Below are positions 1-64,000 of a stretch of 64,000 bases of DNA, piece by piece. The stretch comes from Streptomyces mayonensis (lineage in GTDB: Bacteria; Actinomycetota; Actinomycetes; Streptomycetales; Streptomycetaceae), in the NCBI RefSeq assembly GCF_018982965.1, contig NZ_JACBYP010000024.1:1-64000 (forward strand). Direction: 5' to 3'. The notes below the pieces were generated by a model. That model was not told the origin of the DNA. It ran no database searches and saw only the letters and a list, made by a program, of their open reading frames with translations. The position numbers and the translations under genes were made by a program. Within the stretch, counting starts at the first letter, position 1; every line of letters begins with the position of its first letter.

Positions 1-35
1 GGTACGGAGCCGGGGCCCCGCCCCGGCTCCGTACC
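1..35. terminator. Intrinsic terminator hairpin at left edge
   Basis: A perfect 15-bp inverted repeat (1-15 with 21-35) encloses a 5-nt loop. It most likely terminates a gene lying left of the window. There is no clear T-tract, as is usual in Streptomyces. Confidence 0.7.
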
Positions 36-74
36 CGACCCCGCAGAGCACAACTCCCAGTGAAAGGCCTGCCA

Positions 75-1289
75 GTGAGCACCGAAGCGTACGTGTACGA
101 CGCGATCCGCACCCCGCGCGGACGCGGCAAGGCGAACGGCGCCCTGCACGGCACGAAGCCGATCGACCTGGTCGTCGGCCTCATCCACGAGATCCGCGCC
201 CGCTTCCCCGGCCTGGACCCGGCCGCCGTCGACGACATCGTGCTCGGTGTGGTCGGCCCGGTGGGCGACCAGGGCTCCGACATCGCGCGCATCGCGGCGA
301 TCGCCGCGGGTCTGCCGGACACGGTGGCGGGCGTCCAGGAGAACCGCTTCTGCGCCTCGGGCCTGGAGGCCGTCAACCTGGCGGCGGCGAAGGTCCGTTC
401 AGGCTGGGAGGACCTGGTGCTCGCGGGCGGTGTCGAGTCCATGTCCCGCGTCCCGATGGCCTCGGACGGGGGTGCCTGGTTCAACGACCCGATGACCAAC
501 CTCGCCACCAACTTCGTCCCTCAGGGCATCGGCGCCGACCTGATCGCCACCCTGGAGGGCTTCTCCCGCCGCGACGTCGACGAGTATGCCGCCGTCTCCC
601 AGGAGCGCGCGGCCACCGCCTGGAAGGAGGGGCGCTTCGACCGCTCCGTCGTGCCGGTGAAGGACCGCGCCGGCCTCACCGTCCTCGACCACGACGAGCA
701 CCTCCGGCCCGGCACCACCGCCGACTCCCTCGCGAAGCTCAAGCCGTCCTTCGCCGACATCGGGGAGCTCGGCGGCTTCGACGCCGTGGCGCTGCAGAAG
801 TACCACCGGGTCGAGAGGATCGACCACGTCCACCACGCGGGCAACTCCTCCGGCATCGTCGACGGCGCCTCCCTCGTCGCCATCGGCTCCAAGGAGGTCG
901 GCGACCGCCACGGCCTCGTCCCGCGTGCCCGGATCGTCTCCGCCGCCGTCTCCGGCTCCGAGCCCACCATCATGCTCACCGGACCGGCCCCGGCCACCCG
1001 CAAGGCACTGGCCAAGGCAGGACTGACCATCGACGACATCGACCTCGTCGAGATCAACGAGGCGTTCGCCGCAGTCGTCCTGCGCTTCGTCAAGGACATG
1101 GGCCTGTCCCTGGACAAGGTCAACGTCAACGGCGGCGCGATCGCGCTCGGGCACCCCCTCGGCGCCACCGGCGCGATGATCCTCGGCATGCTCGTCGACG
1201 AACTGGAGCGCCAGGACAAGCGCTACGGCCTCGCCACCCTGTGCGTGGGCGGCGGCATGGGCGTCGCCACGATCGTCGAGCGCCTCTGA
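75..1289 (+). CDS. fadA: Acetyl-CoA C-acyltransferase (thiolase)
   Basis: Thiolase that cleaves 3-ketoacyl-CoA with CoA in the last step of beta-oxidation. All thiolase landmarks are visible: the nucleophilic Cys93 in NRFCASG, the NEAFA motif, the catalytic His in GHPLGATGA and the second Cys in CVGGGMG near the C-terminus. About 404 aa, the normal family length. I chose the GTG at 75; another in-frame GTG at 60 would add five residues that family members lack. A fused hydratase/dehydrogenase lies 184 bp downstream on the same strand, the usual FadA/FadB pairing, so the two probably act in one fatty-acid degradation pathway. The substrate range cannot be read from sequence. Confidence 0.93.
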
Positions 1290-1364
1290 CCCCCGCCGGC
1301 CTCTCCTGACGGCCTCCCGGCGGCTTCGCCCGATGGTCTTCCCCGACTGCCTCGCTCGCGCCTC

Positions 1365-1424
1365 TTCCGACGGCCTCACTTCCGACAGCCTCAGTTCCGA
1401 CGGCCTCACTTCCGACAGCCTCTC
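1365..1424. repeat. Four tandem copies of a 15-bp repeat
   Basis: Four copies of a 15-bp unit of the form TTCCGACRGCCTCAS alternate G/A at one position, so the true period is 30 bp. They lie in the 184-bp spacer between the thiolase and hydratase/dehydrogenase genes. Diverged copies of the unit extend a little on both sides. Probably replication slippage; no function is evident. Confidence 0.75.
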
Positions 1425-1473
1425 CCGACGGCCCTTCCCGACGGTCACGACGGATCACCTGGAGCACACCCTC

Positions 1474-3714
<2,241 letters not shown>

Positions 3715-3742
3715 GGCAGCCGCGGCGGGGACCCGGACGACG

Positions 3743-3817
3743 CCGCTCCGGTCCCCGCCACCTCCGCTCCGGTCCCCGCCGTCTCAGTTCCTCGCCACCT
3801 CCGCCCCGGTCCCCGCC
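3743..3817. repeat. Imperfect 17-bp C-rich repeats in a convergent intergenic gap
   Basis: Three near-identical 17-bp units (CCGCTCCGGTCCCCGCC, the last with one change) lie between the convergent fadB-like and MerR genes. No hairpin terminator is evident in this 143-bp gap. Slippage-prone spacer DNA. Confidence 0.6.
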
Positions 3818-3857
3818 GCGTCAGCCCTTCGCCACCGCCGCCGCGGCCCTCGCCGCC

Positions 3858-4634
3858 TCAGCCCCCGTCGCCTCCGCCTCGGTCCTGGTCGTCTCGGCTG
3901 CCCTTGCCCTCTGCTCCGTCCGCGTCCAGCCACTCCCGCAGTGCCTCGCGCAGCGACCGCTGGAAGGTCGTCAGAAGTGCCTGCACCACCAGCGGGTGCA
4001 TGTGCGCCGACAGGGACCGCACCTCCGGCGCGTCGCGTTCGGCCACCGCGTCGCGCAGCAGCCGCGACAGATCACGCGCCGCGGCCCGCGAGTGCTCCAG
4101 CAGGGCGCTGCGGGCGGCGAGCACCGTCTCGGGGGAGAAGGGCACGTCCAGCAGCTCGACGCCGAGCCTGAGCAGCCCGGCGTCGACCCGGTACGCGTCG
4201 CCGCCCGGCGGGTCCGCCTCCGTGACGCGGGTGACGACGTCCATCGCCGCCAGCCGGTCCACCTCCGCGTCCGTCAGCGGCCGGCCCGCCCGCCGGTGCA
4301 GCTCGTCACGCGTGACGAGCTCGACCGTCTCCGGCGCCCAGGAGGCGACCACCGCGCGGTGCAGCGCCAGCTCGTGGGGGCTCAGGCCGTCCGGCAGCCG
4401 GTTGAGGTAGCGCTCGATGGCGGCCAGGGTCATGCCCTGGTGCTGCAGCTCGTCGATCAGCGCGAGCCGGGCCAGGTGCTCCCTGCCGTAGTGGCCCACC
4501 CGGCGCGGACCGAGCACCGGCGGCGGCAGCAGCCCTCTGGTGCCGTAGAAGCGGACCGTCCGCACCGTGACGCCGGTCCGCGCGGCCAGCTCGTCGATCG
4601 TGAGGGTCGGCTCCTCGGTGTCGGTCGTCGTCAT
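3858..4634 (-). CDS. MerR-family transcriptional regulator
   Basis: DNA-binding regulator of 258 aa. The N-terminal MerR winged helix-turn-helix is at about residues 9-78 (TIDELAARTGVTVRTVRFY, then RRVGHYGREHLARL and a dimerisation helix). The remaining 180 residues form an effector-binding region of no recognised type and lack the Cys signatures of metal-sensing MerR proteins. The ATG start is well placed. Upstream on the minus strand, a TTTCAC hexamer and a GATACT-like box are separated by a long spacer and overlapped by TCAC-N7-GTGA (4654-4668). This is typical of MerR autoregulation, but it is inference. The target could be this gene or ansP, which starts about 420 bp away divergently. 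Confidence 0.85.
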   Translation of the reverse strand: MTTTDTEEPTLTIDELAARTGVTVRTVRFYGTRGLLPPPVLGPRRVGHYGREHLARLALIDELQHQGMTLAAIERYLNRLPDGLSPHELALHRAVVASWAPETVELVTRDELHRRAGRPLTDAEVDRLAAMDVVTRVTEADPPGGDAYRVDAGLLRLGVELLDVPFSPETVLAARSALLEHSRAAARDLSRLLRDAVAERDAPEVRSLSAHMHPLVVQALLTTFQRSLREALREWLDADGAEGKGSRDDQDRGGGDGG

Positions 4635-5052
4635 GTGCAGCAGTATCGCTGTCTCACCAGCACTGTGAAACCTCTCGCGCCCCTCCGGATCACCTCCTGC
4701 CGCGTCGTCGTCGGTTGCCGGGGCTCCGCCCTTTCGCCCTCCTCCGCCTTACAGCCGCACGCTCCCGCCATGTTCGGCTTCGCTCGCGCGGGAGGGACCC
4801 CCGTCGCCCCGCTCGGGTCGGCAACAAGGCACCGCAGCCTGGAGCCGGCCTGATCCAAGCGACGCCCCCTGGTGCAGGCGGTGGGCGGATCTTGTGAGAA
4901 GTCACGCTGTGTGGCACGCGACACCGCATGCGCTTGCGGCGTCGTGGGAAGGTGCCGTCCTGGTCTGTGCCGTCACTGGGTGGTGCGGGCCCGCAACAGG
5001 TACGGACGACTCGGGCGCACCCTGCCCGAGGCACCAGAGAGTGGAACCACCC

Positions 5053-6522
5053 GTGAGCAAGGACGCCGTCGACACGGCACAGGCCGCCGCCCCTCCGCAG
5101 GCGGCCGGGACCATCCCCGCGGACGCGGGCGACGCCGGTTACAGCAAGGACCTCAAGGCCCGCCACGTCAACATGATCGCCATCGGCGGCGCGATCGGCA
5201 CCGGCCTCTTCCTCGGCGCCGGCGGGCGCCTGCGCGACGCGGGCCCGGCACTCGCGATCGCCTACCTCGTCTGCGGCGTCTTCGCCTTCTTCGTCGTCAG
5301 GGCCCTCGGTGAGCTGGTCCTCTACCGTCCCTCCTCCGGCTCGTTCGTGTCGTACGCGCGCGAGTTCCTCGGCGAGAAGGGCGCCTACGTCGCCGGCTGG
5401 ATGTACTTCCTGAACTGGTCGACCACCGGTATCGCCGACATCACGGCGATCGCCCTCTACACGCACTACTGGAGCATGTTCACGAGCATCCCGCAGTGGG
5501 TGCTCGCCCTGGTCGCCCTCGCGGTGGTCCTCGCCGTGAACCTCATCTCCGTGAAGATCTTCGGCGAGATGGAGTTCTGGTTCGCGATCGTCAAGGTGGC
5601 CACGCTCGTCGGCTTCATGCTGATCGGCGTCTTCCTGCTCGCGACCCAGCACGATGTGGGCGGTCACACCCCGGGCCCGAGCATGATCACCGACCACGGC
5701 GGTCTCTTCCCGCAGGGTCTGATGCCCGTCATCGTCGTCATGCAGGGCGTGATCTTCTCCTACGCCGCCCTGGAGCTGGTCGGCGTCGCCGCGGGCGAGA
5801 CCGCCGAGCCGGAGAAGGTCGTCCCGCGCGCGGTCAACTCCATCATGTGGCGCGTCGCCCTGTTCTACGTCGGCTCGGTCGTCCTGCTGGCCCTGCTGCT
5901 GCCGGGCTCGCTCTACTCCGGCGACGAGAGCCCGTTCGTCACCGTCCTGTCGAAGATCGGCGTCCCGGCGGCAGGGGACGTGATGAACCTGGTCGTCCTC
6001 ACCGCGGCGATGTCGTCCCTGAACTCCGGCCTGTACTCCACCGGCCGCATCCTGCGCTCCATGGCGACCGCAGGCTCCGCGCCGAGGTTCACGTCCGTCA
6101 TGAGCCGCAGCCAGGTCCCCTACGGCGGCATCCTGCTCACCTGCGCGGTCTGCGTCCTCGGCGTCGGACTGAACTACCTGGTGCCGAGCAAGGCCTTCGA
6201 GATCGTGCTGAACGTCGCCTCGCTCGGCATCATCAGCACCTGGGTGATCATCATGATCTGCCACCTGGTCTTCGTCCGCCGGGCGCGCTCCGGGCTCGTC
6301 ACCCGCCCGCGGTTCCGGCTGCCGGGCAGCCCCGTCACGGAGAGCGTCACGATCGCCTTCCTGCTGGCCGTGCTGGTCCTGATGTGGAACGACGCCGAGG
6401 TCGGCCGCAAGACACTCCTCCTCGTCCCGGTCATCGCGGTGATGCTGGTCGCGGGCTGGTTCGGCGTCCGACGCCGGGTCACGGAGAACGCCCGACGCGA
6501 GCGCGCCGGGCGGCCCGAGTAG
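5053..6522 (+). CDS. ansP: L-asparagine permease, APC superfamily
   Basis: Amino-acid/proton symporter of about 489 aa with 12 predicted membrane segments. It begins with a hydrophilic tail, then the APC signature (KDLKARHVNMIAIGGAIGTG) and the conserved ALGELVLYRPSSGSFVSYAREF region. The late FRLPGSPVTE and LMWND motifs match AnsP proteins better than GABA or proline permeases. I prefer the GTG at 5053; a GTG 12 bp upstream (5041) is also possible, and the open frame to 4894 has no conserved content. The 400-bp gap upstream holds no gene. The substrate call rests on family resemblance only. Confidence 0.85.
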   Translation: MSKDAVDTAQAAAPPQAAGTIPADAGDAGYSKDLKARHVNMIAIGGAIGTGLFLGAGGRLRDAGPALAIAYLVCGVFAFFVVRALGELVLYRPSSGSFVSYAREFLGEKGAYVAGWMYFLNWSTTGIADITAIALYTHYWSMFTSIPQWVLALVALAVVLAVNLISVKIFGEMEFWFAIVKVATLVGFMLIGVFLLATQHDVGGHTPGPSMITDHGGLFPQGLMPVIVVMQGVIFSYAALELVGVAAGETAEPEKVVPRAVNSIMWRVALFYVGSVVLLALLLPGSLYSGDESPFVTVLSKIGVPAAGDVMNLVVLTAAMSSLNSGLYSTGRILRSMATAGSAPRFTSVMSRSQVPYGGILLTCAVCVLGVGLNYLVPSKAFEIVLNVASLGIISTWVIIMICHLVFVRRARSGLVTRPRFRLPGSPVTESVTIAFLLAVLVLMWNDAEVGRKTLLLVPVIAVMLVAGWFGVRRRVTENARRERAGRPE

Positions 6523-6593
6523 CACGAGGACCGGGACGGAGCAGCACGAAGACTGCGGGGGGTGCTGTCGGTGGCGGCCTCTACGGTGGCGTC

Positions 6594-7079
6594 ATGTCAG
6601 GAATCAGGTATGTCCGGGGTGATGCCACCGTGCCGTCGGTCAAGGGCGTCAAGCTGATCGCCCACGTCTGCAACGACCTCGGCGGCTGGGGCAAGGGCTT
6701 CGTCCTGGCGGTCTCCCGCCGCTGGCCCGAGCCGGAGGCGGCCTACCGCGTCTGGCACCGCGACCGCGCGGCCAACGACTTCGGTCTGGGCGCCGTGCAG
6801 TTCGTGCAGGTCGAGCAGTACGTGTGGGTGGCCAACATGATCGGCCAGCGCGGCACGCGCACCGGAAGCAAGGGCGTCCCCGTGCGCTACGAGGCCATCG
6901 ACAGGGCCCTCGGCCACGTGGCCGACCGGGCGGCCGAGCTGAAGGCGTCCGTGCACATGCCCCGCATAGGCTGCGGCCTGGCCGGCGGCAAGTGGTCCCG
7001 TGTCGAGCCGCTGATCACCGGGCGGCTGACGGAACGCGGTGTCCCCGTGACCGTCTACGACCACGGGGACGGCGTCTAG
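6594..7079 (+). CDS. Macro-domain protein
   Basis: A 161-aa protein that is essentially a stand-alone macro domain, a fold that binds or hydrolyses ADP-ribose derivatives. Visible hallmarks are the N-terminal YVRGDAT element (like GDIT in other macro domains), HVCNDLGGWGKGF forming the ADP-ribose loop, and the C-terminal MPRIGCGLAGG phosphate loop. Closest in style to ALC1-like or YmdB-unlike actinobacterial macro proteins, which may remove ADP-ribose from nucleic acid or protein. It follows ansP by 71 bp on the same strand and could be co-transcribed. It ends 9 bp from the convergent M1 peptidase gene. Specific substrate unknown. Confidence 0.85.
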   Translation: MSGIRYVRGDATVPSVKGVKLIAHVCNDLGGWGKGFVLAVSRRWPEPEAAYRVWHRDRAANDFGLGAVQFVQVEQYVWVANMIGQRGTRTGSKGVPVRYEAIDRALGHVADRAAELKASVHMPRIGCGLAGGKWSRVEPLITGRLTERGVPVTVYDHGDGV

Positions 7080-7088
7080 CTCGGAGCG

Positions 7089-8588
7089 TCAGTGTCCGTG
7101 CTCGTGGATGCCGTTCGTCGCGGCGATCTTCCGCCACGAACGGGGCTGGGCGGGCGTGCCGGACGCCTTCGCGAGGGACTGTGCGCGGGCGGTCGCGGCG
7201 TCCGGCTTCGACGGCTGGAACAGCCAGGTGTCGAACAGCGCGGCCAGCGGTGTGCCGGACACCTCCTCGGCGTACCGCTGGAAGTCGGCGACCGAAGCGT
7301 TGCCGTGGGCGTACTTGGCGGGCCATCCCTTCAGGACCGTGAAGAAGGCCTCGTCGCCGATCTCGTTGCGCAGCGCCTGCACGGCGAGTGCGCCCCGGTC
7401 GTAGACGGCGGTGTCGAACTGGTTCTCCGGCCCGGGGTCACCCGGCTTCACCGTCCAGAACGGGTCGTCCGCCGGGTACGAGGCGTACGTGTAGTCCGCC
7501 AGCTCCTGCGCCGTGCCCTCGCCCTCGTGCTCGGACCACAGCCACTGGGCGTAGCGCGCGAAGCCCTCGTTGATCCAGATGTCCTTCCAGCCGCGCAGGG
7601 AGACCAGGTCGCCGTACCACTGGTGGGCCAGCTCGTGCACGACGACGGACACGTTCGACCCGTTCGCGAACTGCCGCGGGCTGTAGAACGGCCGGGTCTG
7701 GGTCTCCAGCGCGTACCCGGTGTCCGTGTTCGGCACATAGCCGCCGAGCGCGTCGTAGGGGTAGGGGCCGAAGTACCCGCTCAGCCAGTCGGCGACCTCC
7801 GCGCTCCGCTCGACGCTGGCCCGCGCCGCGCCGTCGTTCGCGCCCAGGTCCTTGCTGTAGGCGTTGACGACCGGGATGCCGCTCTCGGTGGTGCCGGTGG
7901 TGAGGTCGAACTTGCCGATCGCCAGCGTGGCGAGGTACGTGGCCTGCGGCTGGTCCGAGCGCCAGTTCCAGCGCGTCCAGCCCAGCCGCGAACTGGTCGA
8001 CTGGAGGGTTCCGTTGGAGATCGCCTGGGTGCCGTCCGGCACCTGCACCGACACGTCGTAGGTGGCCTTGTCCAACGGGTGGTCGTTGCTGGGGAACCAC
8101 CAGGCCGCCGCCTCGGGCTCGTTCGCGGCGACCCCGCCGTCCGGGGTGCGGTGCCAGCTGGTGAAGCCGAACGCCTGCTTCGAGGACGGCACACCGCTGT
8201 AGCGGACGACCACGGTGAGGGGCGTGTCCTTGTCCAGCGGCTTCGCCGGGGTGATCTCCAGCTCCTGCTCGCCCGAGGTCGTGAACGACGCCTTCGCACC
8301 GTTCACCCGGACCTCGCCGACGTCCAGCAGGAAGTCGAGGTTGAACCGCGACAGGTCCTCGGTGGTGCGGGCCAGGATCGTCGCCGTCCCCTCCAGCCGG
8401 TCCGTGTCCGGCTGGTACTTCAGGCGCAGGTCGTAGTGCGAGACGTCGTATCCGCCGTTGCCGTAGGCCGGGTAGTAGGGGTCGCCGATGCCCGGAGCGC
8501 CGGGGGAGTGGGCCGCCGCCGACGCGGGGACCGCCAGCATGAGGGTGGCGGCGCCCAGTGCGCCCGGCACGATGAATCTGAGGTGCAC
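7089..8588 (-). CDS. Secreted M1-family zinc aminopeptidase
   Basis: Metallopeptidase of about 499 aa, smaller than PepN and lacking its large C-terminal helical domain. An N-terminal signal peptide is clear: basic start, hydrophobic core, cleavage near ASAAA. The zinc site is the gluzincin motif HELAH followed 18 residues later by Glu in WINEGF. The exopeptidase GAMEN-like strand is less obvious (ALETQTRPFY region). I place the start at the GTG at 8588 because a GGAG ribosome site sits 5 nt upstream (8594-8597); the longer frame from 8612 would put that site inside the gene. Likely trims peptides outside the cell. Confidence 0.9.
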   Translation of the reverse strand: MHLRFIVPGALGAATLMLAVPASAAAHSPGAPGIGDPYYPAYGNGGYDVSHYDLRLKYQPDTDRLEGTATILARTTEDLSRFNLDFLLDVGEVRVNGAKASFTTSGEQELEITPAKPLDKDTPLTVVVRYSGVPSSKQAFGFTSWHRTPDGGVAANEPEAAAWWFPSNDHPLDKATYDVSVQVPDGTQAISNGTLQSTSSRLGWTRWNWRSDQPQATYLATLAIGKFDLTTGTTESGIPVVNAYSKDLGANDGAARASVERSAEVADWLSGYFGPYPYDALGGYVPNTDTGYALETQTRPFYSPRQFANGSNVSVVVHELAHQWYGDLVSLRGWKDIWINEGFARYAQWLWSEHEGEGTAQELADYTYASYPADDPFWTVKPGDPGPENQFDTAVYDRGALAVQALRNEIGDEAFFTVLKGWPAKYAHGNASVADFQRYAEEVSGTPLAALFDTWLFQPSKPDAATARAQSLAKASGTPAQPRSWRKIAATNGIHEHGH

Positions 8589-8715
8589 GAAAGCTCCAAG
8601 TCGTAGGGGCACGAAGACTGTTCGGAGCCTATTCAGCTCCCCTGCACGTCGTCATGTCCACGGTCACCTCTGTCACACGATCGCCATCCGGCCGTCATCG
8701 GTCACTTCCTGCCCC

Positions 8716-8729
8716 CTTCTGTACAGAAG
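8716..8729. promoter_or_regulatory. Perfect 14-bp palindrome, possible operator
   Basis: CTTCTGTACAGAAG is a perfect palindrome about 130 bp upstream of the M1 peptidase start, in an otherwise gene-free stretch. Its length and symmetry suit a TetR- or GntR-type dimer. No regulator is adjacent, so any assignment is inference. Confidence 0.35.
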
Positions 8730-8804
8730 TCGGCCGATGTACCGTCCCGCGCATGCCGGTACGCACGCGCCGAAAGATCCGGAGGCCCCTCGGCAGGGGA
8801 TCCT

Positions 8805-8872
8805 GACGCCGTCACGCCGTCACGCCGTCACGCCGTCACGCCGTCACGCCGTCACACCGTCACGCCGTCACA
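8805..8872. repeat. 8-bp tandem repeat (GTCACGCC)
   Basis: About eight head-to-tail copies of GTCACGCC, two with a C-to-A type change at the end, lie in the 420-bp gap between the M1 peptidase and the M14 pseudogene. A period of 8 is not a multiple of 3, so this is non-coding and probably length-variable between strains. Confidence 0.85.
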
Positions 8873-9011
8873 CGAGGCGGGGCGCGCCGCGCCGGCACAT
8901 CGGCCCGCCCGCCGTGCATCCGCGGCACCGCCGCGACTGCGCCGCCCGCCGCCCCTGCCCGCCGCCGCGAGCCGGCCCCCGTACGACCCACCGCGCACCG
9001 AAGGGAGCACG

Positions 9012-9638
9012 ATGCACCGCCCGAGTGCTCTCGCCGTGACACCGCGGCCCTCGTCGCGCCCCCGCTCACCGCGCCGGCCCACCCGGACGACACACCGCAC
9101 GCCACCCGCCCCGCACCGGCTTCGAGAAGACGCACGGCGCCCGCTGGACCACCCAGCCCGAGGAGCAGACGCCGGCCGCCGCGGCCGACCGGGCGAGCGA
9201 CCGGGTCACCGTCGACCGCATCGGCACCACCCGGCACTTCCTGGAGCGCACCGCTGTGCGGTGGACTCCCTGCTCGTGGCCCTGGACGCCGTCCTCCGCC
9301 TCGCCGACCGGCGCCGCGGCCGGATCGAGGCGGCGACCGCGGCGGCCCGGCGGGCCGGAGGCCGGGACAAGGGGGTCGTGTACCTCGGCGGCGCGGACAA
9401 CGACCCGGCCGGACCCGCCGAGGCCGTCAAAGACCCGACCTGCGGCCACCCGCGGACGTCTTCCCAGTACACAGCGATTCGGGAACAACTCGCCCTGCAC
9501 GGTGTACATGTGCGTCCGGCCGGGGAGAAGGGCGCCTATGTGCCGCTGCGCCAGCCGCTGCGGGCGCTGGTGCCTCTGCTCCTGGACGAGCGGGCGACGT
9601 ATCACCTCACGGCGGGGGAGCCGGACACCCACTGCTGA
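9012..9638 (+). pseudogene. Broken secreted M14 zinc carboxypeptidase
   Basis: Pieces of one carboxypeptidase-like protein appear in three frames. An N-terminal MHRPSALAVT start is followed after about 9040 by a signal-peptide-like stretch in frame 2 (TAALVAPPLTAPAHPDD). The mature N-terminus TGFEKTHGARWTTQPEE is in frame 1 from 9115. After about 9240 the C-terminal part (VDSLLVALDAVL to PLRQPLRALVPLLLD) is in frame 3. The central catalytic region with HxxE and the third zinc ligand is absent, so there is a large internal deletion plus at least two frameshifts. Recognition of the family rests on remembered Streptomyces M14 sequences. It cannot make an active enzyme. Confidence 0.65.
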
Positions 9639-9718
9639 GAAGGTGAGATGCGCGTCGCGCGTGGTAACGGGGCGGCGGAGGACTATTTTCTGCCTGACCG
9701 ACTTGAAAGGTGCCGCCT

Positions 9719-11461
9719 GTGACGCAGGATCGACCAAGTGAGCGACCAAGCGACAAGGAACAGCACGAGCGAGGCACACTGCCGGGCTCGGAGGCAGGCC
9801 TGCCGGGGCAGGAGCACAAGCCCCACACCGACCGCATCGTCTTCGGTGTCACGGCCGCTCTGACGCTCGCGTTCGTCGTCTGGGGCGGGGTCGCCACCGA
9901 CTCGCTGGAGGACGCCTCCAGCAGCATGCTCAGCGGGCTGATGCACAACGGCGGCTGGGCGTTCACCCTCGCCGCCTCCGGTTTCGTGGTCTTCGCCCTC
10001 TGGCTCGCGGCCAGCCGGTACGGCCGCATCCACCTCGGCGCGGAGGGCGAGGAGCCCGAGTTCCGCACGGTGTCGTGGATCGCCATGATGTTCAGCGCGG
10101 GCATGGGCATCGGCCTGATGTTCTGGGGCGTCAGCGAGCCGCTGGCGCACTACACCACGGCCCCGCCCGGCACCAGCCCCGCCGACTCCGGCGAGAGCAT
10201 GGAGTCGGCCATGGCCACCACACTGTTCCACTGGACGCTCCATCCGTGGGCGATCTACGCGGTGGTCGGGCTCGGCATCGCCTACAGCACCTTCCGCAGG
10301 CGCCGCAGGCAGACCATAAGCGCCGTGTTCACCCCGCTCATCGGTGAGAAGCACGCCAACGGCGCGAGCGGCCGGGTCATCGACATCCTCGCCATCATCG
10401 CGACGATCTTCGGCTCGGCGGCCTCCCTGGGCCTCGGCGCGCTCCAGATCGGCTCCGGCGTGGAGAAGCTCGACTGGATGGACAAGGTCAGCACCGGACT
10501 GCTGGTCGGCATCATCGCGGTGCTGACGGTGGCGTTCGTGGCGTCCGCGATCTCCGGTGTCGAGAAGGGCATCCAGTGGCTGTCCAACACCAATATGGTG
10601 CTGGCCCTGCTGCTCGCCGTGTTCGTCTTCGTCGCGGGCCCGACCATCCTCATCCTGGACCTGCTGCCGACGTCGATCTTCGGCTTCCTCGGCGACCTGC
10701 CCCAGCTGGCCGGCCGCACCGAGATCAGCGGCGGCGAGGGCGTCGCGGACTGGCTGGGCAGCTGGACGGTCTTCTACTGGGCGTGGTGGATCTCCTGGAC
10801 GCCCTTCGTCGGCATGTTCATCGCCCGCATCAGCCGGGGGCGGACCATCCGCCAGTTCATCGGCGGCGTCATCCTCGTCCCCAGCGTGGTCAGCCTGATC
10901 TGGTTCGCGATCTTCGGCGGCTCGGCCATGAAGCTGCAGGAGCAGAACCGGCTGGGCGACGACACGAGCCCCGAGGGCCGGCTCTTCGCCGTGCTGCAGG
11001 AGTACCCCATCGCCACGGCCAGCAGCCTGCTGGTGATGATCCTCGTGGGCATCTTCTTCGTCTCGGGCGCCGACGCGGCCTCCATCGTGATGGGCACCCT
11101 CTCGCAGAAGGGCGCGCTCGAACCCAGCCGATGGGTCGTGGTCTTCTGGGGTGTGGTGACCGGTGCGGTCGCCGCGATCATGCTCCTGATCGGCAGCGGC
11201 GAGGCGGACGCGCTCACCGGTCTGCAGAACCTCACGATCCTCGCGGCGGCGCCCTTCGTCATCGTGATGATCTTCATGTGTATCGCACTCATGCGCGACC
11301 TGCGCCGTGACCCGCTCATCGTGCGCGGCGAAATGGCGTCCGAGGCCGTCGGACTGGCCGTCATCGAGGGACACAAGCAGTACGAGGGCGAGTTCGAGAT
11401 CCGGATCGGCCCCGGCCCCGGCACGGACGTGGAGGGCGACCCGATCGGCCGGCACGACTGA
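9719..11461 (+). CDS. BCCT-family betaine/choline/carnitine transporter
   Basis: Sodium- or proton-coupled uptake transporter for quaternary-ammonium osmolytes, about 580 aa with 12 predicted membrane segments after a hydrophilic N-terminal tail. Family signatures are clear: SAGMGIGLMFWGVSEPLAHY in the third segment region and the FYWAWWISWTPFVGMF substrate motif with its Trp box. A short charged C-terminal tail could serve osmosensing, as in BetP, but is shorter than in BetP. The GTG at 9719 is preferred over the GTG at 9710 because GAAAGG lies 8 nt ahead of it. A strong hairpin follows the gene. The exact substrate cannot be decided. Confidence 0.92.
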   Translation: MTQDRPSERPSDKEQHERGTLPGSEAGLPGQEHKPHTDRIVFGVTAALTLAFVVWGGVATDSLEDASSSMLSGLMHNGGWAFTLAASGFVVFALWLAASRYGRIHLGAEGEEPEFRTVSWIAMMFSAGMGIGLMFWGVSEPLAHYTTAPPGTSPADSGESMESAMATTLFHWTLHPWAIYAVVGLGIAYSTFRRRRRQTISAVFTPLIGEKHANGASGRVIDILAIIATIFGSAASLGLGALQIGSGVEKLDWMDKVSTGLLVGIIAVLTVAFVASAISGVEKGIQWLSNTNMVLALLLAVFVFVAGPTILILDLLPTSIFGFLGDLPQLAGRTEISGGEGVADWLGSWTVFYWAWWISWTPFVGMFIARISRGRTIRQFIGGVILVPSVVSLIWFAIFGGSAMKLQEQNRLGDDTSPEGRLFAVLQEYPIATASSLLVMILVGIFFVSGADAASIVMGTLSQKGALEPSRWVVVFWGVVTGAVAAIMLLIGSGEADALTGLQNLTILAAAPFVIVMIFMCIALMRDLRRDPLIVRGEMASEAVGLAVIEGHKQYEGEFEIRIGPGPGTDVEGDPIGRHD

Positions 11462-11485
11462 CGCGGCCGGCACCGACGGGTGCGG

Positions 11486-11542
11486 GAGGCGGGCGATCGA
11501 GGGCGGACCCCGGACGGGGCCCGGACCTCGATCGCCCGCCTC
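11486..11542. terminator. Bidirectional terminator between convergent genes
   Basis: A 17-bp perfect inverted repeat (11486-11502 with 11526-11542) has a 23-nt loop that itself can fold (CCCC-GGAC-GGGG). It lies between the BCCT gene and the convergent D-amino-acid oxidase and can serve both. Confidence 0.8.
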
Positions 11543-11613
11543 TGTCAGTACCTCGATCGCCGGCCCCGGTCGGTTGCGCCGGTGCGCCGGTCCTCCCCCT
11601 TCTGCCGCCTCCG

Positions 11614-12576
11614 TCAGTTCTGCCGGCGGTCGGCGAGCCCGGCAGCCTCCTGCGCGCAGCCCCAGGCCACGGTCACGCCCGCGCCGCCGTGACCGTAGTT
11701 GTGCACCAGCAGCCGCCCGTCGGGCAGCGTCTCGCGCTCCAGCCGCACCGCGTGCCGGGCCGGCCGCAGCCCCACCAGGTGCCGCAGCACCCGTGCCTCC
11801 GCGATCTCGGGCCGCAGGGCCGCGCACCGGCGCAGGATCGCCTCCGCGACACCGGGGTCCGGCTCGGCGGACCAGTCGTCCTCCTCGGCCGTCCCGCCCA
11901 GCAGGAGCCGGCCGGGCTGCGGAAGGAAGTACGTCGTCGCACCGGAGGACTGGTCGGCCGAGACCAGCCAGGTGCGGATGCCGGGATTCTCGACGACGAC
12001 CAGTTGTCCGCGCACCGGGCGCACCGCAGCATCGGGCACCAGCTCCCGCGCGCCCAGTCCGGTGCAGTTGACCACGACCGGAGCCCGCACCTCGTCCAGA
12101 CCGGCCACCGCGCGCGTCTCGACCACCCCGCCCGCCGCCAGCAGCCGCTCGCGCAGCCACGGCAGATGAGTCGACATGTCGATGAGCGGCAAGCGTGCCC
12201 ACAGGCCCGTACCGGCGTACTCCGCGGCCGTCGACGCGCGCAGCCCCGGCAGCCGGGCGGAAGCCCAGGCACCCACCTCGTCCAGACCGGTCTCGCCGAG
12301 CACCCCTTCGACCATGCGCACGCCCGTCCGGCCGGGGCTGGCCGCCAGGTCCTCGTACACGTCCAGGGAGTGCAGCGCCCACGTCTGCGCCAGCGCGACC
12401 GGCTCGATGCGGTACGGCCACCACAGTCCGCCCGCGACCACCGAGGTGGTCCGCTCCACGGGCTCCCGCGTCCACAGCCGTACCCGCCTGCCGCGTTCGG
12501 CGAGCACGACGGCGGTCGTCAGCCCGATCACCCCGCCGCCGACCACGACGACCTCGTCATCCAGTTCGGTTTCCAC
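11614..12576 (-). CDS. FAD-dependent D-amino-acid oxidase
   Basis: Flavoenzyme of about 320 aa in the DAO family, oxidising D-amino acids to keto acids and ammonia. The N-terminal FAD-binding motif is VVVGGGVIGLTTAVVLAERG, followed by the DAO-typical VAGGLWWPYR loop. The C-terminus carries GLRPARHAVRLE and the flavin-contacting HNYGHGGAGVTVAWG motif, with the Arg expected to bind the substrate carboxylate. The length fits microbial DAOs. The start is the GTG at 12576; the frame extends far upstream without conserved sequence. It is divergent from the ABC-F gene, with a 102-bp gap. A role in D-amino-acid turnover from cell wall or medium is inference. Confidence 0.9.
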   Translation of the reverse strand: METELDDEVVVVGGGVIGLTTAVVLAERGRRVRLWTREPVERTTSVVAGGLWWPYRIEPVALAQTWALHSLDVYEDLAASPGRTGVRMVEGVLGETGLDEVGAWASARLPGLRASTAAEYAGTGLWARLPLIDMSTHLPWLRERLLAAGGVVETRAVAGLDEVRAPVVVNCTGLGARELVPDAAVRPVRGQLVVVENPGIRTWLVSADQSSGATTYFLPQPGRLLLGGTAEEDDWSAEPDPGVAEAILRRCAALRPEIAEARVLRHLVGLRPARHAVRLERETLPDGRLLVHNYGHGGAGVTVAWGCAQEAAGLADRRQN

Positions 12577-12678
12577 ACCGGCGACGTTAAGGCCTGCCCG
12601 GCGGATCATGCCACGCCGGAACCGGGCAGAGAGCGGGCACCCGCCACGATCCGGGCACCCTCTAAGATCTACGGTCTG

Positions 12679-14322
12679 ATGACTGCCACCCTCGTCGCCA
12701 AGAACCTCGCCGCAGGCCACGGCGACCGCTCCCTGTTCACCGGGCTCGACCTCGTGGTCGCCCCCGGCGACGTCATCGGGCTCGTCGGGGCCAACGGCGC
12801 GGGCAAGTCCACCCTCCTGCGGATGCTCGCCGGCCTCACCTCCCCCGACCGGGGCGACCTGAGCCTGTCCCCGCCGGCCGCCACCGTCGGCCACCTCCCG
12901 CAGGAGCCCGAGCGCAGGCCGGGGGAGAGCGTCCGGGCGTTCCTGGCCCGCCGTACCGGCGTCACCGAGGCCCAGCGCGCCATGGACGACGCCACCGCGG
13001 CCCTGGTCGACGGCGCTCCCGGCGCCGACGACGCCTACGCGACGAGCCTGGAGCGCTGGCTGGCCCTCGGCGGCGCCGACCTCGACGACCGGGCGGCGGA
13101 GGTGGCCGGCTCCCTGGGCCTGGCCGTCGGCCTGGACCAGCCGATGACGTCCCTGTCCGGCGGCCAGGCGGCCCGCGCGGGACTCGCCTCCCTCCTGCTG
13201 TCCCGCTACGACGTCTTCCTGCTCGACGAGCCGACCAACGACCTCGACCTGGACGGCCTGGAGCGCCTCGAACGCTTCGTGACCGGACTGCGCGCGGGCA
13301 CCGTCGTGGTCAGCCACGACCGCGAGTTCCTCACCCGCACCGTCACCAAGGTCCTCGAACTCGACCTCGCCCAGCAGCAGATCAACCTCTACGGCGGTGG
13401 CTACGACGCCTACCTGGAGGAACGCGCGGTGGCCCGCCGGCACGCCCGGGACGAGTACGAGGAGTACGCCGGCAGGCGCGCCGCCCTCCAGGACCGCGCC
13501 CAGACGCAGCGGGCCTGGATGGACAAGGGCGTCAAGAACGCGCGGCGCAAGGCGGGGGACAACGACAAGATCGGCCGCAAGTTCCGCAGCGAGGCCAGTG
13601 AGAAGCAGGCTGCCAAGGCCCGTCAGACCCAGCGCATGATCGAACGCCTGGAGGTCGTCGAGGAGCCGCGCAAGGAGTGGGAGCTGCGCATGGAGATCGC
13701 CTCGGCGCCCCGCTCGGGGTCGGTGGTCGCCACCCTGCGGGAGGCGGAGGTCCGGCGCGGCGGGTTCACGCTCGGACCGGTCTCCCTCCAGATCGACTGG
13801 GCGGACCGGGTGGCGGTGACGGGAGCCAACGGCGCGGGCAAGTCCACCCTCCTCGGTGCCCTCCTGGGCAGGGTCCCGCTCGACGCCGGACACGCGGCCC
13901 TCGGCTCCGGCGTGCTGCTCGGCGAGGTCGACCAGGCCCGGGGGCTCTTCCACGGCCCGGAGATCCTGCTGGACGCCTTCCGCGCCGCCCTCCCGGACAC
14001 GGACCCGGCCGACATCCGGACCCTCCTGGCCAAGTTCGCCCTCAAGGCCGACCACGTCGTGCGTCCGGCGTCGACCCTCTCACCCGGCGAACGCACCCGG
14101 GCCGCCCTGGCCCTGCTCCAGGGCAGCGGCGTCAACCTGCTGGTCCTGGACGAGCCGACCAACCACCTGGACCTCCCGGCCATCGAGCAACTGGAATCGG
14201 CCCTGGACAGCTACGAGGGCACGCTCCTCCTGGTCACCCACGACCGCCGCATGCTCAACGCGGTGAGGGTGACCCGCCGCCTGGAGGTGGCGGAGGGCAA
14301 GGTCACGGAGCTCTCCGCCTAG
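12679..14322 (+). CDS. ABC-F family ATPase (ribosome-associated type)
   Basis: Soluble protein of 547 aa with two ABC ATPase domains and no membrane segments, the layout of ABC-F proteins that act at the ribosomal E site. Both domains have Walker A GANGAGKST, ABC signatures (LSGGQAARA and LSPGERTRA) and Walker B with DEPTND or DEPTNH. The Lys/Arg-rich linker of about 100 residues between them (from ARRHARDEYEEY to KARQTQRMIERL) is the P-site tRNA-interaction motif region that separates factors from antibiotic-resistance members. Which class this belongs to cannot be told by eye. A hairpin terminator follows. Confidence 0.9.
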   Translation: MTATLVAKNLAAGHGDRSLFTGLDLVVAPGDVIGLVGANGAGKSTLLRMLAGLTSPDRGDLSLSPPAATVGHLPQEPERRPGESVRAFLARRTGVTEAQRAMDDATAALVDGAPGADDAYATSLERWLALGGADLDDRAAEVAGSLGLAVGLDQPMTSLSGGQAARAGLASLLLSRYDVFLLDEPTNDLDLDGLERLERFVTGLRAGTVVVSHDREFLTRTVTKVLELDLAQQQINLYGGGYDAYLEERAVARRHARDEYEEYAGRRAALQDRAQTQRAWMDKGVKNARRKAGDNDKIGRKFRSEASEKQAAKARQTQRMIERLEVVEEPRKEWELRMEIASAPRSGSVVATLREAEVRRGGFTLGPVSLQIDWADRVAVTGANGAGKSTLLGALLGRVPLDAGHAALGSGVLLGEVDQARGLFHGPEILLDAFRAALPDTDPADIRTLLAKFALKADHVVRPASTLSPGERTRAALALLQGSGVNLLVLDEPTNHLDLPAIEQLESALDSYEGTLLLVTHDRRMLNAVRVTRRLEVAEGKVTELSA

Positions 14323-14363
14323 GGGGCGTCGTTTGGAACAGGTCGGCTCCAGGCAGCGGCATC

Positions 14364-14389
14364 CGACCCGGCGCCTCAGCGCCGGGTCG
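14364..14389. terminator. Terminator hairpin between convergent genes
   Basis: An 11-bp perfect stem (14364-14374 with 14379-14389) with a CTCA tetraloop, GC-rich, lies in the 99-bp gap between the convergent ABC-F and tex genes and can serve both. Confidence 0.75.
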
Positions 14390-14421
14390 GCCCGCCCGCG
14401 GGCCCGGTCTCAGGTTCGTAC

Positions 14422-16791
14422 CTACGCCAACCCGGCCCGCCGCAGGGCGTCAGCCATCGCCCCGTTCGCCGGAGCCGTGCCACCGCCCGAGGGCCGGCCC
14501 TTTCCACCGCCGGCGGCCTTCCGCTGCCGGGGCGGCTTACCGCCCCGCTCCCGCTTCTGCTCCCCCCGGGGCCCCTGCGCACCCTGCGGAGCAGCCTCGT
14601 CGTCCAACCGCAGCGTCAACGAGATCCGCTTGCGCGGGATGTCGACGTCCAGCACCTTCACCTTGACGATGTCCCCGGGCTTGACCACGTCCCGCGGGTC
14701 CTTCACGAACGTCTTCGACATGGCCGACACGTGCACCAGCCCGTCCTGGTGCACACCGACGTCCACGAACGCCCCGAACGCCGCGACGTTCGTGACGACG
14801 CCCTCCAGCACCATCCCGGACGACAGGTCGGCGATCTTCTCCACGCCCTCCTTGAAGCTGGCCGTCCGGAACGCGGGCCGCGGGTCGCGCCCCGGCTTCT
14901 CCAGCTCCTTGAGGATGTCCGTGACCGTCGGCAGCCCGAACGTCTCGTCCACGAACTCGTCCGGCCTCAGCGACCGCAGCACGGCCGTGTTGCCGACCAG
15001 CCCGGCCACCTCCTGCCCGGTGGTCCGCACCATCCTGCGCACCACCGGATACGCCTCGGGGTGCACGCTGGACGCGTCCAGCGGATCGCTGCCGCCCCGG
15101 ATCCGCAGGAACCCCGCGCACTGCTCGTACGCCTTGGGGCCGAGCCGCGACACCTTCTTCAACTCGGTGCGGGAGCCGAACGGCCCGTTCGCGTCACGGT
15201 GCGCGACGATGTTCTCGGCGAGGCCGGAGGTGATGCCGGAGACCCGGGAGAGCAGGGGGGCCGACGCCGTGTTGACGTCCACGCCCACCCCGTTCACACA
15301 GTCCTCGACCACCGCGTCCAGCGAGCGCGACAGCTTCACCTCGGACAGGTCGTGCTGGTACTGACCGACGCCGATGGACTTCGGGTCGATCTTCACCAGT
15401 TCCGCCAGCGGGTCCTGCAGCCGCCGGGCGATCGACACCGCGCCGCGCAGCGAGACGTCCATGTCCGGGAGCTCCTGCGAGGCGAAGGCGGACGCCGAGT
15501 ACACGGAGGCCCCCGCCTCGGACACCATCACCTTGGTGAGCTTCAGCTCCGGGTGCCTGGAGATGAGCTCCCCGGCCAGCTTGTCGGTCTCCCTGGACGC
15601 CGTGCCGTTGCCGATGGCGACCAGGTCGACGGCGTGGTCCTCGGCGAGCCGTGCCAGCTTGGCGATCGCCTCGTCCCACCGGTTGGCCGGGACGTGCGGG
15701 TGGATCACGTCGGTGGCCACCACCTTGCCGGTCGCGTCGACCACGGCGACCTTCACGCCCGTACGGAAACCGGGGTCGAGGCCGAGCGTCGCGCGGGTGC
15801 CGGCCGGGGCGGCCAGCAGCAGGTCGCGCAGGTTGGCGGCGAAGACGTCGACCGCCTCGTCCTCGGCGGCCGTGCGCAGCCGCAGCCTGAGGTCGATGCC
15901 GAGGTGCACCAGGATGCGGGTGCGCCAGGCCCAGCGGACGGTGTCCCCGAGCCACTTGTCGGCGGGCCGCCCCCGGTCGGCGATGCCGAACCGGTTCGCG
16001 ACGATGCCCTCGTACGACGACGGCCCGTCCGTGGCCTCCTCCGGCTCCAGGACGAGGTCGAGCACGTCCTCCTTCTCGCCGCGCAGCATCGCGAGGATCC
16101 GGTGCGAGGGCAGCGCGGTGAAGGGCTCGGCGAAGTCGAAGTAGTCGGCGAACTTGGCACCGGCCTCCTCCTTGCCCTCCTTGACCCGGGCGGCGAGCCG
16201 GCCGCGCCCCCACATCCGCTCCCGCAGGTCGCCGATCAGGTCGGCGTCCTCCGAGAACTTCTCCGTGAGGATCGCCCGGGCACCGTCCAGCGCGGCCTGC
16301 GGATCGGCCACTGCCTTGTCGGCGTCCACGAACGCGGCCGCCGCGGCGAGGGGTTCGACCGTCGGGTCCGTGAGCAGGCCCTCGGCCAGCGGCTCCAGAC
16401 CCGCCTCCCGCGCGATCTGCGCCTTCGTCCGCCGCTTCGGCTTGAACGGCAGGTAGATGTCCTCCAGGCGCGCCTTGGTCTCCGCGCCGCGGATGCGCGC
16501 TTCCAGCTCCTCGGTGAGCTTGCCCTGCTCACGCACCGAGTCGAGGATCGCGGTCCGCCGCTCCTCCAGCTCCCGCAGGTAGCGCAGCCGCTCCTCGAGC
16601 GTGCGCAGCTGCGCGTCGTCGAGCATCTCGGTCGCTTCCTTGCGGTAGCGCGCGATGAAGGGCACGGTCGAGCCGCCGTCGAGCAGCTCCACCGCGGCCT
16701 TCACCTGCCGCTCCCGTACGCCGAGCTCCTCGGCGATCCTGCTCTCGATCGACCTTGCGTCGGTGGCCGCGCTGGCCCCGGGTGTCGTCAC
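14422..16791 (-). CDS. tex: Tex-like RNA-binding transcription accessory protein
   Basis: Nucleic-acid-binding protein of about 789 aa. Domain order: N-terminal helical Tex region ([26 protein letters not shown] in pieces), a YqgF/RNase H-like domain ([10 protein letters not shown]), tandem helix-hairpin-helix elements ([32 protein letters not shown]) and a C-terminal S1 domain ([18 protein letters not shown]). The tail is Arg/Gly/Pro-rich, an actinobacterial feature that may add RNA contacts. I use the GTG at 16791; a GTG at 16812 would add seven residues. Probably a transcription or translation accessory factor; its exact activity in Streptomyces is unclear. Confidence 0.93.
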
Positions 16792-16852
16792 GATCCCGTA
16801 CCGCCTTCTCACTGAGGTTGCGCGGCAATTGTGGCAGGCGGCACCGACAATC

Positions 16853-16904
16853 GGGGATCAGGGCGCCGTCCGGGCCGGTCGGACCGGACGGCGCCCTGAT
16901 CCCC
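16853..16904 (-). terminator. Strong terminator downstream of the LPFR small gene
   Basis: A perfect 21-bp inverted repeat (16853-16873 with 16884-16904) with a 10-nt loop starts 3 bp after the stop codon of the 43-aa gene and lies 61 bp before the tex start. It isolates the small gene from tex. Confidence 0.85.
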
Positions 16905-16907
16905 GGG

Positions 16908-17039
16908 TCACACCCCGCGGCCCCGGGCGGTGGACGAGGCACCGCCGAAGAGCCGGGCCAGCGCCCGGAAGGGAAGCGTCACCACGGTGGCGACCGCGCC
17001 ACCGATCTGGCGCAGCACGTCTGCGACGGCACGGAACAC
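16908..17039 (-). CDS. LPFR-motif small protein
   Basis: A 43-aa protein starting at the GTG at 17039, read as MFRAVADVLRQIGG followed by VVTLPFRALARLFGG and a basic tail. It is amphipathic with a Leu/Phe/Arg-rich centre, matching the small Streptomyces proteins named for the LPFR motif. Translation is well supported by AAAGGGG (17046-17052), 6 nt ahead of the start, and a dedicated strong terminator immediately follows the stop. Function is unknown; the amphipathic helix suggests membrane association, which is inference. Standard ORF cutoffs would miss it or extend it wrongly upstream. Confidence 0.8.
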   Translation of the reverse strand: MFRAVADVLRQIGGAVATVVTLPFRALARLFGGASSTARGRGV

Positions 17040-17217
17040 GACAAGCCCCTTTCGTCCTGCGCCCGGCCCCGTCGGCCGGGCGCAGTACGGGTACCTCCGG
17101 ACCGGCCCGGCATGCCCGTTCGTACGCCCGGCCATGTCCCCGCGGCCGTCGCGTGATTCCGCGGCCGTCGCGGAGTCCGCGGCCGTCATGCGTTCCGCGC
17201 CACCGGCTCCGCCGGTG

Positions 17218-18099
17218 TCACCCCTTGCCGAGCAGGTCCGCAGGGAAGGCTCCCGCGCCGAGTGCCGTGCGCACGAAACCCGTTGCGAGTTCCGTCAGGC
17301 GTGCCACACCCTCAGGGCCGAGGTGCGCGTAGGGAGCCGCGTCCAGCCGGTCGGTCTCCCGCTCGACCTCGGCGCGCAGGGCCGAGCCCTCCTCGGTCAG
17401 TTCGCCCGCCCCGTCGACGAGACCCCGCTCGCGCAGCCGGTCGGTCGCGGCGTCCCACTCCTCCCGGGTCCAGCCCCGGGTGGTGAAGACCCACTTCGGG
17501 GCGATGCCCTTGCCGGTCGCGGTGTGCGTCACCACTGCCTCCAGGCCGTCCAGGCCGGCGGTCAGCAGGGCGGCGAGGTGGCCGTCGCCGCGGTGCTCGC
17601 GCAGCAGGGTCGCCGCGTGCCACAGGGCCAGGTGCGGCGCCTCGGGCACCGGCAGGTCCGCGTGGGCGGCGTACAGCGGACGGGCGCTGCGCGAACAGGC
17701 CTCGGCGGCACGCAGGGCGAGGGTGGCCGCCTCGGCCATCTCCGCGGAGGCCAGAGCCTCCTCGCCCAGCAGCCGGCGCAGGGTCGCGTCGACGGCACGC
17801 GTGCGTGCCGCCAGGGCCTGGCCGGGTGTGACCGTCTCCCACACGGCGGGCACGTGCCGGGCCACGAGGTCGTGCTTGTAGTTGTAGAACGCGGCCGTCA
17901 CCGCACCGGCGCCCACCGGGCCGAGCGCCGCGGCGCGCACCGCGAAGTTGACCGCCCGGTGGTCGGTGACCCCGAGGGCGCCCAGCTCCCGGCCCAGGTC
18001 GGGCGAGAAGTAGTGCGTCGAGTGCAGTGAGTTGAGCGCGCTGGTGCAGCGGCGGCCGACGCGCGGGTCCGTGGCGGTGTCGGTGGCGGCAGTTGTCAT
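17218..18099 (-). CDS. SCO6745-family protein (SalK-like)
   Basis: A 293-aa cytoplasmic protein of the Streptomyces family named after SCO6745 and sometimes annotated SalK. It is almost wholly alpha-helical and Ala/Leu-rich. The N-terminal half has a conserved LHSTHYFSPDL segment; the C-terminal third looks like a winged helix-turn-helix (GWTREEWDAATDRLRERGL, then ELTEEGSALRAEVE), as in PadR/MarR-like wings. I see no catalytic motif. The ATG at 18099 is the start. It is divergent from a GlxA-type regulator with a 111-bp shared promoter region. A regulatory role is possible but unproven. Confidence 0.85.
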   Translation of the reverse strand: MTTAATDTATDPRVGRRCTSALNSLHSTHYFSPDLGRELGALGVTDHRAVNFAVRAAALGPVGAGAVTAAFYNYKHDLVARHVPAVWETVTPGQALAARTRAVDATLRRLLGEEALASAEMAEAATLALRAAEACSRSARPLYAAHADLPVPEAPHLALWHAATLLREHRGDGHLAALLTAGLDGLEAVVTHTATGKGIAPKWVFTTRGWTREEWDAATDRLRERGLVDGAGELTEEGSALRAEVERETDRLDAAPYAHLGPEGVARLTELATGFVRTALGAGAFPADLLGKG

Positions 18100-18210
18100 G
18101 CCGCGCAGGTTACCAACCGGTCAGTACGTCCTCCAGTGCGCGGGCGCATGGCAGGAAAAGCGGGGTACTCGTCATTGCGGTCATCGCCGGGTGGGCGAAG
18201 AATCGTGGAC

Positions 18211-19173
18211 ATGGCGCAGCGAACCGTCCTCCTCGTCCTCTTCGACCAGGTCCAGAGCCTCGACGTCACCGGCCCCGTGGAGGTCTTCGCGGGCGCCGAA
18301 CGGCACGTACCGGGGACGTACCGCATCCGCACGGCCTCCCTGGACGGGGCGCCCGTGCGCACGTCCAGCGGTCTGACCGTCGTACCGGACCAGGCCCTCG
18401 CCGACGCGCCCGAGCCGCACACCCTGGTCGTGCCCGGCGGCCGGGGCACCAGGGACGCGGACCCGCGGCTGACCGACTGGGTGCGCGAGCACGGGCCACG
18501 CGCCCGGCGGCTGGTCTCGGTCTGCACCGGCGCGATCCTGCTCGCCCGGGCCGGCCTTCTGGACGGCCGGCGTGTCACCACCCACTGGGCCTACAGCGAC
18601 CGGCTCGCGCGCGACCACCCGGCCGTGGAGGTCGACCCCGACCCGATCTACGTCCGCGACGGGCGGGTGGCCACGTCCGCGGGCGTGACCTCCGGCATCG
18701 ACCTCGCCCTCGCCCTGGTGGAGGAGGACCTGGGCCGGGACGCCGCGCTGGCCGTCGCCCGGCACCTGGTCGTGTTCCTGCGCAGGCCGGGCAACCAGGC
18801 CCAGTTCAGCGCGCAGCCGGCCGTCCGGACCGCACGGCGGGCGCCGCTGCGCGAGCTCCAGCAGTGGATCACGGAGCACCCGGGCGCGGACCTGGGCGTG
18901 GAGTCGCTCGCCGCCCGCGCCGGTCTGTCGCCCCGTCACTTCGCCCGTGCCTTCCAGGCGGAGACCGGCACCACGCCCGGCCGGTACGTGGACCGGGTCC
19001 GGCTGGAACACGCCCGGCGGCTGCTGGAGGACGGCGGCGACGGCGTCGAGTCCGTCTCCCGCGCGAGCGGCTACGGAACGCCCGAGGCCATGCGCCGGGC
19101 CTTCGTCAAGGCCCTCGGTACCTCTCCGGCCGAGTACCGCCGCCGCTTCCGCCCCGCACCCGCCGTCCCCTGA
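18211..19173 (+). CDS. GlxA-type transcriptional regulator (DJ-1/PfpI domain plus AraC domain)
   Basis: Regulator of about 320 aa. Residues about 5-185 form a DJ-1/PfpI amidotransferase-like domain with VLFDQVQSLDVTGPVEVF at the start and the nucleophile-elbow Cys in SVCTGAILLA. Residues about 210-315 form a two-HTH AraC/XylS DNA-binding domain (GLSPRHFARAFQAETGTTP, then SVSRASGYGTPEAMRRAFVK). The ATG at 18211 or the GTG at 18205 is the start; GAAG at 18197-18200 lies ahead. The next gene downstream encodes a lone DJ-1/PfpI protein of the same subgroup, a common pairing that suggests the regulator controls it. The ligand is unknown. Confidence 0.9.
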   Translation: MAQRTVLLVLFDQVQSLDVTGPVEVFAGAERHVPGTYRIRTASLDGAPVRTSSGLTVVPDQALADAPEPHTLVVPGGRGTRDADPRLTDWVREHGPRARRLVSVCTGAILLARAGLLDGRRVTTHWAYSDRLARDHPAVEVDPDPIYVRDGRVATSAGVTSGIDLALALVEEDLGRDAALAVARHLVVFLRRPGNQAQFSAQPAVRTARRAPLRELQQWITEHPGADLGVESLAARAGLSPRHFARAFQAETGTTPGRYVDRVRLEHARRLLEDGGDGVESVSRASGYGTPEAMRRAFVKALGTSPAEYRRRFRPAPAVP

Positions 19174-19213
19174 CGGCACCGGGAACCGGACGGGGACCGG
19201 ACGACAGCCCTTC

Positions 19214-19290
19214 GAGCCGCGCACCCCGAGCCACGGCATCCCGAGTCACGGCATCCTGAGCCGCGCACCCCGAGTCACGGCCCCCCGAGC
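19214..19290. repeat. Degenerate direct repeats between regulator and DJ-1 gene
   Basis: A GAGCCGCGCACCCCGAG unit occurs twice, 44 bp apart (from 19214 and from 19258), with GAGTCACGG repeats between and after. It fills much of the 184-bp spacer; no hairpin terminator is obvious there. Confidence 0.5.
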
Positions 19291-19357
19291 CGCAGCGCCC
19301 GTACGGCAACGCCCTGTACGACAACGCCCCGAACGACCGTGGAAGGAAAGGGAACCC

Positions 19358-19993
19358 ATGCGGATCGCCATCGTTCTCTTCGACCGCTTCACCGCCCTGG
19401 ACGCGGTGGGCCCGTACGAGACCCTCGGCCGGCTGCCCGGCGCGGAGACCGTCTTCGTCGCCGAGCGGTCCGGCCCCGTCCGCACCGACACCGGAAGCCT
19501 CGCGCTCGTCGCCGACCGGACCCTGGCCGACGTGCCCGCCCCCGACGTCGTCGTCGTCCCGGGCGGCCCCGGGCAGACCCCGCAGATGGAGAACACGACC
19601 CTGCTGGACTGGCTGCGCGCCGCCGACGCCGGCAGCACCTGGACCACGTCCGTGTGCACGGGCTCCCTGCTGCTCGCCGCCGCCGGACTGCTGGAGGGCC
19701 GCCGGGCCACCTCCCACTGGCTGGCGCTCCCCGTCCTCGAACGCTTCGGGGCCGAACCGACCGGTCAGCGGGTGGTCACCGACGGCAAGTACGTCACCGC
19801 GGCCGGGGTCTCCTCGGGGATCGACATGGGCCTGACGCTGCTCGGCCGGATCGCGGGCGACGACCACGCCAGGGCGGTCCAGCTGATGACCGAGTACGAC
19901 CCGCAGCCGCCCTACGACGCCGGGTCCCCGGACAAGGCGCCCGCGCACCTCGTGGAGGCACTGCGCGAGGGGAGCCGGTTCACTCCGGCGTAG
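19358..19993 (+). CDS. DJ-1/PfpI family protein
   Basis: A 211-aa single-domain protein of the DJ-1/PfpI superfamily. It begins MRIAIVLFDRFTALDAVGPYE, the same opening as isocyanide-hydratase-like and GlxA N-terminal domains. The nucleophile Cys lies in SVCTGSLLLAAAG, followed by the conserved ATSHWLALPVLERFGA. The ATG at 19358 has a strong purine-rich ribosome site (GGAAGGAAAGGG) just upstream. It follows the GlxA-type regulator in the same direction, so it may be that regulator's target. It overlaps the convergent enoyl-CoA hydratase gene by 14 bp. Isocyanide hydratase activity is a guess from family placement. Confidence 0.85.
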   Translation: MRIAIVLFDRFTALDAVGPYETLGRLPGAETVFVAERSGPVRTDTGSLALVADRTLADVPAPDVVVVPGGPGQTPQMENTTLLDWLRAADAGSTWTTSVCTGSLLLAAAGLLEGRRATSHWLALPVLERFGAEPTGQRVVTDGKYVTAAGVSSGIDMGLTLLGRIAGDDHARAVQLMTEYDPQPPYDAGSPDKAPAHLVEALREGSRFTPA

Positions 19994-20735
19994 GCGCGCG
20001 CCAGCCGAAACGCGGCTGCCGGCGCTCCAGGAAGGCGGCGACCCCCTCCGCGGTGTCGCCGCTGCCGCGTGCCTGCGCGGCCCAGTGGGCGTCCCGGTCC
20101 CTGCGCCCGTCCGCGAACTCCTTCGCCGCGGCCTGCGTCAGCAGGGAGCGCGAGGCCAGCACCCGGGTGAACCCGGCCACCCGCCCGTCCAGTCCGTCCT
20201 CCGGCAGCACCTCGTCCACCAGGCCGGTGCGCAGCGCCCGCCCGGCGTCGATCAACTCGCCGCTGAACAGCAGGTACTTCGCGGTGGCCGGCCCGGTCAG
20301 CGCCACCAGCCGCCGGGTCGCGGACGCCGGATACACGACCCCCAGCCTGGCCGGGGTCACGCCGAACAGTGCGGACTCGGCGGCGAACCGCAGGTCGCAG
20401 GCGGCCGCCAGCTGCACCCCGCCGCCCACGCAGTGTCCCCGCACCGCCGCCAGCGTGGGCTTGGGGAACGCGGCGAGGGCCTCCTCGGCCCGTACCGCCA
20501 GCAGCTGGGCCTCCTCGGCCGACTCCCGCAGCGTCGAGATGTCGGCCCCCGCGCAGAACGTCGCGCCCTCACCGGTGAGGACCAGTGCCCGTACCGCCGG
20601 ATCGGCAGCCAGGGTGTCGAGCAGCTCGGGCAGCGCCCGCCACATCGCGGACGTCATGGCGTTGCGCTTGGCCGGATGGCGGACGGTGACGGTGGCCACC
20701 GAGTCCTCGACCCGGTGCAGCAGCTGCGGCTCCAT
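19980..20735 (-). CDS. Enoyl-CoA hydratase/isomerase family protein
   Basis: Crotonase-fold protein of 251 aa. The oxyanion-hole segments are visible as GEGATFCAGADIS and VRGHCVGGGVQLAAACD. A Glu is not obvious at the classical first catalytic position, so isomerase or other crotonase chemistry is possible. The C-terminal crotonase trimerisation helices end with GVAAFLERRQPRF, a conserved tail. The ATG at 20735 starts the conserved region; the open frame to 20825 is not conserved. It converges on the DJ-1 gene with a 14-bp overlap of 3-prime ends. Confidence 0.88.
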   Translation of the reverse strand: MEPQLLHRVEDSVATVTVRHPAKRNAMTSAMWRALPELLDTLAADPAVRALVLTGEGATFCAGADISTLRESAEEAQLLAVRAEEALAAFPKPTLAAVRGHCVGGGVQLAAACDLRFAAESALFGVTPARLGVVYPASATRRLVALTGPATAKYLLFSGELIDAGRALRTGLVDEVLPEDGLDGRVAGFTRVLASRSLLTQAAAKEFADGRRDRDAHWAAQARGSGDTAEGVAAFLERRQPRFGWRAPTPE

Positions 20736-20906
20736 GGACCGGATGCTATCCACTGATCTCTTCGCTTCGAGCGGGCAGGGAGCCAGGACAGGAACGGTCC
20801 CGTAAGCGACCATGTCGTACGGCATCGATCAGAACCGCTCGATATCTGCTGACTTGTGTTCAGTGCTCGGGTGTGGAGGGACGCGTTACCAACACTCAGA
20901 GGTGTG

Positions 20907-21401
20907 GTGACGATCGAGCCCAGGGGTGGCGACCGGACGATGGACGAGACCGGGCCCGCCGGGCCGCTGCCGTACGAGGGCGTCTGGCGGTTCACGGCCC
21001 CCGCCGTGGACGCCTCGGTTCCGCAGGCGCGGCACGCCGTGCGGGACCTGCTGCTGCGCCAGGGCGTCCCCGTCTCCGACGACGTGACGCAGGCCCTCCT
21101 GCTGATCGTCTCGGAACTGGTCACGAACGCGGTCCGGCACGCGGCAGTGGTGTCGCCGGAGCTCGCCGTCGAAGTGGCCGCCGGCCCCGAGTGGGTACGG
21201 GTGGCGGTGGAGGACGACCACCCCTACCGCCCGACCGCCCTGGAGACCGACCACGGGCGGACGGGCGGACGCGGGCTGCTCCTGGTCCGCGAGATCACCC
21301 GCGAGGCGGGCGGGGCCTGCGACGTGGCGCACACCGCGAGCGGCGGCAAGGTGATCTGGGCCGCCCTGCCGCTCAAGCACGCGCCCGGACGGGGCCTCTA
21401 G
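20907..21401 (+). CDS. RsbW-like ATP-binding protein (HATPase)
   Basis: Protein of about 164 aa with one GHKL-type ATPase domain. The N-box is IVSELVTNAVRHA and the G-region is HGRTGGRGLLLV, ending in GGKVIWAALPL. Streptomyces encode dozens of such proteins; they act as anti-sigma or anti-anti-sigma kinases or as partners of PP2C phosphatases. The start is uncertain: GTG at 20907 follows AGAGG closely, and ATG at 20940 is also possible. No sigma factor or antagonist gene is adjacent, so the partner is unknown. It converges on idi, 40 bp away. Confidence 0.85.
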   Translation: MTIEPRGGDRTMDETGPAGPLPYEGVWRFTAPAVDASVPQARHAVRDLLLRQGVPVSDDVTQALLLIVSELVTNAVRHAAVVSPELAVEVAAGPEWVRVAVEDDHPYRPTALETDHGRTGGRGLLLVREITREAGGACDVAHTASGGKVIWAALPLKHAPGRGL

Positions 21402-21441
21402 TTCCCACGTCCAGTCCCCACGTCCGGGCCGGTGCCGGGCC

Positions 21442-22035
21442 TCACCAGTCGGCGGAGGGGCCCGTCAGTTCGCGGACGGCCGGCCGGGCGGCGTCCAGCA
21501 CCGTCATGAACCAGGCCGAGAAGGCGTCCTGCGCATGCCGTTCGGCCAGTTCGGCCGGGGAGACGAAGGCCGCCTCGGCCACCTCCTCCGGATCCGGGCG
21601 CAGTTCGGCCTGGACGAGGCCGACGAACAAATGGTTGTACTCCTGCTCGACCAGCCCGGAGTCCGGGTCGGGGTGGTTGTAGCGCACCGTGCCCGCCTCG
21701 GCGAGCAGCGACGGCGAGACGCCCAGCTCCTCGTACGTCCGCCGGGCCGCCGCCGCGAACGGTGCCTCGCCGGGGTAGGGATGACCGCAGCAGGTGTTGG
21801 ACCACACGCCGGGGGAGTGGTACTTGCCCAGCGCCCGCTGCTGGATCAGCAGCCGCCCCCGCTCGTCGAAGAGGAACACCGAGAACGCGCGGTGCAGCTG
21901 CCCCGGTGGCTGGTGCGCGGAGAGCTTCTCCGCGGTGCCGATCGTCACGCCGTTCTCGTCGACCAGTTCCAGCAAAATCGCGTCTGCGGTGCCGTTCGAC
22001 GAACTGTGCGTCGCGGTGGCAGGAGTGATCGGCAT
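21442..22035 (-). CDS. idi: Isopentenyl-diphosphate delta-isomerase, type 1
   Basis: Interconverts IPP and DMAPP, supplying isoprenoid building blocks. It is 197 aa and nearly identical by eye to S. coelicolor Idi as I remember it. The Nudix-fold active site is clear: Cys in WSNTCCGHP, the metal-binding His residues, the Nudix-like RRTYEELG helix and the second metal Glu in VEQEYNHLFVG. I chose the ATG at 22035 because GAAGG lies 6 nt upstream; the ATG at 22041 would abut that site. It lies 9 kb from the hopanoid cluster, which has dxs and ispG, so it likely balances the prenyl pool feeding that pathway. Confidence 0.96.
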   Translation of the reverse strand: MPITPATATHSSSNGTADAILLELVDENGVTIGTAEKLSAHQPPGQLHRAFSVFLFDERGRLLIQQRALGKYHSPGVWSNTCCGHPYPGEAPFAAAARRTYEELGVSPSLLAEAGTVRYNHPDPDSGLVEQEYNHLFVGLVQAELRPDPEEVAEAAFVSPAELAERHAQDAFSAWFMTVLDAARPAVRELTGPSADW

Positions 22036-22457
22036 ACCCATCCTTCACATCGGTCCTCGCGCCCCAAGTGTGCCGTACCGGTCCGGCACTCCCGGCACTT
22101 CCCGGCACGCCCGCATGTCCCGTGTGCCCGCAGGGGCGGCCGGACGTGACCGGTCGGACACCGAGGAAGGGCTCCGAAGGGTGAGCGTGCCCGGCGCCGC
22201 CGTCCGGGAACCGTCCGGCACACGGCCGGGGTGAAAGCCGGGGGAGGCCGGTGGTGAACGGACGGCGGACCGCAGCACCCGACGGCGCACCCCGGCGCCC
22301 GCGCGCCCCAGGCGCCCGCGACGTTCCGTCCCTGCGCCGGGCGACGTCCCGTCCCTGCGCCCGCGACGCCTCCGCCCCTGAGCCCTCGCTCAGCCCCTTG
22401 CCCTCACGCCCCCCTCTCGCCCCCTCGCTCAGCCGCTCAGCCGCCCCGCGCCCCCGC
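22036..22457. other. Gene-free region upstream of idi
   Basis: A 422-bp stretch that is C-rich on the plus strand, with many short direct repeats around CCGTCCCTGCGCC and CCCTCGCTCAGCC (22325-22440). No conserved ORF on either strand. It should hold the idi promoter and the 3-prime end of the metal transporter transcript; I see no convincing hairpin. Confidence 0.5.
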
Positions 22458-23396
22458 TCAACGGCACAGCCGCGCCTCGTGCTCCGCGTGACCGCCGGGC
22501 TCCAGCTGGAAGGTGCAGTGCTCCACGTCGAAGTGGTCGCCCAGGCACCCCTGCAGTTCGTGGAGCATCTTCTCGTGGCCGATCGCGCTGAGCGCCTCGC
22601 CGCTCACCACCACGTGCGCCGACAGCACCGGCATGCCCGAGGTGATCGTCCAGGCGTGCAGGTCGTGCACGTCCTCGACCCCGTCGAGTGCCAGTATGTG
22701 GGCCCGAACCTCGGCGATGTCCACGCCCTTGGGCGCCGCCTCCAGCAGCACGTCCAGGGTCTCGCGCAGCAGCCGCCAGGTGCGCGGCACGATCATCAGG
22801 CCGATCACCAGGGAGGCGACCGGGTCGGCGGGCTGCCAGCCGGTGGCCAGGATCACCAGCGCCGACACGATCACCGCCAGGGAACCCAGCGCGTCCGCCG
22901 CCACCTCCAGGAAGGCGCCCCGCACGTTCAGGCTCTCCTTCTGCCCCCGCATCAGCAGCGTCAGGGAGATCATGTTCGCCACCAGGCCGATCGCTCCGAA
23001 GACCACGGTCAGGCCGCCCGCCGTGTCGGCCGGTGTGACGAACCGCTCGACCGCCTCGTACAGCACGTAGCCGCCGACACCGAGCAGCAGCAGGCAGTTG
23101 GCCAGGGCCGCCAGGATCTCGGCGCGGGCGTAGCCGAATGTGCGGCGGTCGCTCGCCGGGCGGCTCGCGAAGTGGACGGCCAGCAGCGCCATGCCGAGCC
23201 CCAGCGCGTCCGTCGCCATGTGCGCGGCGTCGGCGATCAGCGCCAGCGAGTCGGCGAGGACCCCGCCGACGATCTCGACGACCATGACGGTGAGGGTGAT
23301 CGCCAGCGCCACCCGGAGCCTGCCGCGGTACGCGGCGGTCGCCGTGCCGCCGGCGTGCGCCCCGTGCGCATGCCCGTGATCGTGCCCAGCCCCCAT
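22458..23396 (-). CDS. Cation diffusion facilitator metal exporter
   Basis: CDF-family zinc (or cobalt/cadmium) efflux protein of 312 aa. It starts with a His-rich metal-binding tail (alternating HDHGHAHGAH), then six membrane segments with the paired sites ADAAHMATD in segment 2 and EVAADALGS in segment 5. The HxxxD arrangement in both favours zinc. A cytoplasmic C-terminal ferredoxin-like domain (VEDVHDLHAWTITSG) follows. It is divergent from the polyol-phosphate cluster across a 480-bp gap with a long palindrome. Regulation by a metal sensor is plausible, but no sensor gene is next to it. Confidence 0.92.
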   Translation of the reverse strand: MGAGHDHGHAHGAHAGGTATAAYRGRLRVALAITLTVMVVEIVGGVLADSLALIADAAHMATDALGLGMALLAVHFASRPASDRRTFGYARAEILAALANCLLLLGVGGYVLYEAVERFVTPADTAGGLTVVFGAIGLVANMISLTLLMRGQKESLNVRGAFLEVAADALGSLAVIVSALVILATGWQPADPVASLVIGLMIVPRTWRLLRETLDVLLEAAPKGVDIAEVRAHILALDGVEDVHDLHAWTITSGMPVLSAHVVVSGEALSAIGHEKMLHELQGCLGDHFDVEHCTFQLEPGGHAEHEARLCR

Positions 23397-23501
23397 GAGA
23401 AAGCCGCCTCCCTGTCCGTCCGGCGCCGTGTCCGGAGGCCAAGTGAACTACGGGTAGGGGGTATCGGGCAACGCGGCACTGAACACCGTTGTCATGTGCT
23501 C

Positions 23502-23528
23502 TGACCTGCGAAAACGTTATGCAGGTCA
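23502..23528. promoter_or_regulatory. 27-bp palindrome, candidate operator
   Basis: TGACCTGC (23502-23509) and GCAGGTCA (23521-23528) are perfect inverted arms around an 11-bp centre containing AACGTT. It lies 106 bp upstream of the CDF start and about 350 bp upstream of the CDP-alcohol transferase gene. Such symmetry suggests a dimeric repressor site; a terminator is less likely because the centre is AT-rich and it follows no gene end. Confidence 0.45.
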
Positions 23529-23875
23529 CGGCCTTGGCGAGCGCCGTGCGGGCAATGTGGAAGCTTTTATTCCGCCAGGTGGGCGACCGGACGGGCAAGG
23601 GCCCGCCCCGAGCGGGTGCGGGTATCAGCGGCCCCGGGCGATGCCCGTGATGCCCGGTCTGGGAGCGCGGTTTGTCGGGCGGGCCCCGGATCCACGATGA
23701 TGATCGCGGCAAAGGCGGGTCCAAGTGACGTCGACCGACCGTGAAACGGGCGGTGAACACGGTGTTCCGGGCATCCGATACCCTCTGCCGACACGATGCC
23801 CGGGTGCCGCAGGCAAGGGCGCTCCACCATGCACAGGCCCGACGTCCTGACGTCGGCACCAGGAAGTGAGTTCGG

Positions 23876-25702
23876 TTGCCGACCGCCATCCTCACCGGTC
23901 AGCCGGTCCCCGGTTCGTCGATCGAGGGCGAACTGCGGTCCCTGGGTTTCGACGTACGCCCCGCAACCGGTACCGCCGACACCGAGACCCTGCTGGCCCG
24001 GGTCCCGGCCGCGGACCGGGTCGCCGTGGTCGACGCCCGCCTCGTCGGCCACCGGCACGCCCTGCGCCTCGGACTCACCGACCCGCGCTTCCCGCTCGCC
24101 GCCATCCCGGGCGCCGTCACCGCCCAGCCGGCGGCCCGCCGGGAGCTGACCCGCGCGATGGCCCGGGAGAACTCCGCGGGGGGCGGCACCGCCCTCGACG
24201 TCGACAGCCTCGCCGACCGGATCGCCGCCGCCCTCGACGCCGACGGCGCCGCCGTGCACCGCCCCGAGCTCGGCACCCTCGTCGCCGCCGTCCCCACCGA
24301 CCCGCAGGCCCGCAACGAGGCACGGCAGGCCGTCGCCGCCGTCGACGACGAGGCCGTGCGCCTGAAGTCGGCGGTCAAGGCCCGCGACGGCTTCGTGACG
24401 ACCTTCTTCATCAGCCCCTACTCCCGCTACCTCGCCCGCTGGTGCGCGGGGCGCGGCCTGACGCCCAACCAGGTCACCACCGCCTCGCTCGCCACCGCGC
24501 TCGTGGCGGCGGGCTGCGCGGCCACCGGCACCCGGGCCGGTTTCGTCGCCGCCGGAGTCCTGCTCGTCGGCTCCTTCGTGCTCGACTGCGCCGACGGACA
24601 GCTCGCCCGCTACTCCCTGCAGTACTCCACGCTCGGCGCCTGGCTCGACGCCACCTTCGACCGGGCCAAGGAGTACGCCTACTACGCGGGACTCGCCGTG
24701 GGTGCCGCCCGCGGCGGCGACGACGTGTGGGCACTGGCCCTGGGCGCGATGATCCTCCAGGCCTGCCGGCACGTCGTCGACTTCTCCTTCAACGAGGCGA
24801 ACCTCGACAGCGAGGCCGTCGCCATAGGAACCAGCCCCACCGCGGCCCTCTCCCACCGGCTCGACACCGTCGGCTGGACCGTCTGGCTGCGCCGCATCAT
24901 CGTCCTGCCGATCGGCGAGCGGTGGGCCATAATCGCCGTCCTCACGGCGGTCGCCACCCCCCGGATCACCTTCTGCGCACTGCTGATCGCCTGCGCCTTC
25001 GCCGCCGTCTACACCACCGCGGGCCGCGTCCTGCGCTCGCTGACCCGCCGGGCCACCCGGACCGGCCGCGCGGCGAAGGCGCTCGCCGACCTCGCCGACT
25101 CCGGCCCGCTCGCCGAGGCCGCCGCCCAGCGGCTCGGGACGACCGCGCGCCGGCTGCCCGGCCTCGCCGCCCCCGGCCTCGCCCTGCTCGGCGGCGGTGC
25201 CGTCGTCGCGGCGGCGGCGCTCACCGACTTCGGCAGCCCCTGGCCCGTGGCCGGCGCGCTCGTGTACGCCGCGGCGTCCGCCCTCGCCGTCGCCCGGCCC
25301 CTCACGGGCGCCCTCGACTGGCTGGTGCCGCCCTTCTTCCGCGCCGCCGAGTACGGCACGGTCCTGGCACTGGCGGCCACATCCGACGTGAACGGGGCGC
25401 TTCCGGCGGCTTTCGGGCTGGTGGCCGCGGTCGCCTACCATCACTACGACACGGTCTACCGCATCCGCGGCGGCGCGGGGGCGCCGCCGCGGTGGCTGGT
25501 CCGGACGGTCGGGGGGCACGAGGGCCGCACGCTGGTGATCACCGTGCTCGCCGTGCTGCTCACCGCCCCGCAGTTCAAGGTCGCGCTCACGGCTTGTGCC
25601 GTGGCCGTGGCACTCGTGGTGCTCGTGGAGAGCATCCGCTTCTGGGTCGCCGCCCACCAGGTCGGCGCACCCGCCGTACACGACGAAGGAGAACCCGCAT
25701 GA
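23876..25702 (+). CDS. CDP-alcohol phosphotransferase, three-part membrane protein (DUF5941 C-terminus)
   Basis: A 608-aa protein heading a seven-gene cluster. Residues 1-170 form a soluble domain I do not recognise firmly. Residues about 178-360 form a CDP-alcohol phosphotransferase domain with the complete motif D237-xx-D240-G-xx-A-R245-x8-G254-xxx-D258-xxx-D262, expected to move a phospho-alcohol from CDP to an acceptor. The C-terminal 200 residues are further membrane segments resembling DUF5941. The start is a TTG at 23876 with AGGAAG about 9 nt upstream; no better in-frame start exists. The stop overlaps the next ATG by 4 bp (ATGA), so they are translationally coupled. Donor and acceptor are unknown. 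Confidence 0.85.
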   Translation: MPTAILTGQPVPGSSIEGELRSLGFDVRPATGTADTETLLARVPAADRVAVVDARLVGHRHALRLGLTDPRFPLAAIPGAVTAQPAARRELTRAMARENSAGGGTALDVDSLADRIAAALDADGAAVHRPELGTLVAAVPTDPQARNEARQAVAAVDDEAVRLKSAVKARDGFVTTFFISPYSRYLARWCAGRGLTPNQVTTASLATALVAAGCAATGTRAGFVAAGVLLVGSFVLDCADGQLARYSLQYSTLGAWLDATFDRAKEYAYYAGLAVGAARGGDDVWALALGAMILQACRHVVDFSFNEANLDSEAVAIGTSPTAALSHRLDTVGWTVWLRRIIVLPIGERWAIIAVLTAVATPRITFCALLIACAFAAVYTTAGRVLRSLTRRATRTGRAAKALADLADSGPLAEAAAQRLGTTARRLPGLAAPGLALLGGGAVVAAAALTDFGSPWPVAGALVYAAASALAVARPLTGALDWLVPPFFRAAEYGTVLALAATSDVNGALPAAFGLVAAVAYHHYDTVYRIRGGAGAPPRWLVRTVGGHEGRTLVITVLAVLLTAPQFKVALTACAVAVALVVLVESIRFWVAAHQVGAPAVHDEGEPA

Positions 25703-26451
25703 TCGGCCTCGTGCTGGCGGCCGGCGCCGGCCGGCGTCTGCGTCCCTACACCGACACCCTGCCCAAGGCACTGGTGCCGGTCGGCCCCGAGGGGGCGGAG
25801 GACAGCATCACGGTCCTCGACCTGACCCTGGCGAACTTCGCCGAGGTCGGCCTGACCGAGGTCGGGATCATCGTCGGCTACCGCAAGGAGGCCGTGTACG
25901 AGCGCAAGGAGGCGCTGGAGCAGAAGTACGGCGTCAAGCTCACCCTGATCGACAACGACAAGGCCGAGGAGTGGAACAACGCCTACTCCCTGTGGTGCGG
26001 CCGCGGCGCTCTCGAGGACGGCGTGATCCTCGCCAACGGCGACACCGTGCACCCGGTCTCCGTCGAGAAGACCCTGCTCGCCGCCCGCGGCGACGGCAAG
26101 AAGATCATCCTCGCCCTCGACACGGTGAAGAACCTCGCCGACGAGGAGATGAAGGTCGTCGCCGCCCCCGACAAGGGTGTGCAGCGCATCACCAAGCTGA
26201 TGGACCCGGCCGAGGCCACCGGCGAGTACATCGGCGTCACCCTCATCGAGGGCGAGGCCGCCGCCGACCTGGCCGACGCGCTGAAGGCCACCTTCGAGCG
26301 CGACCCGCAGCTGTACTACGAGGACGGCTACCAGGAGCTCGTCAACCGCGGCTTCAAGGTCGACGTCGCCCCGATCGGCGACGTCAAGTGGGTCGAGATC
26401 GACAACCACGACGACCTCGCCAAGGGCAGGGAGATCGCGTGCCTGTACTGA
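25699..26451 (+). CDS. LicC-like sugar/alcohol-phosphate nucleotidyltransferase
   Basis: A 250-aa NTP transferase. The N-terminus has the nucleotide-binding LAAGAGRRLRPYTDTLPKAL signature. NNAYSLW and the ending VEIDNHDDLAKGREI are typical of the phosphocholine-cytidylyltransferase (LicC) subgroup rather than of hexose-1-phosphate transferases. With two CDP-alcohol transferases and a glycerol-1-phosphate-dehydrogenase-like gene adjacent, it probably makes a CDP-alcohol, perhaps CDP-glycerol, from CTP; this is inference. ATGA coupling with the gene before and a 13-bp overlap with the gene after indicate an operon. Confidence 0.85.
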   Translation: MIGLVLAAGAGRRLRPYTDTLPKALVPVGPEGAEDSITVLDLTLANFAEVGLTEVGIIVGYRKEAVYERKEALEQKYGVKLTLIDNDKAEEWNNAYSLWCGRGALEDGVILANGDTVHPVSVEKTLLAARGDGKKIILALDTVKNLADEEMKVVAAPDKGVQRITKLMDPAEATGEYIGVTLIEGEAAADLADALKATFERDPQLYYEDGYQELVNRGFKVDVAPIGDVKWVEIDNHDDLAKGREIACLY

Positions 26452-27500
26452 CGAGGCTCATTCCGTCGCCGGTCGTCGTGGACATCCGCGCGGGTGCCCT
26501 CGACGACCTGGGGGACGTGCTCGCCGACGAGCGCATCTCCCACTCGGGCAAGCTCGCCGTGGCCGTCAGCGGCGGCTCCGGTGCCCGGCTGCGCGAGCGC
26601 GTCGCCCCGTCCCTGCCCGGCGCCGACTGGTTCGAGGTCGGCGGCGGCACCCTGGACGACGCGATCAAGCTGGCCGGTGCCATGAAGGGCGGCCACTACG
26701 ACGCGGTCGTCGGTCTCGGCGGCGGCAAGATCATCGACTGCGCCAAGTTCGCCGCGGCACGCGTCGGACTGCCACTGGTCGCCGTGCCCACCAACCTGGC
26801 GCACGACGGTCTGTGCTCGCCGGTCGCCACCCTCGACAACGACGCGGGCCGCGGCTCCTACGGCGTACCGAACCCGATCGCCGTCGTGATCGACCTGGAC
26901 GTCATCCGCGCCGCCCCGGCCCGCTTCGTGCGCGCCGGCATCGGCGACGCCGTCTCCAACGTCTCCGCGATCGCGGACTGGGAGCTGGCCAACCGGGTCA
27001 AGGGCGAGCGCATCGACGGCCTGGCCGCCGCGATGGCCCGCCAGGCCGGCGAGGCCGTGCTCCGCCACCCCGGCGGCATCGGCGACAACGAGTTCCTCCA
27101 GGTGCTGGCCGAGGCGCTGGTCCTCAGCGGCATCGCCATGTCGGTCTCCGGCGACTCGCGGCCGTCCTCGGGCGCCTGCCACGAGATCAACCACGCCTTC
27201 GACCTCCTCTTCCCCGAGCGCGCGGCCGCCCACGGCGAGCAGTGCGGGATGGGCGCGGCCTTCGCGATGTACCTGCGCGGGGCCCACGAGGAGTCCGTCC
27301 ACATGGCCGAGGTGCTGCGCCGGCACGGTCTCCCGGTCCTGCCGGAGGAGATCGGATTCACGCCCGGGGAGTTCGTCCGGGCCGTGGAGTTCGCCCCGCA
27401 GACCCGCCCGGGCCGCTACACGATCCTCGAGCACCTCGACCTGAAAACCAACCAGATCAAGGACCTGTACGCCGACTATGTCAAGGCCATCGGTAGCTGA
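26439..27500 (+). CDS. sn-Glycerol-1-phosphate dehydrogenase-like (iron-containing alcohol dehydrogenase family)
   Basis: A 353-aa NAD(P)-dependent, metal-dependent dehydrogenase of the EgsA/AraM type. Visible are the nucleotide-binding GLGGGKIIDCAKFAA, the PTNLAHDGLCSPVA segment typical of glycerol-1-phosphate dehydrogenases, and metal ligands in SSGACHEINHAF and AAHGEQCG plus an upstream Asp. The family reduces DHAP to sn-glycerol-1-phosphate, the archaeal-handed glycerol phosphate; other polyol phosphates are possible. The start is the GTG at 26439, 13 bp inside the previous gene. It also overlaps the next gene by 23 bp. No phosphonate genes (PEP mutase) are nearby, so a phosphonoacetaldehyde-reductase role is unlikely. 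Confidence 0.82.
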   Translation: MPVLTRLIPSPVVVDIRAGALDDLGDVLADERISHSGKLAVAVSGGSGARLRERVAPSLPGADWFEVGGGTLDDAIKLAGAMKGGHYDAVVGLGGGKIIDCAKFAAARVGLPLVAVPTNLAHDGLCSPVATLDNDAGRGSYGVPNPIAVVIDLDVIRAAPARFVRAGIGDAVSNVSAIADWELANRVKGERIDGLAAAMARQAGEAVLRHPGGIGDNEFLQVLAEALVLSGIAMSVSGDSRPSSGACHEINHAFDLLFPERAAAHGEQCGMGAAFAMYLRGAHEESVHMAEVLRRHGLPVLPEEIGFTPGEFVRAVEFAPQTRPGRYTILEHLDLKTNQIKDLYADYVKAIGS

Positions 27501-28257
27501 ACTACGCCCGGTCGTCCATCCCGCGGGAGTCAAGGACCGGCGCAGCGGTGAGCACTGGGCGGGACGCCTCTACATGCGTGAGGTCTCGCTGCGGATCGAC
27601 CGCTACCTGGTGAACACCAGGATCACCCCCAACCAGCTCACGTACCTGATGACCGTCTGCGGCGTCCTGGCCGCCCCGGCACTGCTCGTGCCGGGCATAC
27701 CGGGCGCCGTGCTCGGCGTCGTCGCGGTCCAGCTCTACCTGCTGCTGGACTGCGTCGACGGGGAGATCGCCCGCTGGAAGAAGCAGTACTCGCTCGGCGG
27801 CGTCTACCTGGACCGGGTCGGCGCCTACCTCACCGACGCCGCCGTCCTGGTCGGCCTCGGCCTGCGCGCCGCCGACCTCTGGGGCACCGGCCGCATCGAC
27901 TGGCTGTGGGCCTTCCTCGGCACCCTGGCCGCGCTCGGCGCCATCCTCATCAAGGCCGAGACCGACCTGGTGGGCGTCGCCCGGCACCAGGCCGGCATGG
28001 AGCCGGTCAAGGAGGCCGCCTCCGAGATCCGCTCCTCCGGCATGGCACTGGCCCGCCGGGCCGCCGGGGCGCTCAAGTTCCACCGGCTGATCCTCGGCAT
28101 CGAGGCGTCCCTGCTGATCCTCGTCCTCGCCATCGTCGACCAGGCGCGCGGCGACCTGTTCTTCACCCGCCTCGGCACCGCCGTACTCGCCGGCATCGCG
28201 CTGCTGCAGACGCTGCTGCACCTGGTGTCCGTCCTCGCCTCCAGCAGGCTGAAGTGA
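27478..28257 (+). CDS. Second CDP-alcohol phosphotransferase family protein, atypical active site
   Basis: A 259-aa membrane protein with about six hydrophobic segments. It has most of the CDP-alcohol phosphotransferase signature: D91-xx-D94-G-xx-A-R99-x8-G108-xxx-D112. The eighth position, normally the fourth Asp proposed as catalytic base, is Ala116; the next acidic residue is Asp120. It may therefore use another base, or bind substrate without turnover. The PNQLTY segment before the motif is normal for the family. It overlaps the dehydrogenase gene by 23 bp and the glycosyltransferase gene by 4 bp (GTGA). Probably partners the larger transferase or acts on its product. Confidence 0.85.
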   Translation: MSRPSVAELRPVVHPAGVKDRRSGEHWAGRLYMREVSLRIDRYLVNTRITPNQLTYLMTVCGVLAAPALLVPGIPGAVLGVVAVQLYLLLDCVDGEIARWKKQYSLGGVYLDRVGAYLTDAAVLVGLGLRAADLWGTGRIDWLWAFLGTLAALGAILIKAETDLVGVARHQAGMEPVKEAASEIRSSGMALARRAAGALKFHRLILGIEASLLILVLAIVDQARGDLFFTRLGTAVLAGIALLQTLLHLVSVLASSRLK

Positions 28258-29138
28258 GCGGGGCCATGAAGGTCGGCGCGGTCGTCATCACGATGGGCAA
28301 CCGTCCCGAGGAACTGCGTGCCCTGCTCGACTCGGTCGCCAAGCAGGACGGCGACCCGGTCCAGGTGGTCGTGGTCGGCAACGGCGCGCCCGTCCCGGAG
28401 GTCCCGGACGGCGTGCGCACCGTCGAACTGCCCGAGAACCTGGGCATCCCCGGCGGCCGCAACGTCGGCATCGAGGCCTTCGGCCCGGACGGACGGGACG
28501 TCGACGTCCTGCTCTTCCTCGACGACGACGGCCTCCTCGCCCGCACCGACACGGCCGAGCTGTGCCGGGAGGCGTTCGCGGCCGACGACGAGCTGGGCAT
28601 CATCAGCTTCCGCATCGCCGACCCGGACACCGGCGAGACCCAGCGCCGGCACGTGCCGCGGCTGCGCGCGTCCGACCCGATGCGCTCCTCCCGGGTCACC
28701 ACCTTCCTCGGCGGCGCCAACGCCGTACGCACCCGCGTCCTCGCCCAGGTCGGCGGGCTGCCGGACGCCTTCTTCTACGCCCACGAGGAGACCGACCTCG
28801 CCTGGCGGGCCCTCGACGGGGGCTGGATGATCGACTACCGGTCGGACATGGTGCTCAACCACCCCACGACCGCCCCCTCCCGGCACGCCGTCTACCACCG
28901 CATGGTCGCCCGCAACCGCGTCTGGCTCGCCCGCCGCAACCTCCCCGCGCTCCTGATCCCGGTCTACCTCGGCGTCTGGATGCTGCTGACCCTGCTGCGC
29001 CGCCCCTCGCGGCCTGCGCTGAAGGCCTGGTTCGGCGGTTTCCGCGAGGGCTGGTCGACCCCGTGCGGCCCCCGCCGGCCCATGAGGTGGCGTACGGTGT
29101 GGCGGCTGACCCGGCTGGGCCGGCCCCCGGTGATCTGA
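28254..29138 (+). CDS. Family 2 glycosyltransferase
   Basis: A cytoplasmic-face GT-A glycosyltransferase of about 294 aa. The N-terminus VGAVVITMGNRPEELRALL begins the Rossmann half. LPENLGIPGGRNVG is the nucleotide-sugar loop, LLFLDDDGLL holds the metal-binding DxD, and YAHEETDLAWRAL carries the acceptor-side ED motif. The C-terminus has a hydrophobic stretch (LIPVYLGVWMLLTLL) that may anchor it. The GTG at 28254 gives a GTGA overlap with the upstream stop and has AGCAGG 5 nt ahead; ATG at 28266 is the alternative. It presumably adds a sugar to the lipid or polymer made by its neighbours. Confidence 0.87.
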   Translation: MSGAMKVGAVVITMGNRPEELRALLDSVAKQDGDPVQVVVVGNGAPVPEVPDGVRTVELPENLGIPGGRNVGIEAFGPDGRDVDVLLFLDDDGLLARTDTAELCREAFAADDELGIISFRIADPDTGETQRRHVPRLRASDPMRSSRVTTFLGGANAVRTRVLAQVGGLPDAFFYAHEETDLAWRALDGGWMIDYRSDMVLNHPTTAPSRHAVYHRMVARNRVWLARRNLPALLIPVYLGVWMLLTLLRRPSRPALKAWFGGFREGWSTPCGPRRPMRWRTVWRLTRLGRPPVI

Positions 29139-29236
29139 CAAGCTCGTACCCGAGAGCGTTCCGGCCCCGTCCGGGGCGACAGGTCCGTGCCGGGCCCGCG
29201 CGGCCGGGCATTTTTCGAAGACGAAAGTTTCCACCA

Positions 29237-30166
29237 GTGAGTGAGACAACGCACGACGGCACGGTCGCCATGACCAAGCCCGTGGCGCCCGACGAGGGCC
29301 TCACCCCGGCTCAGCTCGCCGCCCGGCACGGGCTGTCCGTGAGCGGTGCCCGACCGTCCCTCGTGGAGTACGTCCGTCAGCTCTGGGGGCGGCGGCACTT
29401 CATCCTGGCCTTCTCCCAGGCGAAGCTGACCGCCCAGTACAGCCAGGCCAAGCTCGGCCAGCTGTGGCAGGTGGCCACGCCGCTGCTGAACGCGCTCGTC
29501 TACTTCCTGATCTTCGGCCTGATCCTCAACGCGGGCCGCGGCATGCCGAAGGACGTCTACATCCCGTTCCTGGTGACGGGGGTGTTCGTCTTCACCTTCA
29601 CCCAGTCCTCGGCGATGGCCGGCGTGCGTGCCATCTCCGGCAACCTCGGCCTGGTGCGGGCGCTGCATTTCCCGCGCGCCTCGCTGCCGGTGTCGTTCGC
29701 GCTGCAGCAGCTCCAGCAGCTGCTGGCCTCGATGATCGTGCTGTTCGCGGTGGTCATCGGTTTCGGCAGCTACCCCGCGCTGTCCTGGCTGCTGGTCGTG
29801 CCGGTGCTCGTCCTGCAGTTCCTCTTCAACGTGGGCCTCGCGCTGGTCGTGGCCCGGATGGGCGCCAAGACGCCGGACCTGGCCCAGCTGATGCCGTTCA
29901 TCATGCGGACCTGGATGTACGCGTCGGGCGTGATGTTCTCCATCCCGATCATGCTGGAGGACAAGCCGGCCTGGCTGGCCGACGTGCTGCAGTGGAACCC
30001 GACCGCCGTCTACATGGACCTGATGCGCTTCGCGCTGATCGACGGGTACGGCTCCGGGAACCTGCCGCCGCACGTGTGGGCGGTCGCGCTCGGCTGGGCC
30101 GTGGCCCTCGCCGTGGGCGGCTTCGTGTACTTCTGGAAGGCTGAGGAGAGGTACGGCCGTGGCTGA
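29237..30166 (+). CDS. ABC-2 type polysaccharide/teichoic-acid export permease
   Basis: A 309-aa integral membrane protein with six predicted segments after a 55-residue cytoplasmic tail, the TagG/Wzm layout. LWGRRHFILAFSQAKLTAQY contains the amphipathic coupling helix typical of O-antigen and teichoic-acid exporters, followed by KLGQLWQVATPLLNALVYFLI in the first segment. The GTG at 29237 is the first good start. A 98-bp gap separates it from the glycosyltransferase, the largest inside the cluster, so a second promoter is possible. It overlaps its ATPase gene by 8 bp. Likely exports an undecaprenyl- or lipid-linked glycan. Confidence 0.9.
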   Translation: MSETTHDGTVAMTKPVAPDEGLTPAQLAARHGLSVSGARPSLVEYVRQLWGRRHFILAFSQAKLTAQYSQAKLGQLWQVATPLLNALVYFLIFGLILNAGRGMPKDVYIPFLVTGVFVFTFTQSSAMAGVRAISGNLGLVRALHFPRASLPVSFALQQLQQLLASMIVLFAVVIGFGSYPALSWLLVVPVLVLQFLFNVGLALVVARMGAKTPDLAQLMPFIMRTWMYASGVMFSIPIMLEDKPAWLADVLQWNPTAVYMDLMRFALIDGYGSGNLPPHVWAVALGWAVALAVGGFVYFWKAEERYGRG

Positions 30167-30944
30167 GCAGCAGGACGAGCGGGTGCCGACGGTCATCGCG
30201 GACGAACTGCACATCGTCTACCGCGTCAACGGCGCCAAGACCGGCCGGGGCAGCGCGACCGCCGCCCTGAGCCGCATGCTCAGACGGGGCTCCGACGACG
30301 CGGCGCGGGGCGTGCGCAAGGTGCACGCCGTGCGCGGCGTCTCCTTCACCGCCTGGCGGGGCGAGGCCATCGGCCTGATCGGCTCCAACGGCTCCGGCAA
30401 GTCCACCCTGCTGCGGGCCATCGCCGGTCTGCTGCCCGCCGAGCGAGGCAAGGTCTACACCGACGGCCAGCCCTCCCTGCTCGGCGTCAACGCGGCCCTG
30501 ATGAACGACCTGACCGGCGAGCGGAACGTGATCCTCGGCGGTCTGGCCATGGGCATGACCCGTGAGCAGATCAAGGAGCGCTACCAGGACATCGTCGACT
30601 TCTCGGGCATCAACGAGAAGGGCGACTTCATCACCCTGCCGATGCGCACGTACTCCTCCGGCATGGCCGCCCGGCTGCGGTTCTCCATCGCGGCAGCCAA
30701 GGACCACGACGTCCTCATGATCGACGAGGCGCTGGCCACCGGCGACCGGAAGTTCCAGACCCGCTCGGAGGAACGCATCCGGGAGTTGAAGAAGGAGGCC
30801 GGCACGGTCTTCCTGGTCAGTCACAACAACAAGTCCATCCGCGACACCTGCAACCGCGTCCTGTGGCTGGAACGCGGCGAACTGCGCATGGACGGCCCGA
30901 CCGACGAGGTCCTCAAGGAGTACGAGAAGTTCACGGGCAAGTAG
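30159..30944 (+). CDS. ABC transporter ATP-binding protein, polysaccharide export (TagH/Wzt-like)
   Basis: A 261-aa ATPase that powers the adjacent permease. It carries Walker A GSNGSGKST, the unusual export-type signature YSSGMAARLRFSIA, Walker B VLMIDEALATGD and the switch His in LVSHNNKSI. A 45-residue N-terminal extension precedes the usual start. It lacks the C-terminal carbohydrate-binding domain of some Wzt proteins, so recognition of a capped O-antigen end is unlikely; the substrate is probably recognised by the permease. The GTG at 30159 overlaps the permease end by 8 bp. A terminator follows 10 bp after the stop, closing the cluster. Confidence 0.92.
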   Translation: MAEQQDERVPTVIADELHIVYRVNGAKTGRGSATAALSRMLRRGSDDAARGVRKVHAVRGVSFTAWRGEAIGLIGSNGSGKSTLLRAIAGLLPAERGKVYTDGQPSLLGVNAALMNDLTGERNVILGGLAMGMTREQIKERYQDIVDFSGINEKGDFITLPMRTYSSGMAARLRFSIAAAKDHDVLMIDEALATGDRKFQTRSEERIRELKKEAGTVFLVSHNNKSIRDTCNRVLWLERGELRMDGPTDEVLKEYEKFTGK

Positions 30945-30954
30945 CCCGACACGC

Positions 30955-30989
30955 CGGGCCCTCGCCGCAACTGTTCCGGCGAGGGCCCG
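30955..30989 (+). terminator. Terminator closing the polyol-phosphate cluster
   Basis: A 13-bp perfect GC-rich stem (30955-30967 with 30977-30989) with a 9-nt loop lies directly after the ATPase stop codon. Confidence 0.85.
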
Positions 30990-31025
30990 CGTCTGCAAAG
31001 GAAACGTCAACTCCTGGCGTTCCCA

Positions 31026-31051
31026 GGAATCTTGAACCCAATCGGTGTGTT
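31026..31051 (+). promoter_or_regulatory. SigR-like promoter upstream of the hopanoid cluster
   Basis: GGAAT (31026-31030) and GTT (31049-31051) are separated by exactly 18 bp, matching the GGAAT-N18-GTT consensus of Streptomyces thiol-stress sigma factor SigR. A 10-bp palindrome GTTGTACAAC follows at 31089-31098. The coding start of hpnC is about 250 nt downstream, so the leader would be long. The match is short and could be chance. Confidence 0.4.
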
Positions 31052-31241
31052 GTTGTGATGTGCGGTGCCCCCCGACGGACGGCCGTCAGTTGTACAACGT
31101 AAGCTGTACCGGTCCCGATACGCGGCACATGGGGTGATAATGCCCGACACCCTCGTGCGGGCCTGTCGCGCGGGCAGCCGGGCGGCGTGTCCGAAATAGT
31201 GTGTATTGGGTAGGCAGTGTAGAACGGGAGATGTGACGGCA

Positions 31242-31307
31242 ATGGCGACGGAAACTCCCCAGCTCCGCGAAGCGTGCGCCGTCCCGGCCCAGGGCAGCCC
31301 GCGATGA
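31242..31307 (+). CDS. Possible 21-aa leader ORF coupled to hpnC
   Basis: An ATG at 31242 opens a 21-codon frame whose TGA overlaps the hpnC ATG as ATGA. The start has only a weak GGGAG element 11 nt ahead. The peptide (MATETPQLREACAVPAQGSPR in single letters minus one) has no recognised similarity. The overlap suggests translational coupling, but chance is possible. Confidence 0.25.
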   Translation: MATETPQLREACAVPAQGSPR

Positions 31308-32233
31308 CGGTCACCGACCCGGCGCAGGCCGCCGACCCCGAGCGCGCCACCCTCGCCAAGGCCGCGCACGAGAACTTCCCCGTCGCCCCCTTCTTCCTGC
31401 CCCGCGGCCGGCGCGCCGACCTCATGGCCGTCTACGGCTTCGCCCGCCTCGTCGACGACATCGGCGACGGAGACCTCGCCCCCGGCGGCGCCGACGCCCG
31501 CCTCCTCGGTGTCCCGGCCGAGCACGCCGACGACCGGCTGCGGATGCTGGACGCCTTCGAGGAGGACCTGCATCGTGTCTTCGGCGGTTCCGGCGGTTCC
31601 GGCGGTTCCGAAGGAGCCCCCCGCCACCCGCTGCTGCGCCGCCTGGTGCCCACCGCGCGCCGGTGCGCGCTGACACCCGAGCCGTTCCTCGGCCTGATCG
31701 CCGCCAACCGCCAGGACCAGCTGGTCGCGCGCTACGAGACCTACGACGACCTGCTCGCCTACTGCGAGCTGTCCGCCAACCCGGTCGGCCGTCTGGTCCT
31801 CGCGGTCACCGGCACCTCGACACCCGAACGGATCCGCCGCTCCGACGCGGTCTGCACCGCCCTGCAGATCGTCGAGCACCTCCAGGACGTCGCCGAGGAC
31901 CTCGGCCGGGACCGTGTCTACCTGCCCGCCGAGGACATGAAGCGTTTCCACGTCCAGGAGGAGGACCTGGCCGCCCCCACCGCCAACGCGTCGGTGCGCG
32001 CCCTGATCGCCTACGAGGCCGGGCGCGCACGGGACCTGCTGAATGAAGGCGCCCCCCTGGTGGGTAGCGTTCACGGCAGGCTGCGCCTGTTGCTCGCGGG
32101 ATTCGTGGCGGGGGGCCGAGCGGCGCTCCACGCGATCGCCGCGGCGGATCACGACGTACTTCCCGGCCCGCCCAAGCACGGCAAGGTCCAGTTGCTGCGC
32201 GAGGCGGGCGTGGTCCTGCGAGGAGAGGGGTGA
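31304..32233 (+). CDS. hpnC: Squalene synthase HpnC
   Basis: First enzyme of the three-protein HpnCDE squalene route. With HpnD it converts two farnesyl diphosphates through presqualene diphosphate to hydroxysqualene. It has 309 aa with the trans-prenyltransferase fold: first Asp-rich motif in LVDDIGDGD, second in QDVAEDLGRDRVYLP, and the conserved YCELSANPVGRLVL helix. A Gly/Ser insert (GGSGGSGGS near residue 95) is encoded by short DNA repeats and is probably a strain-variable loop. The ATG at 31304 begins just before the conserved sequence; the upstream open frame is not conserved. It overlaps hpnD by 4 bp (GTGA). Confidence 0.93.
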   Translation: MTVTDPAQAADPERATLAKAAHENFPVAPFFLPRGRRADLMAVYGFARLVDDIGDGDLAPGGADARLLGVPAEHADDRLRMLDAFEEDLHRVFGGSGGSGGSEGAPRHPLLRRLVPTARRCALTPEPFLGLIAANRQDQLVARYETYDDLLAYCELSANPVGRLVLAVTGTSTPERIRRSDAVCTALQIVEHLQDVAEDLGRDRVYLPAEDMKRFHVQEEDLAAPTANASVRALIAYEAGRARDLLNEGAPLVGSVHGRLRLLLAGFVAGGRAALHAIAAADHDVLPGPPKHGKVQLLREAGVVLRGEG

Positions 32234-33180
32234 TCGAGGCCGTGGAGTCGTCAGCGGACATGCCGGCACCGGTGCTCGCCGCCTACAGCTACTGCGAGGC
32301 CGTCACCGGCCGGCAGGCGCGCAACTTCGCCTACGGCATCCGGCTGCTGCCCACCCCCAAGCGGCGGGCGATGTCGGCGCTGTACGCGTTCTCGCGCCGC
32401 GTCGACGACATCGGCGACGGGGGACTGCCGGCCGACGTCAAGGTCGCCCGGCTGGAGGAGATCCGGGCGGTCCTCGCCCGGATCCACGAGGGCGCGGTCG
32501 ACGAGGACGACACCGACCCGGTCGCCGTCGCCCTCGCGCACGCGGCCCGGCAGTTCCCGATCCCGCTCGGCGGACTCGACGAGCTGATCGACGGCGTCCA
32601 GATGGACCTGCGCGGCGAGACGTACGAGACCTGGGACGACCTGAAGGTCTACTGCCGCTGCGTGGCGGGCGCCATCGGCCGCCTCTCGCTCGGCGTGTTC
32701 GGTACCGAACCGGGGGCGCGCGGCGCCGAGCGCGCCCCCGAGTACGCCGACACGCTGGGGCTCGCACTCCAGCTCACCAACATCCTGCGGGACGTCCGTG
32801 AGGACGCCGAGGCCGGCCGGACCTACCTGCCCGCCGACGACCTCGCCAAGTTCGGCTGCTCGGCCGGGTTCGAGGGGCCGAGACCGCCGGAGGGCTCCGA
32901 CTTCACCGGACTCGTGCACTTCGAAGTGCGCCGGGCCCGCGCCCTTTTCGCCGAGGGCTACCGGCTGCTCCCCATGCTCGACCGGCGCAGCGGCGCGTGC
33001 GTGGCCGCCATGGCCGGCATCTACCGCCGCCTCCTCGACCGGATCGAGCGCGACCCGGAGGCGGTGCTGCGCGGCCGGGTCTCGCTCCCCGGACGCGAGA
33101 AGGCGTACGTCGCCGTGCGCGGCCTGTCCGGTCTCGACGCCCGGCACGTCACCCGGCGGACCGTCAGGAGGCGCGCCTGA
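32230..33180 (+). CDS. hpnD: Presqualene diphosphate synthase HpnD
   Basis: Condenses two farnesyl diphosphates to presqualene diphosphate, the substrate of HpnC. It has 316 aa. The first Asp-rich motif is in FSRRVDDIGDGG and the second in NILRDVREDAEAGRTYLP, with the intervening YCRCVAGAIGRLSL helix as in phytoene/squalene synthases. The GTG at 32230 is preceded by AGGAGAGG and coupled to hpnC by a 4-bp overlap. The stop overlaps the start of the following small gene by one base (TGATG), so translation of the whole block is coupled. Confidence 0.93.
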   Translation: MIEAVESSADMPAPVLAAYSYCEAVTGRQARNFAYGIRLLPTPKRRAMSALYAFSRRVDDIGDGGLPADVKVARLEEIRAVLARIHEGAVDEDDTDPVAVALAHAARQFPIPLGGLDELIDGVQMDLRGETYETWDDLKVYCRCVAGAIGRLSLGVFGTEPGARGAERAPEYADTLGLALQLTNILRDVREDAEAGRTYLPADDLAKFGCSAGFEGPRPPEGSDFTGLVHFEVRRARALFAEGYRLLPMLDRRSGACVAAMAGIYRRLLDRIERDPEAVLRGRVSLPGREKAYVAVRGLSGLDARHVTRRTVRRRA

Positions 33181-33338
33181 TGGTCACCCCCGGCACACTC
33201 GACCCCTCCCGGTCACCCGGTGCTCCGGGTGCCGCACGGCGGGCAACCCTCCGGTGGCGGCCGGCGTCCCTGACTGAGACGGTCTGCCGTATGCCGGTCA
33301 CACACCACGGCGACCGGACAGGGAAGGGCGCACCATGA
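33180..33338 (+). CDS. Small DUF6380-like protein in the hopanoid operon
   Basis: A 52-aa ORF fits exactly between hpnD and hpnE: its ATG overlaps the hpnD stop (TGATG) and its stop overlaps the hpnE ATG (ATGA). The C-terminal half (RRATLRWRPASLTETVC, then HHGDRTGKGAP) resembles the small Streptomyces family annotated DUF6380, from memory. It is basic and Arg/Thr/Pro-rich with no membrane segment or catalytic motif. S. coelicolor appears to have a gene at the same place. It may simply relay translational coupling across a spacer, or encode an accessory peptide; function unknown. Confidence 0.65.
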   Translation: MVTPGTLDPSRSPGAPGAARRATLRWRPASLTETVCRMPVTHHGDRTGKGAP

Positions 33339-34771
33339 CGCAGGGCAACGGGACGGGCGACGGCGGGCAGCTCACGGACGTCTCCGCCCTGCGCCCGGGC
33401 GGGCACGCCGTCGTGGTCGGTGGCGGACTCGCCGGGGTCACCGCCGCACTCGCGCTCGCCGACGCCGGAGTGCGCGTCACCCTGCTCGAAGGGCGGCCGC
33501 GCCTGGGCGGGCTCGCCTTCTCCTTCCAGCGCGGCGGCCTCACCGTCGACAACGGTCAGCACGTGTACCTGCGCTGCTGCACCGCCTACCGCTGGTTCCT
33601 CGACCGGATCGGCGGCGCGGCGCTGGCGCCGGTGCAGGACCGTCTCGACGTGCCCGTTCTCGACCTGGAGCGGCCCGAGGGCAGACGGCTCGGCAGACTG
33701 CGGCGCGACGCGCTGCCCGTGCCCCTGCATCTGGGGCGCAGCCTGGCGGCCTACCCGCACCTCTCCCTCGCCGAACGCGCCTCGGTGGGGCGTGCCGCGC
33801 TCGCGCTCAAGGGGCTCGACCTCGCCGATCCGACCCTGGACACCCAGGACTTCGGCAGCTGGCTGACCGCGCACGGCCAGTCGGCGCGTACCGTCGAGGC
33901 CCTGTGGGACCTGGTCGGGGTCGCCACCCTCAACGCGGTCGCGGGCGACGCCTCGCTGGGGCTCGCCGCGATGGTGTTCAAGACCGGTCTGCTGTCCGAC
34001 CCGGGAGCGGCCGACATCGGATGGGCCCGTGTCCCGCTGGGTGAACTGCACGACCGGATGGCCCGCAGGGCGCTCGACTCCGCGGGCGTGCGTACCGAGG
34101 TCCGTACACGCGTCACCTCCGTCTCCAATAACGAGAACGGGGGCTGGAGCGTTCAGGTTCCCGGCGAGACGCTCGAAGCGGACGCGGTCGTCGTCGCCGT
34201 ACCCCAGCGCGAGGCCCACGACCTGCTGCCCGACGGCGCGCTCGACGCTCCGGAAAATCTTCTGGCGATCGGCACCGCGCCGATCCTCAACATCCACGTG
34301 GTCTACGACCGCAAGGTGCTCGCGGCGCCGTTCCTCACGGCCCTCGGCACCCCCGTGCAATGGGTCTTCGACCGCACCGAGGCCTCCGGGCTGAAGGAGG
34401 GTCAGTACCTGGCGCTGTCGCAGTCGACGGCGCAGAACGAGATCGACGAGCCCGTGTCCGCGCTGCGCGAGCGGTACCTGCCCGAGCTGGAGCGGCTGCT
34501 GCCCCGCACCCGGGGTGCCGAGGTGAAGGACTTCTTCGTGACCAGGGAGCGCACCGCGACCTTCGCTCCCGCCCCCGGCGTCGGCCGCCTCAGGCCCGGC
34601 GCCCGCACCAAGGCACCCGGCCTCTACCTGGCCGGAGCGTGGACCGCCACCGGGTGGCCCGCGACCATGGAGAGTGCGGTTCGCAGCGGCGTCGGAGCGG
34701 CCGGCGCCGCGCTCGGCGCCCTGGGCCGGTCCCGCGGCATCCTCCCCGACTTCTTCGAGGAGGCGGCGTGA
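33335..34771 (+). CDS. hpnE: Hydroxysqualene dehydroxylase HpnE
   Basis: FAD-dependent amine-oxidase/phytoene-desaturase-fold enzyme of 478 aa that reduces hydroxysqualene to squalene, completing the HpnCDE route. The N-terminal dinucleotide motif is VVVGGGLAGVTAALALADAG, with the second FAD element LGGLAFSFQRGG. The C-terminal FAD motif is LYLAGAWTATGWPATMESAVRSG in pieces. It matches HpnE rather than true desaturases because of its position between the squalene-synthase-like pair and shc. The ATG at 33335 has GGGAAGGG upstream. Its end overlaps a GTG that could start the next gene. Confidence 0.92.
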   Translation: MTQGNGTGDGGQLTDVSALRPGGHAVVVGGGLAGVTAALALADAGVRVTLLEGRPRLGGLAFSFQRGGLTVDNGQHVYLRCCTAYRWFLDRIGGAALAPVQDRLDVPVLDLERPEGRRLGRLRRDALPVPLHLGRSLAAYPHLSLAERASVGRAALALKGLDLADPTLDTQDFGSWLTAHGQSARTVEALWDLVGVATLNAVAGDASLGLAAMVFKTGLLSDPGAADIGWARVPLGELHDRMARRALDSAGVRTEVRTRVTSVSNNENGGWSVQVPGETLEADAVVVAVPQREAHDLLPDGALDAPENLLAIGTAPILNIHVVYDRKVLAAPFLTALGTPVQWVFDRTEASGLKEGQYLALSQSTAQNEIDEPVSALRERYLPELERLLPRTRGAEVKDFFVTRERTATFAPAPGVGRLRPGARTKAPGLYLAGAWTATGWPATMESAVRSGVGAAGAALGALGRSRGILPDFFEEAA

Positions 34772-34830
34772 AAGCCGACCCCCGTGGGACCGACTCCCGC
34801 ACTCCCCCCACCCCCACTGGAGGAGAGACT

Positions 34831-35904
34831 GTGCCCACTGTGCCCCCGGCCCCGACGGCCGATCGACGGACCACGGTGGACGTGACCGCGCTCCTGGAGC
34901 GCGGCCGGACCCTGACCACGCCGGTCCTGCGGGCGGCCGTCGACCGCCTGGCCCCTCCCATGGACACGGTCGCCGCCTACCACTTCGGCTGGATCGACGC
35001 CGCGGGCAACCCCGCGGAGGGCGACGGCGGCAAGGCCGTCCGGCCCGCACTCGCCGTGCTCTCCGCCGAGGTCACCGGTGCCGCGCCCGAGACCGGCGTG
35101 CCCGGCGCGGTGGCCGTGGAACTGGTCCACAACTTCTCCCTCCTGCACGACGACCTGATGGACGGCGACGAGCAGCGCCGCCACCGCGACACCGTCTGGA
35201 AGGTGCACGGCCCCGCCCAGGCCATCCTGGTCGGCGACGCCCTGTTCGCCCTCGCCAACGAGGTGCTCCTGGAACTGGGCACCGTCGAGGCCGGCCGCGC
35301 CACCCGCCGGCTGACCAGCGCCACCCGCGCCCTGATCGACGGCCAGGCCCAGGACATCTCCTACGAGCACCGCGACCGGGTCAGCGTCGAGGAGTGCCTG
35401 GAGATGGAGGGCAACAAGACCGGCGCCCTGCTCGCCTCCGCCAGCTCCATCGGCGCGGTCCTCGGCGGCGCCGACGAGCACACCGCCGACGTCCTGGAGA
35501 AGTACGGCTACCACCTGGGCCTCGCCTTCCAGGCCGTGGACGACCTGCTGGGCATCTGGGGCGACCCGGACGCCACCGGCAAGCAGACCTGGAGCGACCT
35601 GCGTCAGCGCAAGAAGTCGCTGCCGGTCGTGGCCGCCCTCGCGGCCGGCGGGCCCGCCTCCGAGCGCCTCGGCGAGATCCTCGCCGCCGACGCCAAGACC
35701 AGTGACTTCGCGAACTTCTCCGAGGAGGAGTTCGCGGCCCGTGCCGCCCTCATCGAGGAAGCGGGCGGGCGGGAGTGGACCGCCGACGAGGCGCGTCGCC
35801 AGCACACCATCGCCATCGAGGCCCTCGACGCCGTCGACATGCCCGACCGGGTGCGGGACATGTTCACGGCCCTCGCGGACTTCGTCGTCGTACGAAAGAG
35901 ATGA
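34831..35904 (+). CDS. Polyprenyl (farnesyl-type) diphosphate synthase
   Basis: Head-to-tail prenyltransferase of about 357 aa that should supply farnesyl diphosphate for squalene. The first Asp-rich motif is LLHDDLMDGDEQRR and the second is AVDDLLGIWGDP, with the conserved KTG and GQAQD elements between. The second motif reads DDxxG rather than DDxxD, common in actinobacterial members. I start it at the GTG at 34831 because GGAGGAG lies 5 nt upstream; a GTG at 34768 overlapping the hpnE stop would add 21 unconserved residues. Chain length (C15 or longer) cannot be proven by eye, but context favours C15. Confidence 0.9.
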   Translation: MPTVPPAPTADRRTTVDVTALLERGRTLTTPVLRAAVDRLAPPMDTVAAYHFGWIDAAGNPAEGDGGKAVRPALAVLSAEVTGAAPETGVPGAVAVELVHNFSLLHDDLMDGDEQRRHRDTVWKVHGPAQAILVGDALFALANEVLLELGTVEAGRATRRLTSATRALIDGQAQDISYEHRDRVSVEECLEMEGNKTGALLASASSIGAVLGGADEHTADVLEKYGYHLGLAFQAVDDLLGIWGDPDATGKQTWSDLRQRKKSLPVVAALAAGGPASERLGEILAADAKTSDFANFSEEEFAARAALIEEAGGREWTADEARRQHTIAIEALDAVDMPDRVRDMFTALADFVVVRKR

Positions 35905-36016
35905 TCATTATCGGTCGAATAGCCCTCGCGTAGTCGCCGGCCGGTGTCGTGGAGACACGAGCACCGGCCGACGGCGGACCCAGCAGACGTATCACACACT
36001 GCACGAAGGGGAAGCC

Positions 36017-38128
36017 ATGACAGCGACGACCGACGGAAGCACCGGGGCCTCCCTGAGGCCCCTGGCAGCCTCGGCCAGCGACACCGACATCACGATCCCC
36101 GACACGGCGGCCGGGGTACCCGAAGCCGCCGCACGCGCCATCCGGCGCGCCACCGACTTCCTGCTGTCCCGGCAGGACGCCCAGGGCTGGTGGAAGGGCG
36201 ACCTCGACACCAACGTCACGATGGACGCCGAGGACCTGCTTCTGCGTCAGTTCCTCGGCATCCAGGACGAGGAGACCACGCGCGCCGCCGCCCTGTTCAT
36301 CCGCGGCGAGCAGCGCGAGGACGGCACCTGGGCCACCTTCTACGGCGGCCCCGGCGAACTCTCCACCACCATCGAGGCCTACGTCGCCCTCCGCCTGGCC
36401 GGCGACGCGCCCGACGCGCCGCACATGGCGCGGGCCTCGGAATGGATCAGGTCCCGCGGCGGCATCGCCTCCGCCAGGGTCTTCACCCGGATCTGGCTGG
36501 CCCTGTTCGGCTGGTGGAAGTGGGAGGACCTGCCCGAACTCCCGCCGGAACTCATCTACTTCCCCACCTGGGTACCGCTCAACATCTACGACTTCGGCTG
36601 CTGGGCCCGGCAGACCATCGTGCCGCTCACCATCGTCTCCGCGAAGCGGCCGGTGCGGCCCGCGCCCTTCCCGCTGGACGAACTCCACACCGACCCGGCC
36701 CGGCCCAACCCGCAGCGGCCCCTGGCACCGGCGGCCAGCTGGGACGGTGCCTTCCAGCGCATCGACAAGGCCCTGCACGCCTACCGCAAGGTGGCCCCGC
36801 GCCGGCTGCGGCGCGCCGCGATGAACACCGCCGCCCGCTGGATCATCGAGCGGCAGGAGAACGACGGCTGCTGGGGCGGCATCCAGCCCCCCGCCGTCTA
36901 CTCGGTCATCGCGCTCTACCTGCTCGGCTACGACCTCGAACACCCCGTGATGCGCGCGGGGCTGGAGTCCCTGGACCGTTTCGCCGTGTGGCGCGAGGAC
37001 GGGGCCCGGATGATCGAGGCCTGTCAGTCCCCGGTGTGGGACACCTGCCTGGCCACCATCGCGCTGGCCGACGCGGGCCTGCCCGAGGACCATCCGCAGC
37101 TGGTCAAGGCCTCCGACTGGATGCTGGGCGAACAGATCGTGCGCCCCGGCGACTGGTCCGTGAAGCGTCCCGGACTCCCGCCGGGCGGCTGGGCGTTCGA
37201 GTTCCACAACGACAACTACCCCGACATCGACGACACCGCCGAGGTGGTCCTCGCTCTGCGCCGCGTCCGGCACCACGACCCGGAACGGGTGGAGAAGGCG
37301 ATCGGCCGCGGGGTGCGCTGGAACCTCGGCATGCAGTCGAAGAACGGCGCGTGGGGCGCCTTCGACGTCGACAACACCAGCGCCTTCCCCAACAGGCTGC
37401 CGTTCTGCGACTTCGGCGAGGTCATCGACCCGCCGTCCGCGGACGTCACCGCGCACGTCGTCGAGATGCTCGCCGTCGAGGGGCTCGCCCACGACCCGCG
37501 CACCCGCCGCGGCATCCAGTGGCTCCTGGACCACCAGGAGGCGGACGGCTCGTGGTTCGGCCGCTGGGGCGTCAACTACGTCTACGGCACCGGGTCGGTG
37601 ATCCCCGCCCTGACCGCCGCCGGACTGCCCGCCTCGCACCCGGCGATCCGCCGCGCGGTGCGCTGGCTGGAGTCCGTGCAGAACGAGGACGGCGGCTGGG
37701 GCGAGGACCTGCGCTCCTACCGGTACGTCAGGGAGTGGAGCGGCCGGGGCGCCTCGACCGCCTCGCAGACCGGCTGGGCGCTGATGGCCCTGCTGGCGGC
37801 GGGGGAGCGGGAGTCCAAGGCCGTGGAACGCGGCGTCGCATGGCTCGCGGCCACCCAGCGGGAGGACGGCTCCTGGGACGAGCCCTACTTCACGGGCACC
37901 GGCTTCCCCTGGGACTTCTCCATCAACTACCACCTCTACCGCCAGGTCTTCCCGCTCACCGCCCTCGGCCGGTACGTGCACGGAGAGCCCTTCGCCAAGA
38001 GCGCGACCGTGCCCGCCGTGACGGAGGCCGGGGTGACGGACACCGCCGCGTCCGGGGCGGCGTCCGGGACGCGCGCGTCCGGGGCACCCGTGGCTGAGGC
38101 TTCCGTGGCCGAGGTGAAGGGCCGCTGA
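36017..38128 (+). CDS. shc: Squalene-hopene cyclase
   Basis: Membrane-bound type II triterpene cyclase of 703 aa that converts squalene to hopene and hopanol. The protonating DxDD motif is present in PDIDDTAEVV, and at least seven QW repeats are visible (for example QDAQGWW, QENDGCWGG, QSKNGAWGAF, QNEDGGWGED). The N-terminal 35 residues and the last 55, rich in Ala/Thr/Gly/Val, lie outside the catalytic double barrel. The ATG at 36017 has AGGGGAAG upstream. Its stop overlaps the nucleosidase ATG by one base. Hopanoids in Streptomyces are made mainly during aerial growth, which fits a developmental role. Confidence 0.97.
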   Translation: MTATTDGSTGASLRPLAASASDTDITIPDTAAGVPEAAARAIRRATDFLLSRQDAQGWWKGDLDTNVTMDAEDLLLRQFLGIQDEETTRAAALFIRGEQREDGTWATFYGGPGELSTTIEAYVALRLAGDAPDAPHMARASEWIRSRGGIASARVFTRIWLALFGWWKWEDLPELPPELIYFPTWVPLNIYDFGCWARQTIVPLTIVSAKRPVRPAPFPLDELHTDPARPNPQRPLAPAASWDGAFQRIDKALHAYRKVAPRRLRRAAMNTAARWIIERQENDGCWGGIQPPAVYSVIALYLLGYDLEHPVMRAGLESLDRFAVWREDGARMIEACQSPVWDTCLATIALADAGLPEDHPQLVKASDWMLGEQIVRPGDWSVKRPGLPPGGWAFEFHNDNYPDIDDTAEVVLALRRVRHHDPERVEKAIGRGVRWNLGMQSKNGAWGAFDVDNTSAFPNRLPFCDFGEVIDPPSADVTAHVVEMLAVEGLAHDPRTRRGIQWLLDHQEADGSWFGRWGVNYVYGTGSVIPALTAAGLPASHPAIRRAVRWLESVQNEDGGWGEDLRSYRYVREWSGRGASTASQTGWALMALLAAGERESKAVERGVAWLAATQREDGSWDEPYFTGTGFPWDFSINYHLYRQVFPLTALGRYVHGEPFAKSATVPAVTEAGVTDTAASGAASGTRASGAPVAEASVAEVKGR

Positions 38129-38769
38129 TGACCCCGCAGACCGGCCCGCCCCCGCTGCTGATCGCCTGCGCGCTCGGCATCGAGCACCTCGCCCTGCGCA
38201 CCGGCGACCGCGGCGCGGCCGGCGGGCCGGTCACCGTCCTGCGCACCGGCATGGGACCGAAGGCGGCCGAACGCTCGGTCACCCGGGTCCTCGCCGACCC
38301 GGCCCTCGGCGGCGCCGCCGTGCTCGCCACGGGCTTCTGCGCGGGACTGGCCCCCGGCATGCACCCCGGCGACCTGGTCGTCGCCGAGGAGACCCGGGAC
38401 CCGCGCTCGACCGTCGCCTGCGTCGCGACCGACCGGCTCGTCAAGGAACTCGCGCGAGCCGTCCCGGGGCGCACCGTCCACACCGGGCCGCTGACCGGCT
38501 CCGACCACGTCGTCCGCGGCCCCGAACGCGCCGATCTGCTCGCGACCGGCGCGATCGCCGTGGACATGGAGTCCGCGGCCACGCTCCTGGGCGCCGTCCG
38601 CACGGGCCCGCGCCCCGTTGCGGCCGTCCGGGTGGTCGTGGACGCTCCAGAACACGAACTCGTCCGGATCGGCACAGTACGCGGTGGAATATCGGCTTTC
38701 CGCGTCCTTCGATCCGTACTACCCGCATTTTTCGAATGGCACCGTTCTTTGCTGCTCCCCCGGAGGTGA
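38128..38769 (+). CDS. hpnG: Hopanoid-associated nucleoside phosphorylase/nucleosidase (HpnG-like)
   Basis: A 213-aa member of the PNP/UDP phosphorylase superfamily. It contains ATGFCAGLAPGMHPGDLVVA, typical of the fold, and the substrate-ribose-binding Glu in VDMESAATLLG. HpnG removes adenine from adenosylhopane, made by HpnH, to give ribosyl-hopane. It lies between shc and hpnH and is coupled to shc by TGATG. The last residues before the stop overlap the ribosome site of hpnH (GGAGGTGAG at 38762-38770). Good functional fit by context; the enzyme is shorter than some HpnG proteins but complete. Confidence 0.88.
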   Translation: MTPQTGPPPLLIACALGIEHLALRTGDRGAAGGPVTVLRTGMGPKAAERSVTRVLADPALGGAAVLATGFCAGLAPGMHPGDLVVAEETRDPRSTVACVATDRLVKELARAVPGRTVHTGPLTGSDHVVRGPERADLLATGAIAVDMESAATLLGAVRTGPRPVAAVRVVVDAPEHELVRIGTVRGGISAFRVLRSVLPAFFEWHRSLLLPRR

Positions 38770-38775
38770 GCCCAG

Positions 38776-39798
38776 ATGGCCATGCCGCTGCGCCAGTCCG
38801 TCAAGGTCGCTACATACCTGGCCGAACAGAAGATTCGCCGACGGGACAAGTTCCCGCTCATCGTGGAGCTGGAGCCGCTCTTCGCCTGCAACCTGAAGTG
38901 CGAGGGGTGCGGCAAGATCCAGCACCCCGCCGGAGTCCTCAAGCAGCGCATGCCGGTCGCACAGGCCGTCGGAGCGGTGCTCGAGTCCGGTGCGCCGATG
39001 GTCTCCATCGCCGGCGGCGAGCCCCTGATGCACCCGCAGATCGACGAGATCGTGCGGCAGTTGGTGGCCAAGCGGAAGTACGTCTTCCTGTGCACCAACG
39101 CCCTGCTCATGCGCAAGAAGATGGACAAGTTCAAGCCCTCGCCCTACTTCGCCTTCGCGGTGCACATCGACGGGCTGCGCGAGCGGCACGACGAGTCCGT
39201 GGCGAAGGAGGGCGTGTTCGACGAGGCCGTGGAGGCCATCAAGGAGGCCAAGCGGCGCGGCTTCCGGGTGACCACCAACTCGACCTTCTTCAACACCGAC
39301 ACCCCGCAGACCATCGTCGAGGTGCTCAACTTCCTCAACGACGACCTCAAGGTCGACGAGATGATGATCTCGCCCGCCTACGCCTACGAGAAGGCGCCCG
39401 ACCAGGAGCACTTCCTGGGCGTGGAGCAGACCCGCGAGCTGTTCAAGAAGGCCTTCTCCGGCGGCAACCGGGCCCGCTGGCGGCTCAACCACTCCCCGCT
39501 GTTCCTCGACTTCCTCGAGGGCAAGGTCGACTTCCCGTGCACCGCCTGGGCGATCCCGAACTACTCCCTCTTCGGCTGGCAGCGCCCCTGCTACCTGATG
39601 AGCGACGGATACGTGCCCACGTACCGGGAGCTGATCGAGAAGACCGACTGGGACAAGTACGGCCGCGGCAAGGACCCGCGCTGCGACAACTGCATGGCGC
39701 ACTGCGGCTACGAGCCCACCGCCGTCCTGGCCACCATGGGATCGCTCAAGGAGTCCCTGCGCGCCATGCGCGAGACCGTCTCCTCGAACCGGGAGTGA
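38776..39798 (+). CDS. hpnH: Adenosylhopene transferase HpnH (radical SAM)
   Basis: Radical-SAM enzyme of 340 aa that attaches the 5-deoxyadenosyl group to hopene, the first step of side-chain extension to bacteriohopanetetrol. The iron-sulfur CxxxCxxC motif is at [23 protein letters not shown] is the SAM-binding GGEP element. The C-terminal Cys cluster ([14 protein letters not shown]) matches the HpnH family extension. The ATG at 38776 has a very strong ribosome site six bases upstream. It lies 6 bp after the nucleosidase stop and 4 bp before ispG, so all three are one transcription unit. Confidence 0.95.
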
Positions 39799-39802
39799 CG
39801 CG

Positions 39803-40957
<1,155 letters not shown>

Positions 40958-40985
40958 AGCACCACGGACCGAAGGGGGCCCGAGC

Positions 40986-42950
40986 GTGACGATTCTGGAG
41001 AGCATCCGGGGACCACGCGACCTGAAGGCGCTGTCCGAGGCGGAACTCGGTGAACTGTCCGACGAGATACGTGACTTCCTGGTGCATGCGGTCGCCCGCA
41101 CCGGCGGTCACCTCGGACCCAACCTCGGCGTGGTGGAACTCACCGTCGCCCTGCACCGGGTCTTCGAGTCGCCGGACGACCGCATCCTGTGGGACACCGG
41201 CCACCAGAGCTACGTGCACAAACTCCTGACCGGACGCCAGGACTTCTCCAAACTGCGCAGCAAGGGCGGCCTGTCCGGCTACCCCTCGCGCGAGGAGTCC
41301 GAGCACGACGTCATCGAGAACAGCCACGCCTCCACCGTCCTCGGCTGGGCCGACGGCCTCGCCAAGGCCCGCCAGGTGCAGGGGGAGCGCAGCCACGTCG
41401 TCGCCGTCATCGGTGACGGAGCGCTCACCGGCGGCATGGCCTGGGAGGCCCTGAACAACATCGCGGCGGCCAGGGACCGGCCGCTGATCGTCGTCGTCAA
41501 CGACAACGAACGCTCGTACGCGCCGACCATCGGCGGCCTCGCCAACCACCTCGCGACCCTGCGCACCACCGACGGCTACGAGCGGATGCTGGCCTGGGGC
41601 AAGGACGTCCTCCAGCGCACACCCGTGGTCGGCAACACCGTGTACGAGGCCCTGCACGGCGCCAAGAAGGGGTTCAAGGACGCCTTCGCCCCGCAGGGGC
41701 TCTTCGAGGACCTGGGGCTGAAGTACCTCGGCCCGATCGACGGGCACGACATCGGCGCCGTCGAATCGGCGCTCAGGCGTGCGAAACGCTTCCACGGGCC
41801 GGTCCTTGTGCACTGCCTCACCGAGAAGGGCCGCGGCTACGAGCCGGCGCTGCGCGACGAGGAGGACCACTTCCACACGGTCGGGGTGATGGACCCGCTG
41901 ACCTGCGAGCCGCTCAGCCCGTCCAACGGGCCGTCCTGGACCTCGGTGTTCGGCGAGGAGATCGTCCGTATCGGCGAGGAGCGCGACGACGTGGTGGCGA
42001 TCACCGCCGCCATGCTGCACCCCGTCGGCCTGGGGCCCTTCGCCGAACGGTTCCCCGACCGGGTCTGGGACGTCGGCATCGCCGAGCAGCACGCGGCCGT
42101 GTCCGCCGCCGGACTCGCCACCGGCGGACTGCACCCGGTCGTCTCCGTCTACGCCACCTTCCTCAACCGGGCCTTCGACCAGCTCCTGATGGACGTGGCA
42201 CTGCACCGTTGCGGCGTCACCTTCGTTCTGGACCGGGCGGGCGTCACCGGTGCCGACGGCCCCTCGCACAACGGCATGTGGGACATGTCCGTGCTCCAGG
42301 TCGTCCCCGGGCTGCGCATCGCGGCCCCGCGCGACGCCGACCAACTGCGCGCCCAGCTGCGCGAGGCGGTCGCCGTCGACGACGCGCCGACGCTGGTGCG
42401 CTTCCCGAAGGAGTCCGTCGGACCCGCCGTACCCGCCGTGGACCGGATCGGCGGCCTGGACGTCCTGCACGCCGCGGACCGGCCGCAGGTGCTGCTCGTG
42501 GCCGTCGGCGTGATGGCGCCGGTCTGCCTCGGTGCCGCCGAGCTGCTTCAGGCCCGCGGCATCGGCTGCACCGTCGTCGACCCGCGCTGGGTCAAACCCG
42601 TCGACCCCGCGCTCGCCCCGCTCGCGGCCCGGCACCGTCTGGTGGCCGTCGTGGAGGACAACAGCCGCGCGGCCGGGGTCGGTTCGGCGGTGGCACTGGC
42701 ACTCGGCGACGCCGAGGTCGACGTCCCCGTACGCCGCTTCGGCATCCCCGAGCAGTTCCTCGCGCACGCCAAGCGCGCAGAGGTGCTCGCGGACATCGGC
42801 CTCACCCCGGTCGACGTCGCCGGGCGGATCAGCGCCGGCCTGGCCCTCGCCGAAGGCGGCGGGGAACAGGCCGGGGAAGAGGCCGGGGAAGAGGCAGTGG
42901 AACAGTCCGGCGACCGACGGATCGTCGTGCCAGCGCAAGGAGAGAACTGA
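40986..42950 (+). CDS. dxs: 1-deoxy-D-xylulose-5-phosphate synthase
   Basis: Thiamine-diphosphate enzyme of 654 aa that joins pyruvate and glyceraldehyde-3-phosphate in the first, rate-limiting MEP step. The ThDP motif is [18 protein letters not shown], the transketolase-like middle domain has [16 protein letters not shown], and the C-terminal domain ends near [14 protein letters not shown]. The last 25 residues are a Glu/Gly/Ala repeat tract ([10 protein letters not shown]) outside the fold. The GTG at 40986 has GAAGGGGG ahead. Like ispG, a second chromosomal copy is expected in this genus. The stop abuts the next gene's ATG, whose ribosome site AAGGAGAG lies in the dxs end. Confidence 0.95.
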
Positions 42951-44336
42951 ATGACCAAGGAGTTCGACCTCGCCACGCTCCTGGCCGAGCGCGGGGGCGA
43001 GCGGTACGAGCTGCACGCCAAGCACCTCAACCACCAGCTGCCGCGCATGCTGCACACCATCGGCTTCGACAAGGTCTACGAGCGGGCCGAGGGCGCGCAC
43101 TTCTGGGACGCGGACGGCAACGACTACCTGGACATGCTCGCCGGGTTCGCGGTCATGGGACTGGGCCGCCACCACCCGGTCGTCCGCAAGGCGCTGCACG
43201 ACGTACTCGACGCCTCACTGGCCGACCTGACGCGTTTCGACTGCCCGCCGCTGCCCGGACTGCTGGCCGAGAAGCTGCTCTCCTACAGCCCGCACCTGGA
43301 CCGGGTCTTCTTCGGCAACAGCGGCACCGAGGCCGTGGAGACCGCCCTCAAGTTCGCCCGGTACGCGACCGGCAGACAGCGGATCCTGTACTGCTCGCAC
43401 GCCTTCCACGGACTGACCACCGGCTCCCTCTCCGTCAACGGCGAGGACGGTTTCCGCAAGGGCTTCGCGCCCCTGCTCCCGGACACCGCCGTCCCGCTCG
43501 GCGACCTGGACGCCCTGGCACGGGAGCTGAAGAAGGGCGACGTGGCCGCGCTGATCGTGGAGCCGGTCCAGGGCAAGGGCGTGCACGAGGCCCCGCCCGG
43601 CTATCTCCGTGCCGCGCAGGAGCTGCTGCACCGGCACAAGGCGCTGCTGATCGCCGACGAGGTGCAGACGGGACTCGGCCGCACCGGGAAGTTCTACGCA
43701 TACCAGCACGACGACGGGGTGGAGCCCGACCTGGTCTGCGTCGCCAAGGCGCTGTCCGGCGGATACGTGCCGGTGGGGGCCACCCTGGGCAAGGAGTGGA
43801 TCTTCCAGAAGGTGTACTCCTCGATGGACCGCGTGCAGGTCCACTCGGCGAGCTTCGGGTCCAACGCGCAGGCCATGGCCGCCGGGCTCGCCGTGCTGTC
43901 CGTGATGGAGAACGAGGAGATCGTGGCGAACGCCGCCGCGGTCGGCGAGCGGCTGAAGTCGCGGCTGGCCGGGCTGGTGGACCGCTACGAACTGCTCGCC
44001 GACGTCCGGGGCCGGGGCCTGATGATCGGCATCGAGTTCGGCCGGCCCAGGTCCCTGAAGCTGCGCAGCCGCTGGACCATGCTGCAGACCGCGCGCAAGG
44101 GCCTGTTCGCGCAGATGGTGGTCGTGCCGCTGCTGCAACGGCACCGGATCCTGACCCAGGTGTCCGGCGACCACCTGGAGGTGATCAAGCTGATCCCGCC
44201 GCTGATCGTCGACACCGACGACGCCGACCGGTTCGTCGACGCCTTCACGGAGGTGATGGAGGACGCGCACCATGGCGGTGGCCTGATGTGGGACTTCGGC
44301 AAGACCCTCGTCAAGCAGGCGGTCGCCAACCGCTGA
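42951..44336 (+). CDS. hpnO: Class III aminotransferase, hopanoid type (HpnO-like)
   Basis: PLP-dependent aminotransferase of 461 aa. The PLP-binding Lys is in VCVAKALSGGYVPVGA, the cofactor-phosphate region is FFGNSGTEAVETALK and the Asp contact is in LLIADEVQTGLGRTGKFYAY. It matches acetylornithine/4-aminobutyrate-type enzymes. As the last biosynthetic gene in the hopanoid block, it is expected to convert the ribosyl-hopane aldehyde to aminobacteriohopanetriol, as HpnO does. A direct test of product was not possible; ornithine-type activity is the alternative. It directly abuts dxs. Confidence 0.88.
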   Translation: MTKEFDLATLLAERGGERYELHAKHLNHQLPRMLHTIGFDKVYERAEGAHFWDADGNDYLDMLAGFAVMGLGRHHPVVRKALHDVLDASLADLTRFDCPPLPGLLAEKLLSYSPHLDRVFFGNSGTEAVETALKFARYATGRQRILYCSHAFHGLTTGSLSVNGEDGFRKGFAPLLPDTAVPLGDLDALARELKKGDVAALIVEPVQGKGVHEAPPGYLRAAQELLHRHKALLIADEVQTGLGRTGKFYAYQHDDGVEPDLVCVAKALSGGYVPVGATLGKEWIFQKVYSSMDRVQVHSASFGSNAQAMAAGLAVLSVMENEEIVANAAAVGERLKSRLAGLVDRYELLADVRGRGLMIGIEFGRPRSLKLRSRWTMLQTARKGLFAQMVVVPLLQRHRILTQVSGDHLEVIKLIPPLIVDTDDADRFVDAFTEVMEDAHHGGGLMWDFGKTLVKQAVANR

Positions 44337-44365
44337 GCCGGGGCCCTGCCCCACGACCAGGCTCT

Positions 44366-44400
44366 TTACCTGAGAGGCAAGAAATTTGCCCGCTAGGCAA
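44366..44400. promoter_or_regulatory. Tandem operator with four alternating half-sites
   Basis: TTACC (44366-44370), GGCAA (44376-44380), TTGCC (44386-44390) and GGCAA (44396-44400) are each separated by exactly 5 bp. The half-sites alternate in orientation with a 10-bp repeat, one helical turn, forming two 15-bp palindromes on one DNA face. It lies directly upstream of the XRE-cupin gene and is the probable autoregulatory site. Confidence 0.6.
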
Positions 44401-44420
44401 TATTGAGGCTGAATGGAGGC

Positions 44421-45035
44421 ATGAGCTCCTCCGAGACCGGCCCGGACGAAGGGGCGGTCGCCGTCGTCGCTCCCCAGCTGCGTGAGCTGCGACGGCGGGC
44501 GGCCCTGACCCTGGAGGCCGCGGCCCGCTCCGCCGGGCTGTCGCCCGCCCACCTCTCCCGCCTGGAGACCGGCCGGCGGCAGCCCTCGCTGCCCATGCTG
44601 CTCTCCCTCGCCCGGGTCTACGGTACGACCGTCGCCGAGCTGCTCGGCGAGACGACCGCCGACCGGGACGCCGTCGTGCGCGCCGCCGACATGGAGCCCA
44701 CCGCCGCCGGCGGCTGGACGTACTGGCGGGCAGGGGGCCCTGGACGCGGCATGCAGACCCTGCGCGTCCGGGTGCCCTACGGCTCACAGGGCGACATCGT
44801 GCGGGTCCATCCCGGCGAGGAGTGGCTGTACGTCCTCAAGGGCCGCCTGCGGCTGCGCCTCGGGGACACCGAGCACCGGCTCGCCGCCGGAGACAGCGCG
44901 CACTTCGACTCCCTGACCCCGCACCGGATCGCCGCGCGGGACGCCGACGGGGTCGAGCTGCTCTTCGTCCACACCCTGCTGCAGAGCCCGACGGCCACGC
45001 TGTGCCTCGGCCCGACCCCCGGAGAGATGCCATGA
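44421..45035 (+). CDS. XRE-family regulator with cupin domain
   Basis: A 204-aa transcription factor. Residues about 18-75 form a lambda-repressor-like HTH (LRELRRRAALTLEAAARSAG, then LSRLETGRRQPSLPML). Residues about 105-195 form a cupin ligand-binding barrel (VHPGEEWLYVLKGRLRLRLG, then LAAGDSAHFDSLTPH). The ATG at 44421 has GGAGG only 1 nt away, too close to be ideal; a TTG at 44403 is an alternative. A tandem operator lies 20 bp upstream. It follows the hopanoid genes and is coupled by ATGA to a 42-aa membrane protein. It may respond to a polyamine or similar small molecule, as related XRE-cupins do; its link to hopanoids is unproven. Confidence 0.88.
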   Translation: MSSSETGPDEGAVAVVAPQLRELRRRAALTLEAAARSAGLSPAHLSRLETGRRQPSLPMLLSLARVYGTTVAELLGETTADRDAVVRAADMEPTAAGGWTYWRAGGPGRGMQTLRVRVPYGSQGDIVRVHPGEEWLYVLKGRLRLRLGDTEHRLAAGDSAHFDSLTPHRIAARDADGVELLFVHTLLQSPTATLCLGPTPGEMP

Positions 45036-45160
45036 GCAGCATCCAGGACAAGTTCCCGCGTGCCCTGTGGGTGCGTCTGTTCATCTACATCGCCCTCGGG
45101 CACGTCTTCGGCGGCTTCCTCTACCTGCTGTTCGAGGTCGGGGCCAACTCCGCGAAGTAG
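45032..45160 (+). CDS. Small membrane protein (DUF6126-like)
   Basis: A 42-aa protein starting MSSIQDKFPRALWVRLFIY, with one hydrophobic helix (about residues 13-36) and a short polar tail. The FPRALWVRLFIYIALGH and FLYLLFEVGA segments match the small Streptomyces DUF6126 family, from memory always next to an XRE-cupin regulator. The ATG overlaps the regulator stop (ATGA), so the two are translationally coupled. A role as membrane partner or target of the regulator is inference. It ends 6 bp before the convergent phosphatase gene. Confidence 0.8.
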   Translation: MSSIQDKFPRALWVRLFIYIALGHVFGGFLYLLFEVGANSAK

Positions 45161-45166
45161 CCCGGC

Positions 45167-45964
45167 TCAGTCCAGCATCCGGCCGCGCAGCCGCTCCCGG
45201 GTCTCCGGCGTCAGGCGCAGGCCCTTCTCCAGATACGCGTCGACACCGCCCCAGGTCTCCTCGACGGTGTCGAAGGCCGCCGTCAGGTACGCGGTGCGGG
45301 CGTCGAAGAGCGGGCTGAGCAGCTCCATGACCTCGGGAGAGTAGGCCGAGGCGGCGGAACCGCTGCGGCGCACCCGGTAGCGGCGGTGCGTGGCGTTCGA
45401 CTTCAGGTAGTCCTCGACGACGGCTTCGCGCTCGACGCCGAGGGCGAGCAGGGTGACCGCGACGGACAGGCCCGCGCGGTCCTTGCCGGCCGAGCAGTGC
45501 ATCAGGGCGGGGACGCTGTCCTGCGCGAGTGCGTGCAGCACCCGGGAGTGCTCCGCCGTACGCTCCTTGATGATCCTCCGGTAGGAGTCGGTCATCCGGT
45601 CGGCGCCCTTGTCGCCGGAGAGGATCCCGCGCAGCTGGTCGAGGTCGCCGTCGCGGACCATCGCCCAGAACTCGGCGCCGTCGGCCGGGTCGCTCAGCGG
45701 CAGGTTCACGTTGCGCACGCCCGGCAGTCCGACGTCGGGGCCCTCCAGCCGCTGGTCGGCCGCGTTGCGGAAGTCGAAGACCGTGTGCAGACCCAGGGAG
45801 GCCAGGAAGACGGCGTCCTCGGCGGTCGCGTGCGCGAGGTGGCCGCTGCGGAACAGCACCCCCTGCCGCACCCGCCGTCCGTCCACGGTCGGCAGGCCGC
45901 CCAGGTCCCGGAGATTGCGCACACCGGTCAGCTCGGGCTCGGTCGAGGGGACCTGCTGCGTCAC
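45167..45964 (-). CDS. Tyrosine-protein phosphatase (Y_phosphatase3 type)
   Basis: A 265-aa phosphatase with the CX5R loop in LMHCSAGKDRAGL and the family opening GVRNLRDLGGLPTVDGRRV. FRSGHLAHAT and VFDFRNAADQ follow, as in MptpB- and DUF-type bacterial tyrosine/phosphoinositide phosphatases. The Lys after AG in the loop (AGKDR) suggests dual protein/lipid specificity. I chose the GTG at 45964 because GGGAGGAG lies just upstream; the open frame reaches 46030 without conservation. Its substrate is unknown. It converges on the DUF6126 gene with a 6-bp gap. Confidence 0.88.
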   Translation of the reverse strand: MTQQVPSTEPELTGVRNLRDLGGLPTVDGRRVRQGVLFRSGHLAHATAEDAVFLASLGLHTVFDFRNAADQRLEGPDVGLPGVRNVNLPLSDPADGAEFWAMVRDGDLDQLRGILSGDKGADRMTDSYRRIIKERTAEHSRVLHALAQDSVPALMHCSAGKDRAGLSVAVTLLALGVEREAVVEDYLKSNATHRRYRVRRSGSAASAYSPEVMELLSPLFDARTAYLTAAFDTVEETWGGVDAYLEKGLRLTPETRERLRGRMLD

Positions 45965-46357
45965 GGGGGCTCCTCCCACTCCGCCCCGCCGGCGCTGGTC
46001 GCGGGCGGGCGCCACTCGACGATACGGCATCCCTCCGGCACGACAGCCGCCGACGAAAGGGGCATTGGGGCGAGAAAAAGCCTTCTGCCCGAATTGACGC
46101 CTTGATGGTAAGTGGGCCTGAAATGGCGGAAGGTGGGCCGGTGGGGCGTGAGCAGCGTCATAGCAGTGACGGTGCGTTGTCGGTCATGTTCACGTAATGC
46201 AACTGGTTCTCAAGGGAATTCGAGTCGACCGGCTGTATTGAAATCGACGCAGTGTCACCGGTAATTCCCGTAAAGGATCAATCGGAACACCGGTCGCGGG
46301 AACCTCTCGCTTGTCCCCGTGCGTCCCGGTCCCTTACGTTCACGACCGATCCGGACG

Positions 46358-46541
46358 GACGCCTAATCCTGCCGCCGACCGGACCCCGCACTCATCGACC
46401 ACCCGTACACGGCAGGAGCGGGGGACCCACAGGTACGACTGCCTGTTCCGGTTCCCGGAACGGCTTGGGGTAAAGCCGCGGTTTCCGCCGCGGCCGGGCA
46501 TCTCCAGCCCGCACCCGACAGCTCACCTCGCAGGCGCCGGA
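46358..46541 (+). promoter_or_regulatory. Cyclic di-AMP (ydaO/yuaA) riboswitch
   Basis: The leader of the M23 peptidase contains, in order, the ydaO consensus blocks: CGCCTAATCCTGCCGCCGAC near 46360, GCAGGAGCGGGGGACCCA (46412-46429), TTGGGGTAAAGCCG (46465-46478), a variable GC stem, CGGGCATCTCCAGCCCG (46494-46510) and ACCCGACAGCTCACCTCGCA (46513-46532). This class binds c-di-AMP and switches off cell-wall hydrolase and resuscitation-factor genes in actinobacteria. The ribosome site GGAGAGGA follows right after it. Confidence 0.92.
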
Positions 46542-46553
46542 GAGGAATTCGCC

Positions 46554-47501
46554 ATGCCCGCGAAGGGTAAGCACCGCCGTACCAGGGCCATGCGCCTGAC
46601 CCGCACCATCGCCGTCGCCGGCACCGGCGGCGCCGCGCTCGCACTTCCACTGATGGGCGCCGCCGGCGCCCATGCCGCTCCCGCGCACTCCGTTTCCGAG
46701 CAGGCCGCGCAGTCCGTTCCGGCGTCGGCCGAGAAGGCCGCCGCCGGTGGTTCCGAAAAGAACTCGGACGCGCGGACCTACACCGTGAAGAACGGCGACT
46801 ATCTTTCGAAGATCGCCGACGAGCAGGACGTCGACGGCGGCTGGAAGAAGCTCTACTCGGACAACCGTGAGGCCGTCGGTTCGGACCCGTCGCTGATCCA
46901 CCCCGGTCTCGAGCTGTCCATCGGCGGACCGGCCGCCAAGCCGTCGGCCCCGTCCTCCGCGGAGGCGGAGAAGCCCGCCGAGAAGCCGGCGGAGAAGCCC
47001 GCGAAGAAGTCCGCCGAGAAGCCGGCCGAGCAGTCGTCGGCGCAGAAGTCGACGGAGGCCGAGAACACCTCCTCCTCCGACACCGGCACCTCCGGCGGCT
47101 TCACCTCGCCCGTCGCGGGCGGCACCGTGGGCACCCCGTACCACCAGTCCGGCAGCATGTGGTCCAGCGGCTACCACACCGGCACGGACTTCGTCGTCCC
47201 GACCGGCACCTCGCTCAAGGCCGTCGGCGCGGGCACCGTCGTCTCCGCCGGCTGGGGCGGCGCCTACGGCAACCAGGTCGTCATCCAGCTCGCCGACGGC
47301 CACTACGCCCAGTACGCCCACCTGTCCTCGCTGTCCGTCTCCGCCGGCCAGTCGGTGACGGCGGGCCAGCAGGTCGGCCTCTCGGGCGCCACCGGCAACG
47401 TGACCGGCCCGCACCTGCACTTCGAGATCCGCACCACGCCGGACTACGGCTCGGACGTCGACCCGCTCGCCTACCTGCGCTCGCACGGCGTCTCCGTCTG
47501 A
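46554..47501 (+). CDS. Secreted LysM-M23 cell-wall endopeptidase
   Basis: A 315-aa exported peptidoglycan hydrolase. A signal peptide (basic start, hydrophobic core, cleavage near AHAAPAH) is followed by a LysM domain at about 75-123 (TYTVKNGDYLSKIA). Next comes a low-complexity linker of Lys/Ala/Glu/Pro repeats (about 135-175) that may span the wall. The M23 domain at about 190-310 has zinc ligands H208 and D212 in YHTGTDF and H287/H289 in GPHLHFE. The ATG at 46554 follows the c-di-AMP riboswitch, so expression should fall when c-di-AMP is high. A strong terminator follows. A likely role is wall remodelling during growth or germination. Confidence 0.94.
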   Translation: MPAKGKHRRTRAMRLTRTIAVAGTGGAALALPLMGAAGAHAAPAHSVSEQAAQSVPASAEKAAAGGSEKNSDARTYTVKNGDYLSKIADEQDVDGGWKKLYSDNREAVGSDPSLIHPGLELSIGGPAAKPSAPSSAEAEKPAEKPAEKPAKKSAEKPAEQSSAQKSTEAENTSSSDTGTSGGFTSPVAGGTVGTPYHQSGSMWSSGYHTGTDFVVPTGTSLKAVGAGTVVSAGWGGAYGNQVVIQLADGHYAQYAHLSSLSVSAGQSVTAGQQVGLSGATGNVTGPHLHFEIRTTPDYGSDVDPLAYLRSHGVSV

Positions 47502-47529
47502 CGGACCCCGTACGCGGCCTCCGCGCCAC

Positions 47530-47565
47530 CGAAGGCCGGACCCCGATCCCCGGGTCCGGCCTTCG
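47530..47565 (+). terminator. Terminator of the M23 peptidase gene
   Basis: A 14-bp perfect stem (47530-47543 with 47552-47565), loop 8 nt, is followed by a T-containing stretch (GTGTATTCC). It ends the riboswitch-controlled transcript. Confidence 0.88.
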
Positions 47566-47671
47566 GTGTATTCCGGAATTGACGAACACTTTAGGCGTGG
47601 CTTTTCTCACCGCACGTCAACCCCTTCCTACGGTCGCGTAGGTCACAATCCACGGTGAATCATGGGCCGAT

Positions 47672-48490
47672 GTGGCAGACGATGCGAAGAGTGACAGCAG
47701 AACAGTGATCGGGTCGTACGTGGCGGTGGGGGACAGCTTCACCGAAGGCGTCGGCGACCCCGGGCCCGACGGCTCGTTCGTCGGCTGGGCCGACCGGCTC
47801 GCCGTGCTGCTCGCGGACCGGCGTCCGGAGGGCGACTTCACGTACACCAATCTCGCCGTCCGCGGCAGGCTGCTCGACCAGATCGTGTCGGAACAGGTCC
47901 CGCGGGTCGCCGGCCTCGCACCCGACCTGGTCTCGTTCGCGGCGGGCGGCAACGACATCCTGCGGCCCGGCACGGACCCCGACGAGGTGGCCGAGCGGTT
48001 CGAACTGGCGGTGGCCGCGCTGACCGGCGCGGCCGGCACCGTCCTGGTGACGACCGGGTTCGACACCCGCGGGGTGCCCGTCCTCAAGCATCTGCGCGGC
48101 AAGATCGCCACGTACAACGGGCATGTCCGCGCCGTCGCCGACCGCTACGGCTGCCCGGTGCTCGACCTGTGGTCGCTGCGCAGCGTGCAGGACCGCAGGG
48201 CCTGGGACGCCGACCGGCTGCACCTGTCCCCGGAGGGCCACACACGCGTGGCGCTGCGCGCGGGACAGGCCCTCGGTCTGCCCGTCCCGGCCGACCCGGA
48301 CCAGCCCTGGCCGCCCCTGCCGCCCCGCGGCACGCTGGACGTCCGGCGCGACGACGTGCACTGGGCGCGCGAGTACCTGGTGCCGTGGATCGGACGCCGG
48401 CTGCGCGGCGAGTCGTCGGGCGACCACGTGACGGCCAAGGGAACGCTGTCGCCGGACGACATCAAGATGCGGATCGGTGCGGTGGCCTGA
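47672..48490 (+). CDS. SGNH/GDSL-family hydrolase
   Basis: A 272-aa esterase-like enzyme. Block I GDSFTEG holds the nucleophilic Ser, block II the Gly in LAVRGRLL, block III AAGGNDIL the Asn, and block V DRLHLSPEGH the Asp/His pair. No signal peptide is visible, so it is cytoplasmic. The C-terminal 70 residues (from PWPPLPPRGTLDVRRDDVHWARE) are a conserved actinobacterial extension of unknown role. The GTG at 47672 is the start. The natural ester substrate is unknown. Confidence 0.9.
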   Translation: MADDAKSDSRTVIGSYVAVGDSFTEGVGDPGPDGSFVGWADRLAVLLADRRPEGDFTYTNLAVRGRLLDQIVSEQVPRVAGLAPDLVSFAAGGNDILRPGTDPDEVAERFELAVAALTGAAGTVLVTTGFDTRGVPVLKHLRGKIATYNGHVRAVADRYGCPVLDLWSLRSVQDRRAWDADRLHLSPEGHTRVALRAGQALGLPVPADPDQPWPPLPPRGTLDVRRDDVHWAREYLVPWIGRRLRGESSGDHVTAKGTLSPDDIKMRIGAVA

Positions 48491-48643
48491 CCCGCACGGG
48501 CGCCGGAACGCTTTTCCGGTTGCACCGGTCCCGGGGGAACCAGGAGCCGGCACCGGTCGTTCGAGGTGACGTCGGACCGGACGGCCGTGGCGTCGGGCCG
48601 GACGACCCCTGTTGAGATCTGACCTACTCCACCTGGAGGTACC

Positions 48644-49837
48644 GTGGCCGGTTTCCGTTCCCCGAGTGCCGGGTTCCGCGTGCCGCGTCCGGCGGCCTTC
48701 GGCGCGGACCCGAGCGGCGAGCGCATGGCGCGCATCCGCAGATCGCCGCACTTCCGTGACGGCGTCTTCCAGAACCCCGGGGGCACGGCACGGACCCGGC
48801 CCTCGGGATCGGTCGCGGAACTCGCCAAGACCTACGTCGACAAGGACACGCGGCAGCGCCGGGCCCCCCGCGGTCCCGTCCCGGTCCACGCCACCACGCT
48901 CGCCGACCTCGCCCGGCCGCCCGCCTCCGGACTCCGGCTGACCTGGATGGGACACTCCAGCGTGCTCGCCGAGATCGACGGGCAGCGGGTGCTCTTCGAC
49001 CCCGTGTGGGGCGAGCGCTGCTCCCCGTTCCCCTTCGCAGGACCCAAGCGGCTGCACCCCGTGCCGCTGCCCCTCGCGGCCCTGGGCCGGGTGGACGTGG
49101 TCGTCATCTCCCACGACCACTACGACCACCTCGACCTGCCCACGATCAAGGCCCTGGCCGGCACGGACACCCTCTTCGCCGTCCCGCTCGGTGTCGGCGC
49201 CCACCTCGAACACTGGGGCGTGTCCCCCGACCGCCTGCGCGAGCTGGACTGGCACGAGGAGACGCGGGTCGGCGGCCTCACCCTGACCGCCACCCCGGCC
49301 CGGCACTTCTGCGGGCGCGGGCTGCGCAACACCCAGCACACCCTCTGGGCGTCCTGGGTCGTCGCCGGGGACGAGCACCGCGTCTACCACAGCGGAGACA
49401 CCGGCTACTTCGAGGGCTTCCGCGACATCGGCGCCGCCCACGGCCCCTTCGACGCCACGATGATCCAGCTCGGGGCGTACTCGGACTTCTGGCCGGACAT
49501 CCACATGACACCGGCCGAGGCGGTACGGGCTCACCTGGACCTCCAGGGAGGCGAGCCCCGGGGTGCCCTGCTCCCCATCCACTGGGGCACCTTCAACCTG
49601 GCCCCGCACGCGTGGGCGGAGCCGGGGGAGTGGACGAAGGACGCTGCCGAGGAGGTCGGGCAGGCGGTGGCGTTTCCGCGGCCGGGGGAGCCGTTCGAGC
49701 CGGCGGGGGAACTGCCGGGGGACGCGTGGTGGCGTGCGCTGTCGGGTCCGATCGCGCACCCGTGGCGGCGTCCCCGGGGCGCTGAGGGTGTGGCCGAGAC
49801 GAGCAAGGGCGATCTCGACCTCGCCGGGGAGCGGTGA
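48644..49837 (+). CDS. MBL-fold metal-dependent hydrolase (NAPE-PLD/UlaG-like)
   Basis: A 397-aa metallo-beta-lactamase-fold protein. The dinuclear metal site is ISHDHYDHLD (HxHxDH), then H in PARHFCGRG, D in HSGDTGYF and H in LPIHWGTF. LTWMGHSSVL is the opening strand of the NAPE-PLD-like subgroup. The N-terminus is Arg/Phe-rich with no signal peptide. GGAGG lies 4 nt before the GTG at 48644. Proteins of this group can be phosphodiesterases or lactonases; the substrate here is unknown. It stands alone, with 150-bp and 540-bp gaps on its sides. Confidence 0.9.
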   Translation: MAGFRSPSAGFRVPRPAAFGADPSGERMARIRRSPHFRDGVFQNPGGTARTRPSGSVAELAKTYVDKDTRQRRAPRGPVPVHATTLADLARPPASGLRLTWMGHSSVLAEIDGQRVLFDPVWGERCSPFPFAGPKRLHPVPLPLAALGRVDVVVISHDHYDHLDLPTIKALAGTDTLFAVPLGVGAHLEHWGVSPDRLRELDWHEETRVGGLTLTATPARHFCGRGLRNTQHTLWASWVVAGDEHRVYHSGDTGYFEGFRDIGAAHGPFDATMIQLGAYSDFWPDIHMTPAEAVRAHLDLQGGEPRGALLPIHWGTFNLAPHAWAEPGEWTKDAAEEVGQAVAFPRPGEPFEPAGELPGDAWWRALSGPIAHPWRRPRGAEGVAETSKGDLDLAGER

Positions 49838-50377
49838 GGCCGGCCGGGGACAAGACGGGGGAGGGGGTGCGGATGCCGGAGTGTCTCCCTGCTGACGAAC
49901 GGCGTCGTCTGCTGCGAGCCTTGGACGGAGCGCCCCGCGTGGAAGTGCGAAGCCACAGCTCAGTGCTTCAGGTCCTTGCCGTCCCTGGAAGGGCGTCTCG
50001 GGTGGTCGTCCGAACGCGCGTCGTGCTTCGATGAGCTTGCAGAAGGGAGTTGGCTGGGCGGCGCTCGGCCGCACTCCCGGCCGCTTTCGGTAGCAGCGTC
50101 CAAGGACGCGGCGCATGTCTGCCTCGTCACCTTGGCTCGATGCCGTGACTCCCGTGTCGCCGGTGTACCCCTTCAACGTGCCAGGGGAGCCGATGGCGTG
50201 CGTCAGGCCGGCGTCTATGCCATGACCCACGTGACGGGCATCCGCCGACTGAACGGGACCACGTTCACGGCCGCCGGGGTCACCCCGGTCCTCAGCGGCC
50301 TGCACGTCGGGGTGTCCTCCGCGTTCGGCCGGTGGATGGCCCGCCCTGCCCCGGCCGACGCGGCGGTGTACCGCGCG
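49838..50377. other. Gene-poor 540-bp region
   Basis: No conserved ORF is seen on either strand. Open frames here are short or extend antisense into the amidohydrolase. Base composition is less G+C-biased at 49890-50180 than around it, which suggests decayed or acquired DNA. I found no tRNA fold, repeat or hairpin of note. Confidence 0.5.
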
Positions 50378-51910
50378 TCAGGACGTGCGGTGGGTCCAGA
50401 CACCCGCCAGCATGGTCGCGTGCACCGGCATGGCCCGCAGGGTGGCGGTGTCCGCGGTCAGCGGGTCGGTGTCGGTGATCACCAGGTCCGCGTCGTCGCC
50501 GGCCCGGATCAGCCGTCGGCCCCGGGACGAGGCGGCGAGGGCGGCCGTCACCGGGATGCGCTGTTCGGGGTGGAACGGCGGGCGCTCGTCGTCGGTCCGC
50601 TCGACCGCCGAGGCGATGGTCAGCCAGGGGTCGAGCGGGGCAACGGGGGCGTCGGAGCCGAGTGCGAGGTCGGCTCCGGCGGCCAGCAGGTCCGCGAAGG
50701 CGTAGGCGCGGTGGGTACGGCCCGCCCAGTGCCGCCGCGCGACGTCCCGGTCGTCCACGGCATGGGTGGGCTGGACGCTGACGGTGACCCCCAGCTCGGC
50801 GAAGCGCGGCACGTCCTTGGCGGCCAGGAGCTGGCCGTGCTCGACGCTGCCCCGGCAGCGCACCGTTTCGAAGGCGTCCAGGGCCATCTCGTTGGCGCGG
50901 TCCCCGATCGCGTGCACGGCGGGTGTGATGCCGTGCCCGGACGCGCGGCGCAGCAGCGACACCAGCTCCCCGGGGGAGACCTCCTCCAGTCCGCGGGCGT
51001 CGGGTGCCTCGGGATCCCGGTCCGGGTACGGGTCGTGGCACAGCGCGGTGCGGGTGTTGAGGGATCCGTCGGTGAGCAGCTTGAACGGCCCGACCTCCAG
51101 CAGACCGCCCGGTACGGGCAGCAGCCGACCGGTGCGCAGGCCGCGGGCGATCGCGCCCTCCAGCTGCGGGAGCCAGATCGAGGCGGCCACCCGCAGCGGG
51201 AAGGTCCCGGTGCTCTCCTCGCTCATCCGCCGGGTCCAGTCCGTGATGTTGTCCGCGTACTCGAAGTCGACGATGCCGGTGACGCCCCGGGCGGCGGCGG
51301 CAGCGGCGGCCTCCCGGACCCACTGGTCCGTCACCCGCGCCGGTACGGCGGTGAGTTCGGCGATGGCTCGCATGCTCTCGCCCTCGAAGAGCAGGCCGGT
51401 GGGGTGACCGCCGCGCCCCACCGTCGCGAGCGCGGCCGAGTTGAGCCAGGCACAGTGGAGATCCATGCTGATCAGCAGGGTCGGCCGGTCCGGGACGAGG
51501 GCGTCAAGGAGGTCCTTGTGCGGGGTGTCGGGCCACAGCGCGTCGCGGAAGCCGTAACCGATCAGCGGCTCGTCGGCCGGCAGGCCCTCGGCCCGGCGCC
51601 CGGCGGCGTCCGCCGCGTCCCGGGCCGAGCCTGCGCCGGACAGGTCGAGGCGGCGGCGTACACCGGCCCACTGGACCATGTGGACGTGGGCGTCCCACAG
51701 CCCCGGCAGCAGGGTGCGTCCGTCGAGGTCGAGGTCCTCTCCCTCGGCCTGCGGGGCGGTGCCCGCCGGGTGGACGGCCGTGACCAGGCCGCCCTCGGTC
51801 CGGACGTCGCTCAGCGGCCCGCCCGCGCCCAGGTGCACCCGGCGCAGGGTGACGGGGGGTGCGGTCCCCCGCGCGTCGTCGGCCGGCACGGTGGTGGTGG
51901 TCGAGGTCAC
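50378..51910 (-). CDS. YtcJ-like amidohydrolase
   Basis: A 510-aa metal-dependent hydrolase of the Amidohydro_3 (YtcJ) group. The metal-binding HxH is in WDAHVHMVQW; other ligands are His in ITPAVHAIGDRANEMA, His in SVEHGQLL, and Asp in LALGSDAPVAPLDPW. A small beta-sandwich is formed by both ends (LDGRTLLPGLW and ADLVITDTDPLT). The GTG at 51910 has GGAGG 5 nt upstream and overlaps the PaiB-like stop by 4 bp. It is the last gene of a peptide-uptake operon, so it may hydrolyse an imported N-acyl or amide compound; the substrate is unknown. Confidence 0.9.
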   Translation of the reverse strand: MTSTTTTVPADDARGTAPPVTLRRVHLGAGGPLSDVRTEGGLVTAVHPAGTAPQAEGEDLDLDGRTLLPGLWDAHVHMVQWAGVRRRLDLSGAGSARDAADAAGRRAEGLPADEPLIGYGFRDALWPDTPHKDLLDALVPDRPTLLISMDLHCAWLNSAALATVGRGGHPTGLLFEGESMRAIAELTAVPARVTDQWVREAAAAAAARGVTGIVDFEYADNITDWTRRMSEESTGTFPLRVAASIWLPQLEGAIARGLRTGRLLPVPGGLLEVGPFKLLTDGSLNTRTALCHDPYPDRDPEAPDARGLEEVSPGELVSLLRRASGHGITPAVHAIGDRANEMALDAFETVRCRGSVEHGQLLAAKDVPRFAELGVTVSVQPTHAVDDRDVARRHWAGRTHRAYAFADLLAAGADLALGSDAPVAPLDPWLTIASAVERTDDERPPFHPEQRIPVTAALAASSRGRRLIRAGDDADLVITDTDPLTADTATLRAMPVHATMLAGVWTHRTS

Positions 51911-52542
51911 GGGGTCCTCCGTATGTCGCGCATGGCACGGGCGAGTTGGGGATGAGCGTAGGGCTGGTCCGACTCGAGGGCCGCGGCCAGGCGCCGTACG
52001 ACGTCCTCGGACTCGTCCTGGCTGAGTTTCGCCTTGGCCGTCAGGCGCGCGGCGGGCAGCCGGAATCCGGTCACCCCCGGGGCGATGCGGTGGGCGTAGT
52101 CCTCGACCCGGGCGAGCCGCCAGGGCTCGGGGAAGTGGTCCTCGAAGTGGTCCACGGTGTCGGACAGGACGTCGTAGGTCTCGTCGGGGGCGAGGATCTC
52201 GGGCCGGCCGTGGACGTGCAGGACCGTGAAGTTCCAGGTGGGGACGTGCGGTGTCTCCTCGTACCAGACGGGCGAGAGGTAACCGTGCGGTCCTTGGAGC
52301 ACCACGGCGACGTCGTGCGAACCGAGTTCGTGCTCCAGGGCGTCGGTGCGGGCCAGGTGCCCGAGCAGGGTGAGCGTGCCGTCCGGGGCGTCCGGTGCGG
52401 TGCGCTCGACGAGCACCGGCAGATGGGAGACGACCAGGCCGCCGTGCTCGGTGTTGCTGATCAGGGTGGCCCAGGGGTGGGCGTGGGCGAGGTCGCGGAT
52501 CCATCCGGGGTCGTCGACCCGGAAGATCTCCTGTTGCAGCAT
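51907..52542 (-). CDS. FMN-binding negative regulator, PaiB-like
   Basis: A 211-aa split-barrel FMN-binding protein. The start MLQQEIFRVDD and the segments HPWATLISN, HLPVLVER and HLARTDAL are typical of PaiB. The FMN phosphate-binding VVLQGPHGYLSPVWYE and the VPTWNFTVLHVHG motif are intact. PaiB in Bacillus represses sporulation and protease genes, but in most organisms its activity is unproven; it could be an oxidoreductase or flavin carrier. It lies between the transporter ATPase and the amidohydrolase, coupled to the latter by a 4-bp overlap. Confidence 0.88.
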   Translation of the reverse strand: MLQQEIFRVDDPGWIRDLAHAHPWATLISNTEHGGLVVSHLPVLVERTAPDAPDGTLTLLGHLARTDALEHELGSHDVAVVLQGPHGYLSPVWYEETPHVPTWNFTVLHVHGRPEILAPDETYDVLSDTVDHFEDHFPEPWRLARVEDYAHRIAPGVTGFRLPAARLTAKAKLSQDESEDVVRRLAAALESDQPYAHPQLARAMRDIRRTP

Positions 52543-52593
52543 CTGTTCCGTCCGTCAGTCGTTCTCGGCGGTTGTTCTCGTCGGCGGTTCTGG

Positions 52594-53643
52594 TCAGTCG
52601 TTCTCGGGAAAGTGGCAGGCGACGCGGCGCTCGCCGCCGGGCTCGGTCGGGGTCAGCACGGGCCGCTTCTCGGTGCAGACCTTCTCGCTCTTCCAGCAAC
52701 GGGTGTGGAACGGGCAGCCGGCCGGCGGCCGGGCCGGGCTCGGCGGGTCGCCCTGGAGGACGATGCGCTCACTCTCGCCCCGGCGGCGCGGGTCCGGCTC
52801 GGGGACGGCGGAGAGCAGGGCGCGGGTGTAGGGGTGCGCGGGACGGCCGTACACCGTGTCGCGGTCGCCCTGCTCCACGATCCGGCCCAGGTACATGACG
52901 GCGACCTCGTCCGCGATGTTGCGGACCACGGCCAGGTCGTGGGCGATGAAGACGTACGAAAGACCGAAGGTCCGCTGCAGTTCCTTGAGCAGGTTCATCA
53001 CCTGCGCCTGGACCGACACGTCGAGCGCGGACACCGGTTCGTCGCAGAGCAGGATCCTGGGACGCAGGGCGAGTGCGCGGGCGATGCCGAGCCGCTGGCG
53101 CTGGCCGCCGGAGAACTGGTGGGGGTGGCGGTGCCCGTGGTCCGGGTCGAGGCCGACCATCTCCATCAGTTCGCGGGCCCGGGCCGACCGGCTGTGTTTC
53201 GCCTCCGGGGCGCGGTGGACGTCCATCGGCTCCCGGACGATCTCCAGGGCGGTCATCCGGGGGTCCAGTGACGTGTACGGGTCCTGCATCACGAGCTGGA
53301 TGTCGCGCCGGCGGCGCCGCAGCTCGGAGCGGGGCAGGCCGAGCAGGTCCCGCCCGTCCACACGTACCGTGCCGGAGGTGGGCCGGTCGAGGGCCAGCAG
53401 GAGCCGGGTGAGGGTCGACTTGCCGCAGCCGGACTCGCCGACGAGCCCCAGGGTGCTGCCGCTGCGCAGGGCCAGGTCGACCCCGTCGACGGCGCGGACG
53501 GTCGCCCGGCCGCGGCCGATGCCGAACGGGCCTCCCGAGGTGTAGTGCCTGACCAGTCCGCGCGCCTCCAGCAGCACGGGCGCAGCCGGTGCGGCGGCGG
53601 TGACGGTCGGGCTCTTGCCGGTGTCGGTGACGTCATCGGGCAC
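52594..53643 (-). CDS. Peptide ABC transporter ATP-binding protein, DppF/OppF type
   Basis: A 349-aa ATPase energising the peptide permease. Walker A is GESGCGKST, the signature is FSGGQRQRLGIA, Walker B is ILLCDEPVSALD and the H-loop is FIAHDLAVV. The C-terminal oligopeptide extension carries a Cys cluster (GCPFHTRCWKSEKVC) that often binds an iron-sulfur cluster in this family. It overlaps the partner ATPase gene by 11 bp. Both together form the heterodimeric motor. Confidence 0.93.
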   Translation of the reverse strand: MPDDVTDTGKSPTVTAAAPAAPVLLEARGLVRHYTSGGPFGIGRGRATVRAVDGVDLALRSGSTLGLVGESGCGKSTLTRLLLALDRPTSGTVRVDGRDLLGLPRSELRRRRRDIQLVMQDPYTSLDPRMTALEIVREPMDVHRAPEAKHSRSARARELMEMVGLDPDHGHRHPHQFSGGQRQRLGIARALALRPRILLCDEPVSALDVSVQAQVMNLLKELQRTFGLSYVFIAHDLAVVRNIADEVAVMYLGRIVEQGDRDTVYGRPAHPYTRALLSAVPEPDPRRRGESERIVLQGDPPSPARPPAGCPFHTRCWKSEKVCTEKRPVLTPTEPGGERRVACHFPEND

Positions 53644-54658
53644 TGGAGGCCTCCAGCGGGTAGTGGCACGCGACGAGCCGTGCAGGCGGGGCCGGGAGCA
53701 GCGCCGGCTGCCGCGTGGCGCAGGAGTCGCGGGCGGCGGGACAGCGCGGGCGGAAGGAGCAGCCGGGCGGCAGGGGCCCGGGGGCTGGGGGAGTACCGGG
53801 AATGGGGGTGAGATCGTCCGGCGGCCCCTCCAGGCGGGGCAGGGCGGCGAGCAGGCCCTCGGTGTAGGGGTGGGCGGGCCGGTCGTAGAGATCCTCGACC
53901 GGTGCCTGCTCGACGATGTGCCCGGCGTACATGATGGCGACCCGGTCGGCCGCGGTGGCGGCGAGGCCGAGGTCGTGGGTGATCAGCAGCAGTGCGGAGC
54001 CGGTCGACTCGCGCAGTTCGGCGAGCAACTCCATGATCTGGGCCTGCACGGTGACGTCCAGGGCCGTGGTCGGTTCGTCCGCGATCAGGACGTCGGGGGA
54101 GAGAGCGAGGGCCGAGGCGATCATGATGCGCTGGCGCATGCCGCCGGAGAACTGGTGGGGATAGTCGCGGTAGCGGCGGGCCGGATCGGGGATGCGGACC
54201 CGGGCCATCAGCTCGACGGCGCGGGCGCGGGCCTCGCGGCGGCCCACCTGCTCGTGAGCGCGGATCACCTCGGCGATCTGGAAGCCCACGGTGAGCGTGG
54301 GATTGAGGGCGGACAGCGCGTCCTGGAAGATCATCGCGATGTGCTTGCCGCGCCGTGCGCGCAACGCGTCGGGGTGGAGGGCGAGCAGGTCCGTGCCGCG
54401 GTGGCGGACGCTGCCGCCGACCTCGGCGGTGGTGGCGGGCAGCAGGCCCATCAGCGCCATCGCCGACAGGCTCTTGCCGGACCCGGACTCGCCGATGAGG
54501 GCCAGGGTCTCGCCCTCGTGCAGGGTGAAGGAGACACCGCGCACCACCCGCCGGGACCGGGGCGCGCCCGGAGTCCCGGACAGCAGGTCGACGGTCAGGT
54601 CCTCGGCCTCCAGAAGAGGCTGCGGCTCGGCGGGTGTGCCGCCGGTCGTGGTCGTCAC
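53633..54658 (-). CDS. Peptide ABC transporter ATP-binding protein, DppD/OppD type
   Basis: A 341-aa ATPase, partner of the downstream ATP-binding protein. Walker A is GESGSGKSL with Leu in place of the usual Thr/Ser final residue region (GKSLSAMAL), normal for OppD. The signature is FSGGMRQRIMIA, Walker B is VLIADEPTTALD and the H-loop is LITHDLGLA. The C-terminal CSFRPRCPAARDSC segment is the oligopeptide/dipeptide extension with four Cys. GTG start at 54658, 4 bp after the permease gene. Confidence 0.93.
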   Translation of the reverse strand: MTTTTGGTPAEPQPLLEAEDLTVDLLSGTPGAPRSRRVVRGVSFTLHEGETLALIGESGSGKSLSAMALMGLLPATTAEVGGSVRHRGTDLLALHPDALRARRGKHIAMIFQDALSALNPTLTVGFQIAEVIRAHEQVGRREARARAVELMARVRIPDPARRYRDYPHQFSGGMRQRIMIASALALSPDVLIADEPTTALDVTVQAQIMELLAELRESTGSALLLITHDLGLAATAADRVAIMYAGHIVEQAPVEDLYDRPAHPYTEGLLAALPRLEGPPDDLTPIPGTPPAPGPLPPGCSFRPRCPAARDSCATRQPALLPAPPARLVACHYPLEASSAR

Positions 54659-54662
54659 GGGG

Positions 54663-55571
54663 TCACCGTCCTCTCGGGTCCAGGGCGTCGCGCACGGTGT
54701 CTCCGAAGGTGATCAGGACGAACACGGTGAAGGAGAGGAACAGCCCGGGGAAGACGAGCAGATGCGGATGGGTGCGGAAGGAGTTCTGCGCCCCGGCCAG
54801 CTGAAGTCCCCAGGAGATCGAAGGGGACTGGAGTCCGACGCCGAGGAAGGTGAGCGAGGCCTCGGCCACGATGACCCCGCCCACGGTGATGGTGGCGAGG
54901 ACCAGCGCCGGGGTGAGCGCGTTGGGCAGGACGTGCCTGCGGACGATGTCCCAGGGGCCGGCGCCCAGACTGCGGGCCATCACGACGTAGTCGGCCTCAC
55001 GCACCGAACGGACGGAGGCGCGGACCACCCGGGTCATGGTCGGCCAGCCGAACAGCGCCAGTACGGCGGCCACCGTCGGTATGTCGCGGGTGGGCAGGGT
55101 GTTCAGGACGACGATCGCTCCGAGCAGGAACGGGAAGCCCAGGAACACGTCGGTGAGCCGGGCGACCACGCTGTCCACGATCCGGCCCGCCATGCCGGCC
55201 AGGCAGCCGAGGACGAGCGCCACGGCGAGCGAGGCGGCGGTGGCGAGGAAGCCCACCCCGAGCGAGGCGCGCGCCCCGTGCACGACGTTGGCGTACAGGT
55301 CGCAGCCCTGCACGTCGTAGCCGAAGGGGTGCCCGGCGGACGGGCCCCGCGCGCTGTGCGTGAGATCGCAGACGGTCGGGTCGCCGTGGCCGAACCAGCC
55401 CGCGAAGAGCCCCGGCGCGGCCGCGACGAGGAGGAGCAGCAGGACACCGGCCCCGGTGAGCAGGAAGGCGGGCCTGCGGCGCAGTGTGCGCCATCCGGCG
55501 CCTGCGGAGGAGACCGGCGGGGCGGCGCCGTCCGGGGACGTGTCCGCCGGCGCGGTCAGGGTGTCAGTCAT
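54663..55571 (-). CDS. Peptide ABC transporter permease, DppC type
   Basis: A 302-aa permease with an N-terminal cytoplasmic tail, a first membrane segment (LLTGAGVLLLLLVAAAPGLF), a short extracellular region and five further segments. The coupling motif is EADYVVMARSLGAGPWDIVRRHVLPNAL, with the EAA-loop Gly conserved. It overlaps the DppB-type gene by 8 bp. Together the two form the membrane channel for peptides delivered by the lipoprotein. Confidence 0.93.
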   Translation of the reverse strand: MTDTLTAPADTSPDGAAPPVSSAGAGWRTLRRRPAFLLTGAGVLLLLLVAAAPGLFAGWFGHGDPTVCDLTHSARGPSAGHPFGYDVQGCDLYANVVHGARASLGVGFLATAASLAVALVLGCLAGMAGRIVDSVVARLTDVFLGFPFLLGAIVVLNTLPTRDIPTVAAVLALFGWPTMTRVVRASVRSVREADYVVMARSLGAGPWDIVRRHVLPNALTPALVLATITVGGVIVAEASLTFLGVGLQSPSISWGLQLAGAQNSFRTHPHLLVFPGLFLSFTVFVLITFGDTVRDALDPRGR

Positions 55572-56487
55572 GGCGGATCCTCGGGTCCAGAAGGCTGTTG
55601 AGGAGGTCGACCAGCACGCTCGCGGCGAGGAAGATCAGGATGAGCGCCGTGGACACCCCCACCACCGTCGGCCCGGCGTGTCCACGGACGGCCTGGAAGA
55701 GCAGCTGGCCGATGCCGGGCAGGTTGAAGACCCCCTCGATGATCACGGTGCCGCCGAGGAGGTAGCCGAGGTCCACGGCGAGAAAGGTGACGGCCGGGAT
55801 CAGGGAGTTGCGCAGGACGTGCACGCCGACCACCCGGCGCCGGGTGAGCCCCTTGGCGACGGCCGTACGGACGTAGTCGGCGCGCAGGTTGTCGATGACC
55901 TCGGCGCGCACCAGCCGGGACACCGAGGCCAGTCCGAAGGCCGCCACGCACAGGGCCGGCAGCACATAGCCGGCCGGCCAGCCCTCGGTGGTCCCCGCGA
56001 CCGGGAACAGGCCGAACTTCACCCCGAGGACCATCTGCGCGGTGTAGGCGAGCACGAACACCGGGACCGAGGTGGCGCCGATGGTGAACGCCAGCACCGT
56101 GCGGTCCGTCCAGGTCCCCCGGCGCAGCGCCGCCAGGACGCCGAGACCGATGCCGACGACGGCCTCGATCACCCAGGCGGTCAGGGCGAGTTTGATCGTG
56201 ACCGGCCAGCGGTCGGCCATCTGGTCGGCGACCGGCCGGCCGCTGAAGTCCGTGCCCAGGTCGCCCTGGAACAGTCCGGCCAGGTAGTGGCCGTACTGGA
56301 CGAACAACGGGTCGTCCAGGTGGTGCTGTTCGCGCAGTGCCCGCACCACGCTCGGGGCCAGCGGCCGGTCGCCCGCGAGTGCGGCGACGGGATCGCCGGG
56401 CAGCACATAGGTCATTGCGTAGATGACCAGGCTGATGCCGAAGAAGACGAGCAGCGCCTCCAGCAGGCGGCGTACGAGGTAGGTCAT
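55564..56487 (-). CDS. Peptide ABC transporter permease, DppB type
   Basis: A 307-aa permease with six predicted segments. It starts MTYLVRRLLEALLVFFGIS, the usual DppB opening, followed by the LPGDPV motif and a large periplasmic loop. The coupling helix is NLRADYVRTAVAKGLTRRRV. The ATG at 56487 overlaps the stop of the upstream carboxypeptidase gene by 4 bp (ATGA), which ties peptidase and transporter expression together. Confidence 0.93.
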   Translation of the reverse strand: MTYLVRRLLEALLVFFGISLVIYAMTYVLPGDPVAALAGDRPLAPSVVRALREQHHLDDPLFVQYGHYLAGLFQGDLGTDFSGRPVADQMADRWPVTIKLALTAWVIEAVVGIGLGVLAALRRGTWTDRTVLAFTIGATSVPVFVLAYTAQMVLGVKFGLFPVAGTTEGWPAGYVLPALCVAAFGLASVSRLVRAEVIDNLRADYVRTAVAKGLTRRRVVGVHVLRNSLIPAVTFLAVDLGYLLGGTVIIEGVFNLPGIGQLLFQAVRGHAGPTVVGVSTALILIFLAASVLVDLLNSLLDPRIRHD

Positions 56488-57944
56488 CGTGGTTCCCCGG
56501 TGCGCTCCGGGCGGGCCGCGGTGGTGTCGGCCGCGCGCGCGTGGTCCGCGGCGGCGAGCAGCGCCCCGTACTGGATGCCGGCCAGCGTGGAGATCGCGAT
56601 GGGCTCGCCGGTGACCCGGTCGGCCTCCCGCTCCCAGATCTCGTAGGTGGCGAGCAGTTCCCGGTGGCAGCGGCGCACCTCGGGGGTGGCGGTGCCCGCG
56701 GCCAGTTCGGCGCCAAGGGCGCGCAGCAGCATGCCGCCGACGCGGATGCGGAAACTGTGCACGCTCGCCTCGCAGTCGTGGCGTTCGGCGACGGTCGCGG
56801 CCCGGTCCGGCAGGTCGTCCACGCGGGCCGACTCCAGGGCGGCGACCTCGGTCAGCGAGGGCACGAAGTCGCGTACGGCGCGCAGGAAGGGAGTCGCGAT
56901 GGTCAGGTGGGGGCTCGCCCGGTCGAGGATGCCGCCCAGGAAGGTGCCGGTCTCGTCCAGGGCGCGGGCCCGGTGCGCGACCACGTCCGCGTACCGCTGT
57001 TCGGCGGGCGAGTCGTCGTCCGCGTCCGGGTGGCTCCAGTGGGGGACCTCGGTGACGAAGTAGAAGGTGCCGTACTTCTCGGCGTACGCGGCACTGGACG
57101 AGCCCGCGATCTTGCCGGCCGCGTCGGCGCCGAGCCCTTCGAGGTAGTCGTAGGCGTCCTTCATGTCGATGCAGCCGTAGACCGCGGGGGCGTGGCGCGG
57201 GGCGTGGGCCGCCTCGGGCTCGCCGGTGGCGAGCGGCATGCCGAGGGAGGCCGGGATGTCGGCGAGGAGCGGGTACAGGTCGGGGGCGGGCCGGTTCAGG
57301 TAGTAGTAGACGCCGCCCGTCTCGCAGTTGTGCAGGGTGGTCAGGAAGCGGGGGCGGGTGGCGTCCAGGAGCCGCATCAGGGCGAGCGTCTCGGGCAGGA
57401 CGCGGTCGAAGTAGGCGTCCTTGTAGGAGAACGGGAAGGTCCACTCGACCTGCTGGTCGCCGGCCGGCCGGTAGAAGTGGCGGCCGTAGGCGCGTTTGTC
57501 GGCGGGGACGGCGAACCAGCCCTCGTTGAGCCGGGCGCCGTCGGGGTCGATGCAGGGCACGATGTGCCAGGCGCCGCCGAAGTGGGCGCGCAGGTCCGAG
57601 TCCTCGCACAGGGCGGTGGCGAGGTGGAGGGTGGTGACCGCGCCGACCGGCTCGTTGGGGTGGACGCCGCCCACGACGACGTAGCCGCCGCCCTCCTCGG
57701 CGGTGGGGCGGTCCTCTGCCACCGTGAAGCAGTACAGGGGCTCACCGAGCGCGGAGGTGCCGACGCGGCGCTCGGTCACCAGCGCGGGATACCGGTCCGC
57801 CAATTCACGGAAACGGGCGACCAGTTCGTCCACGCCCGGATAGGCCTGGGCCGGCGGGACGGTCGCCGCGTGCCGTACCCAGGCGTCGGGGCCCGGTGCG
57901 AAGGGGGTGGCGGAGGCGGCGGATTCTGACGTCGCGGCTGTCAT
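56484..57944 (-). CDS. M14-family zinc carboxypeptidase
   Basis: A 486-aa metallopeptidase. The zinc motif HxxE is H95-x-x-E98 in GGVHPNEPVG; the third ligand is probably in FLTTLHNCETGG, and the substrate-binding Arg lies in the CIDPDGARLNEGWF region. The catalytic Glu is a candidate in FYFVTEVPHWSHP. No signal peptide is visible, so it likely acts in the cytoplasm on imported peptides. It sits between the binding-protein gene and the permeases, translationally coupled to the latter. The C-terminal 120 residues are helical and unassigned. Not related in position to the M14 pseudogene at 9.0 kb. Confidence 0.88.
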   Translation of the reverse strand: MTAATSESAASATPFAPGPDAWVRHAATVPPAQAYPGVDELVARFRELADRYPALVTERRVGTSALGEPLYCFTVAEDRPTAEEGGGYVVVGGVHPNEPVGAVTTLHLATALCEDSDLRAHFGGAWHIVPCIDPDGARLNEGWFAVPADKRAYGRHFYRPAGDQQVEWTFPFSYKDAYFDRVLPETLALMRLLDATRPRFLTTLHNCETGGVYYYLNRPAPDLYPLLADIPASLGMPLATGEPEAAHAPRHAPAVYGCIDMKDAYDYLEGLGADAAGKIAGSSSAAYAEKYGTFYFVTEVPHWSHPDADDDSPAEQRYADVVAHRARALDETGTFLGGILDRASPHLTIATPFLRAVRDFVPSLTEVAALESARVDDLPDRAATVAERHDCEASVHSFRIRVGGMLLRALGAELAAGTATPEVRRCHRELLATYEIWEREADRVTGEPIAISTLAGIQYGALLAAADHARAADTTAARPERTGEPR

Positions 57945-58001
57945 ACGGGTACGGATCTCCCGAGGCGTAGGGGCGGGCGTGCGGCGGGCAGCCGGGGAGG
58001 G

Positions 58002-59597
58002 TCAGCCCGTGACGGAGATGCGGGCGAGTTCGACGTCGGCGGGGCCCACGGTCACTCCGGACACCCGCTCCGTGGCGGCGTAGACGTAGCTGCCGAAGAA
58101 GAGCGGGACCACGGGGAAGTCCTTCAGGATTTCCTTCTGGGCGTCGTTGTAGAGGCGCTGTGCAGCGGTCGGTTCGGTGGCGGCGTCGGCCTGCCGGAGC
58201 AGGTCGTCGACGGCCTTGTCGCCGTAGTTGCTGCACATGCAGCCGCCGCTCTCGGTGAAGACGCCCTGCAACGTGTTCTGCATGCTCGGGTACAGGGCGC
58301 CCCAGTGGGCGTGCGAGAGGCCGGTGATCTTCTTGCCGAGCACCTTCTCGCTGAACTCGGCCCAGTCGGCGGTGGGTTCGGCCCGGACCTCGTCGATGCC
58401 CAGGTTCTGGCGGATCTGGTTGGCGATCGCCTTGTACAGCTCGTCCAGGCCGAGTCCGCCCGGGTAGGTGATCGTGAGCTGCCCGGACCAGCCACCCGCC
58501 TCGGCCAGCAGCTTCCTGGCCGCCGCCGGGTCGAAGGCGCAGGCGTCGCACAGGCCGGTTTCCGCCCCGACCTCGGAGGGCGGGGTGAGGGAGGTGGCCG
58601 GGGTGTACAGGCCGCCGTAGATGGCCTTGTTCACCGCGTCCCGGTCGATGGACATCGACAGCGCCTTGCGCAGCCGCACGTCGTCGTACCGTTCGTCCTT
58701 CAGGGGCAGCGTCATGAACTCCAGCGACGGGGCCTCGTAGGTGTGCAGGCGGTCCCCGAAGTCGGCCTTCGCCTGGCCGTACTTGCTGACCGGCACGCCG
58801 ATGACGTCGGTGTTGCCCGCGAGCGCGTCGGTGTAGGCGGTGTTGAGGTCGGCGTAGGACTTGAAGGTGATGGCGGGTGCCTCCGGCCTGGTGCCCCGGT
58901 AGGCGTCGTAGGCGGTGACCGTGGCGCCCTCGTCCTCCTTCCAGGCGGCGTCCATCTTGAAGGGGCCGTTGCCGACGGGCGCCTTGTCGTAGCCCTCGGG
59001 GTCCTCGAACGCGGCCTTCGGCAACGGGTAGAAGCCGGTCTGGCTCGGGGTGAGACGCAGTGGGAACTGGCTGTCGGGGCCGGAGAGGGTGACCTTGAGG
59101 GTGGTGGCGTCGACGACCTCGACTCCGGAGAGGGTCTTGGTCTTCGGCTTGCCCTCGGCAGGGTTCAGCGCCTCGTATCCCTCGATCCCGGCGAGCTGGC
59201 CGTTGCCCGCCCAGCCGTTGGGACCGTAGGCGGTGGCGTTCCAGGCGTCGGCGTAACTCCGGGCGGTGACGGGCTCGCCGTTGTGGAAGGTCCAGCCGGA
59301 GCGGAGCTTGATGGTCCAGTGGCGGGCGTCGGAGGAGGTCACCGACTCGGCCTGGACGTAGCTGGTCCTGCCCTTGTTGTCGACCTTGACCAGCGGTGCG
59401 AACAGCACCCGCACCTGGTCGTAGCCGACGGTGGTACGGCCGGGGGTGAGATGGTCGGGCTCGCCGACGGCGACCGAGAATCCGCCGGCGGCGGCGCCCC
59501 CGTCCGTGCTGCCGCTGCCGCCGGAGCAGCCGGCCAGCACGAGAACGAGGGGAAGGGACAAGCTTGCCGTGACCGTGAGCATGGATGTTCTGCGCAA
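58002..59597 (-). CDS. Peptide ABC transporter substrate-binding lipoprotein
   Basis: A 531-aa family-5 solute-binding protein. The start is the TTG at 59597 (GGGAG 5 nt ahead), giving a basic start, hydrophobic core and lipobox LVLAGC with lipidated Cys24; ATG at 59582 also yields a complete lipobox. The SBP_bac_5 body has LRSGWTFHNGEPVTARSYADAW in pieces, and KLLAEAGGWSGQLTI later. It delivers peptides to the DppBC-type channel. It is the first gene of the minus-strand operon and is divergent from the GbsR-like regulator across an AT-rich 168-bp region with palindromes. Confidence 0.93.
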   Translation of the reverse strand: MRRTSMLTVTASLSLPLVLVLAGCSGGSGSTDGGAAAGGFSVAVGEPDHLTPGRTTVGYDQVRVLFAPLVKVDNKGRTSYVQAESVTSSDARHWTIKLRSGWTFHNGEPVTARSYADAWNATAYGPNGWAGNGQLAGIEGYEALNPAEGKPKTKTLSGVEVVDATTLKVTLSGPDSQFPLRLTPSQTGFYPLPKAAFEDPEGYDKAPVGNGPFKMDAAWKEDEGATVTAYDAYRGTRPEAPAITFKSYADLNTAYTDALAGNTDVIGVPVSKYGQAKADFGDRLHTYEAPSLEFMTLPLKDERYDDVRLRKALSMSIDRDAVNKAIYGGLYTPATSLTPPSEVGAETGLCDACAFDPAAARKLLAEAGGWSGQLTITYPGGLGLDELYKAIANQIRQNLGIDEVRAEPTADWAEFSEKVLGKKITGLSHAHWGALYPSMQNTLQGVFTESGGCMCSNYGDKAVDDLLRQADAATEPTAAQRLYNDAQKEILKDFPVVPLFFGSYVYAATERVSGVTVGPADVELARISVTG

Positions 59598-59717
59598 GAC
59601 GACTCCCTGGAGGAGAGGGCGGGCGCCGTGTGCCGGACCGGGAGACGGGCCGGATTCGGGGTTCTCAACGCGACGCGTACCGGGATACTGGGTGTCGCTG
59701 AGATGCCATGTCAATGC

Positions 59718-59751
59718 AAAAGTGCAAAACTTTTAGCATGAGATGAAAGTT
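59718..59751. promoter_or_regulatory. AT-rich palindromes in a divergent promoter region
   Basis: AAAAGT-N5-ACTTTT (59718-59734) and an overlapping AACTTT-N12-AAAGTT (59728-59751) stand out in high-G+C DNA between the transporter operon and the regulator gene. They are likely binding sites of the adjacent GbsR/MarR-like regulator and contain or flank the promoters. Confidence 0.55.
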
Positions 59752-59765
59752 TACTGGGAGGCAAC

Positions 59766-60719
59766 ATGGTCGGCGACGACGCCGGGGACGGCACCGTGCG
59801 CGACACCGACGGGCGTCAGGACACGGGGGGCTGGAGCCGCGAGCTCTTCGTCGAGGAGGTCGGTCTGGTCTGGGAGGGCGCGGGCAGCGGGCGCATGGAC
59901 GGCCGCATCGTCGCCTACCTCCTGATCACCGACGTTCCCTACGTCTCCTCGGCCGAGCTGGCCCGGGAGCTGAAGGTGAGCGCCGGCTCGGTCTCGCTCG
60001 CGACCCGCCGGCTGGTCGAGGCGGGGTTCATCAGGCGCCACGCGGTGCCCGGCAGGCGCGGCCACTACTTCCGCGTCGACGACGACGTGTGGGGGAGCTT
60101 CCTGGCCGGCGAACGGCGGCATCTGGACCGGCAGGAGGAGCTGGCCGTCGAGGCGCTCGCGCTGCTCGGTCCCGAGGAGGAGGCGCCACGCCGCAGGCTG
60201 GGCAACATGCGCGACTACATGCGCTGGATCCGCGGCAGCCACCACGATCTGCTGACGCAGTGGAAGGCCTATCAGGCGCAGGCCGACGACGTCGTTCAGG
60301 CGCGGGAGGGGCGGGGCGTGTCCGCCGGCGAGCACGCCGGCGTCGCCGTTTCGCGGGCGGAGGCGCCCCGCGGCCGCTCCTCGGCCGCGCTCGACCCGGC
60401 GCTGGCCCGGCGCCTGGTGCCCGACGTGCTGTGGGAAGTCGCGGCGCCCCTGCTGCCCGCTGCCTCCGAGGACGAGCGCGCCGCCCTCACCGCGGTCGTC
60501 TACGTCCTCACCTCGGGCTGCGGCTGGCAGCAACTCCCGTCCCATTTCGGCGTCTCCCACTCCACCGCGCACCGGCGCTTCACCGCCTGGAGCGAGGGCG
60601 GGCTCTGGCAGCGCTGGCCTGCCGCCGCCCACGCGGCACAGGTGGACGCCGCCGACCTCTCCTGGTGCGAACTGGTCTCCGAAGCGGCCCTGGTACGCCG
60701 GACCGGCAGTCGGATGTAG
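59766..60719 (+). CDS. GbsR/MarR-type regulator fused to an IS5-type transposase N-terminal domain
   Basis: A 317-aa protein of two unrelated parts. Residues about 22-175 are a GbsR/MarR-like winged helix regulator (VSSAELARELKVSAGSVSLATRRLVEAGFI, in pieces) with a helical C-terminal dimer region. After a polar linker (180-210), residues about 215-285 match the DUF4096 N-terminal domain of IS5-family transposases (RLVPDVLWEVAAPLLP, SGCGWQQLPSHFGVS, STAHRRFTAW). The DDE catalytic domain is absent. GGGAGG precedes the ATG at 59766. It may be a functional two-DNA-binding-domain regulator of the divergent peptide operon, or a regulator whose end was replaced by an insertion. Confidence 0.8.
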   Translation: MVGDDAGDGTVRDTDGRQDTGGWSRELFVEEVGLVWEGAGSGRMDGRIVAYLLITDVPYVSSAELARELKVSAGSVSLATRRLVEAGFIRRHAVPGRRGHYFRVDDDVWGSFLAGERRHLDRQEELAVEALALLGPEEEAPRRRLGNMRDYMRWIRGSHHDLLTQWKAYQAQADDVVQAREGRGVSAGEHAGVAVSRAEAPRGRSSAALDPALARRLVPDVLWEVAAPLLPAASEDERAALTAVVYVLTSGCGWQQLPSHFGVSHSTAHRRFTAWSEGGLWQRWPAAAHAAQVDAADLSWCELVSEAALVRRTGSRM

Positions 60720-60784
60720 GTTGGCCCTGCCTTGCTTTCCGCCCCGGCGCTCCCCGGCCCTCGCTTCCATCACGGTGACGTACA

Positions 60785-61060
60785 GTGCGCCACGCACTCC
60801 GGCATTCGGCGCCGCGGGACCTGGAGGGACACCGCATCGGCGTGCGCGCCTACTCGGTGAGCACCGGCGTGTGGGTGCGTGGCGTCCTGCGCGACGAGTA
60901 CGGCGTGGACATCGACACGATCACCTGGATGGTCGACGACGACCACCTCGAGGGCAGGGTGCCGGCCAACGTCGAGCGGGTCACCGACGGCCGCTCGCTG
61001 GGCGAGCTGCTGCGCGCGGGGCAGCTCGATGCCGCGCTGACCGGCAACGCCGGACCGGAC
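60785..61060 (+). pseudogene. Decapitated fragment of a dihydroxyphthalate-decarboxylase-like gene
   Basis: The frame from 60785 encodes DLEGHRIGVRAYSVSTGVWV, then RGVLRDEYGVDIDTITW and RSLGELLRAGQLDAALTG, a recognisable middle part of the substrate-binding-like family annotated 4,5-dihydroxyphthalate decarboxylase. A stop codon lies two codons upstream of the GTG and the N-terminal third is missing. After about 61060 similarity ends in unrelated Arg/Pro/Gly-rich sequence. It lies immediately after the transposase-fused regulator, so truncation by a past insertion is likely. Confidence 0.65.
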
Positions 61061-61206
61061 GGGCCGGGGCGCCCAAGGCCGGCTGGACGGCGGCGGCGGA
61101 CCGGAGACCGGCGCGGCCACCGGACAGCTGGTGGAACTCCTGGAGCGGCTTGCGGGGCGCACTCGTCACCGTGGGCCCGGACCCGGCGTCACACCGGTGG
61201 TCCGGC

Positions 61207-62997
61207 TCACTTCGCGAGCTTGTCGACCACGTCGAGGTTCCTGTCCAGCCAGCCGCGCACCGCGTCCTTGGGGTCTTCGTCGGCGTCCTCGGCCCCGTGC
61301 ACCGCGTACTCCAGGCTGCCCAGCTGGTCGCCGGTCAGACGGAAGTCCTTCAACCACTTCGCGACCTGCGGATGTTGCTGGGTGAAGCCCTTGCGGCCCA
61401 TCACGTGGAAGTCCTGGTTCCCACAGTCCAGGACGTCCTCCGGGTCCTCCAGAGTGGTGAGTTCGTACTCGGTGAACTCCCAGTGCGGGAACCGCAGCAA
61501 CGCCGCGGTGGGCCGTTTCCCCTCGTAGGCGGAGGTGAGGTCGCTCGGTGACTCCTGCTCGCTGAGGGCAGCGGAGTGACTGTCGAACGCGACCTCGTAC
61601 TTCGACGCCAGCTCCTTCTCACAGACGGCGGACGACTCGTCGGGTTCCCGCTGGGCGGTGGAGCCGTACGGTCCGAGCCAGCCGTCCCACGGGTTCTTGT
61701 CGCCGAGGTCGGCGATGGTCTCGACACCCTCGACGTAGCCGGGGACGACGACCTGCAGCGTGCTGGCCCTGAACCAGGGGCCGAAATCCTCCAGCCCGCC
61801 GCCGTCCTGCTCCAGGTGGGCCGAGTCGCCCGGCAGACGGGCACCGGCCTGCAGGTCGACGGACCCTTCCGCCTGCTCGGCGAACAGCTCGCTCGGCTCC
61901 CGGTCCTGCTCCGGCTCCTCCAGCCGGGGCCGGTAGCCGCGCCGCTCCAGCAGCTCGCGCCACAGGTACGCCACGGCCTTGCCCTCGTCCCGGTCGACGT
62001 AGCCCAGGGTGATCACCGGACCGTCGTCGTCCTTGTCGGCCTTCGCGTACCAGGTCATACCGCCGATGAGCGTCGCGAAGGTGGTCAGTCCGGCCACCAC
62101 CGGCACCCAGCCGCGCCGTTTTCGCGTCGTGCCGGGCGCTGCTCCACCGTGGTCCGGAACCGGCCGCGAAGGCGCCGCCGGAGGACCGCCGGCCTGCTTC
62201 GGCGCGGCGGTCCGGGGGGCGGGGTCAGCCGGTGTGCCACGGGGGGCCGGCGCGCGGGCCGCGCCCGGCCGAGCGGTGTTGCGGCTCAGTGCCAGCCGGC
62301 CGGCGGTGTTGCGGTCACGCTTCTGCGGCAGGGGCCGGCCCTTGGCGCGCAGCGAGGCGCGCAGGGCGGTGTAGACGCTGTCCAGGTCGAGCAGTTCCGG
62401 GCCGTCCGGCACACCGTCCTCGAGGAGACGCAGCAGCTCACCGGTGAAGGCCGTGTAGGTCTCGCCGCGCGGCGCGAGGGCGAAACTCGTCTCCGGAGAG
62501 GCGGCGAGCAGGTAGCTTCCCTCGATCTCCGCCTGGTCCGCGATCGCTCCGGTGCCGTTCATCGTGCCCAGTGCCCGGCCGCTGAAGCAGCAGTCCAGGA
62601 TGACGACATGCCGCCGTGGGCGGCCGGTGAGGACCACGTCGCGCAGCGCGTCGTAGGGCACTCCGGTGTAGGACCGGCCCTGCTGGGAGTCGGGCAGGCC
62701 GAGGAAGAGATCGCCGCGGGTCTCCTCCAGGAGTCCGTGCCCGGCGAAGTACACCAGGAGGGTGTCGGTGGCCTCCTCCGCCGCCGCGCGCACGGCGTGC
62801 AGCACTTCGGTCCAGTCGCCGGGGTCGGCGACGACCGTGCAGTGCTCCTCGGCCAGCCGCCAGGAGTCGTCGCCGCGCAGGACGGCCGACAGGCCGGCGA
62901 GATTGTTGGCCACCGCAGGAAGGTCGTCGAGGTGCGTGTAGCGGCTGGTACCGATGAGGACGGCGCGGGAGCCGGTCGCGTCGGGCAGCAGCCCCAC
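61207..62997 (-). CDS. Caspase-like protease with transmembrane segment and ProX/OpuAC-like binding domain
   Basis: A 596-aa membrane protein. Residues 1-235 are a C14 caspase/metacaspase-like domain with catalytic His87 in YFAGHG and Cys137 in LDCCFSG. A Pro/Ala/Arg-rich linker (240-290) leads to a single membrane helix at 296-317, with KRR on the inner side. Residues about 325-596 resemble glycine-betaine-type (ProX/OpuAC) solute-binding domains (YLWRELLERRGY, WFRASTLQVVVPGYV). The topology predicts a cytoplasmic protease joined to an external ligand sensor. The GTG at 62997 follows the EACC1-like gene by 2 bp. Probably a signalling or immune/cell-death effector; not shown. Confidence 0.85.
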   Translation of the reverse strand: MGLLPDATGSRAVLIGTSRYTHLDDLPAVANNLAGLSAVLRGDDSWRLAEEHCTVVADPGDWTEVLHAVRAAAEEATDTLLVYFAGHGLLEETRGDLFLGLPDSQQGRSYTGVPYDALRDVVLTGRPRRHVVILDCCFSGRALGTMNGTGAIADQAEIEGSYLLAASPETSFALAPRGETYTAFTGELLRLLEDGVPDGPELLDLDSVYTALRASLRAKGRPLPQKRDRNTAGRLALSRNTARPGAARAPAPRGTPADPAPRTAAPKQAGGPPAAPSRPVPDHGGAAPGTTRKRRGWVPVVAGLTTFATLIGGMTWYAKADKDDDGPVITLGYVDRDEGKAVAYLWRELLERRGYRPRLEEPEQDREPSELFAEQAEGSVDLQAGARLPGDSAHLEQDGGGLEDFGPWFRASTLQVVVPGYVEGVETIADLGDKNPWDGWLGPYGSTAQREPDESSAVCEKELASKYEVAFDSHSAALSEQESPSDLTSAYEGKRPTAALLRFPHWEFTEYELTTLEDPEDVLDCGNQDFHVMGRKGFTQQHPQVAKWLKDFRLTGDQLGSLEYAVHGAEDADEDPKDAVRGWLDRNLDVVDKLAK

Positions 62998-62999
62998 CG

Positions 63000-63380
63000 C
63001 TACTGTCCTTCCCCCTGGTGTCCCTCGCCTTGCGTGTCGTCGTCCGCGGCCTCCTCCAACACCCGGATGAGGCGGCTGACTTCCTCGTCGCCGCCGTTCT
63101 CCACGACCACGGTGGTCCCGCCCCGCTGGACGGTGACGCGCCGGCGCGCGGGCCTGGTCTGCCGCCAGGTGCTCAGCGCCAGCGCGAAGGAGGCGGCGCT
63201 CCAGGCGTTGTCGGTGACGAGCTGGAGCACCTCCGCGAAGGCGCCCATGCTTTCCGGGCCCGCCGGGGCGGCAGGCATCGACACCCGCGCGCCGCGGCGC
63301 ACTGCGGCGTCCTGCCGCAGCCAGTCGTACAGCGAGCGAAGTTCCTGCTCCCCACCGTCCACCCGCACCTCGACCCGCAC
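63000..63380 (-). CDS. EACC1-type effector-associated component
   Basis: A 126-aa protein matching the effector-associated constant component EACC1: an N-terminal VRVEVRVDGGEQELRSLYDWL strand-helix, a middle hydrophobic helix pair (AFAEVLQLVTD, ASFALALSTW), and a beta-hairpin VTVQRGGTTVVVENG. These small proteins accompany caspase, trypsin or other effector proteins in predicted conflict systems of multicellular bacteria. The GTG at 63380 has AAGGGGG 4-5 nt upstream; the longer frame to 63407 is less likely. The stop lies 2 bp before the caspase gene, so the two are one unit. Confidence 0.75.
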   Translation of the reverse strand: MRVEVRVDGGEQELRSLYDWLRQDAAVRRGARVSMPAAPAGPESMGAFAEVLQLVTDNAWSAASFALALSTWRQTRPARRRVTVQRGGTTVVVENGGDEEVSRLIRVLEEAADDDTQGEGHQGEGQ

Positions 63381-63485
63381 GCTGCCCCCTTCGTGCCTGG
63401 GCGTCACCGGGACGCCCGGGCGGTCGACTTCATGGTGTGTGAAGTCATTCTGCCTTGTCCCCTGTGCAGCGTGTGCCTGCTGGTA

Positions 63486-64000
63486 TCACCGTTCGCAGCA
63501 GTAGCCGGGCGGGACGGAGGACGGGCTCCGGACCGGATCCGGGACCGGCCTGCGGGACGGGACGGGGGCGTGCAAGCGGGAGTGGACGCGGGAGCGGCCG
63601 TGGACGCGGACGTAGACGGTGACTCGTGCCCCGTTGACCCGGCTGGTGCCGTACTCGCGGAAGTGGCGCCGCAGGGTGCTTGTCTTCGCCGCCTCCCGAG
63701 GGTCGGTCAGCGGGTGCGCACCGGTCGCGCGGACCACGACGATCCGCTCGTACCGCAGCATGCGCGCCGCGATGCTCCGGGCGGGAAGCTCGACACCTGC
63801 GAGGGTGTTCGACGAAACGGGGTCCTGTGCCAGGGCCAGATCCGTCAGCGCGGCGGTGTCCTCGGGGTCGGCCGCGGTCAGGATCCGGTGCCGGCCGGTG
63901 AGGTAGAGCAGCCCGTCGCCCGGGCGGCCCTGCTCGCGCACCGCCGCGCCGACCGCGGTGACGTTGTCGCTCCGGCTCTCGGGCGTCCTCAGCGACAGGC
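63486..64000 (-). CDS. Partial hypothetical protein running off the right edge
   Basis: The C-terminal 171 codons or so of a minus-strand gene whose start lies beyond the window; the frame is open from 64000 to the TAG or TGA near 63486. The visible part includes GDGLLYLTGRHRILTAADPED, then VVVRATGAHPLTDPREAAKT, and an Arg/Val-rich tail (VYVRVHGRSRVHSRLHAP). I do not recognise the family. It reads in the same direction as the EACC1/caspase pair, about 105 bp upstream of it, and may belong to the same locus. Confidence 0.55.
   Translation of the reverse strand, partial: LSLRTPESRSDNVTAVGAAVREQGRPGDGLLYLTGRHRILTAADPEDTAALTDLALAQDPVSSNTLAGVELPARSIAARMLRYERIVVVRATGAHPLTDPREAAKTSTLRRHFREYGTSRVNGARVTVYVRVHGRSRVHSRLHAPVPSRRPVPDPVRSPSSVPPGYCCER

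What the first reader, a model, noticed from the sequence alone, without database searches (positions are those of the whole stretch)
23876..30944. Uncharacterised polyol-phosphate envelope cluster with an archaeal-type glycerol-1-phosphate dehydrogenase
Seven genes with 4-23 bp overlaps combine a LicC-like nucleotidyltransferase, an EgsA/AraM-like dehydrogenase, two CDP-alcohol phosphotransferases, a GT2 enzyme and a TagGH-type exporter. The set suggests DHAP to sn-glycerol-1-phosphate (or another polyol phosphate), to a CDP-alcohol, to a lipid or glycan acceptor, then glycosylation and export. I know of no described bacterial product made this way. The cluster is ended by a strong terminator directly before the hopanoid genes.
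Basis: partly seen in the sequence, partly recalled or inferred. Interest (0 to 1): 0.8.

Follow-up and report, generated by a model that had tools for sequence, protein, structure and literature searches.

The report
Archaeal-type glycerol-phosphate envelope gene cluster
A Streptomyces gene cluster whose core recurs in about a quarter of the actinomycete genomes sampled probably activates the mirror-image (archaeal) form of glycerol phosphate and uses it to build an exported cell-envelope molecule; the product is unknown and the chemistry is untested.

Summary
The cluster is real: seven same-strand genes with five overlapping junctions and one 98-bp gap, kept in order beside the hopanoid genes in 71 of 71 Streptomyces loci. 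C is EgsA/AraM-like, B a LicC/PntC-type cytidylyltransferase, A and D CDP-alcohol phosphotransferases, F/G a TagGH-type exporter. Of 60 genomes with C, 57 encode TagF-family proteins, none has a TagD match of 70 bits or more, none PcrB over cut-off. F/G have 69%/82% identical paralogues beside a TagF-domain gene. CAP1+DUF5941 models like eukaryotic cholinephosphotransferase. CAP2 lacks the fourth motif Asp in 110 of 110 homologues. Best reading: DHAP to G1P to CDP-sn-1-glycerol, transferred to a lipid acceptor, glycosylated, exported. The synteny is already in print (PMC13118837). CDP-1-glycerol is known in vitro and from Archaeoglobus but was held likely absent in bacteria (PMC8262930). All chemistry here is inferred.

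The parts
23876..25702 (+). A (CAP1): nucleotidyltransferase-like N-terminal domain (about 1-132) + CDP-alcohol phosphotransferase with the full DxxDGxxAR(x8)GxxxDxxxD motif + DUF5941; CAP+DUF5941 modelled like eukaryotic CHPT1/CEPT1
   Evidence: Pfam PF01066 + PF19365; motif; model pLDDT 75.1; VIA-align 8ul9 Z 21.0, 8ero Z 20.6
25699..26451 (+). B: LicC/PntC-type nucleotidyltransferase, proposed CTP:sn-glycerol-1-phosphate cytidylyltransferase
   Evidence: Pfam NTP_transferase; PDB LicC 1jyk 6e-12, also 4jd0, 6pd1
26439..27500 (+). C: EgsA/AraM-like sn-glycerol-1-phosphate dehydrogenase
   Evidence: NF002022 247 bits, below its 413-bit cut-off; PDB 4rgq 2.8e-43; D170, H248, H265 invariant in ten sequences
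27478..28257 (+). D (CAP2): CDP-alcohol phosphotransferase variant whose fourth motif Asp is Ala here (His in most homologues outside Streptomyces)
   Evidence: Pfam PF01066; 110 of 110 homologues lack the fourth Asp; alignment to AF2299; model pLDDT 82.5
28254..29138 (+). E: GT2 glycosyltransferase (weak matches to MftF and GlfT1 models)
29139..29236 (.). 98-bp gap; the exporter pair could be expressed separately
   Evidence: gap present in 81 of 81 Streptomyces loci measured
29237..30166 (+). F: ABC-2 export permease (Wzm/TagG-like)
   Evidence: 69% identical paralogue next to a TagF-domain gene in the same genome
30159..30944 (+). G: exporter ATPase (TagH/Wzt-like)
   Evidence: TagH model 184.6 bits, cut-off 320; 82% identical paralogue next to a TagF-domain gene
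30953..30992 (+). strong G+C hairpin without T-run, possible transcription end

Best explanation
The cluster makes and exports an sn-glycerol-1-phosphate-based envelope glycoconjugate. Proposed steps: C reduces DHAP to sn-glycerol-1-phosphate (inferred from family); B activates it with CTP to CDP-sn-1-glycerol, the mirror image of the usual TagD product (inferred); CAP1, probably with CAP2, transfers the sn-1-glycerophosphate from this polar donor to a membrane-lipid acceptor in the manner of a class II (Kennedy-type) phosphotransferase (inferred from the modelled fold); E adds sugar; F/G export it as TagGH or Wzm-Wzt do. In most hosts TagF-family polymerases and LCP ligases, which lie outside the cluster in Streptomyces but often near the module in other families, may use the same donor to build a wall-teichoic-acid-like polymer, B-C standing in for the TagD not found there. 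Shown here: the genes, their conservation, the neighbourhoods, the co-occurrence and the TagF-linked exporter paralogues. Not shown: any reaction or product.
For: C has the G1PDH metal ligands in register with a solved G1PDH and scores 247 bits with the archaeal G1PDH model versus 87 with glycerol dehydrogenase. B is next to C in 36 of 37 fetched non-Streptomyces loci (37 of the 38 such genomes with C were fetched). Those loci carry LCP in 24 of 37, GDPD 17, UDP-sugar dehydrogenase 10, TagF-type 10, UDP-GlcNAc 2-epimerase 6, and an IspD-type gene in 21, five of them fused to a reductase domain (Pfam of representatives). Among 246 genomes TagF-family matches occur in 57 of 60 with C versus 56 of 186 without (Fisher p 2e-20); by genus 24 of 25 versus 29 of 78 (p 8e-8); TagD-model matches of 100 bits or more occur in 0 of 55 strong-TagF genomes with C and 10 of 29 without. 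This genome has six TagF-family matches, and its only match to the TagD model is 39 bits in a PfkB-CTP_transf_like (RfaE-type) gene. F/G paralogues, 69% and 82% identical, lie next to a TagF-domain gene. In one same-genus genome (G133) a second C copy lies about 6 kb from TagF genes. CAP1 models like CHPT1/CEPT1, which take a polar CDP donor and a lipid acceptor (PMC10156783). A TagF-like polymerase, Cps7D, made polymer from Gro1P (PMC8262930).
Against: No activity is shown. C misses the NCBIfam G1PDH cut-off. Three C-positive genomes have no TagF-family match (G098, G160 and the same-genus, 100%-complete G243), so TagF is not needed for whatever the cluster does. Seven same-genus genomes with C have 58-66-bit matches to the TagD model, others weaker ones; these could be divergent cytidylyltransferases. 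Nineteen strong-TagF genomes have neither C nor TagD at 100 bits or more. None of these counts is corrected for shared ancestry. TagD-type enzymes Cps3B and Cps7B accept both glycerol phosphates but appear to prefer Gro3P, and Cps3D could not build polymer from Gro1P alone (PMC8262930). IspD-type and GDPD neighbours may be housekeeping genes; IspD is the MEP-pathway enzyme. Nine of 37 outside loci had none of the eleven marker queries, and the second B-C pair in L129 has no TagF within its stretch. CAP1 is split and has lost its motif in one group of genomes.
Confidence: 0.48

Rival explanations
1. Lipid only: CAP1/CAP2 put glycerophosphate on diacylglycerol or a glycolipid, E glycosylates it and F/G export it; no polymer and no link to TagF. 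With diacylglycerol and CDP-sn-1-glycerol this would give phosphatidylglycerol-type stereochemistry by a Kennedy-type route.
For: CAP1+DUF5941 models like CHPT1/CEPT1; no TagF gene in the Streptomyces cluster; G243 has C and no TagF match; the PG head group is sn-1 (PMC7086022).
Against: LCP and TagF-type neighbours outside Streptomyces; TagF co-occurrence 57 of 60; exporter paralogues next to a TagF-domain gene.
Confidence: 0.2
2. The activated alcohol is not sn-glycerol-1-phosphate: C reduces another ketone or ketose phosphate and B activates that polyol phosphate; the rest is a teichoic-acid-like pathway for another polyol.
For: C is below the curated G1PDH cut-off; the B group covers phosphocholine, aminoethylphosphonate and inositol phosphate enzymes.
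Against: C scores far better with the G1PDH model than with glycerol dehydrogenase or other Fe-ADH models and aligns over about 247 residues with solved G1PDHs.
Confidence: 0.16
3. The acceptor is inositol phosphate, giving a glycerophosphoinositol as in Archaeoglobus (CDP-1-glycerol + inositol phosphate), which is then glycosylated and exported or serves as a solute.
For: The CAPs' closest sequence relatives are AF2299, IPCT-DIPPS and PIPS; archaeal glycerophosphoinositol synthesis is said to need CDP-1-Gro (PMC8262930).
Against: The exporter, GT2, LCP and TagF links fit an envelope product better; CAP1 matches class II enzymes best by fold.
Confidence: 0.09
4. The cluster serves the neighbouring hopanoid pathway (decorated or exported hopanoid).
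For: Next to hpnC in 71 of 71 Streptomyces loci.
Against: hpnC, hpnD, hpnE and SHC queries have no hit (E 1e-5) in the 37 non-Streptomyces loci; a hairpin and a gap of mostly about 330-360 bp separate the sets.
Confidence: 0.04
5. G1P made here feeds archaeal-type ether lipids through a PcrB/GGGP-synthase homologue, as with AraM in Bacillus.
For: C is EgsA/AraM-like.
Against: PcrB model over cut-off in 0 of 246 genomes; the 20 sub-threshold matches are all in genomes without C.
Confidence: 0.02

Closest known systems
Wall teichoic acid (Tag) pathway
   Same: CDP-glycerol-type donor, TagF-family proteins in the genome, TagGH-type exporter, LCP ligases in many related loci
   Different: No TagD found; a G1P dehydrogenase plus a LicC-type nucleotidyltransferase instead; two integral-membrane CDP-alcohol phosphotransferases with no counterpart I know in the Tag pathway (pathway from PMC7086022 passages, and recall)
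Archaeoglobus CDP-1-glycerol / glycerophosphoinositol route
   Same: G1P activated with CTP; CAP family including AF2299 and IPCT-DIPPS, the nearest solved relatives of both CAPs
   Different: Archaeal, with inositol phosphate as acceptor; known to me only from a passage in PMC8262930; no exporter or glycosyltransferase mentioned there
AraM/EgsA G1P dehydrogenases
   Same: Family and metal ligands
   Different: Linked to CDP activation and export; no PcrB over cut-off
Eukaryotic CHPT1/CEPT1 (class II CDP-alcohol phosphotransferases)
   Same: Modelled CAP + DUF5941 aligns over 302-313 residues
   Different: Bacterial, with an extra nucleotidyltransferase-like N-domain; identity 10-12%; DUF5941 shows no sequence-level match
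Cytidylyltransferase + CAP pair on a Sulfitobacter plasmid (H44)
   Same: B relative next to a CDP-alcohol phosphotransferase
   Different: Class V aminotransferase instead of a G1P dehydrogenase, no exporter; that it makes a phosphonolipid is my inference

Membership tests
EgsA/AraM sn-glycerol-1-phosphate dehydrogenase | Asp-His-His metal ligands; HDG and SRPxSGxxHxxxH motifs | tested here: met
   D170, H248, H265 invariant in A1 and aligned with 4rgq; HDG is NDG in two of the ten rows; ligand roles recalled
EgsA/AraM sn-glycerol-1-phosphate dehydrogenase | NCBIfam NF002022 curated cut-off (413 bits) | tested here: not met
   247 bits. Only 3 of 14 control genomes pass, though four of the controls with a match are archaea, so the cut-off may be narrow; I call C EgsA/AraM-like, not EgsA
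EgsA/AraM sn-glycerol-1-phosphate dehydrogenase | DHAP to G1P activity | not testable with these tools
   -
LicC/IPCT/PntC cytidylyltransferases | N-terminal GxGxRLxPxTxxxPK and C-terminal WxEIDxxxDL-type motifs | tested here: met
   alignments to 1jyk (N-terminal part only), 4jd0 and 6pd1; motif wording is mine; substrate not determined
CDP-alcohol phosphotransferases | DxxDGxxAR(x8)GxxxDxxxD in CAP1 | tested here: met
   90 of 100 A hits (one of them the Sulfitobacter CAP); of the other 10, eight are DUF5941-only or degenerate ORFs outside Streptomyces and two are Streptomyces fragments at contig ends
CDP-alcohol phosphotransferases | Same motif in CAP2 (D) | tested here: not met
   Fourth Asp is Ala in 83 and His in 27 of 110; the six other CAPs of this genome keep it. 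CAP2 is CAP-like
Class II (CHPT1/CEPT1-type) CDP-alcohol phosphotransferases | Ten-TM fold with a second, non-catalytic CAP-like unit | tested here: inconclusive
   Model match Z 19.4-21.0, but model pLDDT 75, and profile comparison of DUF5941 with the CAPs not significant
Wall teichoic acid (Tag) pathway | TagD CDP-glycerol synthase in the genome | tested here: not met
   only TIGR01518 match 39 bits (cut-off 165.4), in a PfkB-CTP_transf_like gene
Wall teichoic acid (Tag) pathway | TagF-family polymerase in the genome | tested here: met
   six matches over cut-off, none in the window cluster
Wall teichoic acid (Tag) pathway | TagGH exporter | tested here: inconclusive
   TagH model 184.6 bits versus cut-off 320; TagF-linked paralogues
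Wall teichoic acid (Tag) pathway | TagO/TagA linkage-unit enzymes, wall attachment | not tested
   LCP found near the module in 24 of 37 other loci; not searched in this genome
Archaeal-type ether lipid pathway (PcrB) | PcrB/GGGP synthase | tested here: not met
   0 of 246 over cut-off, this genome included

The most novel reading that the evidence does not exclude
Many actinomycetes use an archaeal-type route in place of TagD and build envelope glycerophosphate conjugates from CDP-sn-1-glycerol, a donor thought to be absent from bacteria, so that cytoplasmically made (wall-type) polymers or glycolipids carry the stereochemistry of archaeal lipids and lipoteichoic acid, with the transfer done by a bacterial enzyme (CAP + DUF5941) that has the architecture of eukaryotic cholinephosphotransferase.
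Probability: 0.35. Interest if true: 0.83.

Novelty: new variant of a known kind. Interest (0 to 1): 0.63.

Why it matters
Passages I read hold that CDP-glycerol and wall teichoic acid are sn-3 (PMC7086022; PMC8341164) and that CDP-1-glycerol is likely absent in bacteria, with free Gro1P absent in the vast majority (PMC8262930). A G1P dehydrogenase next to a cytidylyltransferase in a quarter of sampled actinomycete genomes makes that directly testable. If true, glycerophosphate stereochemistry in actinomycete envelopes must be measured rather than assumed, and bacterial G1P dehydrogenases outside Bacillus gain a function. A bacterial protein modelled with the fold of CHPT1/CEPT1 also bears on how those enzymes arose, a question raised in PMC10182977.

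Tried and rejected
Hopanoid link: not general, since hpnC, hpnD, hpnE and SHC queries hit none of the 37 non-Streptomyces loci. The 'SHC' query was in a wrong reading frame, so its counts there (69 of 71) are void and not used; one search repeats it in the right frame against the non-Streptomyces loci only. PcrB route: 0 of 246. DUF5941 as a degenerate CAP by sequence: hhalign probability under 1% against both CAP alignments and best PDB sequence match E 0.31, unrelated; only the model supports it. A T-run terminator-like site in the window's E-F gap (29194) is not conserved: 0 of 81 gaps in other loci contain TTTTT. Second copies: B-C (L129) and C alone (L130) lie between a long ORF that I took for rne by eye and rplU-rpmA-obgE-like ORFs; TagF genes are near in L130, not in L129. 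Nitratidesulfovibrio plasmid G1PDH-like gene (35%): no envelope genes around it.
Full report
What is there. Seven genes run on the + strand from 23876 to 30944: A, CDP-alcohol phosphotransferase with DUF5941 (608 aa); B, LicC-like nucleotidyltransferase (250 aa); C, Fe-ADH_2/G1P-dehydrogenase-like (353 aa); D, a second CDP-alcohol phosphotransferase (259 aa); E, GT2 (294 aa); F and G, an ABC-2 permease and its ATPase. Junctions are -4, -13, -23, -4, +98 and -8 bp. A hairpin of -34.1 kcal/mol without a T-run follows G; hpnC begins about 330 bp on. The genome is taken to be a Streptomyces because the best named matches to C are Streptomyces at up to 97%.

Conservation. In the class sample C is found in 60 of 246 genomes: 22 of the 22 same-genus genomes (this one included) and 38 others in eight further unnamed families. 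All 71 Streptomyces loci over 19 kb hold A-G in order before hpnC; 69 of these were drawn by similarity to C, so they are not an unbiased sample. I fetched 37 of the 38 other loci: B is next to C in 36, and CAP2 is found in 27. A named record, S. fungicidicus, shows the same block with NCBI product names.

Dehydrogenase and nucleotidyltransferase. C scores 247 bits with the NCBIfam G1P dehydrogenase model (cut-off 413, not reached) and 87 bits with glycerol dehydrogenase; it aligns with a solved G1PDH at 3e-43 with the Asp-His-His ligands in register, invariant in ten homologues. B's closest solved relatives are LicC, 4jd0 and the cytidylyltransferase-aminotransferase fusion 6pd1. Its substrate cannot be read from sequence. 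On a Sulfitobacter plasmid a B relative sits next to a class V aminotransferase and a CDP-alcohol phosphotransferase, the same general plan of activating a head group with CTP and transferring it with a CAP.

The two CAPs. CAP1 keeps all four motif aspartates in 90 of 100 hits; eight of the others are DUF5941-only or degenerate ORFs outside Streptomyces and two are fragments at contig ends. CAP2 lacks the fourth aspartate in 110 of 110 homologues: Ala in 83, His in 27, one of the latter in Streptomyces; the six other CAPs of this genome keep it. PMC10156783 (passages) describes the four aspartates as a di-metal site, so CAP2 is altered at its core, though the other motif residues are invariant in the 16 aligned. 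Modelled CAP1 (pLDDT 75.1, pTM 0.68) has a nucleotidyltransferase-like domain at about 1-132 (IspD rows, Z up to 7.9, a range where chance matches occur) and over 171-601 aligns with eukaryotic cholinephosphotransferases (8ul9 Z 21.0, rmsd 4.5, 313 residues; 8ero Z 20.6, rmsd 3.8, 307; 9uet Z 20.1; CEPT1 8gyw Z 19.4), ahead of AF2299 (Z 18.4) and PIPS. Class II enzymes of this kind take a polar CDP donor and a lipid acceptor (PMC10156783). This suggests, but does not show, that CAP1 moves glycerophosphate to a lipid. CAP2's model (pLDDT 82.5) is nearest AF2299 and IPCT-DIPPS. By sequence both CAPs are also nearest AF2299 and inositol-phosphate enzymes, and sequence comparison does not support a DUF5941-CAP relation.

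Neighbourhoods outside Streptomyces. Within the fetched stretches (up to 19.5 kb): a GT2 in 25 of 37, LCP 24, IspD-type 21 (five fused to an SDR domain along the whole query), GDPD 17, UDP-sugar dehydrogenase 10, TagF-type 10, UDP-GlcNAc 2-epimerase 6; nine loci had none of the eleven queries (Pfam of representatives). LCP, TagF-type and the sugar enzymes belong to wall-glycopolymer loci; IspD-type and GDPD genes could be housekeeping, and that the IspD-SDR fusions make CDP-ribitol is recalled, not tested. No hopanoid gene was found in the 37.

Co-occurrence. TagF-family (PF04464) matches: 113 of 246 genomes; 57 of 60 with C, 56 of 186 without (Fisher p 2e-20); by genus 24 of 25 versus 29 of 78 (p 8e-8). 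TagD-model matches of 70 bits or more: 0 of 60 with C. Among 84 genomes with strong TagF (E<1e-50), TagD at 100 bits or more is in 0 of 55 with C and 10 of 29 without (p 7e-6); 19 have neither. Against this, three C genomes lack TagF matches (G098, G160, G243), and seven same-genus genomes with C carry 58-66-bit matches to the TagD model. The counts are not corrected for ancestry. PcrB over cut-off: 0 of 246. This genome has six TagF-family matches, all within four stretches I took; the TagD model matches nowhere in them, its one match in the genome being a 39-bit one in a PfkB-CTP_transf_like gene. Other kinds of cytidylyltransferase near them were looked for only by eye. One stretch holds paralogues of F (69%) and G (82%) next to a 736-aa TagF-domain gene. 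In G133 a second C copy lies about 6 kb from two TagF genes; the second B-C pair of G163 has none in its stretch.

Mechanism proposed. DHAP -> sn-G1P (C) -> CDP-sn-1-glycerol (B) -> lipid-linked sn-1-glycerophosphate (CAP1, perhaps with CAP2) -> glycosylated (E) -> exported (F/G); where TagF and LCP proteins exist the same donor may be polymerised and wall-attached. Every reaction is inferred. In vitro support for the last step: the TagF-like polymerase Cps7D makes polymer from Gro1P, while Cps3D incorporates it only from a racemic mixture (PMC5974469; PMC8262930). Because G243 keeps C without a TagF match, I take the CAP step as the core and TagF use as optional.

What is known. PMC13118837 (one passage) reports what is evidently this synteny in Streptomyces and groups it with teichoic acid biosynthesis. 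PMC5059525 (passages) used a Streptomyces sequence in its G1PDH work. PMC7086022 and PMC8341164 (passages) state that CDP-glycerol and WTA are sn-3 and LTA sn-1. PMC8262930 (passages) reports that TagD-type enzymes Cps3B and Cps7B accept Gro1P in vitro, that an Archaeoglobus activity prefers Gro1P and serves glycerophosphoinositol synthesis, and calls CDP-1-Gro likely absent in bacteria. So CDP-1-glycerol itself is not new; a dedicated bacterial G1P-dehydrogenase-plus-cytidylyltransferase route is what I did not find. Searches; the six papers were read in passages. Only open-licence PMC papers are held, so this is no proof of absence. I rate it a new variant of a known kind, its synteny already known.

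Noticed in passing
L129:8802-10603; L130:9379-10506: Two same-genus genomes have a second B-C pair (L129) or a second C alone (L130) upstream of rplU-rpmA-obgE-like ORFs; in L130 TagF genes (one a GT2-TagF fusion by Pfam) lie about 6 kb away, in L129 none is within the stretch.
   Followed up: partly
L160:5400-9769 (own genome G000:C187): A 736-aa TagF-domain gene next to a TagGH-type pair that is a close paralogue of F/G (69% and 82% identity).
   Followed up: partly
window 27478-28257: CAP2 homologues lack the fourth Asp of the CDP-alcohol phosphotransferase motif in all 110 seen (Ala or His) and share an N-terminal EHW, invariant in the 16 aligned.
   Followed up: yes
L112:11273-12864 and L126:11075-12657: In one group of genomes CAP1 is split into two ORFs and its catalytic motif is degraded, as if it had become a structural partner.
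   Followed up: partly
L157 (S. fungicidicus plasmid p1, 927 kb): The whole cluster and the hopanoid genes are recorded on a replicon called a plasmid.
   Followed up: no
window 21442-22041: NUDIX-domain ORF in the position of the isopentenyl-diphosphate isomerase annotated in S. fungicidicus, upstream of the cluster with a cation-efflux-like gene between.
   Followed up: partly
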